A stretch of DNA of 64,000 nucleotides, taken from assembly GCF_016758175.1 (NCBI RefSeq), contig NZ_QYAB01000003.1:248001-312000 (forward strand), in the 5' to 3' direction. Positions 1-64,000 of the stretch are shown here, piece by piece (the stretch's first letter is position 1; each line of letters begins with the position of its first letter). This DNA is from Leucobacter zeae. Lineage in GTDB: Bacteria; Actinomycetota; Actinomycetes; Actinomycetales; Microbacteriaceae. The translations under genes and the position numbers were made by a program. A model generated the notes under the pieces. The model saw only the letters and a list, made by a program, of their open reading frames with translations, made no database searches and was not told where the DNA came from.

Positions 1-172
1 CGTAGTCCCAGAACCGCACGCCCTCGCCCTTGGCGACGGGGATCGGGTTGATCTTGGCCTGCGCCGACCACGAGTGGAAGACGTAGTCGCGGTCGTTCGC
101 GCGCACCTCGCGCTGCGCGTCCGTGTCGCCGAAGCTCTGCTCGGCGCCGTTCTGATCGATGAAGTCGCTCAT
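1..172 (-). CDS. Class III aminotransferase, N-terminal fragment (runs off left edge)
   Basis: Only the first 57 codons are inside the window, starting at the ATG at 172. The fragment begins MSDFIDQNG and ends GEGVRFWDY, the short aromatic stretch that opens the pyridoxal-phosphate class III (omega-amino acid) aminotransferases. These enzymes move the amino group of an omega-amino acid or diamine to pyruvate or 2-oxoglutarate in the cytosol. The catalytic lysine is outside the window, so the substrate cannot be judged. The gene follows the semialdehyde dehydrogenase by 13 bases on the same strand, so the two are almost certainly one operon: transamination would yield the semialdehyde that the dehydrogenase oxidises. 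Family assignment rests on a short stretch plus context. Confidence 0.7.
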   Translation of the reverse strand, partial: MSDFIDQNGAEQSFGDTDAQREVRANDRDYVFHSWSAQAKINPIPVAKGEGVRFWDY

Positions 173-185
173 GCCGGTGCTCCGA

Positions 186-1673
186 TCAGTGGTTGCTCGG
201 GAAGCCGAGGTCGATCTTCGACTGCTCCGGGTTCGGCCAGCGCGTGGTCACGACCTTGGAACGGGTGTAGAAGTTGATCGACTCGGGGCCGTAGATGTGG
301 GTGTCGCCGAAGAGCGAGTCCTTCCAGCCGCCGAACGAGAACGACCCGACGGGCACCGGGATCGGCACGTTGATGCCGACCATGCCGGCCTCGACGTCGA
401 ACTCGAACGAGCGGGCGACGCCGCCGTCGCGCGTGAAGATCGCGGTGCCGTTGCCGAACTGGTGCTCGTTGATGAGCTTCAGACCCTCTTCGTAGCTGCT
501 CACGCGGACGATCGCGAGCACGGGCCCGAAGATCTCGTCGCGGTACACCTTGCTGTCGGTCTTTACGTGGTCGAGCAGCGTGGCGCCCGTGAAGAAGCCG
601 TCGCCCTCGAACTCGAAGTCGCGACCGTCGACGACGATCGTCGCACCCTCGGCCTCGGCACCGGCGACGTAGGACTCGACGCGGGCCTTCGCCTCGGGCG
701 TGATGAGCGGCCCCATGTCGGTGCCCTCGGCAGCGCCGTCGCCGATCTTGAGATCGGCGATGCGGCTCGTGAGCTCGGGGATCAGGCGGTCGGCGGTCTC
801 GTCACCGACGGCGACGACCACGGAGACGGCCATGCAGCGCTCGCCAGCAGCGCCGTACGCCGCCGAGATCGCCGCGTCCGCGGTGACCTTGATGTCGGCG
901 TCGGGCATCACGAGCATGTGGTTCTTCGCGCCGCCGAGCGCCTGGACGCGCTTGCCGTTGGCCGCGGCGCGCTCGTAGATGTACTTGGCGATCGGGGTGG
1001 AGCCGACGAACGAGATCGCCTTGACCTCGGGGGCGTCGAGCAGCGTGTCGACGGCGACCTTGTCGCCGTGCACGACGTTGAGCACGCCGTCGGGCAGGCC
1101 AGCCTCGCGGAAGAGGTCGGCGATGAAGACCGAGGCGGAGGGGTCGCGCTCAGAGGGCTTGAGCACGACGGTGTTGCCGCACGCGATGGCCGAGGCGATC
1201 ATCCACAGCGGGACCATGATCGGGAAGTTGAAGGGCGTGATGCAGGCGACGACGCCCACCGGCTGCTTGATCGAGTGCACGTCGACGCCGGTCGACACCT
1301 GCTCGTCGCGCTCGCCCTTGAGGAGGTTCAGGAGGCCGGAGGCGAACTCGACGTTCTCCAGGCCGCGCGCGACCTCGCCCGCTGCGTCCGAGAGCACCTT
1401 GCCGTGCTCGCTCGTGACGATCGCCGAGAGCTCGGGCGAACGCTGCTTGAGCAGCTGGCGCAGGTTGAAGAACACGTCGGCGCGCTTGGTGAGGCTCGTC
1501 TTGCGCCATGCCGGCAGGGCGGCCTGGGCCGCGGCGACGGCCTCCTCGACGGTCGCGACCGAGGCGATCGCGAGCTCGTGGATCTGCTCGCCGGTCGCCG
1601 GGTTGTAGACCGGCTGCGTGCGCTCGGCCGCGGTGTTCTTCTCGCCGCCGATGACGTGGGGGATGAGTGCCAT
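186..1673 (-). CDS. mmsA: Methylmalonate-semialdehyde dehydrogenase (CoA-acylating)
   Basis: A 495-aa aldehyde dehydrogenase that oxidises malonate or methylmalonate semialdehyde with NAD+ and CoA to acetyl- or propionyl-CoA plus CO2. Visible features are the N-terminal HVIGGEKN, the ITPFNFP motif, the FVGSTPIAKYIYERAAANGKR nucleotide-binding stretch region, the MMSDH-specific ALGGAKNHMLVMPDAD and the nucleophile Cys280 in AAGERCMAVS. Family length is about 490-500, so it is complete. The ATG at 1673 is chosen over the longer frame because a GAGGGAG ribosome site sits just before it. The aminotransferase follows 13 bases downstream and a PucR regulator is divergent across a 221-base gap, suggesting control of beta-alanine, GABA-like or amine carbon flow. 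An iolA-type role is possible, but no inositol genes are nearby. Confidence 0.9.
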   Translation of the reverse strand: MALIPHVIGGEKNTAAERTQPVYNPATGEQIHELAIASVATVEEAVAAAQAALPAWRKTSLTKRADVFFNLRQLLKQRSPELSAIVTSEHGKVLSDAAGEVARGLENVEFASGLLNLLKGERDEQVSTGVDVHSIKQPVGVVACITPFNFPIMVPLWMIASAIACGNTVVLKPSERDPSASVFIADLFREAGLPDGVLNVVHGDKVAVDTLLDAPEVKAISFVGSTPIAKYIYERAAANGKRVQALGGAKNHMLVMPDADIKVTADAAISAAYGAAGERCMAVSVVVAVGDETADRLIPELTSRIADLKIGDGAAEGTDMGPLITPEAKARVESYVAGAEAEGATIVVDGRDFEFEGDGFFTGATLLDHVKTDSKVYRDEIFGPVLAIVRVSSYEEGLKLINEHQFGNGTAIFTRDGGVARSFEFDVEAGMVGINVPIPVPVGSFSFGGWKDSLFGDTHIYGPESINFYTRSKVVTTRWPNPEQSKIDLGFPSNH

Positions 1674-1736
1674 CCGTTGCTCCCTCTTTCGTTCCTGCAC
1701 TGCGCCGTCCGGTCACAGTGTTCGGGATCGAGCGAT

Positions 1737-1763
1737 CCCACTGGAAATCAGTATTCCAATGGG
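1737..1763. promoter_or_regulatory. Inverted repeat, candidate PucR operator
   Basis: A ten-base inverted repeat with one mismatch, CCCACTGGAA then seven bases then TTCCAATGGG, in the divergent gap between mmsA (start 1673) and the PucR gene (start 1895). Symmetry, spacing and place are those of a dimeric-regulator site. That PucR binds it is inference. Confidence 0.5.
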
Positions 1764-1894
1764 TTCGCGGCTCATCCAAGTGCACCGGATCGCGAATCTC
1801 CCGGTTTCCCGTACACTTTGTCCGGAAGCGAGTCGGGGAGCGAGATCCGGCGGCGTGCTCCGGAGGCGGGGACCGCGGGGCAGGAGGGGACGGC

Positions 1895-3622
1895 ATGGAG
1901 TACGGAATCGAACACGGGATCGACGTCGCGGGGATCCTCGCGCTGCCGGAGCTCGCAGCGGGCGAACCCGAGCTCGTCGCAGGGGCGCGCGGCACGGACC
2001 GCGAGGTGCGCTGGGCGCATGTCGTCGCTGGCACCGACGCGCTCGCCCTGCTCGACGGCGGCGAACTGATCCTCACGACCGGCGCCGGATGGTCCACGGA
2101 GGCCGGAGACCTCGAGGATCTCGCGGGCGACCTCGTCGCATCGCGGCCCGCGGCGGTGGTGCTCGAGCTCGGCAAGTCGTTCCCCGACGCCCCCGCGCCG
2201 CTCGTCGCCGCCTGCGACGCGCACGGCATCCCCCTCGTCGTGCTGCACCGGCGGGTGCGCTTCGTGCAGATCACTCAGCGCATCCATCAGCGGGTGCTCG
2301 CGGTGCAAACCGAGGCGCTCGCAGCCCGCGCCGAGGTGCACGCCATGCTCACGGAGCTCGGGCTCAATCGCAGTCCCGTCGACTACGTGGTGGAGCGGCT
2401 CGCCGAGACGCTCGACGCCCCCGTCGTGCTCGAGGACTCCGCTCACCGGGTCGTCGCGTGGTCGGGCCCCGGCGACGACTCGGAGGCCGTGCTCGACGCC
2501 TGGGTGCGCGCGCACGGCAGGGACTTCGAGCTTCCGGCCGACTGGGAGCGGGTTCCCGTGGAGGCGCAGGGCGCCAGCTGGGGGCGCGTGACCGCGCTGC
2601 CCGGCCCGGCGCACGCGGCGGGCCGGCGCACCGTGCTCGAGCTCGGGGCGTTCGCGCTCGCCCTGGGGCGCCTGGCCGACGGCGACCGCGACCAGTGGCT
2701 CGAGCTCAGCTCGAAGCAGCTCTTCGACACGATGCTCGACGGGCGCTACCGCCGCGACACCGAGCTCGCGACCCAGCTCGCGGCCGCGGGGCTCCCGGTC
2801 GAGGGCCGCGCCCTGCTCGGGGCGACGCTCCGGGGCACGGGCGGGTTCGGGGCGCACGAGTCGCTCGAGCGCGCCGTGCTCGAGACCGCGCTCCGACGCG
2901 CGGTCGCGCCGGGCGGCCGCGTGATCCTCGTCCCCGACACCGAGCCGGACTCGGGCTCGGCTGCGGGTCCGGGCGCCGGATCCGCGTCGGGATCGGGATC
3001 GGGATCCCGAACCGCAACCGGCGCGGGATCGCCCCTCCTCGCCCTCCTCTCGTTCCCTCCGGACGATGCGCGCGCCGGGGCGCCCGGCGCCTCGGGGGCC
3101 GGCGCTCCCCCGCTCGCCGCTCGCCTCGCCCACGAGCTCGACATGCTGCTGCCCGACACCACTCCCGCCGGATGGACCGCCCATCTCGGCCTCGGGGCGA
3201 CCGGTCGGGGCGTGCGCTCGCTCATCACGTCGCTGCAGCGCGTGCGCACGGCCGGCGGTCTGCGCCCGGCTGCGACCGTCGGGCGCGTCGCGGTGCAGCA
3301 GGCCGAACGGCAGCCGCTCGCCTACCTCGTGCGCGGGTTCTCGGGCGCTCCCGAGATGCAGGAGTTCGCGACCGCAGCGCTCGGTCCGCTGATCGAGCAC
3401 GACGCGACGGCCGGTCCCGGGCACAGCGGCGACCTGCTGCGCGTGCTGCGCGCGGCGCTCGACCACCCGAGCAATCGCTCCCTCGCGGCGCAGCAGGCGC
3501 GCCTCTCGCGGTCCGTGTTCTACCAGCGGATCGCACTCATCGAGGACCTGCTCGACGTCGACCTCTCGGACGGCACGACGATCGCCACGCTCATGGTCGC
3601 GCTGCTCGCGCGCGGGTCCTAG
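1895..3622 (+). CDS. PucR-family transcriptional regulator
   Basis: A 575-aa cytosolic activator of the PucR/CdaR class. The N-terminal PucR_1 domain (about residues 8-125) contains the typical RGTDREVRWAHVV and LTTGAGW elements. The C-terminus (about 520-570) carries the PucR helix-turn-helix, SLAAQQARLSRSVFYQRIA. Between them, residues about 352-378 are a Gly/Ser/Ala-rich low-complexity linker encoded by in-frame CGGGAT hexamer repeats. The start at 1895 has a strong AGGAGGGGA site; the longer frame to 1667 is rejected. It is divergent from mmsA and the aminotransferase, its probable targets. Its last four bases overlap the stop of the convergent EamA gene in a shared CTAG. Confidence 0.88.
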   Translation: MEYGIEHGIDVAGILALPELAAGEPELVAGARGTDREVRWAHVVAGTDALALLDGGELILTTGAGWSTEAGDLEDLAGDLVASRPAAVVLELGKSFPDAPAPLVAACDAHGIPLVVLHRRVRFVQITQRIHQRVLAVQTEALAARAEVHAMLTELGLNRSPVDYVVERLAETLDAPVVLEDSAHRVVAWSGPGDDSEAVLDAWVRAHGRDFELPADWERVPVEAQGASWGRVTALPGPAHAAGRRTVLELGAFALALGRLADGDRDQWLELSSKQLFDTMLDGRYRRDTELATQLAAAGLPVEGRALLGATLRGTGGFGAHESLERAVLETALRRAVAPGGRVILVPDTEPDSGSAAGPGAGSASGSGSGSRTATGAGSPLLALLSFPPDDARAGAPGASGAGAPPLAARLAHELDMLLPDTTPAGWTAHLGLGATGRGVRSLITSLQRVRTAGGLRPAATVGRVAVQQAERQPLAYLVRGFSGAPEMQEFATAALGPLIEHDATAGPGHSGDLLRVLRAALDHPSNRSLAAQQARLSRSVFYQRIALIEDLLDVDLSDGTTIATLMVALLARGS

Positions 3623-4536
3623 TTCGACGCGGATCCGGGTGCTCGCCCGGCCCGCCCCGCCCGCACGCGCGACGCGGGCACCGCCGGGCCGCCGAGCGCG
3701 AGCAGCCCGGCGATGAAGATCAGTGCGAAGCCCGCGATGTCGGCGGCGGTCGGGTGCTCGCCGAGCAGCAGCATGCCGGCCGCCATCCCGAAGACGGGCA
3801 CGAGCAGCGTGCCGAGGCCCGCGACGCTCGCGGGGAGCCGCTGCACGACCTGGAACCAGAGCACGTACGCGAAGACCGTGCCGATGAGGGTGGAGTAGAC
3901 GATCCCGGCCCACGCCGCGGCGTCCGGCGCCGCACGGAAGACCGGCCCGCCGTCGAGCGCGAGGGCGACCAGCGACACGACCGCTCCCGCACCGAGCTGC
4001 CAGGCGGTGATCGCGAGGGGCGCGGCATCGACCGCCGCCCACTTGAGGTAGACCGTGCCGAGTGCCCAGCTCAGCGCCGCTCCGAGCGCGGCGAGCTCGC
4101 CGAGCGACGGCCCGCCGCGCAGCAGCGGGACGAGCAGCACGGCGAGCCCGGCGATCCCGACCCAGACGGAGACCACTCGCCGAGGGCCCAGCCGTTCGCC
4201 GAGCCAGACCCTGCCGAGCAGCGCGACCCAGATCGGCATCGTGTAGACGACGATCGAGGTGCGGCCCGCCGTCGTGTTGAGCAGGGAGACCGCCGAGAGC
4301 ACACCGAACCCGGCGATGCCGAACGTGCCCGCGACCGCGAGGTGCAGCAGGTCGATGCGGCGCGGCAGCCGCAGGCGCACGCGGAGGATCGGGGCCAGCG
4401 CGAACAGGATCGCGGCGCCGGCCCCGAACGACACGGCACGGAAGCCCCAGGGGGACATCGCGTCGAGCGCGAACCGCGCGGAGACGAAGTTGACGCCCCA
4501 GATCACGGTCACCAGCAGCAGAGCGGCGCGGTTCAT
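3619..4536 (-). CDS. EamA-family (DMT) transporter
   Basis: A 305-aa polytopic membrane protein of the drug/metabolite exporter superfamily. Two EamA repeats of about five helices each are visible (residues about 4-135 and 150-285), with the family's N-terminal VIWGVNFVSARFALDAMSPWG pattern of a first helix followed by a loop, and GTVYLKWA opening the second half. Such proteins export amino acids, sugars or metabolites by proton exchange; the substrate cannot be read. The ATG at 4536 begins the first helix. The nine-codon longer frame adds a charged stretch without support. It converges on pucR with a four-base overlap. Confidence 0.85.
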   Translation of the reverse strand: MNRAALLLVTVIWGVNFVSARFALDAMSPWGFRAVSFGAGAAILFALAPILRVRLRLPRRIDLLHLAVAGTFGIAGFGVLSAVSLLNTTAGRTSIVVYTMPIWVALLGRVWLGERLGPRRVVSVWVGIAGLAVLLVPLLRGGPSLGELAALGAALSWALGTVYLKWAAVDAAPLAITAWQLGAGAVVSLVALALDGGPVFRAAPDAAAWAGIVYSTLIGTVFAYVLWFQVVQRLPASVAGLGTLLVPVFGMAAGMLLLGEHPTAADIAGFALIFIAGLLALGGPAVPASRVRAGRAGRAPGSASN

Positions 4537-4600
4537 GGTGGGCACGCGCCTATTCTGCCGCACGGCGCGACGGAGGGAACCCTCGCGCCGGCGGAAGCCC

Positions 4601-6118
4601 TCACGCCGGCGCGAGCAGCGGCCAGGGGCGCAGCGCCTCGACCGCCGCTCCGGCGCGGAACACCGACTCCTCCGCGTAGGGGTGCCCGACGATCTGCACG
4701 CCGACCGGGAGCCCGTTGCCCGCGACCCCCGCGGGGACCGAGAGCACCGGGCAGCGGTTGCAGACGTTGAACGGCACCGTCATGTGCCCCTGCCAGTAGT
4801 GCTCGAGGTGCACGCGCTCGCCGTCGGCCCCCACCGCATCGATCCCGTCGAGGTAGCTGCCGTCGGCCTGCAGCCCGGCGACCGCGTTGACCGGGGTCAG
4901 CAGCACGTCGAAGCCGCGCATCGCCGCAGCGAGATCCGCCTGCATGCGGGCTTCGCCCGCGAGCATCTCGACCAGCTCCATGCGTTCCGCGGCCGCCGCG
5001 GCGTCGGCGATGAAGCGCTCGGTGTAGTCGGTGAGCTCGGTCATGCCCGCGGTGAGCCGCGACATCGCCGGCCCGAGGATGCTGCCGAAGTGGGCCATGG
5101 TGACGTCGCGGATCCCGGCGCTCGTCCAAGGCAGCTCGACCTCCTCGACGGTGGCGCCGGCTGCGGCGAGCGCCGCGGCCGTCTCGCGGACGGCGCGCTC
5201 CACGTCGGGGTCGACCGGGTAGTCCCCGAGCCGCACGGCCAGGGCGATGCGCTTCCCCTTCGCCCAGGCTGCGGCATCGGGGAACTCGACCGGGATCGGG
5301 GCGCTGCCGGGCACCGTGCCGTGGTCGGCCGGGTGGATGCCCGAGAGCACGTTCGCGAGCAGCGCGGTGTCGGCGACGCTGCGCGCCATCGGGCCGTCGC
5401 CCCGGTACCAGTCGGCCGAGAGCGGCGGCAGCCCGGGGATCCGGCCGTACGGCGCCTTGTACCCCACGACCCCGCAGAACGCCGCGGGGATCCGGGTGGA
5501 TCCGGCGATGTCCGAGGCGGTCGCGAGCGGCGCGTACCCGGCGGCGAGCGCGGCACCGGCTCCCCCCGAGGACCCGCCCGGCGAGAGCTCGCGGTTCCAG
5601 GGGTTGCGCGTGACGCCCCAGAGCCGCGAGTGCGTCACGGTGGCGCAGCTGAACTCGGGCGATGCGGTGCGCGCGTGGACAATGCCTCCCGCGGCGCGGA
5701 TCCGTTCGACGACCGGGTGGTCGTCCGTCGCCACCTCGTTTCGCAGCGCCATGAGGCCCTGGCTGAGGGGCCGGCCGGCCAGTCCGTGCTTCTCCTTCGT
5801 CGCGATCGGGAGACCGAGGAGCGCGCCGCTCCCCGATCCGAGCGGACCGAGGTCGGACCCCGCGGCGTAGCGGCGCTCGGCGGATCGCGCCGCGTCGTGC
5901 GCGTCGTCGAGCACCTGCACGATCGCACCCACTCCCTGATCGCCGTCGTCGAGCCGCGAAATGCGATCCAGCACCGCGTCGAGCAGTTCGACCGGAGACA
6001 GGTCGCGGGACCGGAACGCGCGCAGCGCGGCGACGGCGCCGAGCCCCGGAAGCCCAGCGTCCGCGGCGTCAGCGGCATCCAGGCGCGCGTCCGTGAGCGC
6101 TTCCGGCGCGGCCGTCAC
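4601..6118 (-). CDS. Amidase signature family hydrolase
   Basis: A 505-aa amidase of the Ser-cisSer-Lys class. Catalytic residues are visible: Lys108 in LPIATKEKHG, cis-Ser183 in the Gly/Ser-rich loop SPGGSSGGAG, and nucleophile Ser207 in ASDIAGSTRIP. Lys-to-nucleophile spacing (99) and cisSer-to-nucleophile spacing (24) equal those of known members. It hydrolyses a carboxamide to acid plus ammonia; whether the substrate is an amide, a hydantoin-derived product or an allophanate-like compound is open. ATG at 6118 overlaps the stop of the upstream carbamoylase gene as ATGA, so the two are translationally coupled and probably act in sequence on a carbamoylated or amidated nitrogen source. Confidence 0.88.
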   Translation of the reverse strand: MTAAPEALTDARLDAADAADAGLPGLGAVAALRAFRSRDLSPVELLDAVLDRISRLDDGDQGVGAIVQVLDDAHDAARSAERRYAAGSDLGPLGSGSGALLGLPIATKEKHGLAGRPLSQGLMALRNEVATDDHPVVERIRAAGGIVHARTASPEFSCATVTHSRLWGVTRNPWNRELSPGGSSGGAGAALAAGYAPLATASDIAGSTRIPAAFCGVVGYKAPYGRIPGLPPLSADWYRGDGPMARSVADTALLANVLSGIHPADHGTVPGSAPIPVEFPDAAAWAKGKRIALAVRLGDYPVDPDVERAVRETAAALAAAGATVEEVELPWTSAGIRDVTMAHFGSILGPAMSRLTAGMTELTDYTERFIADAAAAAERMELVEMLAGEARMQADLAAAMRGFDVLLTPVNAVAGLQADGSYLDGIDAVGADGERVHLEHYWQGHMTVPFNVCNRCPVLSVPAGVAGNGLPVGVQIVGHPYAEESVFRAGAAVEALRPWPLLAPA

Positions 6119-7449
6119 CGGTCGCTCCGCCCCGCGTCGGCCGCCCGAGCGTCCGGCGCCGCACCGGGGTAGGCGACGCCGTCGAGCGCTCCCCCGACCA
6201 TCTCGGCCAGCACCCCCGTGAGCGCGCGGAGCCCGTTGACCAGGTCCTCGTCGCGCGTGAACTCGCGCTCGCAGTGCGAGACGCCGTCGACCGACGGCAC
6301 GAACATCATGACCGAGGGCGCGACCGTGTTCATCGCGACGGAGTCGTGCCCGGCCATCGTCTGCATGCGGCGGATCCCGAGGCCCAGGTCCGCGGCGACC
6401 CGCTCCTGCAGGGCGACCCCCGCCTCGGGGTAGTACCGGTTGGGGCGCACGTCGAAGTCGGTCGCGCGGATCTCGAGCAGCTCCTCCTCGGCGACGCGCT
6501 GGAAGCGCTCGACGAGCAGGTCGCGGGCGCGCTGCACGATGGCCGGGTCGTTGGCGCGCAGGTCGGCCACCAGGTGCACGTGGCTGTTCACCACGATCGG
6601 AGAGTTCGGCTCGACCGTCATCTGCCCCACCGACGAGACGAGCGTCTCGTCGGTGAACTCGCGGCAGATGTCGCGGACGAGCATGATGATCTGCGCCGCG
6701 CCCACCAGGGCGTCACGGCGGTCGGCCATGGCGGTCGCCCCGGTGTGGGACTGCTCGCCGAACACCTCGATGTCGAGCTTCTGGGTGTACCAGCTCGAGT
6801 CGACCGCTCCGAGCTCGATGCCCTCGCGCTCCAGGATCCGCCCCTGCTCGATGTGGACCTCGGCGTAGCCGACGATGCCGGCGGGCCCCGCGGTGTCGCC
6901 TCGGTACCCGATGCCGTCGAGCGCCTCGCGCACGCTCGTGCCGGCGAGATCACGGACGCCGAGGATCTCCTCGCAGTCCATGAGCCCCGTGTAGACGGAG
7001 CTGCCCATGATCGAGGGGGCGAAGCGGCTGCCCTCCTCGTTGAACCAGTCGACCACCACCAGGTCGTGGATCGCGGAGAGCTCGCCGGCGCGCACCCTGC
7101 GCTCGACCTCCGCCGCCGCGTGCAGCGACGCGATCACGCCGTACGCTCCGTCGAAGCGGCCGCCGCGGGGCTGGGAATCGAGGTGGGATCCGGACAGGAT
7201 CGCGGATCCGGCTCCGGCGGCGGCCGATCCGGCGCCCTCCCCGAGCGCGACCCGGGCGAAGACGTTGCCGATGCGGTCGACCTCGACCGCCCAGCCGCGC
7301 TCCCGGGCGAACGCGACGAACCAGTCCCGGGTCTGCCGGTCGGCATCGGTCGCCGCCTGCCGCTCGACGCCGCCGCGATCGGTTCTGCCGATCTGCGCGA
7401 CCTCGTGGAAGTCGGTGAGGAAGCGGTCTGCAGTGGTGGTGATAGTCAT
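6115..7449 (-). CDS. Zn-dependent N-carbamoyl-amino acid / allantoate amidohydrolase
   Basis: A 444-aa M20-type metallohydrolase. Metal-site motifs are visible in order: SGSHLDSQPRGGRFDG (ligands His89 and Asp100), DWFNEEGSRF (Glu139), EVHIEQG (His199) and, near the C-terminus, AGHDSVAMN and VSHCEREFT. The EQG and SHxxxE elements place it with N-carbamoyl-L-amino acid hydrolase, beta-ureidopropionase and allantoate amidohydrolase, which share one fold; sequence alone does not choose among them. It releases the carbamoyl group as CO2 and ammonia. A beta-ureidopropionase role would produce beta-alanine, fitting the aminotransferase-mmsA pair at the left end. Coupled to the amidase, 58 bases downstream of the MFS gene. 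Confidence 0.88.
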   Translation of the reverse strand: MTITTTADRFLTDFHEVAQIGRTDRGGVERQAATDADRQTRDWFVAFARERGWAVEVDRIGNVFARVALGEGAGSAAAGAGSAILSGSHLDSQPRGGRFDGAYGVIASLHAAAEVERRVRAGELSAIHDLVVVDWFNEEGSRFAPSIMGSSVYTGLMDCEEILGVRDLAGTSVREALDGIGYRGDTAGPAGIVGYAEVHIEQGRILEREGIELGAVDSSWYTQKLDIEVFGEQSHTGATAMADRRDALVGAAQIIMLVRDICREFTDETLVSSVGQMTVEPNSPIVVNSHVHLVADLRANDPAIVQRARDLLVERFQRVAEEELLEIRATDFDVRPNRYYPEAGVALQERVAADLGLGIRRMQTMAGHDSVAMNTVAPSVMMFVPSVDGVSHCEREFTRDEDLVNGLRALTGVLAEMVGGALDGVAYPGAAPDARAADAGRSDR

Positions 7450-7507
7450 CTGTGCTGATTCTCCGGAGTTCGATGCGGGGGTTGGGGGGGGACGGTGCGT
7501 GGGGCGC

Positions 7508-8869
7508 TCAGCCGACGCGGCCGCGGGTCTCGGGGACGCGGGTGACGGCCATGGCGACGAGAGTGAGCAGCGCGACGCCGATCACGTAGAACGCGGGCGA
7601 GAAGGGGACGCCCGTCGCGTTCACCAGCGCGGTGCCGATGAAGGGGGCGGTGCCGCCGAGGAGCGCGTACCCGAGGTTGTAGCTGAACGCGGCCGAGGTG
7701 AAGCGGCTCTTGGTGTCGAACACCTCGATGAAGAAGGTGTAGCAGCCGCCGCCGTAGCAGCAGATCGCGGCGACGAAGATCATCTGACCGCAGAGCGCGA
7801 GGAGCACGTCGCCGCTCGTGACGAGCAGGAACGCCGGGATGGCGAGCACCGCGATCGCGATCGCGCCGATGATGAGCATCGGGCGTCGGCCGACCCGGTC
7901 CCCGATCGCCCCGGCGACGGGGAGCAGCACGGTGTAGGCGAGCATGGCCGCGCCGTTGAGCAGCAGCGACTGGTCGCGGCTGAGGTTGCCCGCGGTCTCG
8001 ACGTACGAGATGAAGTAGCCCGACAGGAAGTAGAAGCCCATCGCGGTGAGGCCCATCACGAACACCACCTGGATCATCTTGAGCCAGTTCGTGCGGAAGG
8101 CGTCGCGCACCGGGGTGGCGCGCACGGCCTCGGACTCCGCGCGCTCCTGCTCGCGCACCATCTCCTTGAAGGCGGGGGACTCCTCGGTCTTGGCCCGGAT
8201 CCAGAGCCCGACGAGGGCGAGCGGCAGCGCGATCAGGAACGGAACCCGCCAGCCCCAGTCGTGGAATGCGGCGTCGGTCATCGTGCTCGACAGGAAGAGC
8301 ACGAAGAAGGCCGCGATGACCGACGGCAGCGCGGTCGCGGCGAGCGTGACGTTGATGAACAGCCCGCGGCGGTGGATCGGCGCGTGCTCGAACACGAAGG
8401 ACGGCGCCCCGGCCGATTCACCGCCGGCGGAGAGCCCCTGCAGTAGCCGCAGCACGACGAGCAGGATCGGGGCGAGCGGGCCGATCGTGTCGTAGCCGGG
8501 GAGCAGTCCGATCGCGGAGGTCGCGACGCCGATCGTGAGCAGCGTGATGACGAGGACGTTGCGGCGGCCGATCCGGTCTCCGAGCGCGCCGAAGAACAGC
8601 CCGCCGAGGGGGCGGATGAAGAACGCGACGCCGTAGGTGGCGAAGAGCGCGAGCAGCCCGGCGAGCGCGTTGTCCGACGGGAAGAAGAGCGCCGAGAGCG
8701 TGACCGCCGAGATGCCGTACAGGGCGAAGTCGTAGAACTCGATGAACTGGCCGACGCTGCCGCCTGCCAGCACGCGTCGTTGCATCGGGGTGATGCCGGT
8801 GCGCTCGGCCTCGCGGGGCGGGGCCGAGGGGGTCTGTGTCCGTAAAGCGTCATTGCTCATATGGTTCAT
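7508..8869 (-). CDS. MFS transporter, metabolite:H+ symporter (MHS) type
   Basis: An approximately 453-aa, 12-helix major facilitator. The MHS-type N-terminus GQFIEFYDFALYG, the loop 2-3 motif GALGDRIGRRNVL and the second-half GDRVGRRPML are visible. Related proteins import organic acids, betaines or similar small charged metabolites with protons. It is the first gene of the operon with the carbamoylase and amidase, so it likely imports their substrate. Three in-frame starts lie close together: GTG 8875, ATG 8869 and ATG 8860. None has a good ribosome site, so the exact start is uncertain. A perfect LysR-type palindrome lies about 200 bases upstream. Confidence 0.88.
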   Translation of the reverse strand: MNHMSNDALRTQTPSAPPREAERTGITPMQRRVLAGGSVGQFIEFYDFALYGISAVTLSALFFPSDNALAGLLALFATYGVAFFIRPLGGLFFGALGDRIGRRNVLVITLLTIGVATSAIGLLPGYDTIGPLAPILLVVLRLLQGLSAGGESAGAPSFVFEHAPIHRRGLFINVTLAATALPSVIAAFFVLFLSSTMTDAAFHDWGWRVPFLIALPLALVGLWIRAKTEESPAFKEMVREQERAESEAVRATPVRDAFRTNWLKMIQVVFVMGLTAMGFYFLSGYFISYVETAGNLSRDQSLLLNGAAMLAYTVLLPVAGAIGDRVGRRPMLIIGAIAIAVLAIPAFLLVTSGDVLLALCGQMIFVAAICCYGGGCYTFFIEVFDTKSRFTSAAFSYNLGYALLGGTAPFIGTALVNATGVPFSPAFYVIGVALLTLVAMAVTRVPETRGRVG

Positions 8870-9074
8870 GGTCACCAGAACCTACGGCGGCGCATAGGCG
8901 CTGTCAATGGATGGCCGCTGGGGCCGTGCCGCGAGAGCGCGCCTCCGCGGAAGCACGGTCCGTGCCGTCGGGGCCGGAGAGGTCACGTGTCACTGGGCGA
9001 GAACGCCGGCTATCCCGCGGAAATCCGCGCGTCTCGGGCGGCTCGCACATCGGATGGGCCGCTGAGCGGCCTCA

Positions 9075-9101
9075 TTTCGCATCGATCGAGATTATGCGAA
9101 A
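9075..9101. promoter_or_regulatory. Perfect LysR-type T-N11-A palindrome
   Basis: TTTCGCAT, eleven bases, then ATGCGAAA: an eight-base perfect inverted repeat whose inner bases are T-N11-A, the established LysR-box geometry. It lies between the 3' end of the LysR gene and the start of the MFS-carbamoylase-amidase operon, which it probably controls. Confidence 0.65.
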
Positions 9102-9153
9102 GGCAAGGAAATTTGCGTGCAGCCGGCTGGAGCCGGCGGCCCGAAACGCCCGC

Positions 9154-10104
9154 TCAGCCGGCGTCGATGCCCTCGCCCGCCCCCGCCCCGCCCGAGACGT
9201 ACAGCCTCCGGCAGACCTCTGCGAACGCTTCGACCCGCTGCGAGGCGTCGCCGATCCGGCGCACGAGGCTCAGCCGGAGCCCGGGCAACCGGTCCGCGAG
9301 CTCGACCGCGACGACCCGGGTGCCGCCGTAGCTGCGGTCGTTGGCGATGCGCTGGTTGAGCAGCGAGACCCCGAATCCCCGTCCGACCAGGCCGCGCACG
9401 GTCTCGTAGCCGCGCACCCGGAAGCGCACGTCGGCCTCCACCCCCACCGAGCGGAACAGGCCGAGGTAGTAGGAGGCGGTGTGCGGCAGATCGAGCAGGA
9501 TCAGCGGATCCGCGGCGAATCGCCGCAGCTCGACCGGCCCAGGAGCCCCCGCGAGCGGGTGCTCCGGAGGCACGATCGCGTGCGGCAGGAGCGTCTCCAG
9601 CGTCTCGATCTCGAGCTGTTCGAACGGCGCCATGTCGTAGGCGACCGCGACGTCGATCTCCTGGTCCTCGAGCATGCGCACCAGCTCGTCGTGATCGGCC
9701 TCGACCAGTTCGAGCGCGATCTGCGGGTGCCGACGCGCGAACGCGTGCACGATGGTCGGTGCGCGGAAGGGCGCCATGGGCGAGTACATGCCCACGCGCA
9801 GCGTGCCGATGAGCGCGCCCTCGAAGCTGCCGATCCGCTCCGACATGCTCTCCGCGTGCGAGAGGAGCGCGACCGCGTCGAGGTGGAACTGGCGCCCTGC
9901 GGCGGTCAGGCGGATGCCCTTCCGGGGCACGCGCTCGAACAGGGTGACCCCGAGATCCCGCTCGAGCAGCGTGATCGCGGCCGAGAGCGCCGGCTGCGAG
10001 ACGTGGAGGCGCTTCGCCGCCTCCGTCATGCTTCCGGAGCGCGCGGCCTCGGTGAAGTAGCGCAGCTGGGTCAGCGTGAACTGCGCGGGAGACGACGGGG
10101 TCAC
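9154..10104 (-). CDS. LysR-family transcriptional regulator
   Basis: A 316-aa LysR regulator. The N-terminal winged helix-turn-helix (about residues 9-68) reads FTLTQLRYFTEAARSGSM then AAKRLHVSQPALSAAI and LFERVPRKG. An effector-binding domain of two Rossmann-like lobes follows (about 95-300). The start is the GTG at 10104 with GAGGGGC nine bases ahead. It is on the same strand and immediately upstream of the MFS-carbamoylase-amidase operon, separated by 278 non-coding bases that hold the T-N11-A palindrome, so it is the natural regulator of that operon. The inducer is probably a pathway substrate (inference). Confidence 0.9.
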   Translation of the reverse strand: MTPSSPAQFTLTQLRYFTEAARSGSMTEAAKRLHVSQPALSAAITLLERDLGVTLFERVPRKGIRLTAAGRQFHLDAVALLSHAESMSERIGSFEGALIGTLRVGMYSPMAPFRAPTIVHAFARRHPQIALELVEADHDELVRMLEDQEIDVAVAYDMAPFEQLEIETLETLLPHAIVPPEHPLAGAPGPVELRRFAADPLILLDLPHTASYYLGLFRSVGVEADVRFRVRGYETVRGLVGRGFGVSLLNQRIANDRSYGGTRVVAVELADRLPGLRLSLVRRIGDASQRVEAFAEVCRRLYVSGGAGAGEGIDAG

Positions 10105-10194
10105 CCGGCCGCCCCCTCACGATGCGTCGCCATCTCGGATGCTCCTCCCGCCGATGCCGGCTCCCTGCACTCTACCGCCGCGTGCGGAGCTCGG

Positions 10195-10851
10195 TCAGGC
10201 CGCGCCGCTCCCCCACAGCCCCTGGTAGGGGTGCCCGAGCCCGATCACGAGGCGTCGCAGCGCCGGGAGCGACAGCCCGATCACGCAGCTCGGGGCCCCC
10301 TCGATGCGCTCGATGAACGCGCCCGCGAGCCCGTCGATCGCGAACCCGCCGGCGAGCTCGAGCGGCTCCCCCGTGGCGACGTAGGCGGCGAGCTCGTCGT
10401 CGCCGAGGTCGGCGGCGAGGGTGACCCGCGCCGTATCGACCGAGCCGGCGGCGCCGCGCACCTCGCCGCCGGTGCAATCGACGAGCCAGTGGCCCGAGTG
10501 CAGCACCCCCGTGCGGCCGCGATGCCGCTTCGAGCGCTCGAGGGCGACCTCGGGCAGGTGCGGCTTGCCGAGGATCTCGCCGTCGAGCAGGAACATCGAG
10601 TCGCCGCCGAGCACGAGCCCGTCGATCTCGCCCGTCCCCCCTGGCCCGTGCCTGCGCACGACGTCCTCGGCCTTCAGCCGCCCGAGGTACTCGGTGAGCT
10701 CGGGAGCCGTGAGCGCGCGACCGATCTCGGTTTCGCGTGCGGCGACTTCGGCCTCCTCGTCGACCTCGGGCGAGAAGCAGATCGGCTCGATCCCCGCTCC
10801 TCGGAGCACGGACAGGCGGGCGGGCGACGTCGAGGCAAGGAACAGGCGCAT
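10195..10851 (-). CDS. maf: Maf-family nucleotide pyrophosphatase
   Basis: A 218-aa house-cleaning nucleoside triphosphate pyrophosphatase that cleaves dTTP/UTP or modified nucleotides to the monophosphate. Family signatures are complete: LASTSPARL at the N-terminus, LGGDSMFLLDGEILGKP with the catalytic aspartate, and the C-terminal GEPLELAGGFAIDGLAGAFIERIEG-type region split across residues about 160-185, ending SCVIGLSLP. No ribosome site precedes the ATG at 10851. Instead TATGCT stands six bases before it, so the mRNA is probably leaderless. A slightly acidic insertion around residues 30-60 is longer than in many homologues. Confidence 0.9.
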   Translation of the reverse strand: MRLFLASTSPARLSVLRGAGIEPICFSPEVDEEAEVAARETEIGRALTAPELTEYLGRLKAEDVVRRHGPGGTGEIDGLVLGGDSMFLLDGEILGKPHLPEVALERSKRHRGRTGVLHSGHWLVDCTGGEVRGAAGSVDTARVTLAADLGDDELAAYVATGEPLELAGGFAIDGLAGAFIERIEGAPSCVIGLSLPALRRLVIGLGHPYQGLWGSGAA

Positions 10852-10857
10852 GCGCCC

Positions 10858-10863
10858 AGCATA
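10858..10863 (-). promoter_or_regulatory. Leaderless -10 box of maf
   Basis: TATGCT on the minus strand, six bases before the maf ATG, with no Shine-Dalgarno sequence between. Confidence 0.5.
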
Positions 10864-10893
10864 TGGCGTCGCCGTCGGGCGGGCCGCCGCCGC

Positions 10894-11628
10894 CTACGGC
10901 GTGCGCCGGCGCAGGGTGAGCGCTGCGAGCCCGAGCGCGACGACGGTGACCGTGCCGATCACGAGCAGCGGGCGCCCGAGATCCCAACCAGCATCGCCGG
11001 CCGTCACCGCGTTCACGGCGTCGATCGCGTAGCTGAGGGGCAGCCAGTCCGAGATCGCCTCGAGCGCCTCGGGCATCGCGTCGCGCGGCATGAGCAGACC
11101 GCCGAGCAGGATCTGCGGGAACACGACCGCCGGCATGAACTGCACGGCCTGGAACTCGGTGCGTGCGAAGGCGCTCGCGAGCAGGCCGAGACCGGTACCG
11201 AGCAGGGCGTCGACGACGGCGACCGCGCCGAGCTGCCACACCGGACCGTCGACCGACAGCCCGCAGACCACCACGGCGAACCACACCGTGACGAGCGCCT
11301 GCGCCATCGCGACGAGCCCGAACGCCAGCGCGTACCCGACGATGAAGTCGCCCTTGCCGAGCGGGGTCGTGAGCAGCCGCTCGAGCGTGCCCGAGCGCCG
11401 CTCGCGCAGCGTCGTCACCGACGTGACGATGAACATCAGGATGAACGGGAAGAGCGCGAGGATCGGCCCGCCGAAGCGGTCGAACGCGCCGTCCTGGTCG
11501 CTGAGCAGCCACGAGAAGAGCCCGACGAGCAGGCTGGGGGCGACGAGCAGCAGGGCGACCGAGCGCGGGTCGTGCGCGAGCTGTCGCAGCACGCGCCCCG
11601 CCGTCGCGAGCGTCCGTACCGGATTCAT
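10894..11628 (-). CDS. ABC-2 type exporter permease
   Basis: A 244-aa integral membrane protein of the ABC-2 type with six predicted helices. Helices begin at about residues 25, 55, 105, 130, 170 and 220. The conserved RERRSGTLERLLTTPLGKGDF segment before the third helix and the LPLSYAIDAV motif near the end are diagnostic. The ATG at 11628 overlaps the ATPase stop as ATGA, giving a coupled two-gene exporter preceded by a TetR regulator. Such systems export drugs or lipids; the cargo is not readable. The much longer frame reaching 12264 is an artefact lying over the ATPase gene. Confidence 0.88.
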   Translation of the reverse strand: MNPVRTLATAGRVLRQLAHDPRSVALLLVAPSLLVGLFSWLLSDQDGAFDRFGGPILALFPFILMFIVTSVTTLRERRSGTLERLLTTPLGKGDFIVGYALAFGLVAMAQALVTVWFAVVVCGLSVDGPVWQLGAVAVVDALLGTGLGLLASAFARTEFQAVQFMPAVVFPQILLGGLLMPRDAMPEALEAISDWLPLSYAIDAVNAVTAGDAGWDLGRPLLVIGTVTVVALGLAALTLRRRTP

Positions 11629-12389
11629 GATCCCGCTCCGTCCCCGCCGTGCCTGCCGTGCGCCCCGCCGCGGAGCCCGCCGGAGGCGATGACCGCGAGG
11701 AACGCCGATTCCGGATCCGGCGCCCCCGTCGCGTCGAGCAGCTCCTGCGGCGTCGTGTCGGCGACGAGCGCCCCCTCGCGCAGCAGCACCAGTCGATCGC
11801 ACCGGAGCGCCTCGTCCATCACGTGGCTGCTCACCAGCAGTGCGGCGCCGTCGCGCGCGAGCCGCCCGAACAACTCCCAGAGCTCCGCGCGGAGCACGGG
11901 ATCGAGGCCGACCGTCGGCTCGTCGAGCACGATGAGCTCGGGCTCCCCGAGCAGCGCGGCGGCCAGCGACACGCGGCCGCGCTGGCCTCCGCTCAGACGG
12001 TCGACCCGCTGCCCCGCGGCGGAGCTGAGGCCGACGAGCTCGATGACGCGGTCCGCGTCCGCCCGCGGGACCCCCAGCACGCGCGCGAAATAGCGGAGGT
12101 TCTGCGCGACCGTCAGGTCGTCGTAGACGGATGCCGCCTGCGTCGCGTACGAGACGCGGCGCCTGAGCGCGGGCGATCCAGCGGGCAGCCCGAGCACGGT
12201 CGCCTCGCCGGACACCCCGGCCTGGGCGCCCACGATGGCGCGCAGCAGCGTGGTCTTCCCGCACCCCGAGGGTCCGAGCACCCCCGTGATGCTGCCTGCG
12301 GCGACGTCGAGGTCGAGCCGCGAGAACACGTCGCGGCGTCCGCGCCTCACGGAGAGGCCGCGGATGCGGACGGCGTCCATATTCATCAT
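11625..12389 (-). CDS. ABC exporter ATP-binding protein
   Basis: A 254-aa ATPase that energises the ABC-2 permease encoded next. Walker A is GPSGCGKTTLL (about residues 39-49), the Q-loop is YATQA, the signature is RLSGGQRGRVSL, Walker B is LIVLDEPTVGLDP and the switch histidine is in SSHVMDEA. A Gly/His-rich tail of about 20 residues follows. Three ATGs at 12389, 12386 and 12380 are possible. Spacing to the TetR gene is 208 bases and contains a long perfect hairpin, so the exporter may have its own promoter at the AT-richer ATGAAATGAATTTA stretch next to the start. Confidence 0.9.
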   Translation of the reverse strand: MMNMDAVRIRGLSVRRGRRDVFSRLDLDVAAGSITGVLGPSGCGKTTLLRAIVGAQAGVSGEATVLGLPAGSPALRRRVSYATQAASVYDDLTVAQNLRYFARVLGVPRADADRVIELVGLSSAAGQRVDRLSGGQRGRVSLAAALLGEPELIVLDEPTVGLDPVLRAELWELFGRLARDGAALLVSSHVMDEALRCDRLVLLREGALVADTTPQELLDATGAPDPESAFLAVIASGGLRGGAHGRHGGDGAGS

Positions 12390-12462
12390 GAAATGAATTT
12401 ACGTCCGGGCGCGCCGGCTGTCAACGCCCGGACAGTCTCGCACTCGGCGCGATCGCTCGTGA

Positions 12463-12519
12463 ATCCGCCCGACTTCGTCCGACTTCGGAGACGCTGAAGT
12501 CGGACGAAGTCGGGCGGAT
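12463..12519. terminator. 24-bp perfect stem-loop between TetR and exporter genes
   Basis: Arms at 12463-12486 and 12496-12519 are perfect complements of 24 bases with a nine-base loop. Each arm contains a near-duplicate of CGACTTCGTC. It lies downstream of the tetR stop and upstream of the exporter. No T tract follows, so it may act as terminator, mRNA stabiliser or repeat element. Its right end, CGGATCCTCG, recurs at the palindrome near 57.2 kb. Confidence 0.6.
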
Positions 12520-12597
12520 CCTCGTTCGCGTCGGCGCGCAGGGCGCGGGGCGGCGCGCAGGGCGCGGGGCGGGGCGGGGGGCGCCGACGGAGCACCG

Positions 12598-13185
12598 TCA
12601 GTCGAAGAGGTAGCGCTGGATCGTCGGGCCCACGCGACCCACGAGGTCGTCGATCGACGCTCCGGCGATCGGCTGCACGCCGAGCACATAGCGGATCATG
12701 AGCATGCCCGCGATCTGGGACGCGACGAGGTCGGCGCGCAGCTCGGCGTCCGGGACGTCCAGGCGGCCGGCGACGCGCGGGAGGAGCTCGCGCGACAGGA
12801 AGCCGACGATGAGCGGCGTGCCGACCTTTCCGCCGACGGCCGTGCGCAGCAGCATGACGCCGCGCCGCCGCACGCGATCGTCCTCGAACGCCTCGAGCAC
12901 GTAGCGCACGATGCGTGCGCCGACCTCCTCGCGCGGACCGCTCAGGATCATCGGCACGACGACATCGGGTCGCAGCGGCACGTTCGCCGCCTCGGCGAAC
13001 AGATCGGCCTTCGTGCCGAAGTAGTGGTGCACGAGCGCGGAGTCGACGCCAGCCCGGCCCGCGATCTCGCGGATCGTCGTGCCCTCGTACCCGTGCTCGC
13101 CGAAGACGTCCACCGCGGCCGCGAGGATGCGCGAGCGCGAGTCGGATCCGCCCTTCGGCCTCCCTCGTCCCCTCGGCTTCGACAT
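12598..13185 (-). CDS. TetR-family transcriptional repressor
   Basis: A 195-aa TetR/AcrR regulator. The DNA-binding half is clear: SRILAAAVDVFGEHGYEGT then IREIAGRAGVDSALVHHYFG (residues about 17-58). The ligand-binding half (60-195) resembles TetR_C domains of exporter regulators, with GVMLLRTAV and IAGMLMIRYVLGV. An unusually basic N-terminus, KPRGRGRPKGG, is an AT-hook-like extension seen in many actinobacterial members. It lies upstream of the ABC exporter on the same strand and probably represses it. The ATG at 13185 has no ribosome site but TAGGGT six bases ahead. Confidence 0.9.
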   Translation of the reverse strand: MSKPRGRGRPKGGSDSRSRILAAAVDVFGEHGYEGTTIREIAGRAGVDSALVHHYFGTKADLFAEAANVPLRPDVVVPMILSGPREEVGARIVRYVLEAFEDDRVRRRGVMLLRTAVGGKVGTPLIVGFLSRELLPRVAGRLDVPDAELRADLVASQIAGMLMIRYVLGVQPIAGASIDDLVGRVGPTIQRYLFD

Positions 13186-13191
13186 GTGATC

Positions 13192-13197
13192 ACCCTA
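13192..13197 (-). promoter_or_regulatory. Leaderless -10 box of tetR
   Basis: TAGGGT on the minus strand, followed by six bases and the tetR ATG. Confidence 0.5.
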
Positions 13198-13273
13198 CCG
13201 AGGCGACCCTGCCGCGGGATCCGATCCCGCGAACCGATCCCGCGAACCCGCCCGCAGTGGGAGAATGGACCCC

Positions 13274-14650
13274 ATGTCTGCACAGCGCCCCACCACCCCT
13301 CTCGAGATCGGCGAATCGATCGAGCTCGAGGTCACCGGCATCGCCCACGGCGGAGTCAGCGTCGCACGCCACGACGGCCGCGTCGTCTTCGTCGCCGACG
13401 CGATCCCGGGCGAGCGCGTGCTGGCGCGCGTCACCGACGCCAAGAAGAAGTCGTTCGCGCGCGCGGCCGTCGTCGAGGTGCTCGATGCGTCGGAGGATCG
13501 CCGCGCGCACGTGTGGGCCGAGGCGTCGGTCGACCGGGCCCCCGAGGATCGCGCCGGAGGCGCCGAGTTCGGCCACATCGCGCTCGAGCGCCAGCGCGCG
13601 CTGAAGGCCGAGGTGCTCGTCGACGCCATGGATCGCTTCGGCGACGTGGAGCTCGCCGCCGAGGACGAGAGCGAGTTCGCCGAGATGCTCGCCGAGCTCG
13701 TCGAGCCGACCCCCGGCGACGACGAGTGGGCGGACGACGCCGACGGCGCCGACCTCGACGCCTCCGACGCGCGCCCGGCCGGCCTCGGCTACCGCTCGCG
13801 CGTCCGCCTGCACGTCGACCCCGAGACGGGCGCCGTGGGCCCCTACGCCGCGCGCAGCCGCCGGGTCATCCCCGTCGAGTCGCTGCCGCTCGCCTCGGCG
13901 GCGATCAACCAGATCGCACCGTTGCGCGACGCGATGCCCGACGTGACCTCGATCGACCTCATCGATCCCGCCGCGGACGACCCCCGCATGCTCCTCACCC
14001 TCGCAGGCGACAAGAACCGCAAGCGCTCCGGCGAGAACGACGTCGTGCGCGAGCTGGTCGAGGATCGCGGCTTCCTCGTGCGCGCCGGAGGATTCTGGCA
14101 GGTCCACCGCGAAGCCCCGGTCGTGCTCTTCGAAGCCGTGCGCGATGCGATCGCGGGGCTCATCGAGGACGACGCCTTCGATCCCGGCGCCGCGAACCTC
14201 GACCTCTACGGCGGGGTCGGGCTGCTCGCCGCCGCGATGGCCGAGGCAGCCGGGCCCTCCGTCAAGGTCACGACCGTCGAGGCCGACGAGGGGGCGACCG
14301 ACGACGCGGCCGAGAACCTGTCCGAGCTCGTGGGCGCGCTCGCGGTGACCGCGCGCGTGGATCGGCATCTCGCGGACCTGCTGCAGGGCTCCGCCCCGGT
14401 TCGGGATCGTCTCCGCCGCGGCACGGTCGTGCTGGACCCGCCCCGTTCGGGTGCGGGCGGGGACGTGACGCGCCAGCTCGTCGAGCTCTCGCCGCAGAAC
14501 CTCGTCTACGTCGCCTGCGACCCCGTCGCACTCGCCCGCGACACGAAGACGCTGCGCGAGTCGGGCTACGACCTCACCGAGCTGCGCGCGTTCGACATCT
14601 TCCCGCACACCCACCACTTCGAGACCCTGGCGGTCTTCCAGCGGGCGTAG
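13274..14650 (+). CDS. TrmA/RumA-like RNA (uracil-5-)-methyltransferase
   Basis: A 458-aa SAM-dependent methyltransferase forming 5-methyluridine in rRNA or tRNA. An N-terminal TRAM domain (about 8-65) includes TGIAHGGVSVARHDGRVVFV. The Rossmann methyltransferase half has LDLYGGVGLLAAAMAEAAG, the DPPRSGAGG loop and the catalytic cysteine in VYVACDPVALARD. RlmD-type enzymes carry four cysteines for a 4Fe-4S cluster between TRAM and the central domain; none is present here, and an acidic insert (about 135-165) stands in the central region. The ATG at 13274 is preferred for the GGGAG nine bases before it; an ATG at 13265 is also in frame. Confidence 0.85.
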   Translation: MSAQRPTTPLEIGESIELEVTGIAHGGVSVARHDGRVVFVADAIPGERVLARVTDAKKKSFARAAVVEVLDASEDRRAHVWAEASVDRAPEDRAGGAEFGHIALERQRALKAEVLVDAMDRFGDVELAAEDESEFAEMLAELVEPTPGDDEWADDADGADLDASDARPAGLGYRSRVRLHVDPETGAVGPYAARSRRVIPVESLPLASAAINQIAPLRDAMPDVTSIDLIDPAADDPRMLLTLAGDKNRKRSGENDVVRELVEDRGFLVRAGGFWQVHREAPVVLFEAVRDAIAGLIEDDAFDPGAANLDLYGGVGLLAAAMAEAAGPSVKVTTVEADEGATDDAAENLSELVGALAVTARVDRHLADLLQGSAPVRDRLRRGTVVLDPPRSGAGGDVTRQLVELSPQNLVYVACDPVALARDTKTLRESGYDLTELRAFDIFPHTHHFETLAVFQRA

Positions 14651-14674
14651 GGCGCAGGGCGCAGCGTCCCGGCG

Positions 14675-15061
14675 CTACGGCGCGGCGACGCGCACGACGC
14701 CGCGCATCTCGGGGTGCACCGAGCAGATGTAGTCGAAATCGGCTGCCTCGGGGAAGCGGTGCGTGTACTCGCCCTCCCGCATCAGCTCGCTCACGAAGCT
14801 GCGGTCGTTCGCCACGACGTCGTGCTCGGCCGTCCCCTCGAACACCCAGCGCACCGCCTGGTCGGGGGTGATCCGCACCTCGGCGGGCTCGAACGCGTTG
14901 TCGACGACGCGCACCGTGACGGCGGCCTTCACACCCGCGTCGGAGGGCACCGGTTCCGGCTTCCCCTGCGCGCAGGCGGCGAGGGCGCCGACGGCGGCGA
15001 GCCCGAGCGCGCCGGCGACCCCGGTGATCGCTCGGCGCCGCGACACCGCAGCGCCGGTCAT
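14675..15061 (-). CDS. Cupredoxin-like (plastocyanin) lipoprotein
   Basis: A 128-aa exported blue-copper-type protein. The signal peptide has a twin-arginine start (SRRRAI) and a lipobox LAAC at Cys30. The mature domain (about 44-128) is a cupredoxin fold with the complete type 1 copper set: His80 in AEHDVV and Cys113, His116, Met119 in YICSVHPEMRG. It would act as a membrane-tethered one-electron carrier. Its ATG overlaps the stop of the flavoprotein reductase gene as ATGA, so the two are co-translated. The frame extending to 15244 runs over that gene and lacks a signal peptide, so it was rejected. Confidence 0.87.
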   Translation of the reverse strand: MTGAAVSRRRAITGVAGALGLAAVGALAACAQGKPEPVPSDAGVKAAVTVRVVDNAFEPAEVRITPDQAVRWVFEGTAEHDVVANDRSFVSELMREGEYTHRFPEAADFDYICSVHPEMRGVVRVAAP

Positions 15062-16491
15062 GCCCGGTGCATCGCCCGGGCGGCGTCGGTGATCGCGCCC
15101 GTCATCGACGGATAGACCGCGAACGCCGAGGCGACCTGGTCGACCGTGAGCCGGTGCTCGACCGCGAGCGCGAGCGAGAAGATCAGCTCGCTCGCCCGGT
15201 GCGCCACGATGACCCCGCCGATCACGGTGCCCGACGCCTTCCACGCGAAGAGCTTCACGAACCCGTCGGTGAACCCGATCATCTTCGCGCGCGGGTTGAC
15301 GCTGAGCGGGATCGTGTGGCTGACGTGCTGCGCGAGGTCCGAGGCCTCGGCGAGGGTCCGCTCGTTCCAGCCGACGGTCGCGATCTCGGGGTAGGTGAAC
15401 ACGTTCGACGACACGTTGCGCAGGTCGATGGGGCGCACGAAGTCGCCGAGCGCGTGCATGATCGCGGTGCGGCCCTGCATCGATGCGACCGATGCGAGCG
15501 GGAAGAAGTCGGTGCAGTCTCCCGCCGCGTAGATCGACGGCACGTTCGTGCGCGCGACCTTGTTCACGCGGATGTGCCCGCTGTCGGTCAGCCCGACGCC
15601 CGCTTCCGCGAGGCCGAGGCCGGCGGTGTTCGGGATCGATCCGACGGCCATGAGGCAGTGGGAACCCTCGACGGTGCGCCCGTCGGCCAGCGTGACCAGC
15701 ACCCCGTCGTCCGTGCGCACGACCGACTCTGCGCGCGACTTCGACATGACGTGCATGCCGAGGCGCTTGAACTCGCGCTCGATCACGGCCGCGGCATCCG
15801 GATCCTCGCCGGGGAGCACCTGCTCGCGGCTCGACACGAGGGTCACCTCGGCCCCGAGCGTGCGGTAGGCGTTCGCGAACTCCGCGCCGGTGACGCCCGA
15901 TCCAACCACCACGAGGTGCTCGGGGATCGCCGACAGGCTGTAGAGCTGCTTCCAGGTGAGGATCCGCTCGCCGTCTGGCTTCGCGGAGTCGAGCTCGCGC
16001 GGGCTCGAGCCGACCGATACGACGATCGTGTCGGCTTCGATCCGGTCGAAATCGGTGCCGCCCGTCGCGGTCGAGACGAGCACCGCGGATGCCCCGTCGA
16101 GGCGGCCCTCGCCCTGGACGACCCGCACGCCGGCGTCCTCGAGGCTGCGGAGCATGTCGACCGACTGCGCGCCCGCCATCGCGAGCAGTCGCTTGTTCAC
16201 GGCCGCGAGGTTGACGGCGATCTCGGGGCGCACGGGCTTGCCGTGGTCCCCGGGCACGAACGCCTGCACGCCGAGGCGCCCCGCGTCGCGCACGGCCTGG
16301 ACACCGCCAGCGGTGGCGATGAGGCTCTTCGACGGCACGACGTCGGTGAGCACCGCGGCACCGCCCACTCCGGCGCGCTCGATCAGCGTGACGTCGGCGC
16401 CCAGCTGAGCACCCGCGAGCGCCGCCTCGTACCCTCCGGGGCCGCCCCCGAGGATCGCGATCCGATGCTTCCGTTCATTCGCTTTCGGCAT
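15058..16491 (-). CDS. NAD(P)H-quinone dehydrogenase-like flavoprotein (LpdA/Rv3303c type)
   Basis: A 477-aa member of the flavoprotein disulfide reductase family. FAD binding is at IAILGGGPGGYEAALAGAQLG (about residues 10-30), NAD(P) binding at VVGSGVTGAEFANAYRTLG, and the second FAD motif at AAGDCTDFF. The redox cysteines of lipoamide dehydrogenase are missing: the region reads GGAAVLTDVVPSKS, as in mycobacterial LpdA, which reduces quinones rather than disulfides. The C-terminal dimerisation domain is complete. It is coupled to a cupredoxin lipoprotein. TAGACT sits seven bases before the ATG, so translation is probably leaderless. Confidence 0.88.
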   Translation of the reverse strand: MPKANERKHRIAILGGGPGGYEAALAGAQLGADVTLIERAGVGGAAVLTDVVPSKSLIATAGGVQAVRDAGRLGVQAFVPGDHGKPVRPEIAVNLAAVNKRLLAMAGAQSVDMLRSLEDAGVRVVQGEGRLDGASAVLVSTATGGTDFDRIEADTIVVSVGSSPRELDSAKPDGERILTWKQLYSLSAIPEHLVVVGSGVTGAEFANAYRTLGAEVTLVSSREQVLPGEDPDAAAVIEREFKRLGMHVMSKSRAESVVRTDDGVLVTLADGRTVEGSHCLMAVGSIPNTAGLGLAEAGVGLTDSGHIRVNKVARTNVPSIYAAGDCTDFFPLASVASMQGRTAIMHALGDFVRPIDLRNVSSNVFTYPEIATVGWNERTLAEASDLAQHVSHTIPLSVNPRAKMIGFTDGFVKLFAWKASGTVIGGVIVAHRASELIFSLALAVEHRLTVDQVASAFAVYPSMTGAITDAARAMHRA

Positions 16492-16498
16492 GCCCCTC

Positions 16499-16504
16499 AG
16501 TCTA
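16499..16504 (-). promoter_or_regulatory. Leaderless -10 box of the flavoprotein-cupredoxin operon
   Basis: TAGACT on the minus strand, seven bases before the ATG at 16491. Confidence 0.5.
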
Positions 16505-16529
16505 CGGCGATTCGGGGACGCGGACGGCG

Positions 16530-17024
16530 TCAGGCGAGGGGGGAGTTCGGGCGACCGAGCTCGCGCACCACGGCGCAGTCGGTCTGAGCGCATCCCGGCC
16601 AGCGCTTCGCGAGGCGCCGGTCAACGGCGTCCCACAGCTCCGACATCGTCCGGCAGGGATCCGAGCTGGTCCAGAGGTCGAAGTTGCGCACGATCTGGCT
16701 CTCGGCCCAGAGCCACTCCTCGAGCCACGCGTGCACGGCCCGGGCGAGCGAGACCCCGGACGCCGCGGGATCGCGCCGCAGCCAGGTCACCGAGACGCCC
16801 GCCGGCGCGGGGAGCGGCACCGCGGCCGCCATCTCCTCCGCCGACGCCTCGACGAAGACCTTGCCGTACGCGTCTTCCGGCAGGGCGCGCAGCCACTCGG
16901 AGATCTCGTCGACCTCCGCGGCGCGACCGGCCGCCAGCACGCAGTCGATGCCCGCGGGGGTCGCGACGGAGACCCCGTCTCCGAAGCCGAACGCTCCGGT
17001 ATCGCCCACGCTGAAATCACTCAC
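16530..17024 (-). CDS. Stand-alone SIP-domain protein (siderophore-interacting protein C-domain-like)
   Basis: A 164-aa protein resembling only the C-terminal NAD(P)H-binding half of siderophore-interacting ferric reductases: DCVLAAGRAAEVDEISEWL, a FVEASAEEM strand, VTWLRRDPA and the WLWAESQIVRNFDL helix. The N-terminal FAD-binding half is absent, so by itself it should not reduce ferric siderophore; it may bind nucleotide or work with a partner. The start is GTG 17024 with no ribosome site. TAAACT six bases ahead overlaps a palindromic iron-box-like sequence, which supports an iron-linked role. Assignment to the SIP family is by pattern and moderately sure. Confidence 0.7.
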   Translation of the reverse strand: MSDFSVGDTGAFGFGDGVSVATPAGIDCVLAAGRAAEVDEISEWLRALPEDAYGKVFVEASAEEMAAAVPLPAPAGVSVTWLRRDPAASGVSLARAVHAWLEEWLWAESQIVRNFDLWTSSDPCRTMSELWDAVDRRLAKRWPGCAQTDCAVVRELGRPNSPLA

Positions 17025-17028
17025 CCCG

Positions 17029-17047
17029 ATAGTTTAGGGCATCCTAA
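17029..17047 (-). promoter_or_regulatory. DtxR/IdeR iron-box-like site overlapping a leaderless promoter
   Basis: On the minus strand this 19-mer reads TTAGGATGCCCTAAACTAT, matching 13 of 19 positions of the established DtxR/IdeR consensus TTAGGTTAGGCTAACCTAA. It covers the TAAACT hexamer (17031-17036) that stands six bases before the GTG start of the SIP-domain gene, so a bound repressor would block transcription. Confidence 0.6.
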
Positions 17048-17049
17048 CC

Positions 17050-17076
17050 ATCATCGGCTGATAATCCTCCGATGAT
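17050..17076. promoter_or_regulatory. ATCATCGG-N11-CCGATGAT inverted repeat
   Basis: An eight-base perfect inverted repeat with an eleven-base spacer, directly upstream of the iron-box-like site. Spacing is two helical turns centre to centre, typical of a dimeric regulator. The regulator is unknown. Confidence 0.45.
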
Positions 17077-17172
17077 CGCTCCGCTCCCCTGCCGTCCGGG
17101 TCGGCGCACAGCCGCGGAGTCCGCGACTCCGGACACCTCCGGCTCGCGTCAGCACGCCGGAGCATGGGCCGC

Positions 17173-17182
17173 ATCATATGAT
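17173..17182 (+). promoter_or_regulatory. Palindromic -10 region upstream of the decarboxylase
   Basis: ATCATATGAT is a perfect ten-base palindrome containing TATGAT, a strong -10 hexamer, about 100 bases before the decarboxylase ATG. No good -35 is visible at 17 bases. Confidence 0.4.
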
Positions 17183-17283
17183 CGACCGGTAAGAGGTGCA
17201 CTCCTGCGCTCGAGGGCCCGCTCAGCCGGCCCGTGAGGCCGCCGCCCGGCGGTGCGACGATGATGCGAGAAGGACGGTTTGCA

Positions 17284-20085
17284 ATGACGAAGATCGACTC
17301 GGCCCGGGAGGCCGCCCCCCAGGAGTTCTCGGGCGGGATCCGGATCGCGGGCGAATCGATCTCGTCGAACGCGTCGCGCGGCGACCGGATGGGCACCGCC
17401 GCCCTCGAACGCGACCCGGGGATGCCGTCGAGCACCTGGCGGCTCCGCAGCGACGCCTGGGAGTACCTGCGGTTCGCCGTCAAGCGGCTCGCGCTCGGCG
17501 CCGAGGACGAGCGCGAGGCGCTCGCAGGAGACGGCGAGGTCCACCGCTCGCTCCGCGCGCTCGAGACGCTCGAGCTCTACTGGGCCGGCTTCGGCCAGCG
17601 CTACGTGTCGTCGATCGCCGAGCTGCTCGCCGAGGGCGACTACCGCACGGCGCTCGACCGGATCGGGCGAGTCGTCCACCGCCTCCGCGGCGACACGCTG
17701 CCCGAGGAACCGCGCGAGGACTACCCCGAGGATCCCGAGCGGGCCGAGGCGAACATCGACGGCGACCCGCGCCCGCGCTTCGAGGTGCTCGTCGTCGACG
17801 AGACCACCGACGCTGATCGCGACGCCCTGCGCACCGAGGGCCTACGGCTGCGCGGCGCCGCCGACTCCTTCATCTACGACTACGTGATCGTCCCCTCCGC
17901 CGACGACGCGGTCGCCGCCGTGCTCACGAACCCCAACATCCTCGCCGTGGTCGTGCGTCCGGGCTTCAGCGAGCGCACGCGCCAGCGCCTCAGCCGCGAT
18001 CTCTCCGAGACCATCGCCTACGCCCGCTCGCAGGTGCACACGGGCAGCGCCACGGCCCGCAGCTCGCTCGCCTCGGTGCAGCGCGTGCTCGGCCTCGCCG
18101 ACACGCTCGCCGCGATCCGGCCCGAGCTCGACCTCTACCTGATGGCCGGCGCGCACATCGAGGACCTCGCCGGAGCGCTGACCCGTCGGTTCCGCCGCGT
18201 GTTCCGCCGCGAGGATCAGCTCGAGCTCCACCTCACCCTGCTGCGCCGCATCTCGCACCTGTACGACACCCCCTTCTTCACCGCGATCCAGGACCACGCG
18301 CGCCGCCCCGTCGGCGTCTTCCACGCCCTTCCCGTCGCGCGCGGCGGGTCGGTCGTCGCCTCGAAGTGGATCAAGGACCTCGAGGAGTTCTACGGCCTGA
18401 ACCTGCTGCTCGCCGAGACGAGCGCGACATCGGGCGGACTCGACTCGCTGCTCGCGCCGGTCGGCACGATCAAGAAGGCGCAGGACCTCGCGGCCCGCGC
18501 GTACGGCGCGAAGCACACCTTCTTCGTGACGAACGGCACCTCGACCGCGAACAAGATCGTGCACCAGGCGCTCGTCTCCCCGAACGACGTGGTGATGGTC
18601 GATCGCAACTGCCACAAGTCGCACCACCACGCCGTGATGCTGACGGGCGCGCGCCCGGCCTACCTCGAGGCCTACCCGCTCAACGACTTCGCGTTCTACG
18701 GCGCCGTCCCCCTCGACCGCATCAAGCAGCTGCTGCTCGACTACCGGTCCGCCGGGCGCCTCGACGAGGTGCGCATGGTCACGCTCACGAACTGCACGTT
18801 CGACGGGATCGTCTACGATCCCGAGCGCGTCATGGCCGAGTGCCTCGCGATCAAGCCCGACCTGGTCTTCCTGTGGGACGAGGCCTGGTTCGCGTTCGCC
18901 GCCTTTCACCCCGTGACCCGGCGCCGCACCGCGATGGCCTCGGCGAAGCGCCTCGAGGAGCGGCTCGCGACGGCGGCGCACGCCTCCGCCTACCGCGCGC
19001 AGCGCGAGCGGCTCTTCGACGCCGACGGCGCGCCGGCGCCCGACGAGGCCTGGTTGAGCGAACGCCTCGTCCCTGCGCCCGACGCGAAGATCCGCGTCTA
19101 CGCGACGCAGTCCACGCACAAGACGCTCACGGCCCTGCGCCAGGGATCGATGATCCACGTCTACGACCAGGAGTGGAAGCGCGAGGCCGAGGAGCCGTTC
19201 CACGAGGCGTACATGACGCACACCTCGACCTCGCCGAACTACCAGATCCTCTCGTCGCTCGACATCGGGCGCCGTCAGGTCGAGCTCGAGGGCTTCGAGC
19301 TCGTGCAGCGCCAGCTCGACCTCGCGACGAGCCTGTCGCAGGCGATCGCTCGGCACCCCCTGCTGCGGCGCACCTTCCGCGTGCTCACGGCGCACGACCT
19401 GATCCCGGCGGAGCATCGCGAGACCGGCAGGCCGATGCCGCTGCGCGACGGCCTGTCGACGATGTGGCGGGCGTGGGCGACCGACGAGTTCGTGGTCGAC
19501 CCGTCCCGCATCACGATCGAGATCAGCCGGACCGGCGTGGACGGCGACACCTTCAAGCACGAGCACCTCATGGACCGCTACGGCATCCAGGTCAACAAGA
19601 CGAGCCGTAACACGGTGCTGTTCATGACGAACATCGGCACGTCGCGCAGCGCCATCGCGTACCTCATCGAGGTGCTCGTGAAGCTCGCCGAGCGCTTCGA
19701 GGAGGAGCAGCGGCAGCTCGATCCCGAGCAGCGCCTGTCGAGCGACGTCATCATGCCGCCGCTCCCGGACTTCAGCGCGTTCTCGCCCGGCTACGCGACC
19801 GATGCGACGCTGCCCGACGGCGACATGCGCGCCGCGTTCTTCCGCGGCCAGCAGCGCGGCGCGGTCGAGCACCTGCTGCCCGAGGAGCTGCGCGCCCAGG
19901 TCTCCCGCGGCGAGCGCCCCGTCTCGGCCGGCTTCGTCACGCCGTACCCGCCGGGGTTCCCGGTGCTCGTGCCCGGCCAGGAGATCACCGCGGAGGTGCT
20001 CGACTTCATGCAGGCGCTCGACACCCGCGAGATCCACGGCTACGACGCGAAGCGCGGGTACCGCACGCTCCGGCGCGAGGAGTAG
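17284..20085 (+). CDS. Orn/Lys/Arg decarboxylase family protein, N-terminally extended
   Basis: A 933-aa PLP-dependent fold-type I decarboxylase forming a polyamine (cadaverine, putrescine or agmatine) from a basic amino acid. The PLP lysine is Lys613 in ATQSTHKTLTALRQGS. Upstream are FFVTNGTSTANKIVHQ, DRNCHKSHHHAVML and LVFLWDEAWFAF; the C-terminal domain contains EISRTGVDGDTFKHEHLMD and GIQVNKTSRNTVLF. Bacterial AdiA/CadA/SpeC enzymes are about 710-755 residues; here about 150-180 additional residues precede the wing domain. The start at 17284 has AGAAGGA in place; the frame to 17233 lacks it. Substrate cannot be assigned. It opens a region full of amine oxidases and polyamine-type transporters. 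Confidence 0.85.
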   Translation: MTKIDSAREAAPQEFSGGIRIAGESISSNASRGDRMGTAALERDPGMPSSTWRLRSDAWEYLRFAVKRLALGAEDEREALAGDGEVHRSLRALETLELYWAGFGQRYVSSIAELLAEGDYRTALDRIGRVVHRLRGDTLPEEPREDYPEDPERAEANIDGDPRPRFEVLVVDETTDADRDALRTEGLRLRGAADSFIYDYVIVPSADDAVAAVLTNPNILAVVVRPGFSERTRQRLSRDLSETIAYARSQVHTGSATARSSLASVQRVLGLADTLAAIRPELDLYLMAGAHIEDLAGALTRRFRRVFRREDQLELHLTLLRRISHLYDTPFFTAIQDHARRPVGVFHALPVARGGSVVASKWIKDLEEFYGLNLLLAETSATSGGLDSLLAPVGTIKKAQDLAARAYGAKHTFFVTNGTSTANKIVHQALVSPNDVVMVDRNCHKSHHHAVMLTGARPAYLEAYPLNDFAFYGAVPLDRIKQLLLDYRSAGRLDEVRMVTLTNCTFDGIVYDPERVMAECLAIKPDLVFLWDEAWFAFAAFHPVTRRRTAMASAKRLEERLATAAHASAYRAQRERLFDADGAPAPDEAWLSERLVPAPDAKIRVYATQSTHKTLTALRQGSMIHVYDQEWKREAEEPFHEAYMTHTSTSPNYQILSSLDIGRRQVELEGFELVQRQLDLATSLSQAIARHPLLRRTFRVLTAHDLIPAEHRETGRPMPLRDGLSTMWRAWATDEFVVDPSRITIEISRTGVDGDTFKHEHLMDRYGIQVNKTSRNTVLFMTNIGTSRSAIAYLIEVLVKLAERFEEEQRQLDPEQRLSSDVIMPPLPDFSAFSPGYATDATLPDGDMRAAFFRGQQRGAVEHLLPEELRAQVSRGERPVSAGFVTPYPPGFPVLVPGQEITAEVLDFMQALDTREIHGYDAKRGYRTLRREE

Positions 20086-20096
20086 CGTCCGCGCCA

Positions 20097-20102
20097 TAAG
20101 CT
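20097..20102 (+). promoter_or_regulatory. Leaderless -10 box of purine nucleoside phosphorylase
   Basis: TAAGCT ends seven bases before the ATG at 20110, with no Shine-Dalgarno sequence. Confidence 0.5.
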
Positions 20103-20109
20103 GGTCGTC

Positions 20110-20916
20110 ATGAGTCACGACCTGGATCCCGCAGCCCTCGCCGCAACCGCCGCGGCCGCCATCGCCGAGCTGACGGGGGTCGAGCGCCACGACATCGCGC
20201 TGACCCTCGGCAGCGGATGGGGTCGGGCCGCCGACGTCATCGGCGAGACCGTGGCGGTGATCCAGGCGGATCAGGTGCCCGGCTTCCACGCATCGGGCGT
20301 GCCCGGCCACTCCGGCACGCTGCGCTCGATCCTGCTCCCGAACGGGGCGCACGCACTCGTCATCGGCGCGCGCACTCACTTCTACGAAGGCCGCGGCGTG
20401 CGCTCCGTCGTGCACGGCGTGCGCACCGCGGCAGCGGCGGGCGCGCGGATCATGATCCTGACGAACGGAGCGGGCGGGGTCGATCCCGCGTTCAAGGCGG
20501 GCGAGGCCGTGCTCATCTCCGATCACCTCAATCTCACCGCGGCGTCGCCGATCGAGGGTGCGAACTTCGTCGACCTGACCGACCTCTACGCGTCGCGGCT
20601 GCGCGACCTCGCTCGCGAGGCCTCTCCCGATCTGCAGGAGGGCGTCTACGTGCAGCTCCCAGGCCCGCACTACGAGACGCCGGCCGAGGTCCGCTACCTG
20701 CGCACCATCGGCGGGCAGATCGTGGGCATGTCGACCGCGCTCGAGGCGATTGCCGCGCGCCAGGCCGGGATGGAGATCCTGGGCCTGTCGCTCATCACGA
20801 ACCCCGCCGCCGGGCTCGGCGAGGATCCGCTGAGCCACGATGAGGTCATCGCGGAGGGCAAGGCCGCCGAGCCCCGTCTTGCGGAGCTGCTGCGCTCGAT
20901 CGTCGCCCGCATGTAG
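20110..20916 (+). CDS. Purine-nucleoside phosphorylase (trimeric type)
   Basis: A 268-aa phosphorylase cleaving inosine or guanosine with phosphate to base plus ribose-1-phosphate. Family markers are LTLGSGWG (phosphate loop), GFHASGVPGHSG, RTHFYEG, LTNGAGGVDP, VYVQLPGPHYETPAE and GMSTALEAIAARQ. The length fits the low-molecular-mass trimeric PNPs. It begins 24 bases after the decarboxylase stop but has its own leaderless-type promoter. It may supply purine salvage together with thymidine phosphorylase elsewhere in the window; no nucleoside transporter is adjacent. Confidence 0.93.
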   Translation: MSHDLDPAALAATAAAAIAELTGVERHDIALTLGSGWGRAADVIGETVAVIQADQVPGFHASGVPGHSGTLRSILLPNGAHALVIGARTHFYEGRGVRSVVHGVRTAAAAGARIMILTNGAGGVDPAFKAGEAVLISDHLNLTAASPIEGANFVDLTDLYASRLRDLAREASPDLQEGVYVQLPGPHYETPAEVRYLRTIGGQIVGMSTALEAIAARQAGMEILGLSLITNPAAGLGEDPLSHDEVIAEGKAAEPRLAELLRSIVARM

Positions 20917-20969
20917 GGGCATGGGTCGGGAGCGCCCGGGGGGGGATGCACGCACCGCCGTGCGCCCCG

Positions 20970-20984
20970 CATACATTCGTACGA
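20970..20984. promoter_or_regulatory. CATANATTCGTACG motif upstream of first monoamine oxidase
   Basis: CATACATTCGTACGA, including the perfect palindrome TCGTACGA, lies 100-115 bases before the monoamine oxidase at 21085. Thirteen of its first fourteen bases recur at 34515-34528, upstream of the second monoamine oxidase. Confidence 0.5.
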
Positions 20985-21062
20985 CCCGCCCCGGGGAGTC
21001 CGTGGGTTCGTCTGCTGCATCCGACTCCAGCGCGCCGATAGGCTGAGCGGGTCGGGGCCGAC

Positions 21063-21080
21063 AGTCCCGTGAAAGGGACT
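21063..21080 (+). promoter_or_regulatory. Hairpin over the ribosome-binding site of the monoamine oxidase
   Basis: AGTCCC, six bases, GGGACT forms a perfect six-base stem whose right arm and loop end contain the GAAAGGGAC ribosome site; the ATG is five bases beyond. Folding would hide the site. Confidence 0.4.
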
Positions 21081-21084
21081 CACC

Positions 21085-22410
21085 ATGCAGACCGCAGACG
21101 TCGTCGTCATCGGAGCCGGATTCGCCGGCCTCATCGCCTCCCGCGAGCTCGGCCGTGCCGGGCTGGAGGTCATCACGCTGGAGGCGAGGGACCGCGTCGG
21201 CGGGCGCACGTGGACCGATCACCGTCTCGGCCACGACCTCGAGATGGGCGCGAACTGGGTCCACTGGGTGCAGCCCCACGTCTGGGCCGAGATGACCCGC
21301 TACGACCGCGAGATCGTGCGGAGCCCTGCTGCTGAGGAGGCCTACTGGCACGGTCCCGACGGGCAGCCCGTGCGGGGCACGCTCTCCGAGTTCATGGAGC
21401 TCATCGACGCGGGCCAGCAGCTGCTCATCGACGACGTGCGCGACGTGATGCCCCGCGGCTCGGAGCCGCTGGCCGGTGGCGCGGGCGGCAGCGTCGCCGA
21501 CCTCGACTCGTTGAGCATCCAGGACCGGATCGACTCGCTCGGCCTCGACCCCGCGGCCCGCGCCGCGAACGAGTCGGTGTGGGTCGGCCACGTGAACGCC
21601 CCGCTCGACGAGGTGGGCCTGTCGAGCGCGCTGCGCTGGGTCTCCGCGACCGGCGGGCACTGGCAGCTGATGCACGAGGCCTCGGCGACCTTCCGCGTCG
21701 TCGACGGGATGCGCGGCTTCACGGATCGCATCGCCGCGGACCTGTCGGGCGAGCTCCGGCTCGGCGCGACCGTCGTCTCGGTCACGGCGGACGGGTCGGG
21801 AGCGCACGCCGGCGCGATCGTCGAGACCGCCGACGGCGCCCGTATCCGCGCGAAGCGGGTCGTCAGCACCCTGCCGGCCAACGCGATCTCCGGGATCCGC
21901 TTCGATCCCCCGCTGCCCGAGGTCTGGCAGCGCCTGAGCTCCGAGACCGTCGCATCCCAGGGCACCAAGGTCTGGATGCGCGCGAGCGGCCACCTGCCGC
22001 GCTTCTTCGCCTACGCGAGCCAGAGCGACCCGCTGTCCGTGCTCAAGGCGGAGTTCTTCGGCACCGACGAGCGCGGGGACTACACGCTGCTCGTCGCGTT
22101 CGGCCCGGATCACACCCGGATCGACCTCGACGACGTCGCGAGCGCGCAGGCCGCGGTGGACCGCTTCAGGCCGGGGATCGAGATCACCGACGTCACCGCG
22201 CACGACTGGATGACGGATCCACTCTCCCGCAACACCTGGATGACCCATCGCCCGGGTCAGCTCACCCGCGATCTCGCGGAGCTCCAGCGCCCCGCCGGGG
22301 TGCTCCACTTCGCGACGACGGACAACGCGAACCTCTGGGGCGGCTTCATCGACGGCGCGATCGAGAGCGGGTTGCGCGAGTCGCGCCGCATCATCGACGC
22401 GCTCGCCTAG
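21085..22410 (+). CDS. Flavin monoamine oxidase family protein
   Basis: A 441-aa FAD-dependent amine oxidase converting a primary amine to aldehyde, ammonia and peroxide. FAD-binding elements are VVVIGAGFAGLIASRELG at the N-terminus, LEARDRVGGRTW, and the GANWVHW active-site strand. The C-terminal FAD segment reads NLWGGFIDGAIESGLRES. No covalent-flavin cysteine is evident at the position used by mitochondrial MAO. The ATG at 21085 follows GAAAGGGAC. It has its own promoter region with a motif shared with the monoamine oxidase at 34656. The substrate may be putrescine, tyramine-like or another amine; the sequence does not decide. Confidence 0.88.
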   Translation: MQTADVVVIGAGFAGLIASRELGRAGLEVITLEARDRVGGRTWTDHRLGHDLEMGANWVHWVQPHVWAEMTRYDREIVRSPAAEEAYWHGPDGQPVRGTLSEFMELIDAGQQLLIDDVRDVMPRGSEPLAGGAGGSVADLDSLSIQDRIDSLGLDPAARAANESVWVGHVNAPLDEVGLSSALRWVSATGGHWQLMHEASATFRVVDGMRGFTDRIAADLSGELRLGATVVSVTADGSGAHAGAIVETADGARIRAKRVVSTLPANAISGIRFDPPLPEVWQRLSSETVASQGTKVWMRASGHLPRFFAYASQSDPLSVLKAEFFGTDERGDYTLLVAFGPDHTRIDLDDVASAQAAVDRFRPGIEITDVTAHDWMTDPLSRNTWMTHRPGQLTRDLAELQRPAGVLHFATTDNANLWGGFIDGAIESGLRESRRIIDALA

Positions 22411-22512
22411 GTCCGGGGCCCTGCGCCCCGCTCCGTCGCCCTGCGCCCCGCCGAGAACATCATCGAGAGTCCGGGCGAGGTCACCGGCACCCGTCTCCCG
22501 CAGTTCTCCCGT

Positions 22513-22583
22513 CGCGCACCGATTCGGCATCGAACGATCCCCGTTCCCAGGACGGCGATCGTCGGACGCCGGATCGGTGCGCG
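22513..22583. terminator. Bidirectional terminator hairpin
   Basis: Arms 22513-22539 and 22557-22583 match at 23 of 27 positions, around a 17-base loop, between the convergent monoamine oxidase and amidohydrolase genes. Confidence 0.6.
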
Positions 22584-22587
22584 GAGG

Positions 22588-24225
22588 TCACGCGCCCTCG
22601 AACACCACGCGCCCGTCGACGACGGTGAGCCGGATCGGCACCTCGGGCAGTGCGTCGGGGTCCGTCTCGACCGGGTCCGCGCCCCAGACGGTGAGATCGC
22701 CGACCGCGCCGACCGCGAGCACGCCGCGGTCCTCGTGCCCGCGCGCCCGCGCGGGCCACAGCGTGTAGGCGAGCAGCGCCTGCTCGCCCGTCAGCCGCTG
22801 GGCCGGCTCGAACACGTTCGCCGAGGGATCCCCCGGAGTGTGGCGCCCGCGCGCCCATGCCATGCCGAGCCGGGGATCGTACTGCGCCACGGGCCAGTCG
22901 GAGCCGAGCGCGAGGGTCACACCGGCATCGAGCACATCGCGCACCCGGTAGCCGGTGGCGTTGCGCCCCTCGCCGAGGCGCGTCGCCCAGGTATCGCTGC
23001 AATCCGGCGCGCGCCACTGCATGTGCAGCGGCTGCATCGACGCCGTGACCCCGGCGTCGGACCGGCCGCTGTTGAACGCGCGCAGGTGCTCCACGTCCTC
23101 GTCGGCGAGCACCTCGAGGTGCTCGATCGAGTGGAACGGCAGCCCCTCGCGCTCCGGCAGCTCGGCGTAGACGTCGAGCACGCGGCTCACGGCGTAGTCG
23201 CCGACCGCGTGCGTCGCGATGAGCATGCCGGCATCGTGATAGGCGCGCACGACCTCGCCGTAGCGCTCCCACGACGGCCAGAACGGCACGCGCCCGTCGC
23301 CGCAGGCGTCGACCGCGTGCAGCCACGCGGTGCCGGTGTCGATCACGCCGTCGCTGAACAGCTTGATCGCACCCCCGGCCCACAGCCTGCCGCCGCGATC
23401 CTTCGCAGCGATCACGCGCGCGACATCGTCGTCGGTGTCGCCGACGGCGTGCCAGTGGTGCAGGGTGATGCGGTGATCCAGCTCGCCCCGGGATTCGAGC
23501 TCCGCGAGCAGCTCGGCGGTGCGGTCCTTGCCGTCCATGATCGCCCCGCCGGTGAGCCCCGCGGCGGCGAGGCGACGGAACATGTCGCGCAGCCCATCGC
23601 GCTCGTCGTCGTGCGTGGGGGCCGGGGCCGCGTCGAAGAGCAGGTTGTACGCGGTGGGCTCCCGCAGCTCGCCGGTGGGCGAGCCGTCCTCGTCGACCAC
23701 GATGGAGCTCGCGTCGTCGAACTCGCGGGCGCCGGTGATGCCCGCCGCGGCGAGTGCGGGCGCCGTACCGAGCGCGGTGTGCAGGTCGTAGCAGATGAGC
23801 GCCACGGGCCGGCCGGGGGCGGCGTCCTCGAGCAGGGATCCCAGCAGGCCCGTCTCCTCGAACGGCTCGTACTCGAGGTTCCAGCCCCGCAGCCACGCGC
23901 CCTCGGGCAGCCGGGCGTGCTCCGCGGCGAGCGCCTCTCGCAGCTCGGCGATCGTGCCGAGCCCGCCGAGGTCCACGCCCGCGGTGACCTCCGCCGCCCA
24001 GTGCGGGTGGGTGTGTGAGTCGAAGAGGCCGGGAGTGACCACGGCTCCGTCGACGTCGCGGACCGGGATCCCGGCGGCCCTGGCCGCGTCGGCGATCTCG
24101 GCGTCCTCGCCGATCGCCGCGATCCGGCCGTCCCGGATCAGGAGGGCCGTCGCATCGCCGTCCGCGTCCGTGTTGGTGCGCAACCGCGCCCCGATGATGC
24201 CGAGATCTCCGCCGTGCTGCTCCAT
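22588..24225 (-). CDS. Amidohydrolase family protein (YtcJ-like)
   Basis: A 545-aa metal-dependent hydrolase of the amidohydrolase superfamily. The metal-binding motif DSHTHPHW follows the beta-sandwich N-terminus with GLF; further ligands lie in DHRITLHHWHAVG, IATHAVGDYAV and SIEHLEV, and the final aspartate in LGSDWPVAQYDP. YtcJ-type proteins of this length are mostly of unproven substrate, usually annotated as exoenzyme regulators or N-acyl/formyl hydrolases. The ATG at 24225 has AGGGAGAG upstream; the longer frame was rejected. It is last in a run of oxidases on this strand, 123 bases after the previous gene, and may deprotect an acylated amine. Confidence 0.83.
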   Translation of the reverse strand: MEQHGGDLGIIGARLRTNTDADGDATALLIRDGRIAAIGEDAEIADAARAAGIPVRDVDGAVVTPGLFDSHTHPHWAAEVTAGVDLGGLGTIAELREALAAEHARLPEGAWLRGWNLEYEPFEETGLLGSLLEDAAPGRPVALICYDLHTALGTAPALAAAGITGAREFDDASSIVVDEDGSPTGELREPTAYNLLFDAAPAPTHDDERDGLRDMFRRLAAAGLTGGAIMDGKDRTAELLAELESRGELDHRITLHHWHAVGDTDDDVARVIAAKDRGGRLWAGGAIKLFSDGVIDTGTAWLHAVDACGDGRVPFWPSWERYGEVVRAYHDAGMLIATHAVGDYAVSRVLDVYAELPEREGLPFHSIEHLEVLADEDVEHLRAFNSGRSDAGVTASMQPLHMQWRAPDCSDTWATRLGEGRNATGYRVRDVLDAGVTLALGSDWPVAQYDPRLGMAWARGRHTPGDPSANVFEPAQRLTGEQALLAYTLWPARARGHEDRGVLAVGAVGDLTVWGADPVETDPDALPEVPIRLTVVDGRVVFEGA

Positions 24226-24234
24226 TGCTCTCCC

Positions 24235-24258
24235 TGTCAGGTGGTCGGTGTCAGGTGG
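24235..24258. repeat. TGTCAGGTGG direct repeat
   Basis: Two perfect ten-base copies of TGTCAGGTGG, fourteen bases apart, immediately upstream of the amidohydrolase ribosome site. Confidence 0.4.
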
Positions 24259-24348
24259 TGGTCCGGTGCGCCCGATGGTGGGTCGGGCCCAGGTCAATTC
24301 TGCCCTGCTGCGTCGCGGCGCGCGCGGCCGCCTCGCAGGGACGCGCGT

Positions 24349-25539
24349 TCAGTGCCTGCCGATGGCGCTCACGCGGCCGGACGGCTCGGTCGCGTCGCCG
24401 AATCGGCGCGGGTCCCAGTGCTCCTGGTACTCCGCGTCGCCAGGCCCGCCCTCGACGATGTCGGCGAGGTACTCGCCCATGAACGCGGCGTACTTGAACC
24501 CCTCCCCCGAATCGCCGCAGGCGAGCACGACCGTCGGATGCGTGCGCCCGATCACGAAGTCGCCGTCGCCCGAATCGGTCCAGGTGCACACCTGCGTGGC
24601 GAGCACGCGGGGAACGATCGCGGTGAGGTCGCGCTCGACCCGCGACCGGATCTGCTCGGTGCGCTCCGGATCCTCAGCCCGGTCGAGGTCGTCGCCGAGC
24701 GTGCCGTGCGCAAGCGGCCGCAGCGGCCGGTCGAGTCCGATCTTGTACCCCGCCGCACCGTTCGGCATCGCGTAGACGCCCGCCCCGTCGCCGACGGCGC
24801 AATCGATGAGGCCGGGCAGGTCGGGGGCGGGCAGCGCCGCCCCGGGGTCGCCGACGTAGACGACCTCCTCGATGTAGGGGGTCAGCGGCACGGCGATTCC
24901 GAGACCTGGGGCGCCGCCGGAGCCGGCCAGCAGCTCGGGGGTACCGGGACCGGCCGCGAGCAGCACCTGATCCGCCGCGAGGGAGGAGCCGTCCGCGAGG
25001 AGCACGCGCGCGGACGACTCCCCCGCCTCGATCCCCGTGACGCGCGTCGCCGGGCGGTAGTCGCCGCCCGCGGCGCGGAACGCCCCGAGCGCGCCCTGCA
25101 GCAGCCGGTCGGCGTGCACGACGCCGGCCTGCTCCACCCACAGGGCGTCGCGGCCGTCGGGGCGCAGGCCCGTGAAGACCTCGCCGACGCGATCGGCCGC
25201 GACGCGGTCCGCGGGGTGTCCGATGGCGTCGAGCGACTCAGCGACGGCGGGCAGCGAGAGGTCGTCGCGCCAGAGCGCACCCGTGCGACGGAAGACGGGC
25301 TCGCCGATACGTTCGCCCAGGCGCTCCATGGCGGGCACGGTGCCGGCGAGCGACCTCGCTCGCCACGGCTGCGTGTCCGCGAGACGCCAGAGTCGCGAGC
25401 TGCCCCCGTTCGAGGCGTGCGGACCGCCCGGCTCGAAGCGCTCGACGAGCGTCACGGCCCAGCCTCGGGTCTGCAGTTCGAGTGCGGCGGGCAGCCCCCA
25501 GGCTCCCCCGCCGACGACGATCGCGCGGTGCTGCGTCAT
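24349..25539 (-). CDS. FAD-dependent oxidase, monomeric sarcosine / N-methyltryptophan oxidase type
   Basis: A 396-aa DAO-fold flavoprotein oxidising a secondary or primary amine or amino acid. The FAD fingerprint is AIVVGGGAWGLPAALELQ at the N-terminus; ERFEPGGPHASNGGSSRLWR matches the SoxA/SolA pattern. The covalent-flavin cysteine is present in TQVCTWTDSGDGDFVIG, and the C-terminal FAD loop is ACGDSGEGFKYA. The ATG at 25539 is set by AGGGAGGCATC; upstream frame excluded. It lies 25 bases downstream of another FAD oxidase and in the same cluster with a cupin and a PuuB-like oxidase. The likely substrate is an N-methylated or gamma-glutamylated amine, which is not resolved. Confidence 0.86.
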   Translation of the reverse strand: MTQHRAIVVGGGAWGLPAALELQTRGWAVTLVERFEPGGPHASNGGSSRLWRLADTQPWRARSLAGTVPAMERLGERIGEPVFRRTGALWRDDLSLPAVAESLDAIGHPADRVAADRVGEVFTGLRPDGRDALWVEQAGVVHADRLLQGALGAFRAAGGDYRPATRVTGIEAGESSARVLLADGSSLAADQVLLAAGPGTPELLAGSGGAPGLGIAVPLTPYIEEVVYVGDPGAALPAPDLPGLIDCAVGDGAGVYAMPNGAAGYKIGLDRPLRPLAHGTLGDDLDRAEDPERTEQIRSRVERDLTAIVPRVLATQVCTWTDSGDGDFVIGRTHPTVVLACGDSGEGFKYAAFMGEYLADIVEGGPGDAEYQEHWDPRRFGDATEPSGRVSAIGRH

Positions 25540-25564
25540 GATGCCTCCCTTTCGTTCACACCCG

Positions 25565-26710
25565 TCATCGCGCCGGTCCGGTCCCTTCTGGACCGGTCGG
25601 TCCGATCGCGAGCGCCGGGTCGGTGGCGTCGAGCAGTTCGACGCGTTCACCGGCGATCCTCCGCGCGAGGAGGTCACCGAGGAGCGGTGCCATGGTCAGC
25701 CCTCCCGCACCGTAGCCCGTCGCGAGGAAGAGCCCGGGCCTCCCCGCGACCTCGCCGACGATCGGGACTCCCGAGTCGGCGACCGGGCGCAGCCCCACGC
25801 GCGTCTCGATCAGCGTCGCGTTCGCGAGGCCCGGTGCGATCGACAGCGCGTCCTCCAGCACCTGCAGTTGTCCGGAGGCCGTCACGCGTGCGTCGAATCC
25901 GGTCCCGTCCTCCCGCGTCGCCCCGACCGCGAGGCGGCCTCCGTCGAACGCGACGAGATAGTGATGGCGCATCGGATGCACCGTCGGCCACCCCGAGGTG
26001 TCGACCCCGTCGAGGCTCAGGTGCGTGATCTGGCCGCGCTGCGGCTGCACCGGTACCGGCACCCCCAGGCCGCCGAGCGTCCGGGGCGCCCAGGCGCCGC
26101 TGGCGATCACGAGGACGTCGGCCTCGATCCGCTTCCCCTCCACCGCGACGGCGGTATCGCCCAGCACCTCGGCGCATCCGCGCACGAGTTCCCCACCGCA
26201 CCGTTCGCCACCGGAGACCAGAGCGTCCCGAAGCCGGCGTCCGTCCACATGCGCGCCGCCCTCGACGAGCAGCGCGTCGAGTCCATCGGCCAGTGGCGGG
26301 AAGAGCGACCGCGCCCGCTCGCCGCCGATCCGGTCGACCCGGCCCATCGCGGCCATCGCTACGCCGTACTCGGACCGACGTTCCTCGAGCCGGGCCTGCT
26401 CGGCGTCGAGCAGCGACGGGTCGCGGTTCACGATCAGCCCGCCGGTGCGCCGATATCCGGTGGCGGCGGCGTCGATCCCCGCGGCCCCGAGCTGCGAGAG
26501 CAGTTCCGGATAGTATGCCGCCCCTGCCGTGTACAGCTCGTAGTAGGTCCCCGAGGCGGTCGACGACCACGGCTCCACGATCCCGGCGCTCGCCCCTGTC
26601 GCCTGGCCGGGAGCGCCGTCGTCGACGAGCACGACGGACGCACCAGACCGCGCGAGCGCGAAGAACGCGCTCGCGCCGGAGATGCCAGAGCCGACGACAA
26701 TCGCGCGCAC
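25565..26710 (-). CDS. FAD-dependent oxidoreductase (DadA/GlpD-like, DAO fold)
   Basis: A 381-aa glycine/D-amino-acid-oxidase-like flavoprotein. It opens directly with the dinucleotide-binding motif AIVVGSGISGASAFFALARSG; the middle has GIVEPWSSTASGTYYELY, VNRDPSLLD and QPQRGQITHLSL, and the end has the RVGLRPVADSGVPIVGEV region and GYGAGGLTMAPLLG, typical of DAO proteins. The start is set to GTG 26710, eight bases after the cupin stop, because it places the motif at residue 2. The 71 additional upstream residues lie over the cupin gene and are rejected. Substrate unknown; context suggests an amine or amino acid. Confidence 0.83.
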   Translation of the reverse strand: MRAIVVGSGISGASAFFALARSGASVVLVDDGAPGQATGASAGIVEPWSSTASGTYYELYTAGAAYYPELLSQLGAAGIDAAATGYRRTGGLIVNRDPSLLDAEQARLEERRSEYGVAMAAMGRVDRIGGERARSLFPPLADGLDALLVEGGAHVDGRRLRDALVSGGERCGGELVRGCAEVLGDTAVAVEGKRIEADVLVIASGAWAPRTLGGLGVPVPVQPQRGQITHLSLDGVDTSGWPTVHPMRHHYLVAFDGGRLAVGATREDGTGFDARVTASGQLQVLEDALSIAPGLANATLIETRVGLRPVADSGVPIVGEVAGRPGLFLATGYGAGGLTMAPLLGDLLARRIAGERVELLDATDPALAIGPTGPEGTGPAR

Positions 26711-26718
26711 GGCGCGCC

Positions 26719-27072
26719 TCAGTCGTCGATCGTCGTGTAGTGCTTGCGGAGCGGCTCGTGGACCCGCCACACGCCCCTCCACCCCGACGGCATCACCATG
26801 ACGTCGCCCGGGCCGAACTCCTCGGGCTCCTCGCCGTCGACCTCGATCGTGACCCGCCCCGAGAGGATCGTGCAGATCTCGGTGTATCCGTTGCGCTCGG
26901 CGGTGAAGTCGCCCGGCGTGCACTCCCAGAGGCCGGTGTCGATGCGCCCCTCGGCCCAGACGGTCTTCGCGGCCTCGGTGAGGCCCTCGGTCGTGGCGGT
27001 GGGCTTGGCCGAGTGCTGGCCGAGGTCGGCCGCGGCGGTGCCGTGGGCGGCGTGGGTACGGATCGTCGTCAT
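26719..27072 (-). CDS. Cupin-domain protein (DUF861-like)
   Basis: A 117-aa single-domain cupin. The C-terminal two-thirds (about 38-117) has the DUF861 pattern: GLWECTPGDFTAERNGYTEICTIL split over the strand region, a GRVTIEVDG turn, and FGPGDVMVMPSGWRGVW. DUF861 cupins include ureidoglycine aminohydrolase and many small proteins encoded with amine oxidases; a metal-binding His is not obvious in this one, so catalysis is unproven. The ATG at 27072 follows AAAGGA. It is embedded between two FAD oxidases in one operon and may protect or sense a pathway intermediate. Confidence 0.82.
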   Translation of the reverse strand: MTTIRTHAAHGTAAADLGQHSAKPTATTEGLTEAAKTVWAEGRIDTGLWECTPGDFTAERNGYTEICTILSGRVTIEVDGEEPEEFGPGDVMVMPSGWRGVWRVHEPLRKHYTTIDD

Positions 27073-27107
27073 GACGGGTCCTTTCTGCGTGGTCGGTGCT
27101 GCGGTGG

Positions 27108-27209
27108 ATCCTGCGAGTCGCTTCGCTCCCGCAGGATGACGGAGGCTTCGCTCCCGCAGGATGACGGGAGACTCCGCTCCCGCAGGATGACGGAGGCTTC
27201 GCTCCCGCG
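27108..27209. repeat. Palindromic repeat with tandem 25-26 bp copies
   Basis: ATCCTGCG (27108-27115) pairs with CGCAGGAT (27130-27137), and the unit CTTCGCTCCCGCAGGATGAC then recurs at 27146, 27172 (one change) and, truncated, at 27197. A related element is at 37121-37153. It resembles a genome-wide intergenic repeat; it lies between two oxidase genes of one operon. Confidence 0.6.
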
Positions 27210-27224
27210 GGGCGGCGGGGACGG

Positions 27225-28598
27225 TCAGTGGCGGCCGGTGACGATGTCGGCGACCGTGGCGATGGGAGAGGTGGTGGCGCGGCCCGCGAGTTCGGCGCGA
27301 TCGGCGACGCCGTAGGCGGCGTAGAGCCCCTTCGTCGCGATCCAGCGCAGCGGCTCGGGCTCCCACTTGCGGACGCGGTGGTTGACCCACGGCAGGCTGG
27401 TGATCTCGGTGTCGTCGCCGAGGATCAGGTCGGTGATCGTGCGGCCGGCGAGGTTCGTCGACGTGACGCCGGTCCCGACGTAGCCGCCGCCCCACGCGAT
27501 CCCGGTCTCGCGGTCGAGGCCGACGGTCGCCGCCCAGTCCCGGGGCACGCCGAGCACGCCCGACCACACGTGGTCGATCGCGGCGCCCCGCGTCGCGGGG
27601 AAGAAGCGGTGCAGGATCTCGCTCAGGGTGTCGACGGTGCTGAGCGCGGTCTGCCCGTCGGTGTCGGTCCGCGAGCCGTACTTGTAGGGCACGCCCCGAC
27701 CGCCGATCGCGATCCGGTCGTCCGCGGTGCGCTGCGCGTACATGTAGACGTGCGCGAAGTCGCCGAGCACCTCCCCCTCGCTCCAGCGCAGCTCGTCCCA
27801 GACCGCCGGGGCCAGCGGCTCCGTCGCGATGAGCGAGGAGTTCATCGGCAGCCAGAGGCGATGCAGACCCTTGAGGTTCGCGGTGAACCCCTCGGTCGCG
27901 CGCACGATGTACTCGGCCGAGACCGTTCCGTGCGTGGTGCGCAGGCGATGGGGCTCGATCTCGACGACGCGCGTGCGCTCGTAGATCTCCACGCCCAGAC
28001 GTTCGACGGCCGCCGCCAGGCCCGAGGCGAGCTTCGCCGGCTGGATCCGCGCCGCGTGGGGGTGCCACACCGCCGCGCGCGTGCCGGCCACGTTGATCCG
28101 CTCCCGAGCGGCGCCCGCCTCGAGCAGTTCGAGGTCCGCGTGGCGCCAAGTCCGCTCCGACTCGGCGAACGCGCGGATCCTCGCCTCCTGCGCCGGGGTG
28201 TAGGCGACGTTGAACTCGCCGCCCTTCTTGATGTCGGCGTCGATCCCCTCCGCGCCCGCCACGCGGATGACCTCGTCGACCGTCTCGTTCATCGCGCGCT
28301 GGAACCGCTCGGCCGCGTCCCGCCCGTGCGTCTCGACGTACTGCTCCCGCCCTCCGGTCACGGCCGCCGTGAGCCACCCGCCGTTGCGGCCGGACGCGCC
28401 GTACCCCGCATGCCGCTGCTCGACGATCACGACCCTGAGCTCGGGGCGCGCCCGCTTGAGATAGTAAGCCGTCCACAGCCCGGTGTACCCGGCTCCCACG
28501 ATCGCGACGTCGGCGGTCAGGTCGCCCGGCAGCTCCGGCCGCGGGGCGGGCTCGCCGATCTGCTGCCACCAGTGGGAGACGTTGCCATTGATCATCAT
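27225..28598 (-). CDS. FAD-dependent oxidase, gamma-glutamylputrescine oxidase-like
   Basis: A 457-aa DAO-fold flavoprotein of the PuuB/OrdL group. After a leader with SHWWQQIGEPAPRPELPGD comes the FAD motif VAIVGAGYTGLWTAYYL, then EQRHAGYGASGRNGGWL, both hallmarks of gamma-glutamylputrescine oxidases. WSGVLGVPRDW and the C-terminal GGGYVGTGVTSTNLAGRT complete the flavin site. The start is ATG 28598 (or 28595) with AGAGGAATC ahead. It leads the oxidase-cupin-oxidase-oxidase run and is divergent from an MHS-family MFS gene. No gamma-glutamylputrescine synthetase is in the window, so the true substrate may be another amine. Confidence 0.85.
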   Translation of the reverse strand: MMINGNVSHWWQQIGEPAPRPELPGDLTADVAIVGAGYTGLWTAYYLKRARPELRVVIVEQRHAGYGASGRNGGWLTAAVTGGREQYVETHGRDAAERFQRAMNETVDEVIRVAGAEGIDADIKKGGEFNVAYTPAQEARIRAFAESERTWRHADLELLEAGAARERINVAGTRAAVWHPHAARIQPAKLASGLAAAVERLGVEIYERTRVVEIEPHRLRTTHGTVSAEYIVRATEGFTANLKGLHRLWLPMNSSLIATEPLAPAVWDELRWSEGEVLGDFAHVYMYAQRTADDRIAIGGRGVPYKYGSRTDTDGQTALSTVDTLSEILHRFFPATRGAAIDHVWSGVLGVPRDWAATVGLDRETGIAWGGGYVGTGVTSTNLAGRTITDLILGDDTEITSLPWVNHRVRKWEPEPLRWIATKGLYAAYGVADRAELAGRATTSPIATVADIVTGRH

Positions 28599-28675
28599 CG
28601 ATTCCTCTGCATCTTCGAGCGGTTCTTCCACGATAGCGATTCCGCAGCGGATGGGGCCAGTGCGCAACCGATTCG

Positions 28676-28691
28676 GCGAAGAATCCTTCGC
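28676..28691. promoter_or_regulatory. GCGAAG-N4-CTTCGC palindrome
   Basis: A six-base perfect inverted repeat in the divergent gap between the PuuB-like oxidase and the MFS gene, four bases from a second palindrome at 28695. Confidence 0.4.
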
Positions 28692-28694
28692 GCG

Positions 28695-28712
28695 GCTTCC
28701 GGATCCGGAAGC
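28695..28712. promoter_or_regulatory. 18-bp perfect palindrome
   Basis: GCTTCCGGATCCGGAAGC reads the same on both strands. It is 25 bases upstream of the TAGACT hexamer (28738-28743) that could be the -10 of the MFS gene, a suitable place for an operator. Confidence 0.45.
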
Positions 28713-28770
28713 AGACGCGTGCCGCCGCACCAGGGCGTAGACTGGGCGCGGATTCCCACAAGGAGCCGTG

Positions 28771-28794
28771 ATGTCAATGGCGCCGAGCCGCTGA
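28771..28794 (+). CDS. Possible leader peptide ORF MSMAPSR
   Basis: A seven-codon ORF with a strong AGGAG five bases before its ATG, ending 52 bases before the MFS start and in a different frame. It would be translated from the same transcript and could act as an upstream regulatory ORF. A short match to a ribosome site can occur by chance. Confidence 0.3.
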   Translation: MSMAPSR

Positions 28795-28846
28795 CACCAC
28801 CCCGAGATCGCCGAGCCCGCGCCCCACCGCAATCGAAGGCCGCACC

Positions 28847-30202
28847 TTGTCGTCCCACACCGCTTCCCCCGCCGCCCAGGCCCCGCGCAACACGCGCTCC
28901 CGCGTGATCCTCGCGAGCCTCATCGGCACCACCATCGAGTTCTACGACTTCTACGTCTACGCCACGGCTGCCGTGCTCGTGTTCCCGCACCTCTTCTTCC
29001 CCACTGGCGACGAGACGACCGCGCTCCTCGCGTCGTTCGCGACGTTCGGCGCGGCGATGCTCGCGCGCCCCATCGGTGCCGTCTTCTTCGGGCACCTCGG
29101 CGACCGCCTCGGCCGCAAGACGACGCTCGTCGCCTCCCTCCTCACCATGGGCATCGCGACGTTCCTCATCGGAGTCCTGCCCACGCATGCACAGGTGGGC
29201 CCGTTCGCCGCGCTCCTGCTGCTCGTGCTGCGCCTCGCGCAGGGCTTCGCGATCGGCGGGGAGTGGTCCGGCGCAGCGCTCGTCGCGACCGAGAACGCGC
29301 CGCAGGGCAAGCGCGCCTGGTACGGCACGTTCCCGCAGCTCGGCGCCCCGATCGGCTTCATCATCGCGAACATGCTCTTCTTCGTGATCAACAACGCGCT
29401 CGCCGACCCCGAGGCGCCCGGCGCGCCCTCGGCCGCGTTCCTCGAGTGGGGCTGGCGGATCCCGTTCCTCTTCTCCGCAGTGATGGTGATCGTCGGCCTC
29501 TGGGTGCGGCTCAAGCTCGTGGAGTCGAGCGCGTTCGAGCGCACGAAGCAGCTGGGCAAGGTGCGGCGCATGCCGCTCGCCGAGGCCTTCGCGCACCACT
29601 GGAAGGCCCTGATCCTGGGCACGCTCGCGATGCTCGCGACCTACGTGCTCTTCTACCTGATGACCTCCTACACCCTGACCTTCGGCACGCGCCCCGCCGA
29701 TGCCGACGTTCCGGGGGCCGGGTACACGTACAACCAGTTCATCCTCATGCTGGTTTTCGGCGTCGTGTTCTTCGGCGTCTTCACGCTCGTGTCGGGTCCG
29801 CTCGCCGATCGTTTCGGGCGCCGGCGCACGCTGCTCGTCGTCACCGGCGCGATCGTGGTCTTCGGCCTGCTCTTCGTGCCGCTGCTCGGCGGCGGGACGA
29901 CACCGCTCGTGATGTTCTTCCTCGCGCTCGGCTTCACTCTGATGGGGCTGACCTTCGGCCCCATGGGCGCGTTCCTGCCCGAGATGTTCCCGACCAACGT
30001 GCGCTACACCGGGTCGGCCGTCGCGTACAACGTGTCGTCGATCCTCGGCGCCGCGCTCGCACCCATCGTGGCGCTGTGGCTCTGGGGCCTCGCAGACGGC
30101 AGCCCGGTCTACGTCGGCCTCTACCTCTCGGGTGCGGCCCTCGTCACCTTCGTCTCGCTGCTGCTGACGCGCGAGACGCGCGACGTCGACATCGAGGCGT
30201 AA
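28847..30202 (+). CDS. MFS transporter, MHS family
   Basis: A 451-aa, 12-helix proton symporter. The first helix contains the MHS marker TTIEFYDFYVYATAAV; loop 2-3 reads FGHLGDRLGRKTTL; the second half has GPLADRFGRRRTLL and the late motif FLPEMFPTNVRYTGSAVAYN, typical of the metabolite:H+ symporter family. It starts at TTG 28847 with GAAGG seven bases upstream; no in-frame ATG or GTG exists nearby. Its gene is divergent from the amine-oxidase operon, so it likely imports a substrate of those enzymes, for example a betaine or amine (inference). Confidence 0.9.
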   Translation: MSSHTASPAAQAPRNTRSRVILASLIGTTIEFYDFYVYATAAVLVFPHLFFPTGDETTALLASFATFGAAMLARPIGAVFFGHLGDRLGRKTTLVASLLTMGIATFLIGVLPTHAQVGPFAALLLLVLRLAQGFAIGGEWSGAALVATENAPQGKRAWYGTFPQLGAPIGFIIANMLFFVINNALADPEAPGAPSAAFLEWGWRIPFLFSAVMVIVGLWVRLKLVESSAFERTKQLGKVRRMPLAEAFAHHWKALILGTLAMLATYVLFYLMTSYTLTFGTRPADADVPGAGYTYNQFILMLVFGVVFFGVFTLVSGPLADRFGRRRTLLVVTGAIVVFGLLFVPLLGGGTTPLVMFFLALGFTLMGLTFGPMGAFLPEMFPTNVRYTGSAVAYNVSSILGAALAPIVALWLWGLADGSPVYVGLYLSGAALVTFVSLLLTRETRDVDIEA

Positions 30203-30217
30203 GCACCGCATCGAGGC

Positions 30218-30255
30218 CGAGGCGGGCCGGAACCCAGGGGTTCCGGCCCGCCTCG
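30218..30255. terminator. Bidirectional terminator hairpin
   Basis: A perfect 17-base stem (30218-30234 with 30239-30255) and four-base loop CAGG between the convergent MFS and potA-like genes. Confidence 0.7.
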
Positions 30256-30261
30256 CGCGTT

Positions 30262-30297
30262 CCGCCACGGTGCTGAGATCCGCCACGGTGCTGAGAT
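30262..30297. repeat. 18-bp tandem duplication
   Basis: CCGCCACGGTGCTGAGAT occurs twice head to tail without spacer, just after the convergent terminator. Confidence 0.55.
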
Positions 30298-30316
30298 CGG
30301 ACTCGGCACCGGCCGC

Positions 30317-31507
30317 CTACGTCGCCGACTCGCCCGCCTCGCCCGTGTCGACGAGCAGCACCCCGGAGGGCACGTCCCAGACCATCGCGACCTGGTCGCC
30401 GCGGTTGTGGATCCGGGCCTCCTGCCCGAGCCGCACCGCGCCCTCGCTGCCGTCGGGCAGCCGCACGGTGTAGCGCCGCGAGGCCCCGAGGTACGTCACG
30501 TCGATGATCGTGACTGGGATCGCGTTCTGGCCGTCGCCCGGTGCCGTGCCCGCGGGCTCGAGCCGGAGATTCTCGGGCCGGATCAGGATCGCCAGGTCCT
30601 CGTGCTGCGACTGGCCGTCCGCGACGACGCGGTGACCCGCGACCTCGATGGCGGTCTGGCGCTCGCCGACGGCGACGCCCTTGCCCAGCAGCACGGTGGA
30701 CTCGCCGAGGAAGCGGCCGACGAACAGCGTCTGCGGCGCCTCGTAGAGGTCCTCGGAGGTGCCCACCTGCTCGAGCCTGCCGTTGTTGAAGACCGCGATG
30801 CGGTCCGACATCGACAGCGCCTCCTCCTGATCGTGGGTGACGTAGACGAACGTCGACCCGACCTCGCGATGGATGCGCTTGATCTCGGTCTGCAGCCACT
30901 CGCGCAGCTTCTTGTCGAGCGCGCCGAGCGGCTCGTCCATGAGCAGCACGCGGGGCTCGTACACCAGCGCCCTCGCCAGGGCGACGCGCTGCTGCTGGCC
31001 GCCCGAGAGCTCAGACGGGTAGCGGTCGCCGAAGTCGCCGAGCTTCACCATCGCGAGCGCCGCGGCGACCTTCTCCTTCTGCTCGGACTTCGACAGCTTC
31101 CGGCGCTGCAGCGGGTAGGCGATGTTCTCGGCCACCGTCTTGTGCGGGAAGAGCGCGTAGTTCTGGAACACCATGCCGATGTCGCGCTTGTGCGGCGGCA
31201 GCTTGGCCACGGGCTTGCCGTAGATGTGCAGGTGCCCCTCGGTGACCGAGGTGAAGCCGGCGATCATGTTCAGCGTCGTGGTCTTGCCCGAGCCCGACGG
31301 GCCGAGGAAGGTCATGAACTCGCCCGGCTCGATCACGAGGTCGATCGCGTCGACCACCGTGTTCTCGCCGTAGCGCTTCGTCACCTGGCTGAGGCTGATC
31401 CCGGCCTCGCCGATCGAATGGATCGCCGAGGTGTTCAGCCCGTCGGCGCGCAGCTCCTGCTCGTGCCCGTCGGGCACGGGGATCTCGTTGTGGGTCATAG
31501 CGTTCAC
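30317..31507 (-). CDS. potA: Polyamine-type ABC transporter ATP-binding protein
   Basis: A 396-aa ATPase of the spermidine/putrescine (PotA) class. The nucleotide-binding domain (about 37-270) shows [13 protein letters not shown], the Q-loop [37 protein letters not shown] and the switch His in [11 protein letters not shown]-terminal TOBE domain (about 300-385) with LIRPENLRL follows. GTG 31507 overlaps the permease stop as GTGA and is used here; ATG 31498 is an alternative. It is the last gene of a binding protein-permease-permease-ATPase operon. Cargo is probably a polyamine or related amine because of the oxidases on both sides. Confidence 0.88.
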   Translation of the reverse strand: MNAMTHNEIPVPDGHEQELRADGLNTSAIHSIGEAGISLSQVTKRYGENTVVDAIDLVIEPGEFMTFLGPSGSGKTTTLNMIAGFTSVTEGHLHIYGKPVAKLPPHKRDIGMVFQNYALFPHKTVAENIAYPLQRRKLSKSEQKEKVAAALAMVKLGDFGDRYPSELSGGQQQRVALARALVYEPRVLLMDEPLGALDKKLREWLQTEIKRIHREVGSTFVYVTHDQEEALSMSDRIAVFNNGRLEQVGTSEDLYEAPQTLFVGRFLGESTVLLGKGVAVGERQTAIEVAGHRVVADGQSQHEDLAILIRPENLRLEPAGTAPGDGQNAIPVTIIDVTYLGASRRYTVRLPDGSEGAVRLGQEARIHNRGDQVAMVWDVPSGVLLVDTGEAGESAT

Positions 31508-32289
31508 GCTACCGGTCGCTTTCTCTTCCTCGTGGCGAACTGGGCGATGAGCATGACGACCACCGAGGTGAGCATCGTGATCACGGCCACCGCGGCCACC
31601 GTCGGGTCATTGGTCTGCGTCACGCTGTTGAAGATCTTCACCGGCAGCGTCTGCAGGGTGGGGCTCTGGATGAACAGTGACAGGATCACCTCGTCGAACG
31701 ACGTGACGAAGGCGAACAGGGCTCCTGCGGTCACGCCGGGAGCGATGAGCGGGAGCGTGATCGAGAAGAAGGTGCGCACCTTCCCCGCGCCCAGGCTCGC
31801 CGAGGCCTGTTCGAGCCGGGGGTCGAGCCCCTGCAGCGAGGCCATCACGTTCGTGATGACGAGCGGCATCGACACGATGGTGTGCGCGAGCACGAAGCCG
31901 GGCAGCGTGCCGAGCAGGTCCATCCGCAGGAACAGGGAGTACAGGCCGACCGCGAGCACGATCCCCGGCACGATGAGCGGCAGCAGGAAGTAGCCCTCGA
32001 CCAGGCCCTTGCCGCGGAAGCGCACCTTCGACAGGCCGAGGGCGGCGAGCACGCCGACCGCGGTCGCCACGATCATCGTGATGACCGCGACCTGCAGCGA
32101 CGAGAAGAGCGCCTTCAGCCAGAGCGGGTCCGTGAAGAACTTCTCGTACCACTGGGTCGAGAAGCCCTTCGGCGGGAAGTTGAACGAGGTCGCGGTGTTG
32201 AACGACATCGGGATGATCACCAGCGTCGGCACGATCAGCCAGATCACGATGAGCACGGCGAACACGCCGAGCAAGCGCTTCGAGGTCAT
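31504..32289 (-). CDS. potC: Polyamine-type ABC transporter permease (PotC-like)
   Basis: A 261-aa six-helix permease of the MetI-like superfamily. Helices are spread over residues 8-250; the inner EAA loop is LEQASASLGAGKVRTFFSITLPLIAPG, the site touched by the ATPase. PotC-type features are the N-terminal helix followed by SFNTATSFNFPPKGFSTQWYE-like periplasmic start, and the late FVTSFDEVILSLF. The ATG at 32289 shares one base with the stop of the preceding permease gene (TGATG), so they are coupled. The longer frame to 32988 runs over that gene and is rejected. Confidence 0.88.
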   Translation of the reverse strand: MTSKRLLGVFAVLIVIWLIVPTLVIIPMSFNTATSFNFPPKGFSTQWYEKFFTDPLWLKALFSSLQVAVITMIVATAVGVLAALGLSKVRFRGKGLVEGYFLLPLIVPGIVLAVGLYSLFLRMDLLGTLPGFVLAHTIVSMPLVITNVMASLQGLDPRLEQASASLGAGKVRTFFSITLPLIAPGVTAGALFAFVTSFDEVILSLFIQSPTLQTLPVKIFNSVTQTNDPTVAAVAVITMLTSVVVMLIAQFATRKRKRPVA

Positions 32290-33206
32290 CAGCGATCCAC
32301 CCCCGGGAACAGGCTGCCGTTCTTGTTGAACCGCGAGACGACGACGAGGATCAGGATCGTGCACACGAGCAGGAAGATGCCGAGCGCCGTGCCCTGACCC
32401 CACAGCAGGAACACGCTGATCTGCTGCTGGATGAGCGCTGAGATCATGATCTCCTTCGAGGATCCGAGCAGCGCGGGGATGATGTAGAAGCCGAGCCCCA
32501 GGATGAACACCGTCACGCCGCCCGAGAAGATCCCCGGCTTCGACAGCGGCAGGTACACCGTGAAGAACGCCGTCACCGGGTTCGCCCCGAGGTTCGAGGC
32601 GGCGGGCAGCAGTCGCTTGTCGATCTTCGCCATCGACGAGTAGAGCGGCAGCACCATGAACGGCAGCAGCACCTGGGACATGCCGAGGGCGACGCCGAAG
32701 GTCGTGCGGATCAGCGGGATCGGCCCGATCCCGAACCACGCCGCGAGCAGGCCGTTGATGGGGCCAGTGTCCTGCAGCAGCACCATCCAGGCGAGCGTGC
32801 GCACGAGAATCGAGGTCCACAGCGGCATCATGATGAACAGCTGCAGCAGGTTGCGGGTGCGGTCCGACACGATCGTCATGAGGTACGCGTACGGGTAGGC
32901 GAGCAGCAGGCAGACGAACGTCACCAGGATCGCGGTGCCGAAGGTGCGCAGCACGACCGCCTGGTTGGCCGGCGTCGTGAAGAGCCACTGGTAGTTCTGA
33001 ACGCCCGGCTTCGGATCGGTGAGCGACCTGATGAGGACGTCGATCAGCGGGGCGAGGAAGAAGAGGGAGACGATGACGAACGCCGGGACGAGCAGGAGCA
33101 GCGGACGCCAGTTCTTCGGCCCGCGCTTGCCCGGTCTCCCGGCGTCCGCACCGAGGGCGATCGCGCGCGTCGACGCGTCGCCCCCGGTGACGGTGCTGTC
33201 GGTCAT
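32289..33206 (-). CDS. potB: Polyamine-type ABC transporter permease (PotB-like)
   Basis: A 305-aa permease partner of the PotC-like protein. A cytosolic N-terminal tail of about 30 residues (basic, GRPGKRGPKNWR) precedes the first helix; the EAA loop reads LLPAASNLGANPVTAFFTVYLPLSKPG. Six helices and the IPALLGSSKEIMI motif fit PotB proteins. It lies five bases downstream of the binding-protein gene and overlaps the next permease by one base. It moves the captured amine across the membrane together with its partner. Confidence 0.88.
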   Translation of the reverse strand: MTDSTVTGGDASTRAIALGADAGRPGKRGPKNWRPLLLLVPAFVIVSLFFLAPLIDVLIRSLTDPKPGVQNYQWLFTTPANQAVVLRTFGTAILVTFVCLLLAYPYAYLMTIVSDRTRNLLQLFIMMPLWTSILVRTLAWMVLLQDTGPINGLLAAWFGIGPIPLIRTTFGVALGMSQVLLPFMVLPLYSSMAKIDKRLLPAASNLGANPVTAFFTVYLPLSKPGIFSGGVTVFILGLGFYIIPALLGSSKEIMISALIQQQISVFLLWGQGTALGIFLLVCTILILVVVSRFNKNGSLFPGVDR

Positions 33207-33211
33207 GTCGA

Positions 33212-34339
33212 TCAGTTACCGGTCGCCCATGCGGCCCACGTCGCGGAGAGCGCGTCGTAGTTGTCGACCCAGAAGTCGATGTTCGGCGAGACTCCGGTGT
33301 CGAGGTGCTCGGTCACGAGCCACTCCGAGAGCTGCTCGTCGACATCGGGCTTGGCGTCGCTGTTGACGCCGGCGTACGAGGTGAGCTCGGTCATCTCGGC
33401 CTGCTGCTCGGCGCCGATCGAGTAGTTGACCGCGGCCAGGGCGGCCTGCTTGTCCTTGACGCCCTTCGGGATGCCGTTGGAGTCGACCATGATCATCCAC
33501 TCGTCCCACATCGGCGCGACGGGGGCGCCGGCGGCCGCTGCGCCGTAGCCGCGGCCGGACCAGACGAGCCCCATCACGGCCTCGCCCGATTCGAGCTGCT
33601 GCTGCGCCTGGGCACCGGTCGTCCAGCCGATCACGTCGTCGCCGAGCGCCTTGTACTTGTCCATGCCGGTCGCCACGTCCTCGGGCTTCAGGTCGTCGAC
33701 CGAGCGGCCGTCGGCGAGCAGCGCGAACTCGATCGTCTGCGGGTCGACGTAGGTCGACTGGCTGACGGTGCGCTTGCCGGGGAACTTCTTCGTGTCGAAG
33801 AAGTCGGCCGCGCTCGTCGGCGGGTTGTCGCCGAACTTGTCGGTGTTGTACACGACGACGAGGCCGTAGAGGATCTGGGGCACCATGCACTTGTCGGTGA
33901 TGAGCTCCTCGGGCACCTTCGAGATGTCGACCTGGTCGTAGTCGTACTCCTCGAAGAGCGTGCCGCAGCCGCGCGCGGTGTCGAACTGGGAGGTGTTGAC
34001 GATGTCCCAGCTGACGTTGCCGCTGTCGACCATGGCCTTGAGCTTGCCCGCGTCGAACGCGTCCTGGGTGAACGTGGCGCCCGAGGCCTTCGCGAACGGA
34101 TCCCAGAGCGCCTTGGTCTGCCCCTCCTGGAAGATGCCGCCGGATCCGGCGAAGGTCAGGTTCACGCCCTCGAAGACGCCCTCCTTCACCTGGCCGGCGA
34201 CCGGCTTGCCGAGATCGCGCTCGGGGGCGGCCTCGGGTTCGGCGCCTCCGCCGCAGCCGACCAGCGTGAGCGCCAGCGCGGCGGCGCCCGCGAGCACCGC
34301 GAGCCCGCGCCTGGCGCGAAGTGTGTTCTGAGTAGACAT
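33212..34339 (-). CDS. potD: Polyamine-type ABC transporter substrate-binding lipoprotein (PotD-like)
   Basis: A 375-aa solute-binding lipoprotein: basic start, hydrophobic helix and lipobox LVGC with Cys29, then the mature two-lobe domain. PotD-class signatures are the early WDPFAKASGATFTQ and WDIVNTSQFDTARGCGTLFEEYD, and the C-terminal NVSPNIDFWVDNYD-like end. The acidic and aromatic residues expected to hold polyamines lie in these segments, but specificity is not assignable by eye. The ATG at 34339 has GTGAGGAAACC upstream. It is the first gene of the operon, divergent from a monoamine oxidase. Confidence 0.88.
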   Translation of the reverse strand: MSTQNTLRARRGLAVLAGAAALALTLVGCGGGAEPEAAPERDLGKPVAGQVKEGVFEGVNLTFAGSGGIFQEGQTKALWDPFAKASGATFTQDAFDAGKLKAMVDSGNVSWDIVNTSQFDTARGCGTLFEEYDYDQVDISKVPEELITDKCMVPQILYGLVVVYNTDKFGDNPPTSAADFFDTKKFPGKRTVSQSTYVDPQTIEFALLADGRSVDDLKPEDVATGMDKYKALGDDVIGWTTGAQAQQQLESGEAVMGLVWSGRGYGAAAAGAPVAPMWDEWMIMVDSNGIPKGVKDKQAALAAVNYSIGAEQQAEMTELTSYAGVNSDAKPDVDEQLSEWLVTEHLDTGVSPNIDFWVDNYDALSATWAAWATGN

Positions 34340-34655
34340 GTGGTTTCCTCACTTCATCGTGATCACGACCGACCGGTCCGCGCGCCTCCCTGGAGAGGCG
34401 CCGTTGCTCCGCGAGGGAGCGTCCGCGGCGCTGCCGCGGCCCGACGGGTCATCCCCGAAGGTAGCCGCGACGGCGGGCTTCGATCGTCGCCGTTACCCCT
34501 TCGTTACGGCCTTTCATAGATTCGTACGGGGGCGCCCCGCTGCGTAGTACGAACATAAGGACTCCGCGGATCCGCCCCCGTACGACGTCGCGCGCCCGGC
34601 GCCGCGAACCTACGATGGAGCCTGCACATCGCTCGCTGTTCGAGGAGGAACACGC
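34340..34655. other. Divergent promoter region, potD-like operon / monoamine oxidase
   Basis: A 316-base gap without a credible gene. The first 110 bases next to potD are G+C-rich with several short inverted repeats. The middle, around 34490-34560, is richer in A+T and carries TTCGTAC/GTACGAA sites. A TACGAT hexamer at 34611-34616 could be the -10 of the monoamine oxidase, giving a short leader with an AGGAGGAA site. Confidence 0.55.
34515..34585. promoter_or_regulatory. Composite inverted-repeat operator region
   Basis: CATAGATTCGTACG (34515-34528) nearly repeats the motif upstream of the other monoamine oxidase. TTCGTAC (34521-34527) faces GTACGAA (34547-34553) across 19 bases, and TCGTACGGGGGCG (34522-34534) faces its perfect 13-base complement at 34573-34585. 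Confidence 0.5.
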
Positions 34656-35891
34656 ATGGACGTCGTCGTCGTCGGAGCCGGTCTCGCCGGCCTCACCGCC
34701 GCATGGGAGCTCGGCAAGGCCGGACACCACTGCACCGTACTCGAGGCGCGCGACCGCGTCGGGGGCCGCACCTGGTCGCAGCGGCTCGGCAACGGCGCGA
34801 TCACGGAGCGCGGCGGAGAGTACATCTTCCCGACGGAGTTCGCGATCCGCAGACTCTCGGCCGAGGTCGGCGTGCCGATCATGTCCCACAACGTGCGCTA
34901 CGGGCGCCGCACCGTCAACGGGCGCGTCATCTCGTTCGACGAGCTGAACGCGACCGTCGAGCGCGTTCAGTCGACGCTCGCCGGGATGCTCGCGGACGGC
35001 GAGACCGGCGTCTCGCTCGAACGGGCCTTCTCCGAGTCGCTCGGCGCCGACTACCGTCTCGACCCCGTCTACCGCCGCACCACGACCTCGGCCGCGGCGG
35101 ACCCCTCCCGCGTGAGCGCCGAGGCTGTGCTGCTGCACGAGTCGTCTACCGTCGACGGCTACGTCGAGGACGGCGGCCGGTTCGTCGGGGGCAACCAGTC
35201 GCTGTCGATCGAGCTCGCCAGGCGCCTCGGCGACCGGATCCGGCTGGAGCACCCCGTATCCGGCGTCGATCAGACCGCGGCAGGCGTGCAGGTGACGCTG
35301 GGCGACGGCACGCGCATCGACGCCGACGCGGCCGTCATCGCGGTGCCGCTGCCGCTGCTCCGCGAGCTCGAGCTCGGCTTCGACCTGCCCGAGACCCAGC
35401 AGCGCGCCCTCGACCATCGCTTCATGGGCGTCGCCGCGAAGCTCGGCGTGCCGCTCTCCCGGGTGGACGCCGACATCGCGCTGCAGAATCCCGAGCACAC
35501 GTGGTGGTCGTGGCGCTCGCTCTCGGTCGACGGAGAGCACCGGATCGACGCGCTGTCATCGTTCGCGGGCGGCCCGTTCGCGCTCGACGCCCTGGGCGTC
35601 GCCTCCGGCCCGGACGGCTGGGTGGCCGCGCTCCGCACGATGCGGCCGGAGCTCGAGATCGACGGCGACGTGCTCCTCACCACCTGGGCCGACGACCCCT
35701 GGGCCCGCGGCTCCTACTCGGCCCCTGGACTCGACTGGGAGGCCGCGGACGCTGCGGCGTTCGAGGCCGCGGCGGGTCGGGTCGCGATCGCGGGCGAGCA
35801 CACGGGCCTCGCCCAGTCCCTCTCCGGTGCCGTGGCCTCCGGCTACCGCGCGGCGGCCGCGATCGCGGCCTCCCCGGCGTTCGCGGGGTGA
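34656..35891 (+). CDS. Flavin monoamine oxidase family protein
   Basis: A 411-aa FAD amine oxidase, second of two in the window. FAD-binding motifs are VVVVGAGLAGLTAAWELG at the N-terminus, LEARDRVGGRTWSQRL, the active-site GEYIFPTEFAIRRL, and the C-terminal VAIAGEHTGLAQSLSGAVASG, whose GEHT loop is typical of bacterial putrescine and tyramine oxidases. No covalent-flavin cysteine is seen. The ATG at 34656 follows a strong CGAGGAGGAA. It is divergent from the polyamine-type transporter operon and followed 71 bases later by a PucR gene. It would oxidise the imported amine to an aldehyde (inference). Confidence 0.9.
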   Translation: MDVVVVGAGLAGLTAAWELGKAGHHCTVLEARDRVGGRTWSQRLGNGAITERGGEYIFPTEFAIRRLSAEVGVPIMSHNVRYGRRTVNGRVISFDELNATVERVQSTLAGMLADGETGVSLERAFSESLGADYRLDPVYRRTTTSAAADPSRVSAEAVLLHESSTVDGYVEDGGRFVGGNQSLSIELARRLGDRIRLEHPVSGVDQTAAGVQVTLGDGTRIDADAAVIAVPLPLLRELELGFDLPETQQRALDHRFMGVAAKLGVPLSRVDADIALQNPEHTWWSWRSLSVDGEHRIDALSSFAGGPFALDALGVASGPDGWVAALRTMRPELEIDGDVLLTTWADDPWARGSYSAPGLDWEAADAAAFEAAAGRVAIAGEHTGLAQSLSGAVASGYRAAAAIAASPAFAG

Positions 35892-35950
35892 ACGATGGAC
35901 CGAAGACCGATGGGCGCGCCGCCGGTCGATCGGCACCCGCGGCGTCCGCC

Positions 35951-35956
35951 TAAGCT
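35951..35956 (+). promoter_or_regulatory. Leaderless -10 box of second pucR
   Basis: TAAGCT, six bases, then the ATG at 35963; no ribosome-binding sequence between. Confidence 0.5.
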
Positions 35957-35962
35957 GTCCCC

Positions 35963-37105
35963 ATGACCTTCACCGTCGGGTCTCTGCTCGCGCTGCCCGC
36001 AGCGGGGACCTCCTCCCTGACCCCGGGCGTGGGTGAGGAGCGCCCGATCACGTGGGGCCACGTCTGCGAGTTGCAGGAGCCCTGGCGGTGGTTGGGGCCG
36101 GGCGCCCTGGTCATGACGACGGGCATCGGGATCCCCGCCACGACCGAGGATCAGTGCCTCTATCTCGACGGCATGCTGGGCGCGGGGATCGCTGCCGTCG
36201 CGGTTGACGAGGTGATGGCCGAGACGCCGTTCACTCCCGAGGCGCTGGCGCACGCCGGCCGCATCGGCTTCCCCGTGCTCGAGACCGTGCACGAGATCCG
36301 CTTCGTCACGGTCGCGATGGCGATCGCCGAGGCGGCGCAGCAGGAGGCCGCGATGCGCGCCAGGCGCGCCGAGCGCACGCACGCCTCGTTCCTCCTCGAC
36401 GAGCTCTGCGACGGGTCGCTGCCCGCGGAACCGGCGGCCAGGCTGGCAGGCGCCTACGACCTCTCCGCCCCGTTCACGGTCGCCGCGGCGCAGCCCGAGG
36501 ATACCCGACGGGCGTTGGACGAGGCCTACACGGCCTGCGACGCCGCGGAGGTCTCCGTTCTCGCGACTGTGCGCGAGGGGCACCTCGTCATGCTGGTGGA
36601 GCCGGGCGCGGGATCCCGTGCCGTGCTCGAGGAGCTCGCGGTCGCGTGGCGCGGCATCGGCGTGAGTTCCCGTTTTCAGCGCCTCGACGAGCTGCCGACC
36701 GCCGCACGTCAGGCCCGCGGAGCGCTCGTCGGCGGCCATGCCGACGGCAGGGTCGTCCACTTCGAGGAGCACGAGTCGTCCTCGCTCTTCCTGCCGAACG
36801 ATACCGACCAGCTGCGGCGCATCGCGCGGCAGGTGCTCGGGCCGCTGCGCACGTACGATCAGCAGCGCGGTACGTCGCTCACGCAGACCCTCCGGGTCTT
36901 CCTCGAGGAGAACCGCAGCTGGGTGCGCGCCTCGGAGCGCCTCTTCGTGCACCGGCAGACGCTCATCGCGCGCATCTCGCGCATCGAGAAGATCATCGGG
37001 CGTGATCTCTCATCGATGGACGACGCAGCCGAGTGCTGGCTCGCCGTCCAGGCCGCGATCGGCTGCGGAGACCTCGAACCCGTCGAGGCGGGCCGCGCGG
37101 ACTGA
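35963..37105 (+). CDS. PucR-family transcriptional regulator (second)
   Basis: A 380-aa regulator. The PucR_1 sensing domain (about 1-125) has ITWGHVCELQEPWRWLGPG and ALVMTTGIGIPATTED; a degenerate GGDEF-like middle domain (about 135-300) leads to the C-terminal helix-turn-helix (about 315-370), RVFLEENRSWVRASERL followed by FVHRQTLIARISRIE. PucR_1 domains are thought to bind small metabolites such as purine or amine intermediates. The gene follows the monoamine oxidase on the same strand and has its own leaderless-type promoter. It could regulate the monoamine oxidase and the divergent transporter through the TTCGTAC sites (inference). Confidence 0.88.
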   Translation: MTFTVGSLLALPAAGTSSLTPGVGEERPITWGHVCELQEPWRWLGPGALVMTTGIGIPATTEDQCLYLDGMLGAGIAAVAVDEVMAETPFTPEALAHAGRIGFPVLETVHEIRFVTVAMAIAEAAQQEAAMRARRAERTHASFLLDELCDGSLPAEPAARLAGAYDLSAPFTVAAAQPEDTRRALDEAYTACDAAEVSVLATVREGHLVMLVEPGAGSRAVLEELAVAWRGIGVSSRFQRLDELPTAARQARGALVGGHADGRVVHFEEHESSSLFLPNDTDQLRRIARQVLGPLRTYDQQRGTSLTQTLRVFLEENRSWVRASERLFVHRQTLIARISRIEKIIGRDLSSMDDAAECWLAVQAAIGCGDLEPVEAGRAD

Positions 37106-37120
37106 TCCGGCGCCTCCCCT

Positions 37121-37153
37121 GTCATCCTGCGCGACGGAGGAGCCGCAGGATCC
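37121..37153. repeat. Palindromic intergenic repeat (ATCCTGCG/CGCAGGAT family)
   Basis: ATCCTGCG (37124-37131) pairs with CGCAGGAT (37144-37151) around a GAGGAG-containing loop. The ends match the element at 27108. It lies between the convergent pucR and the small Cys-rich gene, where it may also serve as a terminator. Confidence 0.55.
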
Positions 37154-37174
37154 ACCCTCGGCGGCCGGGACCGG

Positions 37175-37297
37175 TCAGGCGCGCGCGCAGGTGCAGCGCG
37201 CCTCGGGCGCCACGCCCTCGAGCGCTTCCTCGATGTGCAGTCCGCAGCCGGCCCAGGTCGTCTTGCCGCAGGTCGCGCAGCGCACGGGAGAGCACAT
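37175..37297 (-). CDS. Small Cys-rich zinc-ribbon-like protein, 40 aa
   Basis: A 40-aa protein beginning MCSPVRCATCGKTTWAGCG and ending EARCTCARA, with seven cysteines (Cys2, 7, 10, 18, 37, 39 and context residues) including a CxxC knuckle. Small actinobacterial proteins with the CxTCGKxTWxGCGxH pattern are widely conserved and are thought to bind zinc; their job is not known. The ATG at 37297 has AAAGGAAC at correct spacing, which makes expression likely. The 117-aa frame extending to 37528 lacks support. It stands alone between the second pucR and the phosphomutase. Confidence 0.75.
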   Translation of the reverse strand: MCSPVRCATCGKTTWAGCGLHIEEALEGVAPEARCTCARA

Positions 37298-37446
37298 GTT
37301 CGTTCCTTTCCAGAGGCGCCCGGAGCGCCCCGGCGTCCTCGACTCCAGTCTACGCGGTGCGGTCGGACGGGCCCTGTGCCCGAGGTGGTAGCTTGAGACG
37401 ATCCGGCCGGGGTGGATCCCGGCTGCATCGAACACGAGGGGGAACG

Positions 37447-39228
37447 ATGGCAGGAGGGGACGCGCAGCTCGCGATCCGGCTCTCCGAGGCGAACGCCTGG
37501 GCCGATCAGGACATCGACCCGCAGACACGCGCCGAGACCCGGCGGTTGATCGCCGATGCGGGATCGGGCGATCCGGCCGCGGTCGAGGAGCTCACCGCGT
37601 CGTTCGGCGGGCGCCTCGCCTTCGGCACAGCGGGGCTCCGCGGCCGCCTGGGCGCCGGGCCCCTGCGCATGAACCGGGTCGTGGTGAGCCAGACGAGCGC
37701 GGGCTTCGCCGCGTTCCTGCTCGACCGCGCGGGCGACGGCGAGGCCCCCTCGGTGGTGATCGGCTACGACGGCCGCATCAACTCCGCGGTCTTCGCGCGC
37801 GACGCCGCGGAAGTCATGGCCGGCGCCGGTGTACGGGTGTTCCTGCTGCCCGAGATGGGACCGACCCCGCTCACGGCGTTCGCCGTGCGCCACCTCGACG
37901 CCTCCGCAGGCGTCATGATCACCGCCAGCCACAACCCGCCGCAGGACAACGGTTACAAGGTCTACCTCGGCGACGCGGACGCGGGATCGCAGATCGCGCC
38001 CCCGACCGACGCCGCGATCGCCGCTCAGATCGACCTGGTCGCCCAGCGCCGCGTGTCCGAGATCCCGAGGTCCCGCGACTACACCGTGCTCGGCCCGGGG
38101 GTCGCCTCCGCCTACGTCACCGAGACCGCGGCCGCGGTGCTCACGGGTCTCCCACAGGATCCGGAGCGCCCGGGCCTGCCGGTCGGGTCGGGGACTCCGC
38201 TCGCCATCGCCTACACCGCGATGCACGGCGTCGGCTCCGATCTCGCGCGCCGCGTCTTCCTCTCCGCCGGACTCCCCTCCGTCGTCACCGTTCCGCTGCA
38301 GGACCGACCGGACGGCGCGTTCCCCACCGTCGCGTTCCCGAACCCCGAGGAACCGGGCGCGCTCGATCTCGCCTACGTCACGGCGCGCAGCATCGACGCC
38401 GACCTCGTCGTCGCCCACGATCCCGATGCCGACCGCCTCGCGATCGCCCTCCCCCATCCCGATGCGCCCGGGGGGTTCCGCAGGCTCACCGGCAACGAGC
38501 TCGGTCTGCTGCTCGGCTGGCGGGCGGCCGAGCGGGAGGCCGCGCGAGCAGAGCTCGCCGGGGAGGCGCCCCGGGGCACCCTCGCCTGCACGATCGTGTC
38601 CTCCCCGGCGCTGCGCGCCGTCGCCGAGACCTTCGGTCTCGGGTACGCCGAGACGCTGTCGGGGTTCAAGTGGGTCTCGCGCGTGCCTGACCTCCTCTTC
38701 GGGTTCGAGGAGGCCCTGGGCTACCTCACGCACCCGCGGATCGTGCGCGACAAGGACGGGATCTCGGCGAGCGCCGACGCGATCGCGATGGTCCGCGAGC
38801 TCGCGTCGGAGGGGCGGACCGTCTGGGACCGGCTCGACGAGGCGGGCGAGCGCTTCGGGCACTTCGCGAGCGGCCAGATCATCGTGCGCCCCGGCACCAT
38901 GGCCGCGGCCTCCGCGCTCGCGTCGCGCGTCAGGCGGGATCCGCCGCGGCGATTCGGAGCCGTGCGCGTCGACCGCGCCTCCGACCTGCTGCACCCCGGT
39001 GTCGCCGAAGTGCCGGCCGATGTGCTGCGCTACGACCTCGCCGACGGCTCGCGCGTCATGATCCGGCCGAGCGGGACCGAGCCGAAGCTCAAGATCTACC
39101 TCGACACGTTCTCCGACGCGGGATCCGCGGCCGAGCGCCGCGCCGCGGCGGAGCGGGCGCTGGCGGACCTCGAGACCGCCGTGCGCGACTACCTCGACGG
39201 GCTGCAGACGGAGGCGACGGAGTCGTGA
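37447..39228 (+). CDS. Phospho-sugar mutase (phosphoglucomutase/phosphomannomutase, PGM2-like)
   Basis: A 593-aa alpha-D-phosphohexomutase interconverting hexose-1- and -6-phosphate. The phosphoserine is Ser161 in GVMITASHNPPQDNGYKVY. The Mg loop is DPDADRLAIA, the sugar-specificity loop is FGFEEALGYL, and the phosphate-binding C-terminus is RPSGTEPKLKIYLD; all four are intact. GTAGLRGRLGAGPLRMN near the N-terminus marks the long PGM2/ManB-like subclass, as does the length. The ATG at 37447 follows GAGGGGGAAC; the frame to 37033 is rejected. NnrD is translationally coupled downstream. With manC (48.4 kb) it could supply GDP-mannose. Confidence 0.92.
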   Translation: MAGGDAQLAIRLSEANAWADQDIDPQTRAETRRLIADAGSGDPAAVEELTASFGGRLAFGTAGLRGRLGAGPLRMNRVVVSQTSAGFAAFLLDRAGDGEAPSVVIGYDGRINSAVFARDAAEVMAGAGVRVFLLPEMGPTPLTAFAVRHLDASAGVMITASHNPPQDNGYKVYLGDADAGSQIAPPTDAAIAAQIDLVAQRRVSEIPRSRDYTVLGPGVASAYVTETAAAVLTGLPQDPERPGLPVGSGTPLAIAYTAMHGVGSDLARRVFLSAGLPSVVTVPLQDRPDGAFPTVAFPNPEEPGALDLAYVTARSIDADLVVAHDPDADRLAIALPHPDAPGGFRRLTGNELGLLLGWRAAEREAARAELAGEAPRGTLACTIVSSPALRAVAETFGLGYAETLSGFKWVSRVPDLLFGFEEALGYLTHPRIVRDKDGISASADAIAMVRELASEGRTVWDRLDEAGERFGHFASGQIIVRPGTMAAASALASRVRRDPPRRFGAVRVDRASDLLHPGVAEVPADVLRYDLADGSRVMIRPSGTEPKLKIYLDTFSDAGSAAERRAAAERALADLETAVRDYLDGLQTEATES

Positions 39229-40112
39229 CCGAATCGTGGACGCGGGAGCTCGGGGCCGCCTGGCTCCGGCGCCCCGGTCCGCACGACCACAAGTACACCC
39301 GGGGCGTGCTGGGCGTGCGCACGGGATCCTCGCAGTACCCCGGCGCCGCGGTGCTCGGGGTCTCGGCCGCGCTCGGGACGGGGATCGGCATGGTCCGTTT
39401 CGTCCCAGCGCACGACGCTCCCCCGCCCGACGGCCTGCCGACTCCCGCCGCCGCGGTGCTCGCAGCGCACCCCGAGGCGGTGTGCGCTGCGGGTCGGGCC
39501 GACGCCTGGCTCATCGGCTCGGGCACCGATCCCGCGCTGCGCGACGCGGCCGAGACGGCGGAACTGCGGGAGGTGCTGCGCGGCGATGCGCCGGTCGTCG
39601 TCGACGCCGGGGCGCTGGACCTCGTGCCCGACCTCGGACCGGCCCGCGCCCCGCTGATCCTCACGCCGCACGCCGGCGAGTTCGACCGCCTCTGGGAGCA
39701 GGGCGGTCTGGAGCCGCTCGATGCGCCCACCGGACGCGCACCGCTCGCGGTGCGCGTGGAGCGCAGCAGGAGGCTCGCCCGAGCGCTCGGAGCCGCCGTG
39801 CTGCTCAAGGGCCCGACGTCCGTCTGCGCGGCCCCGGACGGACGCGTGCACGAGAGCGGCCCGGCCACGCCCTGGCTCGCCACCGCGGGCACGGGCGACG
39901 TGCTGGCCGGGGTGCTCGGAGCGCTCGTCGCAGCCCGTGCCGACGCGGTGCGCGCCGATCCCGGCCTGCTCGCCGAGGCGGGAGCGACCGCCGCGCGGGT
40001 GCACGACGCGGCAGCGCGGCTCGCAGCCGGCGACCCCTCGGGAGACGGCTCGGGGATCCCCATCACCGCGGGACAGCTGGCCGCAGCGCTCCCCCGCGCA
40101 GCGGCGCGCTGA
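39225..40112 (+). CDS. nnrD: ADP-dependent NAD(P)H-hydrate dehydratase
   Basis: A 295-aa carbohydrate-kinase-fold repair enzyme that dehydrates damaged NAD(P)H hydrate using ADP. Typical elements are HDHKYTRGVLGVRTGSSQYPG region near the start, LILTPHAGEFDRL, AVLLKGPTSVCAAP and the C-terminal nucleotide loop LATAGTGDVLAGVLGAL. The N-terminal epimerase (NnrE) domain found fused in many bacteria is absent, so this is the dehydratase alone. The GTG start at 39225 overlaps the phosphomutase stop as GTGA, indicating coupled translation. It converges on deoA with 24 bases between. Confidence 0.9.
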   Translation: MTESWTRELGAAWLRRPGPHDHKYTRGVLGVRTGSSQYPGAAVLGVSAALGTGIGMVRFVPAHDAPPPDGLPTPAAAVLAAHPEAVCAAGRADAWLIGSGTDPALRDAAETAELREVLRGDAPVVVDAGALDLVPDLGPARAPLILTPHAGEFDRLWEQGGLEPLDAPTGRAPLAVRVERSRRLARALGAAVLLKGPTSVCAAPDGRVHESGPATPWLATAGTGDVLAGVLGALVAARADAVRADPGLLAEAGATAARVHDAAARLAAGDPSGDGSGIPITAGQLAAALPRAAAR

Positions 40113-40136
40113 GGGCGGTCCCGGCGGACGGATCGC

Positions 40137-41438
40137 TCAGGCGGTCACGCGCTCGGCGATCAGCCGGCGCGGCTCCGGAACGGCGTCGCCGAGTTCGACC
40201 GCCGCCGCCAACGCGGCGACCCCGCGCTCCATCCGTTCGGGCGCATCGCACGCGGCGACGAGCAGCGGATCCCCCGCGCGCACCCGATCCCCCGGCCGCA
40301 CGAGCACGGTGACGCCCGCGGTGAGGTCCACCGGGTCGCCGGGTTTCGCGCGACCGGCTCCGAGCCGCCACGAGCCGGTACCGACCGCGCGCGCGTCGAC
40401 CCGTTGCACGATGCCGTCGGTCGTCGCTCGCACGGTCTCGGTCTCCCGGGCCACCGCGGGCCGCGCGTGCGGATCGCCGCCCTGCGCCGCGATCATCCGC
40501 CGCCACGCGTCCATCGCCCGTCCGTCCGCGAGCGCGGGCGCCGGGTCGATGTCCGTCAGCCCCGCGAGGTCGAGCATCTCGCGCGCCAGCGCGAGCGTCA
40601 GCTCGACGAGGTCGGCAGGGCCGCCTCCCGAGAGCGTCTCGACCGCCTCGCGCACCTCGTGGGCGTTGCCGACCGCGCGCCCGAGCGGCGCGTCCATGTC
40701 GGTGAGGAGCGCGACCGTCCGCAGCCCGGAGTCGGACCCGAGCCGGACCATCGCCGTCGCGAGTTCCCTGGCCTCGTCGATGTCGGGCAGAAAGGCGCCG
40801 GACCCGAACTTGACGTCGAGCACGAGCCCGTCGGCGCCACCGGCGATCTTCTTGCTCATGATGGAGGCGGCGATGAGCGGCGCCGAGGCCACCGTGCCCG
40901 TCACGTCGCGCAGCGCATACATCGCCCGGTCGGCCGGGACGAGGTCAGCGCCCGCCGCGCAGATCACTCCGCCGGTGCTCCGGAGCACGTCGATGATCTC
41001 GTCGTTCGAGAGCTCGGCCCGCCAGCCGGGGATCGATTCGAGCTTGTCGAGCGTCCCGCCGGTGTGGCCGAGACCTCGGCCCGACAGCTGCGGGACCGCG
41101 ACGCCGAGCGCCGCCATGAGCGGCACGAGCGGCAGGGTCGTCGTGTCGCCGACGCCGCCCGTGGAGTGCTTGTCGATCGCCGGCCGGTCGAGGCCGGTGA
41201 AGTCCATCCGTTCCCCGCTCGCGATCATCGCGGCGGTGAGGTCGCGGGTCTCACGCGCATCCATGCCCTGGATCACGACCGCCATGAGCAGGGCGCTCAT
41301 CTGCTCGGGCGCCACCGCTCCGCGCGAGAACGCCTCGACGACCCAGTCGATCTCGGCCCGATCGAGGCTCCGCGCGAAGCGCTTCCGCGTGATCAGGTCG
41401 ACGACGTCGAAGGGCTCCGCCCCGGCTCCAGCGCGCAT
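40137..41438 (-). CDS. deoA: Thymidine phosphorylase
   Basis: A 433-aa pyrimidine nucleoside phosphorylase releasing thymine and deoxyribose-1-phosphate. The diagnostic motif SGRGLGHTGGTLDKLESIPG is intact (about residues 112-131). STGGVGDTTTLPLVP and KKIAGGADGLVLDVKFGSGAF also fit, the latter providing phosphate and metal contacts. The C-terminal beta-hairpin domain (about 340-433) is present. No other deo genes are adjacent. The ATG at 41438 lacks a ribosome site and has TAGGCT six bases ahead, so it is probably leaderless. It complements the purine phosphorylase at 20.1 kb in nucleoside salvage. Confidence 0.93.
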   Translation of the reverse strand: MRAGAGAEPFDVVDLITRKRFARSLDRAEIDWVVEAFSRGAVAPEQMSALLMAVVIQGMDARETRDLTAAMIASGERMDFTGLDRPAIDKHSTGGVGDTTTLPLVPLMAALGVAVPQLSGRGLGHTGGTLDKLESIPGWRAELSNDEIIDVLRSTGGVICAAGADLVPADRAMYALRDVTGTVASAPLIAASIMSKKIAGGADGLVLDVKFGSGAFLPDIDEARELATAMVRLGSDSGLRTVALLTDMDAPLGRAVGNAHEVREAVETLSGGGPADLVELTLALAREMLDLAGLTDIDPAPALADGRAMDAWRRMIAAQGGDPHARPAVARETETVRATTDGIVQRVDARAVGTGSWRLGAGRAKPGDPVDLTAGVTVLVRPGDRVRAGDPLLVAACDAPERMERGVAALAAAVELGDAVPEPRRLIAERVTA

Positions 41439-41444
41439 GGTCCC

Positions 41445-41450
41445 AGCCTA
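41445..41450 (-). promoter_or_regulatory. Leaderless -10 box of deoA
   Basis: TAGGCT on the minus strand, six bases before the deoA ATG. Confidence 0.5.
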
Positions 41451-41490
41451 GTCGGAGCCGCCCGGGCGCCTGCGGGAGCGGACATGCAAC

Positions 41491-41545
41491 GACCCGGTTC
41501 TTCCGTCAGGGGATATCGGGGGGATAACGACAGAAGAACCGGGTC
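41491..41545. other. Long stem-loop in the deoA/sigma divergent gap
   Basis: GACCCGGTTCTTCCGTC (41491-41507) pairs with 41529-41545 at 16 of 17 positions, with a 21-base purine-rich loop. It is upstream of both flanking genes, so it cannot be their terminator; it might be a leader structure, operator or small RNA. Confidence 0.5.
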
Positions 41546-41730
41546 ACTGATTACACGGGAAACCGAGCGAATCGTGACGCACGTTTCGAAAACTTTCTGC
41601 CGGCGCGGTTTCCGGTCTCGACTCGCGCATTCGGCCGCCTGGCCGCATAATGGTTGCGGGGGAATCGTCGTCGGTGGAACTCATCCCGGCCGACGACGAC
41701 CAGGGGACGAGTTCTTGGGGAGATGACTCG

Positions 41731-43533
41731 ATGACCCGTATGCCTTGGCGCGAGCCTTCGGACAGCGAGCTGCTCGATGCGAGCCGGGCCGGCGACGGCT
41801 CGGCCTTCGCCGCGCTCTGGACGCGCCACCGCGATGCCGGCCTGACCGCGGCCAGGCACCTCGCACCTCCCTCGTCCGCCGAGGACGTCGTGTCCGAGGC
41901 GTACCTGAGGATCTTCCAGCTCGTGCGCACGGGCAAGGGGCCGACGGGGGCCTTCCGGCCCTATCTCTACCGCACGATCCGCTCGATCTCGGCCGACTGG
42001 TGGCGCAGGCCGGAGGACGTGAGCGACGACCTCGATACCGTCGCCGTTCCCTCCGAGGCGGGACCGTGGGAGGACGGGGTGTTCGATCGCAGCGCAGCGG
42101 CGATCGCATTCGGAACGCTGCAGCCGCGCTGGCAGGCGGTGCTCTGGTACACCGAGGTCGAGGGGATGGCCCCGCGCCAGGCCGCGAAACTGCTCGGCCT
42201 CTCGGCCAACGGCGTCTCTGCGCTCGCGAAGCGCGCGCGGACGGCACTGCAGTCGGCCTGGGTCGAGGCCCACGTGGACCGCGAACTGGCCGCCGCAGCA
42301 TGCCGCGAGACGCTGTCCGAGCTGCAGCGCTACCAGCGCGGAAAGGCCACCGCCGCTGTGGCGCGCTCGGTCGAGGCCCATCTCGCGGAGTGCCGCTCCT
42401 GCTCGCTCGCCGCGGAGGAGTACTCGATGCTCAACCGCCAGCTCGCGCTGACCATTCTCGGGATCCTGCTCGGCACGGGCACCACGTTCTCGTTCCTCGG
42501 CGGCATCGGCGGCACGACCGCCGCTTCCGCCGCGGTCGGGGCCGCGGGTCTCGCGGGTGCATCGAACGGTTCGGCGGTGGGAGCCGGCGGTTCGGTGCTC
42601 GGCACCGGAGGCGCGAGCGGCGCGGCGGGCGCCAGCGCCGTCGGCGCCGCTGCCGCGAGTCCCGCGGTGGTCCTGGCCGCCGCGGCGACCGCCGTCGCGC
42701 TCGTCGTCACCGGCGTGACGGTGTCGCAGCTCGGATCGGGGAACGCCGCGCAGCCGGCCGCGCAGGCCGCCGACTCGGCGGGGCCCTCGGACTCGGGGGC
42801 CGACCGCAGGCAGGCGGCCCCGAGCGAGACCCGCTCCGATGCCCGTCCCGCGGACGACGGCTCGACCGAACCGACGCACCCCACGACGCAGGGCGCCTCC
42901 GCTCCGGCGCACGTCGAGACCGGCTCCGCGTCGCTGCCCGAGCCGCGGATCGAACCGCGCGCTCCCGAGGTCACCGACCCGCCGCAGCCGCCCGAGCCAG
43001 AGCCTCCGGTCCCCGACACGGGGCTCTCGACCGTGACGGTGCACCCCGAACCGCCGCAGCCGCCCACCACCGATCCCCCCGACGAATCCACCGAGGACCC
43101 CGGCACCGGGGATCCCGGCACCGAGGATCCCGGACCCCAGACCGGTACCGGCACGGATCCGGATCCGGGGACCGAAGGTCCCGGGAACCCCGCGCTCACC
43201 GCCGGTACGGTCTGCTGGGAAGAGCAGTGGCACGGACGCGCCAGTGCACGCCTGCTGGGGCTCGCGTCGGAGCCGGGAACCATCAGGGTCCGCGTGTCGC
43301 AGGCCGGCGCCTCGCCCGTCGAGCTCCCCGGCGCCGGCGGACGCGCGGTCGGGATCCCCGGCACGACGGCCGCGCTCTGGCGGACGGCTTCCCTGACCCC
43401 GCTCGCCCAATGGGCGGGACTGGGCCCCGGCGACCTCGCCGACGCGCTGGTCGAGGTGAGGCTGGTGGCGGACGACGGCCGCGGCTCGGCCTGGGAGCCC
43501 GTGTCCGGGGCGATGCCGAGCTGCCTCCTCTGA
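41731..43533 (+). CDS. ECF sigma factor fused to zinc-finger anti-sigma, membrane and Pro-rich domains
   Basis: A 600-aa fusion. Residues about 8-85 form sigma region 2 (LLDASRAGDGSAFAALW, AEDVVSEAYLRIFQL, FRPYLYRTIRSI). Residues 125-180 form region 4 (LQPRWQAVLWYTEVEG, ARQAAKLLGLSANGVSALA-type helix-turn-helix). A zf-HC2 anti-sigma zinc motif follows: Cys191, then His217, Cys221 and Cys224 in EAHLAECRSC. A hydrophobic helix at about 237-259, an Ala/Gly-rich stretch, a second helix at about 311-334, a Pro/Glu/Asp/Thr-rich repeat region to about 490 and a small folded tail with two cysteines complete it. Large C-terminally extended ECF groups of this kind are known in actinobacteria. The start is set by GGGGAGA before ATG 41731; ATG 41650 is the longer option. 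Confidence 0.85.
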   Translation: MTRMPWREPSDSELLDASRAGDGSAFAALWTRHRDAGLTAARHLAPPSSAEDVVSEAYLRIFQLVRTGKGPTGAFRPYLYRTIRSISADWWRRPEDVSDDLDTVAVPSEAGPWEDGVFDRSAAAIAFGTLQPRWQAVLWYTEVEGMAPRQAAKLLGLSANGVSALAKRARTALQSAWVEAHVDRELAAAACRETLSELQRYQRGKATAAVARSVEAHLAECRSCSLAAEEYSMLNRQLALTILGILLGTGTTFSFLGGIGGTTAASAAVGAAGLAGASNGSAVGAGGSVLGTGGASGAAGASAVGAAAASPAVVLAAAATAVALVVTGVTVSQLGSGNAAQPAAQAADSAGPSDSGADRRQAAPSETRSDARPADDGSTEPTHPTTQGASAPAHVETGSASLPEPRIEPRAPEVTDPPQPPEPEPPVPDTGLSTVTVHPEPPQPPTTDPPDESTEDPGTGDPGTEDPGPQTGTGTDPDPGTEGPGNPALTAGTVCWEEQWHGRASARLLGLASEPGTIRVRVSQAGASPVELPGAGGRAVGIPGTTAALWRTASLTPLAQWAGLGPGDLADALVEVRLVADDGRGSAWEPVSGAMPSCLL

Positions 43534-43569
43534 CTCCGTCGCCGCCGAGCGGCCGCATGCGGCGGAGTC
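43532..43569. terminator. Convergent terminator hairpin
   Basis: GACTCCG with following CGC at 43532-43542 pairs with GCGGCGGAGTC at 43559-43569 (one bulge), starting inside the sigma-fusion stop codon and ending before the yihY stop. Confidence 0.5.
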
Positions 43570-43596
43570 GCGGGTGGGGCTGCGGGTCCGATCCGC

Positions 43597-44559
43597 TCAG
43601 CCCTCGGGCAGGCCCAGCTCGCGGTCAGCGCCCGTGGCGATCCACGTCGCGGTGAGCAGCAGCACCCTGCAGATCAGGTTGAACCAGACGAGCAGGCCGA
43701 CCAGCACGGCGAAGGACGCGAGCAGCGGGTTGCTCGTCGTCCCGCTCAGCAGGGTGGCACCGAGCACCTTGAGCCCGAAGAGCGCGGCACTGCCGAGCGC
43801 GCACCCCGTCAGCAGGCGCCAGCGGCCCACCCGCACCTCGGCGAGGAAGTAGTGGATCGCGACGAGCACCAGCAGGTCGAAGACGTACATCGCGGCGTAT
43901 CGCGTGACGGTGCCGAGGCCGCCGACGAGCCAGTTCTCGGGGTCCCAGCCGAGCCAGCCGATGACGCTGTCCATGAAGCTCGTGCTGAGCACCGTGAGCC
44001 CCGCCGAGATGAGGATCGCGACGAAGAAGCCCAGCGCGAGCACGAGGTCGCGCAGTTTCAGGAGCGCGGCGTTGCGGTACTGCGTCACCTCGAGGTCGAA
44101 GATGATGCGGATGGCGCGGCGCGTTCCGGTGAACCACGTCATCGCGACCCACAGCAGCGAGACGCCCGCGACGATGCTGGTCCAGTCGATCGCACGGGTC
44201 TGCAGCACGGCGTTCAAGGACACGATGCCGTTTCCGCCCTCGTCGTCGCCGATCAACCCCGGGACGAACAGGTTGATCTGATCGACGAGCTGCTCGAGCA
44301 GCTCGGGGCGGCCGCGCAGCCAGATGCCGACGAGGCCGAAGCCGATGTAGAGCGCGGCGAAGATCGCGAAGAGCGCCTGATAGCTCATGCCCGCCGCGAG
44401 CACGTTCCCGCCGACATCGGTGAAGCGGGAGAACGCGCGCCACGGTCGCGTGCGCTGCGCGCGCGACCAGAGCTGCTGCCAGCGGGTCGCCTGCTGCTGC
44501 AACGCCGAAGCCCCGCGGCCCTCGCCCGATGCACGGGCGGAGTCGCGGGGCTTCGTCAT
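43597..44559 (-). CDS. YihY/virulence factor BrkB family membrane protein
   Basis: A 320-aa membrane protein with about six helices (residues about 52-78, 125-150, 178-200, 222-242, 255-277 and 285-310). Its family pattern is NVLAAGMSYQALFAIFAAL near the start, VSLLWVAMTWFTGTRRAIR in the middle and the late NPLLASFAVLVGLLVWFN. Despite the old RNase BN label, these proteins are not nucleases and their role is unproven, possibly envelope-related transport. The ATG at 44559 has TACAGT six bases ahead and no ribosome site. It is downstream of sdhB on the same strand but 43 bases away with its own promoter signature. Confidence 0.88.
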   Translation of the reverse strand: MTKPRDSARASGEGRGASALQQQATRWQQLWSRAQRTRPWRAFSRFTDVGGNVLAAGMSYQALFAIFAALYIGFGLVGIWLRGRPELLEQLVDQINLFVPGLIGDDEGGNGIVSLNAVLQTRAIDWTSIVAGVSLLWVAMTWFTGTRRAIRIIFDLEVTQYRNAALLKLRDLVLALGFFVAILISAGLTVLSTSFMDSVIGWLGWDPENWLVGGLGTVTRYAAMYVFDLLVLVAIHYFLAEVRVGRWRLLTGCALGSAALFGLKVLGATLLSGTTSNPLLASFAVLVGLLVWFNLICRVLLLTATWIATGADRELGLPEG

Positions 44560-44565
44560 ACGGCA

Positions 44566-44571
44566 ACTGTA
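44566..44571 (-). promoter_or_regulatory. Leaderless -10 box of yihY
   Basis: TACAGT on the minus strand, six bases before the ATG at 44559. Confidence 0.5.
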
Positions 44572-44602
44572 TCCGAGGAGCCGCGGCGCCTCGGACGGCG
44601 CG

Positions 44603-45370
44603 CTACGCGGTCTTGCCGGTGCGGATCGCCGCCTTGACCTCGGCGATGGCCTTGGTGACCTGGATGCCTCGGGGGCACGCGTCGGTGCAGTTGAAGGTGG
44701 TGCGGCAGCGCCACACGCCCTCGGTGTCGTTGAGCACGTCGAGGCGCACCTGCGCGTTGTCGTCGCGCGAGTCGAAGATGAAACGGTGCGCGTTGACGAT
44801 CGCCGCCGGGCCGAAGTACTGGCCGTCGGTCCAGAACACGGGGCACGAGGTGGTGCACGCCGCGCACAGGATGCACTTCGTCGTGTCGTCGAAGCGCTCG
44901 CGATCCTCGGCGGACTGCAGGCGCTCCTTGCCGGGCTCCGGCGCGCTGTTCGAGACGAGGAACGGCTGCACCTGGCGGTAGGAGGCGAAGAACGGCTCCA
45001 TGTCGACGATGAGGTCCTTCTCGAGCGGCAGGCCCTTGATCGCCTCGACGTAGATCGGCTTGGTGATGTCGAGATCCTTGATCAGGGTCTTGCACGCCAG
45101 GCGGTTGCGGCCGTTGATCCGCATGGCGTCGGAGCCGCAGACGCCGTGGGCGCAGGAACGGCGGAACGCGAGCGTCCCGTCGACGTCCCACTTGATCTTG
45201 TGCAGGGCGTCGAGCACGCGGTCCGTGGGGTACATCTCGACGTCGAAGTCCTCCCAGTAGGCCTCGCGGCCCGACTCGGGGAGGTAGCGGCGGATGAGGA
45301 AGGTGACGGTGAACGGCTTCGGCACCTCGGGGGCGTCGGCCGTCGAAGCTTCGGCGGTTGCGGTGCTCAT
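44603..45370 (-). CDS. sdhB: Succinate dehydrogenase iron-sulfur subunit
   Basis: A 255-aa electron-transfer subunit of respiratory complex II. Cluster ligands are complete: the 2Fe-2S set in SCAHGVCGSDAMRINGRN and LAC, the 4Fe-4S set in CILCAACTTSCP, and the 3Fe-4S set in CRTTFNCTDACPRG. It passes electrons from the flavin of SdhA to the quinone site at SdhC/D. The start is ATG 45370 with AGGAAG ahead, two bases after the sdhA stop; 25 extra upstream residues lie over sdhA and are rejected. It is the last gene of the sdhCDAB operon. Confidence 0.96.
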   Translation of the reverse strand: MSTATAEASTADAPEVPKPFTVTFLIRRYLPESGREAYWEDFDVEMYPTDRVLDALHKIKWDVDGTLAFRRSCAHGVCGSDAMRINGRNRLACKTLIKDLDITKPIYVEAIKGLPLEKDLIVDMEPFFASYRQVQPFLVSNSAPEPGKERLQSAEDRERFDDTTKCILCAACTTSCPVFWTDGQYFGPAAIVNAHRFIFDSRDDNAQVRLDVLNDTEGVWRCRTTFNCTDACPRGIQVTKAIAEVKAAIRTGKTA

Positions 45371-45372
45371 GC

Positions 45373-47205
45373 TCAGTACTTCCTCTCCAGCGGCGGGTAG
45401 CGCAGCTCGCCCTGCTCGTTCTTCGTGAATACGACCGGCTTCCAATCCAGGCGGATGTGGTCGTCGGGGTTCGGCGAGTGCGGGTCTCCGACGAGGTACG
45501 CCATGGTGTGCTTCATGTAGTTCTCATCGTCGCGCTTCGGGTAGTCGTCGCGCATGTGGCCGCCGCGGCTCTCCTTGCGGTTGCGCGCGGTGTAGGCGAG
45601 CACCTCGGCGAGGTCGAGCAGGAAGCCCAGTTCGATGGCCTCGAGCAGGTCGGTGTTGAAGCGGCGGCCGCGATCCTGCACGCCGACGTTCATGTAGCGG
45701 ACTCGGAGGTCGTGGATCACGCCGAGCACCTGGGTCAGCGACTCCTCGGTGCGGAACACCTGGGCGCCGCGGTCCATCGTCTCCTGCAGCTCGCGCCGCA
45801 GGTCCGCGACCCGCTCGGTGCCGGTGCCGTTCCGCAGCCCCTCGACCAGCTCGCGGACCTCCTTGGCGGGATCCTCGGGCAGCGGCACGAACTCGGCCCC
45901 GGCCGCGTAGTCGGCTGCGGCGTTGCCCGCGCGCTTGCCGAACACGTTGATGTCGAGCAGCGAATTGGTGCCCAGGCGGTTCGACCCGTGCACCGACACG
46001 CAGGCGCACTCGCCCGCGGCGTAGAGGCCGGGGACGACGGTGTCGTTGTCGCGCAGCACCTCGGCCTGCACGTTGGTCGGGATGCCGCCCATCGCGTAGT
46101 GCGCGGTGGGGAAGACGGGCACCGGGTCGGTCACCGGGTCGACACCCAGGTAGGTTCGGGCGAACTCGGTGATATCGGGGAGCTTCGTCTCGAGCACTTC
46201 GGCGCCCAGGTGGGTGCAGTCGAGGTAGACGTAGTCCTTGTGCGGGCCGGCGCCGCGGCCGTCGAGCACCTCCTGCACCATGGACCTGGCCACGATGTCG
46301 CGGGGCGCGAGGTCCTTGATGGTGGGGGCGTAGCGCTCCATGAAGCGCTCGCCCGAGGCGTTGCGCAGGATCGCGCCTTCGCCGCGAGCGCCCTCCGTGA
46401 GGAGGATGCCGAGGCCCGCGAGGCCCGTCGGGTGGAACTGGTAGAACTCCATGTCCTCGAGCGGCAGTCCCTTGCGCCACACGATGCCGACGCCGTCGCC
46501 CGTGAGGGTGTGCGCGTTCGACGTGGTCTTGAAGATCTTGCCGAAGCCGCCCGTCGCGAAGACGATCGACTTCGCCTGGAAGACGTGCAGCTCGCCGCTC
46601 GCGAGGTCGTAGGCGACGACGCCCGAGGGGCGGCGGTCCGCGCCCTCTCCCGTCATCACCAGGTCGAGCGCGTAGTACTCGTTGAAGAAGTTGACGCCGA
46701 GCTTCACGCAGTTCTGGAAGAGCGTCTGCAGGATCATGTGGCCCGTGCGGTCGGCGGCGTAGCAGGCGCGGCGGACCGCGGCCTTGCCGTGATCGCGGGT
46801 GTGGCCGCCGAAGCGGCGCTGGTCGATCTTGCCCTCGGGCGTGCGGTTGAACGGCAGGCCCATGTTCTCGAGGTCGATGACCGCGTCGATGGCCTCCTTG
46901 GCGAGGATCTCCGCGGCGTCCTGGTCGACGAGGTAGTCGCCGCCCTTGACGGTGTCGAAGGTGTGCCACTCCCAGTTGTCCTCCTCGACGTTCGCGAGCG
47001 CGGCGGCCATGCCGCCCTGCGCCGCGCCCGTGTGGGAGCGGGTCGGGTAGAGCTTGGTGATGACGGCGGTCTTCGCCTTGGGGCCCGCCTCGATGGCGGC
47101 GCGCATGCCCGCGCCGCCCGCGCCGATGATCACGACGTCGAACTGGTGGTAGGTGACCCCGTCCTTGACGGTGACGTCCTCGCCCTCGTGGGTGTTGGTG
47201 CTCAC
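45373..47205 (-). CDS. sdhA: Succinate dehydrogenase flavoprotein subunit
   Basis: A 610-aa catalytic subunit oxidising succinate to fumarate. The FAD fold opens with [18 protein letters not shown]; His58 in [10 protein letters not shown] is the expected covalent flavin attachment site. Active-site segments include the [13 protein letters not shown] region, [25 protein letters not shown] and the [16 protein letters not shown] loop. The C-terminus ends in the usual RDDYPKRDD and PPLERKY region. The start is GTG 47205. It is encoded between sdhD and sdhB on the minus strand, 48 bases after sdhD, and is complete. Confidence 0.96.
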
Positions 47206-47253
47206 GTGAGTCCTATCTTCGATTCCGAAATTCTGGTGCGATCGCGCGGCGGA

Positions 47254-47697
47254 TCAGCCGGCGGCGCAGAAGGAGGCGACGAGCGCCGGATCAGCGCCTG
47301 CCGGGCAGGGATCGAGCGTGTAGATCACGAACGTGCCGAGCAGGATCAGCAGCGCCGCCGAGAGGAAGAGCGCGACCTTGAAGGCCTTCGCGAGCCCGGG
47401 GCGCGACACGTAGTCGTTCACGATCGTCCGCATGCCGTTGGCGCCGTGGATGAGCGCGAGCCAGAGCAGGAGCGTGTCCCAGACCTTCCAGAACGGGTTC
47501 GCGAGCTTGCCGCCGACGAAACCGAAGTCGATGGCGTGCACGCCATCGCCGATCATGAGGTTGGAGAAGAGGTGGCCGAACACGAGCACCACGAGCAGCA
47601 CGCCGGAGACGCGCATGTAGATCCAGCCGCGCTTCTCCCAGTTGGTGCGCTTCTTGGCGGGGGCCTGCGAGCGCGGAGCGTCAATCGTCATCGTCAT
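47254..47697 (-). CDS. sdhD: Succinate dehydrogenase hydrophobic membrane anchor subunit
   Basis: A 147-aa membrane anchor with three helices (about 28-50, 70-92 and 106-127). RVSGVLLVVLVFGHLFSNLM contains the conserved histidine of the heme/quinone region; a second histidine is in LALIHGANGMRTIV. It anchors SdhA/B and forms the quinone pocket with SdhC. The ATG at 47697 has GAGGGATCG upstream. It lies 15 bases after sdhC. The tail ends with two cysteines (DPCPAG and SFCAAG) not usual in model anchors. Confidence 0.9.
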   Translation of the reverse strand: MTMTIDAPRSQAPAKKRTNWEKRGWIYMRVSGVLLVVLVFGHLFSNLMIGDGVHAIDFGFVGGKLANPFWKVWDTLLLWLALIHGANGMRTIVNDYVSRPGLAKAFKVALFLSAALLILLGTFVIYTLDPCPAGADPALVASFCAAG

Positions 47698-47712
47698 TTT
47701 TCGATCCCTCGC

Positions 47713-48129
47713 CTAGTGCCCGAACACGTTCATCAGGTGGCGCGGCAGGAAGCCGGCCATCGTGACGACCCAGAGGCCCATGACGATCCAGAACATCGTC
47801 TTGTGGTACTGGGCGCCCTTGCGCCAGTAGTCGACGAGGATGATCCGGATGCCGTTGTACGCGTGGAAGACGATCGCGCCGACCAGAGCGGCCTCGCCGA
47901 GCCCCATGACCGGGGTCTTGTACGTGCTCATGACGGCGTTGTAGGCCTCGGGGCTCACCCGGACGAGCGCCGTGTCGAGCACGTGCACGAGCAGGAAGAA
48001 GAAGATCGCGACTCCCGTGATGCGGTGCAGCACCCAGGACCACATGCCCTCGTTGCCGCGGTAGAGCGTGCCTCCCGGCCGACCCTTCTTCTTCGCCGCG
48101 GGTGCGGCCTCTGCCGTTTGGGCTGACAC
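47713..48129 (-). CDS. sdhC: Succinate dehydrogenase cytochrome b556 subunit
   Basis: A 138-aa three-helix anchor. The family signature MWSWVLHRITGVAIFFFLLVHVLD includes the conserved HR and the heme-ligand His of LLVHVLDT; the third helix region contains AIVFHAYNGIRIILVDYW. A Lys-rich N-terminal tail precedes it. The GTG start at 48129 has a perfect AGGAGGAAG. It is the first gene of sdhCDAB, preceded by an extended -10 promoter about 120 bases upstream and divergent from manC. Confidence 0.93.
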   Translation of the reverse strand: MSAQTAEAAPAAKKKGRPGGTLYRGNEGMWSWVLHRITGVAIFFFLLVHVLDTALVRVSPEAYNAVMSTYKTPVMGLGEAALVGAIVFHAYNGIRIILVDYWRKGAQYHKTMFWIVMGLWVVTMAGFLPRHLMNVFGH

Positions 48130-48247
48130 GGGCTTCCTCCTTGGTCCTGCTTCGCCGAGGTGCTCCCCCGGCAGCTGACGTCTTCGGCCTCAGCATGCGC
48201 GGCCAGACCCGAAATCTGGGCATGACTGAGAATCCGCTGCGACTCCT

Positions 48248-48253
48248 ATTATG
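48248..48253 (-). promoter_or_regulatory. Extended -10 promoter candidate of the sdh operon
   Basis: On the minus strand the sequence is TGCCATAAT, an extended -10 with CATAAT, in an AT-rich patch. The leader to sdhC is about 110 bases and contains CCAGA-N7-TCTGG dyad symmetry. Confidence 0.5.
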
Positions 48254-48387
48254 GCACCAATCTCGGCGCTCCCCGGCACGCGCGGAGCGCGACAGACACG
48301 CCGATTCATCAGATGATACGTCGCCCGCGCGGCGCCGGCGGCTCGGGACCCGCGGCGATCCCGCATCGCTCCCAGGCGGGGCCGGGC

Positions 48388-48393
48388 TACGCT
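48388..48393 (+). promoter_or_regulatory. Leaderless -10 box of manC
   Basis: TACGCT, six bases, then the manC ATG at 48400. Confidence 0.5.
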
Positions 48394-48399
48394 GGATCC

Positions 48400-49533
48400 A
48401 TGACCGAGCGTGCATCGACCTCGTCCGCGATCGAGCGGCTCACCTGCGTGATCCCCGCGGGCGGCGTGGGGTCCCGGCTCTGGCCCCTGTCACGGGCGAG
48501 CGCCCCGAAGTTCCTCCTCGACCTCACCGGCTCGGGGGACTCCCTGCTCCGTGCGACGTGGGAGCGGCTCTCCCCGATCGCGCCGGCCGATCGGATCCTC
48601 GTCGTGACCGGCAATCGGCACCGCGACTCCGTCGTCGAGCAGCTGCCGGAGCTCCTCCCGCACAACCTCATCACCGAGAGCGAGCCGAAGGACTCGTCCG
48701 CCGCGATCGGGCTCGCCGCCGCGATCCTCGAGCTGCGCGACCCCGATGCGATCCTGGGATCGTTCGCCGCCGACCACGTGATCCGCGGCGAGGTGCTCTT
48801 CCAGCGCGCGGTCGCCACAGCGGTGCAGGCGGCCGACCAGGGCTACATCGCCACGATCGGGATCCACCCGAGCCACCCGGCCACGGGGTTCGGATACATC
48901 TCCTGCGGCGGCGCCCGCGGCGACCTCGCCCCCTTCGACGTCTACGACGTGACGGAGTTCGTCGAGAAGCCCGACGCCGCGACGGCCCGGGACTACCTCG
49001 CCTCGGGCGGGTACCTGTGGAACGCCGGCATGTTCATCGCCCGGGCGACCGTGCTGCTCGACCAGATGGCGCTCGCCGAGCCCGAGATGGTGCGCGCCCT
49101 CCGGGAGATCGCCGCCGCGTGGGGCACGAAGCGCGGAGCCGAGGCGCGCGAGCGCCTCTGGCCGACGCTGCCGAAGATCGCGATCGACTACACGGTCGCC
49201 GAACCCGCTGCCGCGGCAGGCAAGATGGTGTGCGTCGCGGCGCACTTCGACTGGGACGACGTGGGCGACTTCGCCTCGGTCGCGACCCTGCTCACCCGCG
49301 GGCGCGGGAGCGACCTCGCGGTGCTCGGCGACGGCGCCCAGGTGCTCTCCGACGCATCGAGCGGCATCGTGGTCTCGTCCGACAGCGACCGGCTCGTCGC
49401 CCTCGTGGGCGTCGAGGACGTCGTGGTGGTCGATACCGCCGACGTGCTGCTCGTGACCTCCAAGAGTCGCGCCCAGGACGTGAAGAACCTGGTCAACCGC
49501 ATGAAGCTCTCAGGCGGCGGACACCTGCTCTGA
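48400..49533 (+). CDS. manC: Mannose-1-phosphate guanylyltransferase
   Basis: A 377-aa nucleotidyltransferase making GDP-mannose from GTP and mannose-1-phosphate. The nucleotide loop is VIPAGGVGSRLWPLSRASAPKFLL; further markers are TGNRHRDSV, the FGYISCGG strand, VEKPDAATA and WNAGMFIARA. The isomerase domain of bifunctional ManC/AlgA is absent, as usual for actinobacterial enzymes of this length. The start at 48400 is chosen because TACGCT stands six bases before it; the longer frame to 48313 lacks support. Its last 24 bases overlap the end of the convergent DeoR-LacI hybrid gene. Confidence 0.93.
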   Translation: MTERASTSSAIERLTCVIPAGGVGSRLWPLSRASAPKFLLDLTGSGDSLLRATWERLSPIAPADRILVVTGNRHRDSVVEQLPELLPHNLITESEPKDSSAAIGLAAAILELRDPDAILGSFAADHVIRGEVLFQRAVATAVQAADQGYIATIGIHPSHPATGFGYISCGGARGDLAPFDVYDVTEFVEKPDAATARDYLASGGYLWNAGMFIARATVLLDQMALAEPEMVRALREIAAAWGTKRGAEARERLWPTLPKIAIDYTVAEPAAAAGKMVCVAAHFDWDDVGDFASVATLLTRGRGSDLAVLGDGAQVLSDASSGIVVSSDSDRLVALVGVEDVVVVDTADVLLVTSKSRAQDVKNLVNRMKLSGGGHLL

Positions 49534-50610
49534 GCGGATGGGCCGCGATGCGGCGCCGCCCGCGGTCGACTCCCGTTCCGTGAGGCTCGGGACGAGCGAG
49601 ACCCGGCGCGCAGGCAGCGGGGCAGTCGTTCTCAGCCGCAGCAGCGCCGTCTCCGCCGCCTGATGCCCGAGCGCCCAGGCCGGAGTCGCGACCGACGTGA
49701 ACCGCACGCTGGTCAGCGCTGCGACGCTGTCCCCGACCGTGACGATCGACAGGTCCCGCGGTACGCGGAGGCCCCTCTCCCGGATCGCCTCGACGAGCTC
49801 CATAGCGGCCTCGTCTGGAGCGACGAGTATCGCGCTGGTCCCCGAGTCAAGGCAACGGCCGACGAAGTCCGCGACGCCGGCTCCGACACGCTCGGCGGCG
49901 ACGAGACCGGGCCGGCGGAGCATCGGCGCCTCGTGGTCGAGCCCATGCGTTTCGACGGCCCCTCGATAGCCCTCCAGGATGTCGGACGCTCCTCGCCCCT
50001 CGCGCAGGAAGAGCGCGACGCCACGATGCCCCTGCGACGCGAGATGCTGGACAGCGACCCGAGCGGCGAGCGAACGGTCGGCCTCCACGACGTCGGAAGC
50101 GACCCCACGCGCGGACAGTCCCTTCGGCCCGTCGACGATGACGAGCGGGGTCGGTACCGAGCGCAGTCGTTCCCAGCGTTGGCCGTCATCCGGCCCCGAC
50201 ACCTCGGCGGGGGCGAGGAGAATCGCATCGACCGACCGCTCGCCCATCCGCGCCAGGTGCCGGAGCTCCTCCGTGCAGGAATCCCCTGATGTCCCGATGA
50301 GCATGCGGAACCCCTCGGACTGTGCAAGCGCCCCCGCTCCGCGCACCATCTCGCGGAACTCGTGCGTAGCCTCGGGGATGATGAAGCCCAGGGTCCCGCG
50401 GACGGGTGCGTCGATCCGCGTCCCTCCGGCGTCCACCGCCACCGCTCCGCCGCGCACCCGGCGAACCAGCCCGTCGCGCTCGAGCACATCGAGGTCCCGG
50501 CGGATCGTCATCTGGGAGAACCCCCAGATCCGAGCGAATGCCGCGACCTCGACCCGTCCGCGCAACTCGAGCTCCCGCGCGATCCGTTCGCGCCGTTCTA
50601 CAGCCAGCAT
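49510..50610 (-). CDS. Hybrid regulator: DeoR-type HTH with LacI-type sensor domain
   Basis: A 366-aa regulator. The N-terminal 55 residues are a DeoR-type winged helix: RRERIARELELRGRVEVAAF then FSQMTIRRDLDVLERDGLVRRVRGGA. The rest (about 72-355) is a LacI/GalR periplasmic-binding-protein-like sensor beginning GTLGFIIPEATHEF, with VDAILLAPAEV, HLASQGHRGVALF and DLSIVTVGDS. LacI proteins normally carry a different HTH, so this is a domain swap. The start ATG 50610 has GGAGGGGC; 50640 is rejected. Target is unknown; a perfect dyad 94 bases upstream suggests autoregulation. A sugar effector is likely from the sensor fold. Confidence 0.87.
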   Translation of the reverse strand: MLAVERRERIARELELRGRVEVAAFARIWGFSQMTIRRDLDVLERDGLVRRVRGGAVAVDAGGTRIDAPVRGTLGFIIPEATHEFREMVRGAGALAQSEGFRMLIGTSGDSCTEELRHLARMGERSVDAILLAPAEVSGPDDGQRWERLRSVPTPLVIVDGPKGLSARGVASDVVEADRSLAARVAVQHLASQGHRGVALFLREGRGASDILEGYRGAVETHGLDHEAPMLRRPGLVAAERVGAGVADFVGRCLDSGTSAILVAPDEAAMELVEAIRERGLRVPRDLSIVTVGDSVAALTSVRFTSVATPAWALGHQAAETALLRLRTTAPLPARRVSLVPSLTERESTAGGAASRPIRSEQVSAA

Positions 50611-50994
50611 GATGCCCCTCCCCGATGCTCGTCGGAGCATCCGCGCCGCCGGGTGCGATCCGAATGCGACCGATGCGCCTGTCTCGACGATAGGCGTCGG
50701 CCCTTCACACCCTCAGATGAAGTGTGAAAGACGCGCGCCGCAGAAGCGCGCCGGCAGTCGACCCCGCGGCAGGATCGGTGCGACGAACCTCGGGACGGTG
50801 CTGGAGAGCACGGCCCCGGCCGACCGGCGCGGGACCGTGCTCTTCTCCTCGCCGGGGGGATCGAGCGAGGGGGGAGGACCGGGGGGAACCGACCCGGTTC
50901 TGTTCTACGCCGCGCCCATCGGGAACCGCAACACGCAGGGTCGGCCTCCGCACATCTGCGCACACGCGCGGCCCGTCGCCGGAGCCGCGCGCGG
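50611..50994. other. Intergenic region upstream of the DeoR-LacI hybrid
   Basis: A 384-base stretch with no credible gene; the frames crossing it are Arg/Ser/Pro-rich shadows. It contains the TTCACAC/GTGTGAA dyad at 50704-50728, a G-rich run at about 50851-50890 and the sequence CGACCCGGTTCT (from about 50892), which also occurs in the hairpin at 41.5 kb. It is downstream of the Cache gene and upstream of the hybrid regulator. Confidence 0.5.
50704..50728. promoter_or_regulatory. TTCACAC-N11-GTGTGAA operator candidate
   Basis: A seven-base perfect inverted repeat with an eleven-base spacer, 94 bases before the hybrid regulator start, a typical autoregulatory site. Confidence 0.55.
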
Positions 50995-51717
50995 TCAGGC
51001 GGCGGCGATGAGCGAGAAGGGATAGCGCTCCGAGCTCACGATCCGGCGCGGCGCGTCGAGTGCTTCGATCCCGAGCTCCGGGTCCGCGCCGGGATACCGG
51101 TCGCCCGTCTCGTAGTCGGGATCGGAGGACACCACGACGCGACCGCTCGCGTTCACCAGCGTCGCATCGGCGAACTCCGAGATGCGCGGGAGCAGCGCCT
51201 CCTCGAGCGACGCGACGAGCACGTCGGCGCAGATCACGCCGCCGAAACGGCCGTCGATGTCGACCGGCATCGACGAGGTGATGGTGATCTCGTTCGAGCA
51301 GAGGTAGTCGACGAAGGGCCCGGCGACGTGCCGCCGCCCCGTCGACTCCGGCACGCGGTACCATTCCAAACGCACAAGATCGATCGCCGCCTGGCCCGGC
51401 CCGAACATCGAGGCGCCGAGCAGCAACCGGTCAGCGCCCTGCCACCAGGCGAGCGGATTGCCCTCGTGCACCACGAGATCGCTCGCGCAGTATCCTGCGC
51501 CGTAGAGCGGCCGGCTGCGCTGATCCAGGATCCGATCGGCATCCGCCCGAACGAACTCGGCGAGCTGCGGCCCGGTCATGCGCCCGTGGGTGAGGCGCTC
51601 GGTCAAGCGCTCCGCGAGATCGGGCAGCCAGGCCTCGAGCGGAGCGAAGACGCCGTCGAAGAACTCGTCGACCAGTCGCATCGCTCGTGCGAGCGATCGC
51701 TCCGCCGTTGCCGTCAC
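50995..51717 (-). CDS. Soluble Cache-domain sensor protein, coupled to GntR
   Basis: A 240-aa protein without signal peptide or membrane helix. Residues about 55-200 match a double-Cache fold: an N-terminal helix, then RLEWYRVPESTGRRHVAGPFVDYLC and ITSSMPVDIDGRFGGVICADV regions. Pocket residues aligned by spacing to amino-acid/amine-sensing dCache domains are Trp119, Tyr120, Phe135, Asp137 and Asp165; the carboxylate-binding Arg two residues before the Trp is a Leu here. Cache domains are normally extracellular parts of receptors, so a cytosolic one is unusual. GTG 51717 overlaps the gntR stop as GTGA. It probably senses the amine imported by the divergent transporter and informs GntR (inference). 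Confidence 0.78.
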   Translation of the reverse strand: MTATAERSLARAMRLVDEFFDGVFAPLEAWLPDLAERLTERLTHGRMTGPQLAEFVRADADRILDQRSRPLYGAGYCASDLVVHEGNPLAWWQGADRLLLGASMFGPGQAAIDLVRLEWYRVPESTGRRHVAGPFVDYLCSNEITITSSMPVDIDGRFGGVICADVLVASLEEALLPRISEFADATLVNASGRVVVSSDPDYETGDRYPGADPELGIEALDAPRRIVSSERYPFSLIAAA

Positions 51718-52565
51718 TGGCGCCCCTCTCCATCGAGACCGTCGAATCCGTCGGCAGATGAGCTCGCCCCCCGACGTCCCTCCAGTGTGGCACGAAGGCC
51801 GCCGTCCTGCTGCGTCGCGATCAGTTCCGCACGGAAGCCGACGAGCCAGCGCACCGATGCCCGGATGCTGCGGCGCACCGAGGCGCGAGCGGCCGCGACC
51901 TCGCCCGCGCGCGTCGCCGCGATCTGCTCGACGAGCGCGTCGTGCGTGGCGAGCCGCGCGTCCGTGTCGAGATCCTGCAGCGCGAGCAGCGGCGTGAACT
52001 CGGTCTGCACGCGCACGTGCTCGTTGGTGAGGCGCACGGACTGGCTGAGGGCGGCGAGTTCGAGCTGCACCTCGGTGACGCGCCTGCGCCACGACTGCCG
52101 CGGGAGCTCGCGGGTCGCGTCGAGGATCGTCTCGACGACATGCAGCTCCTCGGGAGTGGCCCGCTGGCAGGCGTACTCCGCGCACGCGGCCGAGATCGCC
52201 TCGTAGTGCACCCCGAGGTCGGCGAGCGCGACGCGGGGCATGGTCATGAGCGCGAGCGCGTTGACCTCTTCGACGGCGCCGTGGCTCGAGCGCACGAAGC
52301 TCCCGCCGTTCCTGCCGCGCCGCGTGTCGATCAGCCCGCGATGGCGCAGGGCCCCCAGCGCCTCGCGCACGGTCACGACCGCGACGCCGAGCATCGATGA
52401 GAGCTCGGTCTCGCTCGGCAGCCGCTCCCCCTCGGAGAACGCCCCGACCGAGATCGCCTGCACGATCCGAGCTTCGACGAGCTCGGTGCGCCCCTCATCG
52501 CCGATCGGCGAGAAGGCGGCGCTGCGGAGCCGGCTCGGCGGCACCTGGGCCAGGATGCTGGTCAT
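51714..52565 (-). CDS. GntR-family transcriptional regulator (FadR/FCD-like)
   Basis: A 283-aa regulator. The winged helix (about 28-98) contains [23 protein letters not shown] split over helix 1, [21 protein letters not shown] and the wing [11 protein letters not shown]. The C-terminal part (about 110-255) is all-helical and FCD-like, with [17 protein letters not shown] and the [21 protein letters not shown] helix; metal-binding histidines are fewer than in classic FCD domains, which may explain the need for the partner Cache protein. The ATG at 52565 follows GGGAGGCCC. It is divergent from the second Pot-type transporter operon across 178 bases. Confidence 0.88.
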
Positions 52566-52668
52566 CTCGGGCCTCCCTCAGTCGTCCGCGCTCATTCGAG
52601 TGTGCCACGTCGGCGGTGAGGAATCGCTGAACCGCCGTGACCGAAACGTGATCCCTGGATCCCGCCGG

Positions 52669-52697
52669 GGTTTAAAACCTATAAAAACATATGTTAT
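52669..52697. promoter_or_regulatory. AT-rich promoter with two palindromes (candidate GntR operator)
   Basis: GGTTTAAAACC (52669-52679) and the perfect palindrome AACATATGTT (52686-52695) form the only strongly AT-rich patch between gntR and the transporter operon, about 50 bases before the ATPase start. Confidence 0.5.
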
Positions 52698-52743
52698 GGT
52701 TCAAAGCATCGGTTCGACAACGACGTTGAGGAGCTTCGGCATC

Positions 52744-53805
52744 ATGAGCCACACCACACCCCCCGCAGACCGCGGCGACATCGCCGTCTCGGTCCAGGGA
52801 GTCCACAAGCAGTTCGGCGATCTGGTCGCGGTCAAGGATCTCGACATCGACATCCGCGCCGGCGAGTTCTTCTCGATGCTCGGACCCTCGGGATCCGGCA
52901 AGACCACGGTGCTCCGCATGATCGCCGGCTTCGAGGAGCCGACGGCCGGACGCATCCTGCTCCACGGCACCGACGTCACGAGCGCGGCCCCGTTCGACCG
53001 CGAGGTCAACACCGTCTTCCAGGACTACGCGCTGTTCCCGCACCTCTCGATCGCGGAGAACGTCGCCTACGGCCTCAAGGTACGCGGCGTCGGCAAGGCC
53101 GAGCGGGCGAAGCTCGTGGGCGAGTCCCTCGAGCAGGTGCAGCTCTCCCACGTCGCGGAGCGCCGCCCGTCCCAGCTCTCGGGCGGCCAGCGCCAGCGCA
53201 TCGCACTGGCCCGCGCCCTGATCCTGCGCCCGAAGGTGCTGCTGCTCGACGAGCCGCTCGGCGCGCTCGACAAGCAGCTCCGCGAGCAGATGCAGTTCGA
53301 GCTCAAGCAGATCCAGCGCGAGGTCGGCATCACCTTCGTCTTCGTCACGCACGACCAGGAGGAGGCGCTCACGCTCTCCGACCGCGTCGCCGTGTTCAAC
53401 GGCGGCAAGATCGAGCAGGTCGGCAGCCCGCGCGAGGTCTACGAGTACCCGCAGACCGAGTTCGTCGCGAAGTTCCTCGGCGTCACGAACCTGCTGAAGG
53501 GCGACGACGCGCACCGGATCCTCGGCGACGCGGCTCCTCACAGCGTGCGCCCCGAGCGGGTCGCGCTGGCGGACCCGACCGCTCCCGTCGAGGCAGGCAC
53601 GATCGCCGTGCCGGGCAACATCGTCGAGGCGGTCTACGCGGGGGCGCACACGCGCTACCTCGTCGAGGCCGAGGGAGGCTTCCGCTTCATCTCGGAGCAG
53701 CAGAACACCCAGGCCCCCAGCACCGCGACCGGCATCGGCCGCGGCGACGCGGTCAGCCTCCGCTTCTCCCGCGACCACGCGGTCGCGGTCCCGAACGCGG
53801 CCTGA
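52744..53805 (+). CDS. potA: Polyamine-type ABC transporter ATP-binding protein (second system)
   Basis: A 353-aa ATPase. Walker [14 protein letters not shown], the Q-loop [37 protein letters not shown] and [13 protein letters not shown] are intact. The C-terminal TOBE-like domain (about 255-353) includes SVRPERVAL and GAHTRYLVE. It is the first gene of the operon here, unlike the first system where the ATPase is last, so the two are not a recent duplication block. The ATG at 52744 has GAGGAG eleven bases ahead. The frame extending upstream to 52240 overlaps gntR on the other strand and is rejected. Confidence 0.9.
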
Positions 53806-53889
53806 CCCCGAGAAGCCGCGATCCGGGTCCGTCCCGCGCGGCTCCACCCGAACCATCCGAACCACGCATCGCACCACAAAGGAGTAACG

Positions 53890-55080
53890 ATGAACAAGAA
53901 ACTGCTCGCACCCGCGGCCCTGCTCGCGGCGGTCGGCCTGGCGCTCTCCGGCTGCGCCAGCTCGGGAGATGACGCAAAGGGGGGCGGCGAGGCCGCAGGC
54001 GGCCTCCAGATCGATGTGCCCGAGATCCCCGCGATGGACAAGCTCGGCGACAATGAGAAAGAGGTCAACATCCTCGCCTGGTCCGGCTTCGTCGAGCCGG
54101 CCTGGTCCGACAAGTTCACCGAGGAGACCGGCTGCGTCGTCAACCGCAAGGTCTTCGCGACCAGCGATGAGGCCGTCCAGCTCATGCGCACGGGCGAGTA
54201 CGACCTCGTCTCGGCCTCGGGCGACGCCAGCCTCCGCCTGATCGTCGACGGCAACGTGCAGCCGCTCAACACCGACCTGATCCCCAACTTCGGCGACGAC
54301 ATCGTCGAGGGCATGAAGGGCCAGCTCTACGACACCCTGAACGGCAACGTCTACGGCATCCCGATCGGACGCGGCGCGAACATCCTGGAGTACAACTCCG
54401 ACGTGGTCAAGGAGGCTCCCGACAGCTGGGACGTCGTGTGGGAGCAGGACAGCCCGTACGCCGGAAAGATCGCCGCGTACGACAGCCCGATCTACATCGC
54501 GGACGCCGCGATCTACCTCATGGCGACGCAGCCCGACCTGGGGATCGAGAATCCCTACGCCCTCGACGAGAAGCAGCTGCAGGCCGCGACCGACCTGCTG
54601 AAGCAGCAGAACAAGATGGTGTCGGAGTACTGGGCGCCCGCGACCAACGTCACCTCGTTCACCGGCGGCAACTCCGTCGTCGGCACCTCCTGGGAGGTGC
54701 TGCGCAAGGCGACCGAGGACGAGAAGTTCAAGAGCGTGCTGCCGCAGGAGGGCTCGACCGGATGGTCGGACGCCTGGATGCTCGCCGCCGAGGCGAAGAG
54801 CCCGAACTGCGCCTACGCGTGGATGGACTACACCAGTTCCCCCGAGGTCAACGGCCAGATCGCGATGAACTTCGGCATGGCTCCCGCGAACGGCGCGTTC
54901 TGCGAGACCAGCGACGAGGCCAAGGAGCACTGCGACTACTACAACGCCACCGATGAGGAGTACTACAAGAACGTGTGGTTCTGGACGACCCCCATCGATC
55001 AGTGCATCGACGGCCGCACCGACGTGCAGTGCACCAACTACCAGGACTGGACTCAGGCCTGGGCCACGGTGAAGGGCTGA
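53890..55080 (+). CDS. potD: Polyamine-type ABC transporter substrate-binding lipoprotein (second system)
   Basis: A 396-aa exported lipoprotein with lipobox LSGC at Cys22. The mature protein shows the PotD-type pattern: EVNILAWSGFVEPAWSDKF, a TGCVVNRKVF strand, LMRTGEYDLVSASGDASLRL, YGIPIGRGANILEYN and, near the end, YYKNVWFWTTPIDQCIDGR. Five cysteines after the lipobox may form disulfides outside the cell. The ATG at 53890 has AAAGGAG. A near-perfect 40-base palindrome follows its stop, a common device to keep binding protein in excess over permeases. The ligand is probably a polyamine or amine. Confidence 0.9.
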   Translation: MNKKLLAPAALLAAVGLALSGCASSGDDAKGGGEAAGGLQIDVPEIPAMDKLGDNEKEVNILAWSGFVEPAWSDKFTEETGCVVNRKVFATSDEAVQLMRTGEYDLVSASGDASLRLIVDGNVQPLNTDLIPNFGDDIVEGMKGQLYDTLNGNVYGIPIGRGANILEYNSDVVKEAPDSWDVVWEQDSPYAGKIAAYDSPIYIADAAIYLMATQPDLGIENPYALDEKQLQAATDLLKQQNKMVSEYWAPATNVTSFTGGNSVVGTSWEVLRKATEDEKFKSVLPQEGSTGWSDAWMLAAEAKSPNCAYAWMDYTSSPEVNGQIAMNFGMAPANGAFCETSDEAKEHCDYYNATDEEYYKNVWFWTTPIDQCIDGRTDVQCTNYQDWTQAWATVKG

Positions 55081-55104
55081 TCCCCGCCACCGAGTGACCG
55101 AGAC

Positions 55105-55144
55105 GCCTGCGGGCCGGAATCCGGCCGGATTCCGACCCGCAGGC
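55105..55144 (+). terminator. Intra-operon 40-base near-perfect palindrome
   Basis: Two 20-base arms (55105-55124 and 55125-55144) match at 19 positions. It lies between the binding-protein and first permease genes, where it may stabilise the upstream mRNA or partly terminate. Confidence 0.6.
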
Positions 55145-55157
55145 CCTCGCACCCCAT

Positions 55158-55196
55158 CCGGGCATCGCCCGACACGATCCACCCGGGCATCGCCCG
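55158..55196 (+). repeat. Two CCGGGCATCGCCCG mini-hairpins
   Basis: The 14-mer CCGGGCATCGCCCG occurs at 55158-55171 and 55183-55196, each able to form a CGGGC-ATC-GCCCG stem. Confidence 0.5.
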
Positions 55197-55242
55197 CACC
55201 TCTCCACCCCGTTCGCCTCACACCCGTCAGCGAGGACCCACC

Positions 55243-56127
55243 GTGAGCACCAAGACCGTTTTCGAACGCCGACCCAAGCCGCTCTCGACGGCGCTCTACC
55301 GGCACCCGCGCGCCAGACTCGCGTCGCTGCTGGCGCTCCCCATGACCTGGCTCGTCGGCGTCTACATCCTGTCGCTCGTCCTGCTGCTCATGACCTCGTT
55401 CTGGACGACGGACCCCTTCACCTCGCGCGTGAAGCCCGGATTCACGCTCGAGAACTTCCAGCAGCTCTTCACCACCCCGGCCTACGTGGCGACCACGCTC
55501 CGCACCCTCGGCATCGCCCTCGCCGTCACCGCGATCTGCGCGCTCTTCTCCGTACCGCTCGCCGTCTTCATGGCGAAGATCGCGGGCCCGCGGGCCCGCG
55601 CCGTGCTGGCCGTGCTCGTCACGCTCCCGCTCTGGGCCGGCTACCTCGTCAAGATCATCGCCATGCGCCTCGTCTGGACCGACGAGGGCTTCTTCAACTG
55701 GTCGCTCTCGTTCTTCGGCATCAAGGGCCCGGGCTTCGGCGTGGTCGCCGTGATCCTCACCCTCGTCTACCTCTGGTTCCCGTACATGGCGATCCCGGTC
55801 TACGCCGCCGTCGCCCAGATCCCGGCGAACCTCTTCGACGCCTCGTCCGATCTCGGGGCGAGCGGATTCCGCACGATCCGCACGATCGTGGCACCGCTCC
55901 TCCTGCCCTCCCTCATCGCGGGGTCGATCTTCACATTCTCGCTCAGCCTCGGCGACTACATCGCGGCGATCTACACCGGCGGATCCACGCAGATGATCGG
56001 CAGCGTCATCGCGCAGAACATCAACCTCAACCCTCCGCTCGCCGCCGCATTCTCGATCGTGCCGATCGTGCTCGTGGTCGTGTACCTCAACCTGGTCCGC
56101 CGCACCGGCGCACTCGACAACCTCTAA
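55243..56127 (+). CDS. potB: Polyamine-type ABC transporter permease, PotB-like (second system)
   Basis: A 294-aa permease with six helices. After a basic cytosolic tail (ERRPKPLSTALYRHPRARL) the first helix starts near residue 30. The EAA loop is LFDASSDLGASGFRTIRTIVAPLLLPS, and FSLSLGDYIAAIYTGGS matches PotB-type permeases. GTG 55243 has GAGGACC ahead. It follows 162 bases of stem-loops after the binding-protein gene and pairs with the next permease, 29 bases downstream. Confidence 0.9.
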   Translation: MSTKTVFERRPKPLSTALYRHPRARLASLLALPMTWLVGVYILSLVLLLMTSFWTTDPFTSRVKPGFTLENFQQLFTTPAYVATTLRTLGIALAVTAICALFSVPLAVFMAKIAGPRARAVLAVLVTLPLWAGYLVKIIAMRLVWTDEGFFNWSLSFFGIKGPGFGVVAVILTLVYLWFPYMAIPVYAAVAQIPANLFDASSDLGASGFRTIRTIVAPLLLPSLIAGSIFTFSLSLGDYIAAIYTGGSTQMIGSVIAQNINLNPPLAAAFSIVPIVLVVVYLNLVRRTGALDNL

Positions 56128-56156
56128 CCGGCCGCCCGGATCGAAGGAGACCCGAC

Positions 56157-56966
56157 ATGCTTCGCCTGAATCGCGGCACCAGGATCGCGCTCATCGCGAT
56201 CACCGTCATCGCACTGGGATTCATGTACATCCCGCTGTTCGTGATCATCATGAACTCGTTCAACGCCGGCCGGGTGCCCGGCTGGCCCATCCCCGGATTC
56301 TCGCTCGAGTGGTGGCGCCTCGCGCTCGCGAACCCCGCCGTCCACGCGGCGGTGCTGAACTCGGTGATCGTCGCCGCCGTCGCGACGGCGTTCGCGCTGG
56401 TGCTCGGCACGCTCGCATCGTTCGCCCTGCAGCGGTTCAAGTTCTTCGGACAGCACACCGTGAACCTGCTCATCATCCTGCCGATCACGCTGCCCGGCAT
56501 CGTCACCGGTGTCGCGCTGTCGAACACCTTCCACCAGGTGCTGAAGCCGATGGGCATCAATGTGGGGTACTGGGGCATGATCATCGCCCACGCCACCTTC
56601 TGCGTGGTCATGGTCTTCAACAACGTGATCGCCCGCCTGCGCCGCATGAACCCGAACCTCGAGGAGGCGTCGATGGACCTCGGCGCCGGCATCTCGCAGA
56701 CGTTCCGGCTCGTCACCTTCCCGCAGTTCCGCAGCGCGTTCATCGCGGGCGGGCTGCTCGCCTTCGCGCTCTCGTTCGACGAGATCGTGGTCACGATCTT
56801 CACCGCTCCCCCGGGGGTCGAGACGCTGCCCCTCTGGATCATGAACCAGATGGCGCGCCCGAACGAGGTCAACCAGGTCAACGTCGTCGCGACCGTGATG
56901 ATCGTGCTCTCGCTGATCCCCGTGTACTTCTCGCAGAAGGCCTCGGCCGCGGGGGACGCGAAGTAG
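56157..56966 (+). CDS. potC: Polyamine-type ABC transporter permease, PotC-like (second system)
   Basis: A 269-aa six-helix permease. The first helix is followed by MNSFNAGRVPGWPIPGFSLEW; the EAA loop is LEEASMDLGAGISQTFRLVTFPQFR; the late FALSFDEIVVTIFTAPPGVETLP is a strong PotC-type marker. The ATG at 56157 has GAAGGAGA. It is the last gene of the second Pot operon and is followed by a run of four hairpins before the convergent resB. Confidence 0.9.
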   Translation: MLRLNRGTRIALIAITVIALGFMYIPLFVIIMNSFNAGRVPGWPIPGFSLEWWRLALANPAVHAAVLNSVIVAAVATAFALVLGTLASFALQRFKFFGQHTVNLLIILPITLPGIVTGVALSNTFHQVLKPMGINVGYWGMIIAHATFCVVMVFNNVIARLRRMNPNLEEASMDLGAGISQTFRLVTFPQFRSAFIAGGLLAFALSFDEIVVTIFTAPPGVETLPLWIMNQMARPNEVNQVNVVATVMIVLSLIPVYFSQKASAAGDAK

Positions 56967-56973
56967 CAGGACC

Positions 56974-57027
56974 CGGCCGGTTGGGGGACCGGCCGCCCCG
57001 GTCGGCCGTTCGGGGGACGAACGGCCG
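56974..57027. terminator. Two tandem hairpins after the Pot operon
   Basis: CGGCCGGT-N6-ACCGGCCG at 56974-56995 and CGGCCGTTCG-N5-CGAACGGCCG at 57003-57027, both perfect stems. Confidence 0.6.
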
Positions 57028-57034
57028 TCCATCG

Positions 57035-57077
57035 CCGCCCGGCACCGCGCGTCTTCGGACGCGGCGGTGCCGGGCGG
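57035..57077 (+). terminator. Terminator hairpin with TTCG tetraloop
   Basis: A 14-base perfect stem (57035-57048 with 57064-57077), then an inner GCGTC-TTCG-GACGC stem with one bulged base; the right arm is followed by TTCTCTTGCTT, as in an intrinsic terminator for the plus strand. Confidence 0.7.
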
Positions 57078-57133
57078 TTCTCTTGCTTCCGGACGCTTCC
57101 CGCGGAGGCTATCTCGGATCGCCGACCCTCTCA

Positions 57134-57200
57134 CGAGGATCCGGGTCAGTTTGGGGGTGTGTTGGCGCCCAACACACCCCCAAACTGACCCGGATCCTCG
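57134..57200. terminator. 32-bp perfect palindrome between convergent operons
   Basis: Arms 57134-57165 and 57169-57200 are perfect complements of 32 bases with a three-base loop CGC, bounded by CGAGGATCCG and CGGATCCTCG. It is placed to stop transcription of resB and back up the Pot operon terminator. Confidence 0.65.
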
Positions 57201-57241
57201 CCCGTCGTGCGGCGGCACTGGGCTCAGCCGTGCGAGCGCGC

Positions 57242-58903
57242 CTACAGCGCGTCGCGGTGCCGGTCGCGGAACTCCTCCACCGCGCGCTCGAGCGACGGAT
57301 CGTCGCCGCGGGCGAGCGCCGCGTACTGCAGCACGATGCCGTCATCGGTCGTCACGGCCTTCGCCCACATGCGCCGGCGCGGCACGAACAGCGACCAGAT
57401 GAGCCCGCCGAGCGAGAGCAGCGCGAACACGAGCACCCAGATCTGGGCGGGGTTGCGCATCACGTCGAACGACGCGTAGCGGGGCACCGCATCGAGCGTG
57501 ATCGTCCCGAGCCCGTTCGGCAGATCCACGGTCTGGCCCGGCCTCAGCTCGAGAGACTTCTTGTCGACCGCGCGCCCCGTCAACTGGTCCATGTTCGACG
57601 TGTCGAGCGCGTACACCGACTGCGGGATCCCGCCGTCGAGCCCGAGGTCTCCGGTGAACACGTCGAGCGTGAGCAGCGGGTTCTCGAGGTCCGGGTAGTT
57701 GGACGTGTAGGCGCCGCTCTCGAGCTCCACCTGGGTGGGATAGAAGAATCCGCGCAGGCCCATCTGCACCTGCTCGCCATCGGCGTCCGTGATCCCGTAC
57801 GGCACCTTCAGCACGCCGAGGGAGGTCATCGTCATGTTGTCCTGCGGGATGAACGGCATCGACTCGCTGTAGACGACCGTGCCCGCTGCATTGCGGATCG
57901 TGACCTGCGGCGCGTAGCCGTTGGCGATGAGGTAGATCGGCGAGCCGTGCACGCGCAGCGGATGGTTGACGCGGATCGTCTCCTCCGACTCCGTGCCGTC
58001 CGGCGCGATGAGCGTCATGTTGGCGGTGTAGTCCTTGACCAGGCCGAGCGCATCGATGTTGCCGTCGTCGGGCGTGACGTACGTGACGTCGAGGTCGTTG
58101 AGCCGGAGCCCGAACGGGTCGAGGCTGCCCGACTGGAACCAGTTGCCCGAGTTCACGGTGTCGTAGTCGATCAGCTGGTTCACCATCGTCTCGCCCTCGA
58201 AGAGCACCTTCTGGCCATTGAAGGTGTACAGGCCGCCGACGGCGACGCTGACGAGCACGCCCACGAGCGCCGAGTGGAAGAGCAGGTTGCCGGTCTCGCG
58301 CAGGTACCCGCGCTCCGCGGAAGCCGACAGCTCGACCGCACCCCGCCGCTCGACGCGCTGCACCTGCACCCGATAGCGCATGCGCTTCAGGATCGCCGCG
58401 GCCTCGGCGACGGCGCGCGCCGCGAACTCCTCGCGCTCGGCATCGCTCGCGTCGGGGTTGGAGACGCGGATCTCGGTGAATCCCGCCATCCGCTGCAGTC
58501 GGGCCGGGGTCTTCGGCGGCTGCCCGCGCCACGCCTTCCAGTGGTGCGCGATGCGCGGCAGCACGCAGCCGATCAGCGAGATGAAGAGCAGCAGGTAGAT
58601 CGATGAGAACCACACCGAGCCGTAGACGTCGAAGGCCTGGATCGGGAAGGCGTCGAGGATCGGGAAGAGCTTCGGGTGATCGTTCTCGTACTGGATCACG
58701 CCGTTCGGGTCTGCGCTGCGCTGCGGCAGCAGCGAGCCCGGGATCGCCGCGACGGCGAGCATGAGGAGCAGGATCAGGGCGACCCGCATGCTGGTCAGCT
58801 GGCGCCAGAACCACCGCAGCCAGCCGCGGAGGCCGAGCTCGGGCGATTCGGCGCGGACGCCGCCCGCCCCGGTCCCGTCGTCGTAATCAGAGGGGCGTGA
58901 CAT
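57242..58903 (-). CDS. resB: Cytochrome c biogenesis protein ResB
   Basis: A 553-aa membrane protein of system II cytochrome c maturation, which with CcsA delivers heme to apocytochrome outside the membrane. Three N-terminal helices (about 40-62, 95-118 and 185-210) include the ResB start RQLTSMRVALILLLMLAVAAIPGSLLPQRS and YGSVWFSSIYLLLFISLIGCVLPR segments. A large extracytoplasmic domain (about 215-490) precedes the last helix, WVLVFALLSLGGLIWSLFVPRRR. The ATG at 58903 lies inside ccdA (17-base overlap). Unlike mycobacterial loci, no ccsA follows; the operon ends here at a long palindrome. Confidence 0.92.
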   Translation of the reverse strand: MSRPSDYDDGTGAGGVRAESPELGLRGWLRWFWRQLTSMRVALILLLMLAVAAIPGSLLPQRSADPNGVIQYENDHPKLFPILDAFPIQAFDVYGSVWFSSIYLLLFISLIGCVLPRIAHHWKAWRGQPPKTPARLQRMAGFTEIRVSNPDASDAEREEFAARAVAEAAAILKRMRYRVQVQRVERRGAVELSASAERGYLRETGNLLFHSALVGVLVSVAVGGLYTFNGQKVLFEGETMVNQLIDYDTVNSGNWFQSGSLDPFGLRLNDLDVTYVTPDDGNIDALGLVKDYTANMTLIAPDGTESEETIRVNHPLRVHGSPIYLIANGYAPQVTIRNAAGTVVYSESMPFIPQDNMTMTSLGVLKVPYGITDADGEQVQMGLRGFFYPTQVELESGAYTSNYPDLENPLLTLDVFTGDLGLDGGIPQSVYALDTSNMDQLTGRAVDKKSLELRPGQTVDLPNGLGTITLDAVPRYASFDVMRNPAQIWVLVFALLSLGGLIWSLFVPRRRMWAKAVTTDDGIVLQYAALARGDDPSLERAVEEFRDRHRDAL

Positions 58904-59639
58904 ATCCGCCGATCACCGCCTGCAATGCGAACATCATGCGACTCCAGAGTCCGGTCACCATCAGGAGACCGATGAGGATCAGCAGCCCCCCGCCGATCAG
59001 GTTCACGGCACGGATATGCCGTTTGAAGAATGTCATCGTCTGCGTCATCCACCCGAAGCCGAATGCGGCGAGCACGAACGGGATCCCGAGCCCGAAGCAG
59101 TAGAGCACTGCCAGCAGCACAGAACGCGAGACTGACCCTTGCTGAAGACTCAGCGCCATGATCGTCGCGAGCGTCGGACCCATGCACGGCGTCCACCCGA
59201 CGGCAAACACCACACCGAGAACGGGCGCTCCGATTAGACCGAGGCGCGGCTTCACCCTGAGCTTCTTCGTCATCTGCATGCGGCCGAAGAGGCCGACGAA
59301 GACGAGTCCCATGAGGATCACGAGCACTCCCATGACGCGGGTGATCACATATTCCCACTCCAGCAGCCAGATCCCGATCGATCCGGCCGCCGCCATGATG
59401 CCGACGAGCACTACGGTGAAACCCGCGATGAAGAGCAGCACCCCGAGGACGAGCCGTCGCCGCGTCGGTCGCTCGACGCCGGCTCCGGGGCTCGCATCGG
59501 CACTCGCGCCGACGTATGCCAGATAGCCCGGCACGAGCGGCAGCACGCACGGAGAAAGGAAGGACACGAGCCCTGCCGCGAGTGCGATCAGCGACGCGAC
59601 GAGCAGCTGCCCATCGGCGACGACCCCCTGCAGATCCAA
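58887..59639 (-). CDS. ccdA: CcdA-type thiol-disulfide interchange membrane protein
   Basis: A 250-aa six-helix protein carrying reducing power across the membrane to ResA. The two redox cysteines are in LVSFLSPCVLPLVPGYLAYVG (helix 1) and FAVGWTPCMGPTLA (helix 4), both with the family's PC motif. Its partner thioredoxin-like lipoprotein is encoded one base upstream. The start is TTG 59639 by operon spacing; no ATG or GTG serves the first helix. The last 17 bases overlap resB. Confidence 0.93.
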   Translation of the reverse strand: MDLQGVVADGQLLVASLIALAAGLVSFLSPCVLPLVPGYLAYVGASADASPGAGVERPTRRRLVLGVLLFIAGFTVVLVGIMAAAGSIGIWLLEWEYVITRVMGVLVILMGLVFVGLFGRMQMTKKLRVKPRLGLIGAPVLGVVFAVGWTPCMGPTLATIMALSLQQGSVSRSVLLAVLYCFGLGIPFVLAAFGFGWMTQTMTFFKRHIRAVNLIGGGLLILIGLLMVTGLWSRMMFALQAVIGGYVTPL

Positions 59640-59640
59640 C

Positions 59641-60267
59641 TCAGGAGCCGCTCTCGTCGAGCGTCTCGCGGATCAGCGTGCGCAGCTGCGACTCGGCCGC
59701 GAGCTGCCCGATCACCCGATGCGCGACGCGCCCCTCGGCGTCGAGCACGAGCGTCGTCGGAACGGCGTTGAGCGGCACCTGGCCGGCGAAGGCGCGCTGC
59801 ACCTCCCGGCCGCCGGCGACGTCCATGATCGACGGGTACTCGACTCCGAACTCCTCGCTGAACTGCTGCGCCTGCGCGACCTGATCGCGCGTGTTCACGC
59901 CGACGAACTGCACGCCCTGCGACGAGAACTCGTCGTAGGCCGCCACGAGGTCGGGCGCTTCGGCGCGGCAGGGGGCGCACCCCGCGTACCAGAAGTTCAC
60001 GACGGTGACGCTGCCGGAGGTATCGGCCGATCCGAACTGCTCGCCGGTCTCGGTTTCGCCCGAGTACTCGACGGGCTCGGTGCGGTCGCCCGGCGGGATG
60101 CTGATCGACGTGCCGTCGCCCTCGATGTATCCCTTGTCGCTCCCCTGCTCCCACTGCTTCGAGAGGTCCGATCCCTCGCCGCTGCAGCCGGTGAGCGCGA
60201 GCGCTGCCGCGAGCGGCAGCGCGGCCGCCGCCCAGATCCGACGCCGGTTCATGCTGCGCGCGGTCAT
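59641..60267 (-). CDS. resA: TlpA/ResA-type thiol-disulfide oxidoreductase lipoprotein
   Basis: A 208-aa membrane-tethered thioredoxin-like protein that reduces apocytochrome c before heme attachment. A signal peptide with MNRRRIW and lipobox LTGC (Cys28) is followed by the thioredoxin domain (about 63-205). The redox motif is WYAGCAPCRAEAP (Cys97 and Cys100), and the cis-proline is in LNAVPTTLVLD. ATG 60267 overlaps the upstream histidine phosphatase stop as ATGA. The longer frame to 60381 lies over that gene and lacks a signal peptide. Confidence 0.93.
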   Translation of the reverse strand: MTARSMNRRRIWAAAALPLAAALALTGCSGEGSDLSKQWEQGSDKGYIEGDGTSISIPPGDRTEPVEYSGETETGEQFGSADTSGSVTVVNFWYAGCAPCRAEAPDLVAAYDEFSSQGVQFVGVNTRDQVAQAQQFSEEFGVEYPSIMDVAGGREVQRAFAGQVPLNAVPTTLVLDAEGRVAHRVIGQLAAESQLRTLIRETLDESGS

Positions 60268-60908
60268 ACGGCACCCACGTCCACGGCGTCGTCGAGCAGA
60301 TCCGCCGCGGGCGTCCGGTAGTCGACCTCGAACCACCGCTCGCCGCGGCGCTCGAAGCTCGTGATGCTCGAGAGCTCGCACCGGCGCTTCGCGGGGTTGT
60401 GCACGAGCGACCGGCCCGCGATGTCGAGGTGGGCCATCCAGATGGGGGACTGGTGCGAGACCATCACGATGTCACCGTCGCGGGTCGACGACCAGGCGTC
60501 GTCCATCGCATCGCGCATCCGCGCCGCGATCTCGCGGTACGGCTCGCCCCAGCTCGGGCGCAGCGGGTTCCAGAGCTTGTACCAGTAGAGCGGGTTCGCG
60601 AACGCCGAGTCGCTCCCCGAGTTGCGCATGCCCTCGAAGAAGTTGGTGGGCTCGATGATGCGCTCGTCGGTCGCGATCTCGAGCGAGAGCGCGCTCGCGA
60701 TGGGGCGCGCGGACTCCTGCGCGCGCTCGAGCGGCGAGGCGATGAGCTTGGCGACGAGACGGTCGCTGCCCGCGAGCTCCAGCGCCGCGGCCTCGGCCAT
60801 GCGGTGCCCCCGTTCGGACAGACGGTAGCCGGGAAGACGGCCGTACAGCACCAGGTCGGGGTTGTGCACCTCGCCGTGGCGCACCAGATGCAGCAGTTTG
60901 TCGCTCAC
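60264..60908 (-). CDS. Histidine phosphatase family protein
   Basis: A 214-aa phosphoglycerate-mutase-like enzyme. The catalytic LVRHGE motif gives Arg10-His11; the second histidine is in VMVSHQSPIW; LYGRLPGYRLSERG and SPLERAQESA are typical. In actinobacteria such a gene regularly heads the resA-ccdA-resB set; the substrate and reason for the linkage are unknown. GTG 60908 stands six bases after TAGAAT; the intervening GGAGGG touches the start codon, too close to be a ribosome site, so the operon is probably leaderless. Confidence 0.9.
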   Translation of the reverse strand: MSDKLLHLVRHGEVHNPDLVLYGRLPGYRLSERGHRMAEAAALELAGSDRLVAKLIASPLERAQESARPIASALSLEIATDERIIEPTNFFEGMRNSGSDSAFANPLYWYKLWNPLRPSWGEPYREIAARMRDAMDDAWSSTRDGDIVMVSHQSPIWMAHLDIAGRSLVHNPAKRRCELSSITSFERRGERWFEVDYRTPAADLLDDAVDVGAV

Positions 60909-60914
60909 CCCTCC

Positions 60915-60920
60915 ATTCTA
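60915..60920 (-). promoter_or_regulatory. Leaderless -10 box of the cytochrome c maturation operon
   Basis: TAGAAT on the minus strand, six bases before the GTG at 60908; a near-consensus -10. Confidence 0.55.
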
Positions 60921-60962
60921 CGTTCGGGGCGACTGGGAGAACGCGGGTGACGGCGGCGCCCG

Positions 60963-62192
60963 TCAGCCGTTCGGCCAGGAGGTCGTCAGATACGCCTCGA
61001 GCGCGCGGTGCCGGAACGCGTAGTTGCGGCCCCGCGAGATGATCCCGCGCACCGTATCGAGGCGCTGCGCGAACGGCCCGACGTTCGTGGCGTGCGCGTA
61101 CCCCATGGCGCGCGCGATGCCGGTGGCGGTGCGTTTCCCCGGCTCGAGCTCCGCCATGCACCGCACGAACTCCTGCTCCTTCGCGGGCAGGCGATCGAAG
61201 ATGCGCTCCACGTGCGCGGCCGCCTCGTACCGCGCGGCCTCCCACCCCGCCCGCACGTCGTCGAGCGTGATCGTCTCCCCCGTGCCCGCGTACCAGGCCC
61301 GCTCCCCCGCCAGCTGGAACAGGAAGGGCTCCCCGTGACTCAGCGAGACGATCCGCTCCGCGGCGTCCGCGGACATGCGGATGCGCCCGATGCCGCCGGC
61401 GCCGTCCGCCGCCTCCCATCCGGCGCGGGTGAACGCACTGAGCGCGAAGCGGAGGTCGTCGTCGGAGAGCGGTTCGAGCGTCGTCGTGGCGAATCGGCGC
61501 GCGAACGTCGCTCCGTTGCGCGACGAGGCGCGCTCCGAGAACTCCGGGAGACCCGTGAGATAGACGGCGACGGGCAGCGGGAGCTCGTCGACGACGCCTC
61601 CGGGGAGTTCGGTCGGCACGCGCACCGTGATGGCGTCCCCGAGGCTGATGAGCAGCTGCGAGAGCGCGCGATCGTCGACGATGTTCTGCACCTCGTCGAC
61701 GTGCACGAGCACGACCCTGCCGGCGCGCCTCGCTGCGACGCCGATCTCGACGAGCAGCTCGGTGAGCGCGACGTAGGGCTCGGGTCCCGCTTGGCGATCG
61801 AGCGAGAGGGAGATGCCGCTCGCGGCCACCGCGCGCACGCGATTCAGGGCCTCCGCGATCCGCTGCTCCCGCGCCGCAGGGAGTCCAGCCAGGTCAGCGA
61901 GGCGCAGGATCGCGGACGCCACGGCCTTCAGCGGGTCCGCTCCGACGGGGATGCGCACCTGCGGGGTCGCCCAGTCCCCCGCGGCGGTCGCGTGCGCCGC
62001 GATGCGCCGCACGAGCGTCGACTTGCCGAGGCCGGGCTCGCCCAGGATCGTGCGTCCGCGCTCCGCCAGTCCCGCGTGCAGCCGTGGTCGAACGACCTGG
62101 GACCACTCGGTGAGTTGCGTCACCCGCCCCGCCCAGACCTCGGGCACGGTGTCCGAGCCGGGGGTGAACGGGTTATTGAGCGGTGATCTCAT
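60963..62192 (-). CDS. Orphan AAA+ ATPase (archaeal-ATPase/ORC-like)
   Basis: A 409-aa STAND/ORC-like ATPase. It starts NPFTPGSDTVPEVWAGR, the usual lead-in to the P-loop GEPGLGKSTL (residues 51-60). Walker B is VVLVHVDEVQN (160-170), a sensor 1 region is VAVYLTGLPEF, and an arginine-rich segment FARRFATTTLEPLSDDDL resembles the sensor 2/lid entry of archaeal-type ATPases. A C-terminal winged helix (about 335-405) with ATGIARAMGYAHATNVGPF and GRNYAFRHRALEAYL could bind DNA. No partner gene is obvious. TAACTT lies six bases before the ATG, within an inverted repeat of GTTAAC-type sites. Confidence 0.82.
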   Translation of the reverse strand: MRSPLNNPFTPGSDTVPEVWAGRVTQLTEWSQVVRPRLHAGLAERGRTILGEPGLGKSTLVRRIAAHATAAGDWATPQVRIPVGADPLKAVASAILRLADLAGLPAAREQRIAEALNRVRAVAASGISLSLDRQAGPEPYVALTELLVEIGVAARRAGRVVLVHVDEVQNIVDDRALSQLLISLGDAITVRVPTELPGGVVDELPLPVAVYLTGLPEFSERASSRNGATFARRFATTTLEPLSDDDLRFALSAFTRAGWEAADGAGGIGRIRMSADAAERIVSLSHGEPFLFQLAGERAWYAGTGETITLDDVRAGWEAARYEAAAHVERIFDRLPAKEQEFVRCMAELEPGKRTATGIARAMGYAHATNVGPFAQRLDTVRGIISRGRNYAFRHRALEAYLTTSWPNG

Positions 62193-62194
62193 GC

Positions 62195-62236
62195 GTTAAA
62201 GTTAACATGCTATTCTTCCAGATTGTTAACGTTTAC
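62195..62236. promoter_or_regulatory. GTTAAMGTTAAC inverted-repeat operator over the ATPase promoter
   Basis: GTTAAAGTTAAC (62195-62206) and the complement of 62225-62236 (GTAAACGTTAAC) agree at 10 of 12 bases across an 18-base spacer. The left half overlaps the TAACTT hexamer (62199-62204) that stands six bases before the ATPase ATG. Confidence 0.55.
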
Positions 62237-62238
62237 GA

Positions 62239-63267
62239 TCATCGCGCGGGGCGCCAGCCGAGCGCCGGACCGATCCGGGTCGCGAGCTGGGTCAGAATCT
62301 GCTTCCAGTCGTCGAGCTCGAACTCGAACGGCAGCTCGAAGAGATAGTCGTCGGCCGCGCGGAACGCGAGATCGTCGCGGATGTGCGCCACGATCTCGTC
62401 GAGCGAGCCGAGCACGTCTCTCGCGATGATGGTGTTGCGCCCGTGGACGCGCTCCGTGCGCGGATTCCGGGCCTCGGCGTAGGCCCGGTACTTGCGCGCC
62501 TGGGCGACGGTCGCACCGTCCGTGGGCACGATCACGCGGGCCACGCTCGCCCGTGCCGCTGTCCCGTCCGGGTGCGCGGCGCGGAATGCGTCGATCTGCG
62601 CGCGCTGCGCCCGTGCGAACTCGTCGACCCCGTTCTCGGCGGAGCTGATGTTGCTGACGAGCCAGTTGAGTCCCGCTTCGCCGGCCCACCGGGCCGAGCG
62701 CAGGGATCCCCCGCCGTACCAGAGCCGGTCGGCGAGCCCCGGACTGTGCGGCTCGACGCGCTCGGAATCGATGTCTCCGCCGAATCCCGCGTACTCGGGG
62801 CGCTCGCGCACCGGCTCGCCCGCGAGGAACGCGCGCAGGCGCTCGATCCGCCCGTAGCCGTAGTCCTCCTCGCGCCACCCCGAATCGTGCACGCGGTCGT
62901 TCACCGCGTCGTCGGAGGCGGGCGGATGCACGCTCACGCCGGCCAGCACGCGGCCGCCCGACAGCAGGTCCGCGGTCGCGAGATCCTCGGCGAGACGGAA
63001 CGGATTCTCGAACCCGACCGGGATCACGGCGCTGCCGAGACCGATCCGCCGAGTCCGCTGGGATGCGGCGGCGAAGAAGCCCGCGGGCGACGGCAGCCCG
63101 TACTGCATGTGGCGGGTGCGCACCCACCCGCTGTCGAGCCCGAGCCCCTCGGCGAACTCGAAGAGCTCCAGCCCCTCCTCGAGCCCGCGCGCGGGGTCGT
63201 CGCGATCGAAGGGCACCAGATGGATGAATCCGAGCTGCTGGAGCGGTCGGGCGGCTTCGGGCGACAT
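62239..63267 (-). CDS. LLM-class flavin-dependent oxidoreductase (luciferase-like)
   Basis: A 342-aa TIM-barrel monooxygenase using reduced flavin and oxygen. Family features are LGFIHLVPFDRDDPARGLEEG, the GLGLDSGWVRTRH helix, RTRRIGLGSAVIPVGFENPFRLAEDLATADLLSGGR-type core split over residues 70-105, and RLWYGGGSLRSARWAGEAGLN. The ATG at 63267 follows GGGAGCG; the frame to 63729 runs over an intergenic hairpin and the next gene. Substrate is unknown, as for most members. It is 46 bases upstream of the orphan ATPase on the same strand, but the operator between suggests separate control. Confidence 0.88.
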   Translation of the reverse strand: MSPEAARPLQQLGFIHLVPFDRDDPARGLEEGLELFEFAEGLGLDSGWVRTRHMQYGLPSPAGFFAAASQRTRRIGLGSAVIPVGFENPFRLAEDLATADLLSGGRVLAGVSVHPPASDDAVNDRVHDSGWREEDYGYGRIERLRAFLAGEPVRERPEYAGFGGDIDSERVEPHSPGLADRLWYGGGSLRSARWAGEAGLNWLVSNISSAENGVDEFARAQRAQIDAFRAAHPDGTAARASVARVIVPTDGATVAQARKYRAYAEARNPRTERVHGRNTIIARDVLGSLDEIVAHIRDDLAFRAADDYLFELPFEFELDDWKQILTQLATRIGPALGWRPAR

Positions 63268-63376
63268 GGGCGCTCCCTCGTTCGGCTGACGGGCTGACGC
63301 CCACCAATCTACGAATCGGGATCGGCGAGCGCCAGCGCCGCCGCGCACTATTGCCGCGTGTTGCGGCGGAGCACGA

Positions 63377-63410
63377 CGCAGCCCCCGACCCGCAGGGGCC
63401 GGGGGCTGCG
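63377..63410. terminator. Terminator hairpin downstream of the lipoprotein gene
   Basis: An 11-base perfect stem, CGCAGCCCCCG (63377-63387) with CGGGGGCTGCG (63400-63410), between the lipoprotein stop and the luciferase-like gene. Confidence 0.65.
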
Positions 63411-63442
63411 AGGATCGGCGGATCCGCTCCGCCGCGTTCGGG

Positions 63443-64000
63443 CTACTCCGCGTGCTCCGAGTCCGCCTCCTCCGAGGGGGCGTCCTTCGTGTCGTCGCCG
63501 GTCTTCGACTCCGACGCGGCGGCATCGAGATCCTCGAGCGGGGTGGTCTGCTCGTCGTCAGCGCGGAAGCCGGCCGGGAGCACGTAGTCCTGGTACTCGG
63601 CGAGGGTCCCGTCGAGCACGGGGATGAGGTGCTGCACCTCGGGGGCGCCTCCCGCCTGGAAGTAGGCCTCGACGGTCGATCCGACTGCGACGCCGGGGAG
63701 CGGCACGAGCACCGGCTCGACCGGACCATCGGGGTTGCCGAAGCGCGTGCTGCCCTCGGGCACCTCGACCTCGGCGCTCGCGCTGCGGCCGCCCTCGCCG
63801 ACGAAGTTGATCACGACGTTCTGGGGCGCGCCGGTGCGGTTGACCGCGCCGAAGACGATGTTGAAGTTCTCGCCGCTCTCGTCCGCCACCAGCATGATGT
63901 TGCGGATGTCGACGCCCTCGACGGTCACGTCGACCCCATCGCTGGGAGCGTAGGGCTTCAGCGTGCCCTGCGGTGCGATCAGGCTGCAGCCGGTCGCGCC
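63443..64000 (-). CDS. Conserved actinobacterial lipoprotein, 5' end outside window
   Basis: The reading frame is open to the right edge, giving at least 185 residues. The first visible residues are GATGCSLIAPQGTLKPYAPSD, a lipobox with the modified cysteine, so only part of the signal peptide is missing; the internal GTG at 63928 is not the start. The mature domain is a small beta-rich fold (VRNIMLVADE, NIVFGAVNRTG, VEVPEGSTRFG) followed by an acidic Glu/Asp/Ser tail. Actinobacterial LpqE-like lipoproteins have this layout, and some are linked to copper; no metal motif is visible here, so function is unassigned. Confidence 0.75.
   Translation of the reverse strand, partial: GATGCSLIAPQGTLKPYAPSDGVDVTVEGVDIRNIMLVADESGENFNIVFGAVNRTGAPQNVVINFVGEGGRSASAEVEVPEGSTRFGNPDGPVEPVLVPLPGVAVGSTVEAYFQAGGAPEVQHLIPVLDGTLAEYQDYVLPAGFRADDEQTTPLEDLDAAASESKTGDDTKDAPSEEADSEHAE

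Follow-up and report, generated by a model that had tools for sequence, protein, structure and literature searches.

A GntR regulator gene overlapping a gene for a predicted cytosolic dCache-fold protein in Leucobacter zeae: a possible two-protein amine switch

In the window, a stretch of 64,000 nucleotides from Leucobacter zeae, a gntR gene overlaps a gene, here called cache, for a predicted cytosolic protein with a dCache fold. We propose, with a probability of roughly 0.6, that the two genes constitute a two-protein amine switch encoded in one operon, in which the amine-bound Cache protein would relieve the repression of an uptake operon by GntR. The features of the locus are as follows.

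50995..51717, minus strand: cache, 240 aa, predicted cytosolic dCache-fold protein
51223..51447, minus strand: pocket codons W91, W92, W119, Y120, F135, D137 and D165, assigned from TlpQ/PctA alignments and conservation
51714..51717, minus strand: GTGA overlap of the gntR stop and the cache start
51714..52565, minus strand: gntR, 283 aa, winged helix and FCD domain (FadR-type)
52636..52652, plus strand: second conserved element, direct repeat CGTGACCGAAACGTGAT (GTNAY-N6-GTNAY)
52676..52695, no strand: predicted GntR operator AACCTATAAAAACATATGTT, a 20-bp imperfect palindrome ahead of the divergent Pot operon
52744..53805, plus strand: PotA-like ATPase of the divergent operon
53890..55080, plus strand: YdcS-like solute-binding protein
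55243..56127, plus strand: PotB-like permease
56157..56966, plus strand: PotC-like permease

In the proposed mechanism, a GntR dimer would bind the predicted palindrome at 52676-52695 between the divergent units, and would repress both the PotA-YdcS-PotB-PotC operon and its own operon. By homology to TlpQ and McpU, aromatic residues of the Cache protein, together with D137 and D165, would enclose a small cationic amine, and the amine-bound form may contact the FCD domain of GntR and loosen the regulator from the DNA. The conserved gene pairing, the gene overlap, two natural fusions and a lineage-specific loss of the FCD metal site point to this contact. The most likely ligands are polyamines or related small amines imported by the divergent transporter.

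The TGA of gntR occupies 51714-51716 and the GTG of cache 51717-51715, resulting in a shared GTGA, in agreement with an earlier note on this DNA which placed the cache start within the gntR stop. From this overlap we infer that the genes are co-transcribed. The Shine-Dalgarno-like GGAGAGG at 51725-51731, 7 nt 5' of the GTG, could serve as the ribosome site of cache. An ATG at 51681 in the same reading frame is an alternative start, favoured by the codon-usage gene caller, and the N-terminus of the Cache protein is thus only a prediction. The gntR product belongs to the FadR-type (FCD) GntR regulators, as it exceeds both Pfam cut-offs (GntR, 7e-13, 48.4 bits versus 27; FCD, 1.5e-6, 29.1 bits versus 24.3). 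Downstream of cache, 49510-50640 on the minus strand encodes a regulator with a DeoR-type helix-turn-helix and a LacI-type periplasmic-binding-like sensor domain.

Cache is a receptor-type sensor domain that is normally extracellular. The structure prediction against dCache references that the earlier note proposed as a check gave a dCache fold (pLDDT 90.1, pTM 0.88). VIA-align gave Z values of 19.8 for 6pzj, 19.5 for TlpQ, 19.1 for McpU with putrescine, 19.0 for McpX, 18.8 for PctD and 18.5 for PacA, values differing by 1 or less being counted as tied. The top Foldseek match by E-value was CqsR with ethanolamine. The Pfam matches to dCache_1 (PF02743; 3.2e-6, 27.3 bits versus a gathering cut-off of 45) and MCP-like_PDC_1 (3.7e-5) were both below the Pfam cut-offs, and the dCache assignment therefore rests on the fold and not on the Pfam score; dCache_1 was matched at E ≤ 0.01 in 23 of 27 relatives. 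The model begins with a long charged helix (residues 3-42). The hydrophobicity peak, a 19-residue stretch from residue 158 with a mean of 1.63, coincides with the strand 157-167 and the beginning of the helix 168-179, and is thus part of the modelled core and not a membrane helix. A 19-residue stretch above 1.6 was found in 50 of 112 Cache segments, and in the orthologs it is the same core strand. The claim of a 240-aa protein without membrane helix is borne out by this model, a membrane protein is disfavoured, and we predict that the Cache protein is located in the cytosol.

An ortholog of cache was found in 28 of 36 genomes of the genus (60-76% identity), and of the remaining eight genomes four contain only a distant homolog and four contain none. 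At the 28 ortholog loci, gntR is always directly upstream, and a divergent potA is present at 27; the sole exception, L017, is interrupted by a contig end. A profile of 11 sequences retrieved relatives from 48 of 394 genomes of the class (23 of 138 genera), a single-sequence search retrieved them from 9 of 396 genomes of the phylum, and three weak matches came from plasmids. For the wider comparison we used 110 non-redundant Cache proteins, obtained from a list of 112 by leaving out the membrane-type L039 and L150; L154-L156 are membrane-type Caches as well, and segments no longer than 90 residues were also set aside. gntR lies just upstream of cache in 105 of these 110 (39/39 Leucobacter orthologs and 66/71 others), which rules out a chance neighbourhood. 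The misses are L066, at a contig end with an FCD fragment 5' of cache (seen in L153), L133 and L149, with gntR just downstream, and L104 and L130, without gntR. Among 80 script-called pairs, for which the script also picked the start codons, 53 overlap or are at most 30 nt apart, and 29 have an overlap of exactly 4 bases. The codon-usage script that called neighbouring genes missed, among others, cache in L092, L100 and L112 and gntR in L091, so that all neighbour counts are approximate.

Two single-chain proteins with the order winged helix-FCD-Cache were detected:

8885-10393: fusion L103, from a Microbacteriaceae MAG
8669-10156, minus strand: fusion L136, from genome G543, adjoining an aldehyde dehydrogenase gene

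L103 matches the Pfam families GntR (3.7e-15), FCD (2.5e-8) and MCP-like_PDC_1 (1.3e-5, one bit under the cut-off), and Foldseek matches of its model include FCD regulators and dCache receptors. This model has a mean pLDDT of 77, with residues 292-361 almost all below 50, and is uninformative on the interface; in the underlying alignment 16 Cache rows are misplaced over their N-terminal 12 to 16 residues. The two natural fusions suggest that the separate GntR and Cache proteins act together.

Other arrangements were observed as well. The L. zeae genome contains a second GntR-Cache pair (L002/L106, C2:208032-208664) with a 4-base overlap, located near two glutamine-amidotransferase/C26-type genes. 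At locus L148 in genome G043, a 646-aa Cache-containing protein is encoded two genes after the gene for a 255-aa Cache, and a comparison of these two Caches might reveal the origin of the cytosolic form.

Should GntR sense through its own FCD domain, the Cache protein could be a co-expressed amine binder acting elsewhere, as a cytosolic amine buffer or on a transporter or enzyme. Most FadR-type regulators do sense through the FCD domain, in which metal is bound by D146, H150 and H195 in DgoR and by H134, H174 and H196 in TM0439; E. coli FadR has no metal site and senses without metal (PMC7674646, available text), hence loss of the site does not exclude FCD membership. We aligned the FCD domains of 104 partner GntRs to a paralog from the L. 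zeae genome with the residues D-H-H-H. None of these four residues was found in any Leucobacter ortholog (0/38), which makes metal-assisted sensing by GntR itself unlikely in this lineage and is compatible with sensing having been handed to the Cache protein. The middle position depends on the alignment, and a His located three residues before it is common among the orthologs. Of the other 66 partner GntRs, the first His is retained in 41, the three His together in 23 and the complete D/E-H-H-H set in 18, so many of them may sense by FCD too; the GntR of the second L. zeae pair also keeps D-H-H-H. These retained sites, and the occurrence of cache without gntR in L104 and L130, favour separate roles for the two proteins. 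The single-chain fusions, a pairing in 105 of 110 cases despite varying target genes, and the disappearance of the metal site throughout the Leucobacter orthologs count against such roles, and we consider FCD-based sensing with an independent Cache protein rather unlikely.

The switch that we propose requires that the Cache protein binds an amine. With a profile of 27 diverse intracellular Caches, the best PDB relatives were TlpQ (2.4e-10) and then PctA (3.8e-10), whereas an ortholog-weighted profile gave PctA (2.9e-8) before TlpQ (3.4e-7). In the profile alignment to PctA, W119-Y120 falls on WY, D137 and D165 fall on its two Asp residues, and L117 is opposite the Arg two residues before the W, which we take to be the carboxylate-binding R126. 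TlpQ uses Y208, D210 and D239 to bond the primary amine, and equivalent Asp residues hold the amine in TlpQ and McpU (PMC6234866, available text). A HMMER alignment places these three TlpQ residues on F135, D137 and D165; the numbering was confirmed by K211 of PMC6234866, which comes after D210 in the printed chain. The earlier note had read the spacing of W119-Y120, F135, D137 and D165 as that of the dCache ligand pocket, with the carboxylate-binding Arg replaced by Leu, and these alignments agree on both points. D137 and D165 are kept in all 110 Caches, W91 in 109 and W119 in 106. Position 117 is Leu in 39/39 Leucobacter orthologs, and Arg in 5/71 others. Because the pocket Arg is lost, an amino-acid sensor is disfavoured; the five non-orthologs with Arg and the position of PctA at the head of the ortholog-profile list are counterpoints.

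Judged by these positions, the pocket resembles that of polyamine and histamine receptors. TlpQ and McpU share its fold and have their amine-binding Asp residues conserved as D137 and D165, but they are membrane receptors with Tyr208, whereas the window Cache is predicted to be intracellular and has Phe. Position 135 is Phe in 39/39 Leucobacter orthologs and Tyr in 65/71 other Caches; the Phe would cost the pocket one amine contact, which weakens the case for polyamines in the Leucobacter lineage. The quaternary-amine receptors PctD, PacA and McpX, of the dCache_1AM type, also have the same fold, with the Trp/aromatic residues and the final Asp in common by spacing; PctD Tyr206 stands, again by spacing, where the window Cache has D137. 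The dCache_1AM motif of PctD consists of R103, D133, W155, F188, Y189, M215, S217 and D235. W119, Y120, I146, S148 and D165 occur at the spacing of this motif, and W91 or W92 may correspond to W155, a mapping based on spacing and the PctA/TlpQ alignments and not on a direct alignment to PctD. S148 is Ser in 35/39 orthologs and 4/71 others. An equivalent of the R103-D133 salt bridge of PctD (added helical element) was not located from sequence alone, and the window Cache conforms only in part to the dCache_1AM amine motif as defined by Cerna-Vargas et al. 2023 (PMC10104139, available text).

A distance of 178 bases separates the gntR start from the Pot operon, which runs on the opposite strand. 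It encodes a PotA-like ATPase, a YdcS-like binding protein and two Pot-type permeases, as expected from the earlier description of a divergent polyamine-type ABC operon; TIGR01187 (polyamine ABC ATPase) was assigned with NCBIfam, and the other matches fell below the equivalog cut-offs. In Leucobacter 20-kb loci with a called cache, potA is at the expected place in 20 of 22, the misses being L085 (contig end) and L091 (gntR not called). Among 62 loci outside the Leucobacter ortholog set, a complete A-S-B-P set is directly divergent in 27, part of which spans seven family labels, in four further loci Pot genes occur no more than seven genes away, and 31 have none. The expectation that the pair would recur next to Pot operons in other genomes therefore held for the pairing itself and for many, not all, of the loci. 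With 31/62 loci lacking Pot genes nearby and several of these pairs lacking the operator, target and ligand are expected to differ within the family.

We also scanned 38 neighbouring genes, mostly from non-Pot loci (37 of 103 listed, and the aldehyde dehydrogenase gene of L136). Pfam assigned six aldehyde dehydrogenases, four amino-acid permeases, three P450s, two class-I amidotransferases, one C26 hydrolase, one class-III aminotransferase and one EutH, as well as families without a clear link to amines (four FAD-binding oxidases, three acyl-CoA dehydrogenases, two YceI, two CBS and more). NCBIfam matches to glutamine-synthetase-III-like proteins and aminotransferases were under the curated cut-offs, and the pair of L127 adjoins an adenylosuccinate synthase gene without an evident link. 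L143, L145 and L146 share the order gntR-cache-P450-ferredoxin-reductase, which recalls the amine-catabolism system of PipR, a FadR-like GntR of piperidine and pyrrolidine use in Mycobacterium smegmatis (PMC2018728, available text), and likely represents a cyclic-amine operon with a Cache partner. L143 and L145 also contain a gene resembling that for the glutamine-synthetase-like protein of L146.

The switch may be real and yet respond to a ligand other than a polyamine, such as ethanolamine, methylamine, a cyclic amine, GABA or an amino acid. Pairs located next to APC permeases, P450-ferredoxin genes, EutH and glutamine-synthetase-like genes are in line with this, as are the ethanolamine complex of CqsR as best Foldseek match by E-value and the amino-acid receptor PctA as best PDB match of the ortholog profile. 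The complete divergent Pot operon in 27/62 non-ortholog loci, together with potA in 27/28 loci of the genus, argues for polyamines, and the Leu in place of the receptor Arg speaks against amino acids in particular; we regard a non-polyamine ligand as unlikely. Of the two-protein amine sensor put forward in the earlier note, the dCache fold, the conserved pairing and the fusions support the general design, while F135 in place of Tyr weakens the case for polyamines in this lineage.

Alignment of the Leucobacter intergenic regions revealed an island AACCTATAAA..CATATGTTA, and palindromes of the same type are also present in other families. With a leave-one-out position matrix, the score of 43 of 59 upstream regions was higher than the 99% level of 590 dinucleotide shuffles, and 40 regions exceeded even the top-scoring shuffle. 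The 59 regions (61 minus two, removed for length or similarity, with four Leucobacter orthologs included and nine loci without upstream gntR or of membrane type omitted) are not fully independent, since some are close relatives and the seed was drawn from the same regions; the shuffles serve as control. The highest shuffle was exceeded by 29 of 30 regions with a directly divergent Pot operon, the miss being L097, and by 11 of 29 other loci. An operator for every pair is rejected, as 19/59 regions do not exceed the highest shuffle, including those of the Leucobacter paralogs L106-L109 and L111, the fusion L103 and L097; accordingly, a search upstream of the second L. zeae pair gave no operator like that of the window.

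Within the L. zeae genome, the family pattern (at most two mismatches) occurs only once, at 52676-52695, with a score of 28.8; the next best score is 9.5. When one mismatch was allowed, a looser pattern also matched at C1:1626539, a place that the family pattern does not recover. Of 787 regions upstream of other genes in the loci studied, nine scored above 20, representing six distinct sites. These precede the Pot operon of L101 and of L102, which in both is not divergent from gntR, an amino-acid permease gene in L148, P450 genes in L143 and L146, and, also in L146, a small gene and a purine/cytosine-type permease gene. The palindrome differs from the TKGT/ACMA boxes given as the usual FadR-subfamily consensus in a comparison of GntR motifs (PMC4494728, available text).

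A sigma-70-like promoter was searched for in 52550-52800 and none was found, so that the position of the operator relative to a promoter is not fixed. Substrate-relieved repression is common FadR-type logic. A co-activator role, in which GntR would need the amine-bound Cache protein to bind DNA or to activate and the pair would switch genes on directly or repress uptake when amine is plentiful, is left some room by a control sign that is unreadable from sequence and by the lack of a placed promoter in that interval, but is very improbable, as uptake genes controlled from one palindrome that lies between two divergent units would fit substrate-relieved repression.

About 24 bases before the predicted operator, the direct repeat at 52636 forms a second conserved element. 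It is present in 12 of the 33 Pot-divergent regions and in 1 of the 16 others, versus 0.8-0.9% of shuffles. Only one further exact copy exists in the L. zeae genome, at C1:705589, where it overlaps a glutamate-dehydrogenase-like gene at the 3' end and appears to be fortuitous. As a guess, the repeat may be bound by an OmpR-type nitrogen regulator; GlnR and MtrA were considered as candidate binders. In L097 (Mycolicibacterium frederiksbergense), where the operator score of the upstream region is low (11.6), the Cache protein is 56% and the Pot proteins are 74-86% identical to those of Leucobacter; this set is far nearer to Leucobacter than taxonomy suggests, and was probably transferred between families.

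Two-gene operons of a stand-alone intracellular dCache_1AM protein and a transcription factor were reported in Actinobacteria by Cerna-Vargas et al. 2023, whose Figure 4 legend lists GntR and who propose amine sensing for intracellular dCache_1AM proteins (PMC10104139). The window pair is of the same kind, a cytosolic stand-alone dCache with a regulator gene, whereas the ten proteins tested in that study represent four membrane receptor families, and target genes, operator, fusion and mechanism are absent from the available part of the paper. No other papers on the GntR-Cache pair were found among the matches listed in the openly licensed literature. The assertion that a soluble Cache partner of a GntR repressor is poorly described must be qualified accordingly: the arrangement was reported in 2023, and only briefly in print, and the window pair is a further case of a known, little-studied arrangement. 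New with respect to print are the predicted operator and target genes, the fusions and the FCD metal-site loss, all of them computational. In Streptomyces, EpuRI and EpuRII regulate ethanolamine and polyamine genes, and the mono- and polyamine genes under their control include transporters and gamma-glutamylation enzymes; the main texts, as available, mention neither GntR nor Cache (PMC8998196, PMC6529630).

More generally, the family may represent a modular amine-sensing system of Actinobacteria, in which a repressor without its own effector site uses a detachable cytosolic Cache protein as the ligand-reading subunit, with occasional re-fusion; we hold this wider view tentatively, at slightly less than even odds. 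If true, sensing by a Cache protein as a distinct subunit would wire a bacterial repressor in another way than FCD sensing does, and one operator type would serve varying amine targets, such as polyamine uptake, permeases, P450 operons and glutamylation genes. The operator, targets, pocket residues and fusions translate into concrete predictions on the DNA, the genes, the ligand class and the residues involved, and GntR-Cache pairs could, if the proposal is right, serve as amine biosensors.
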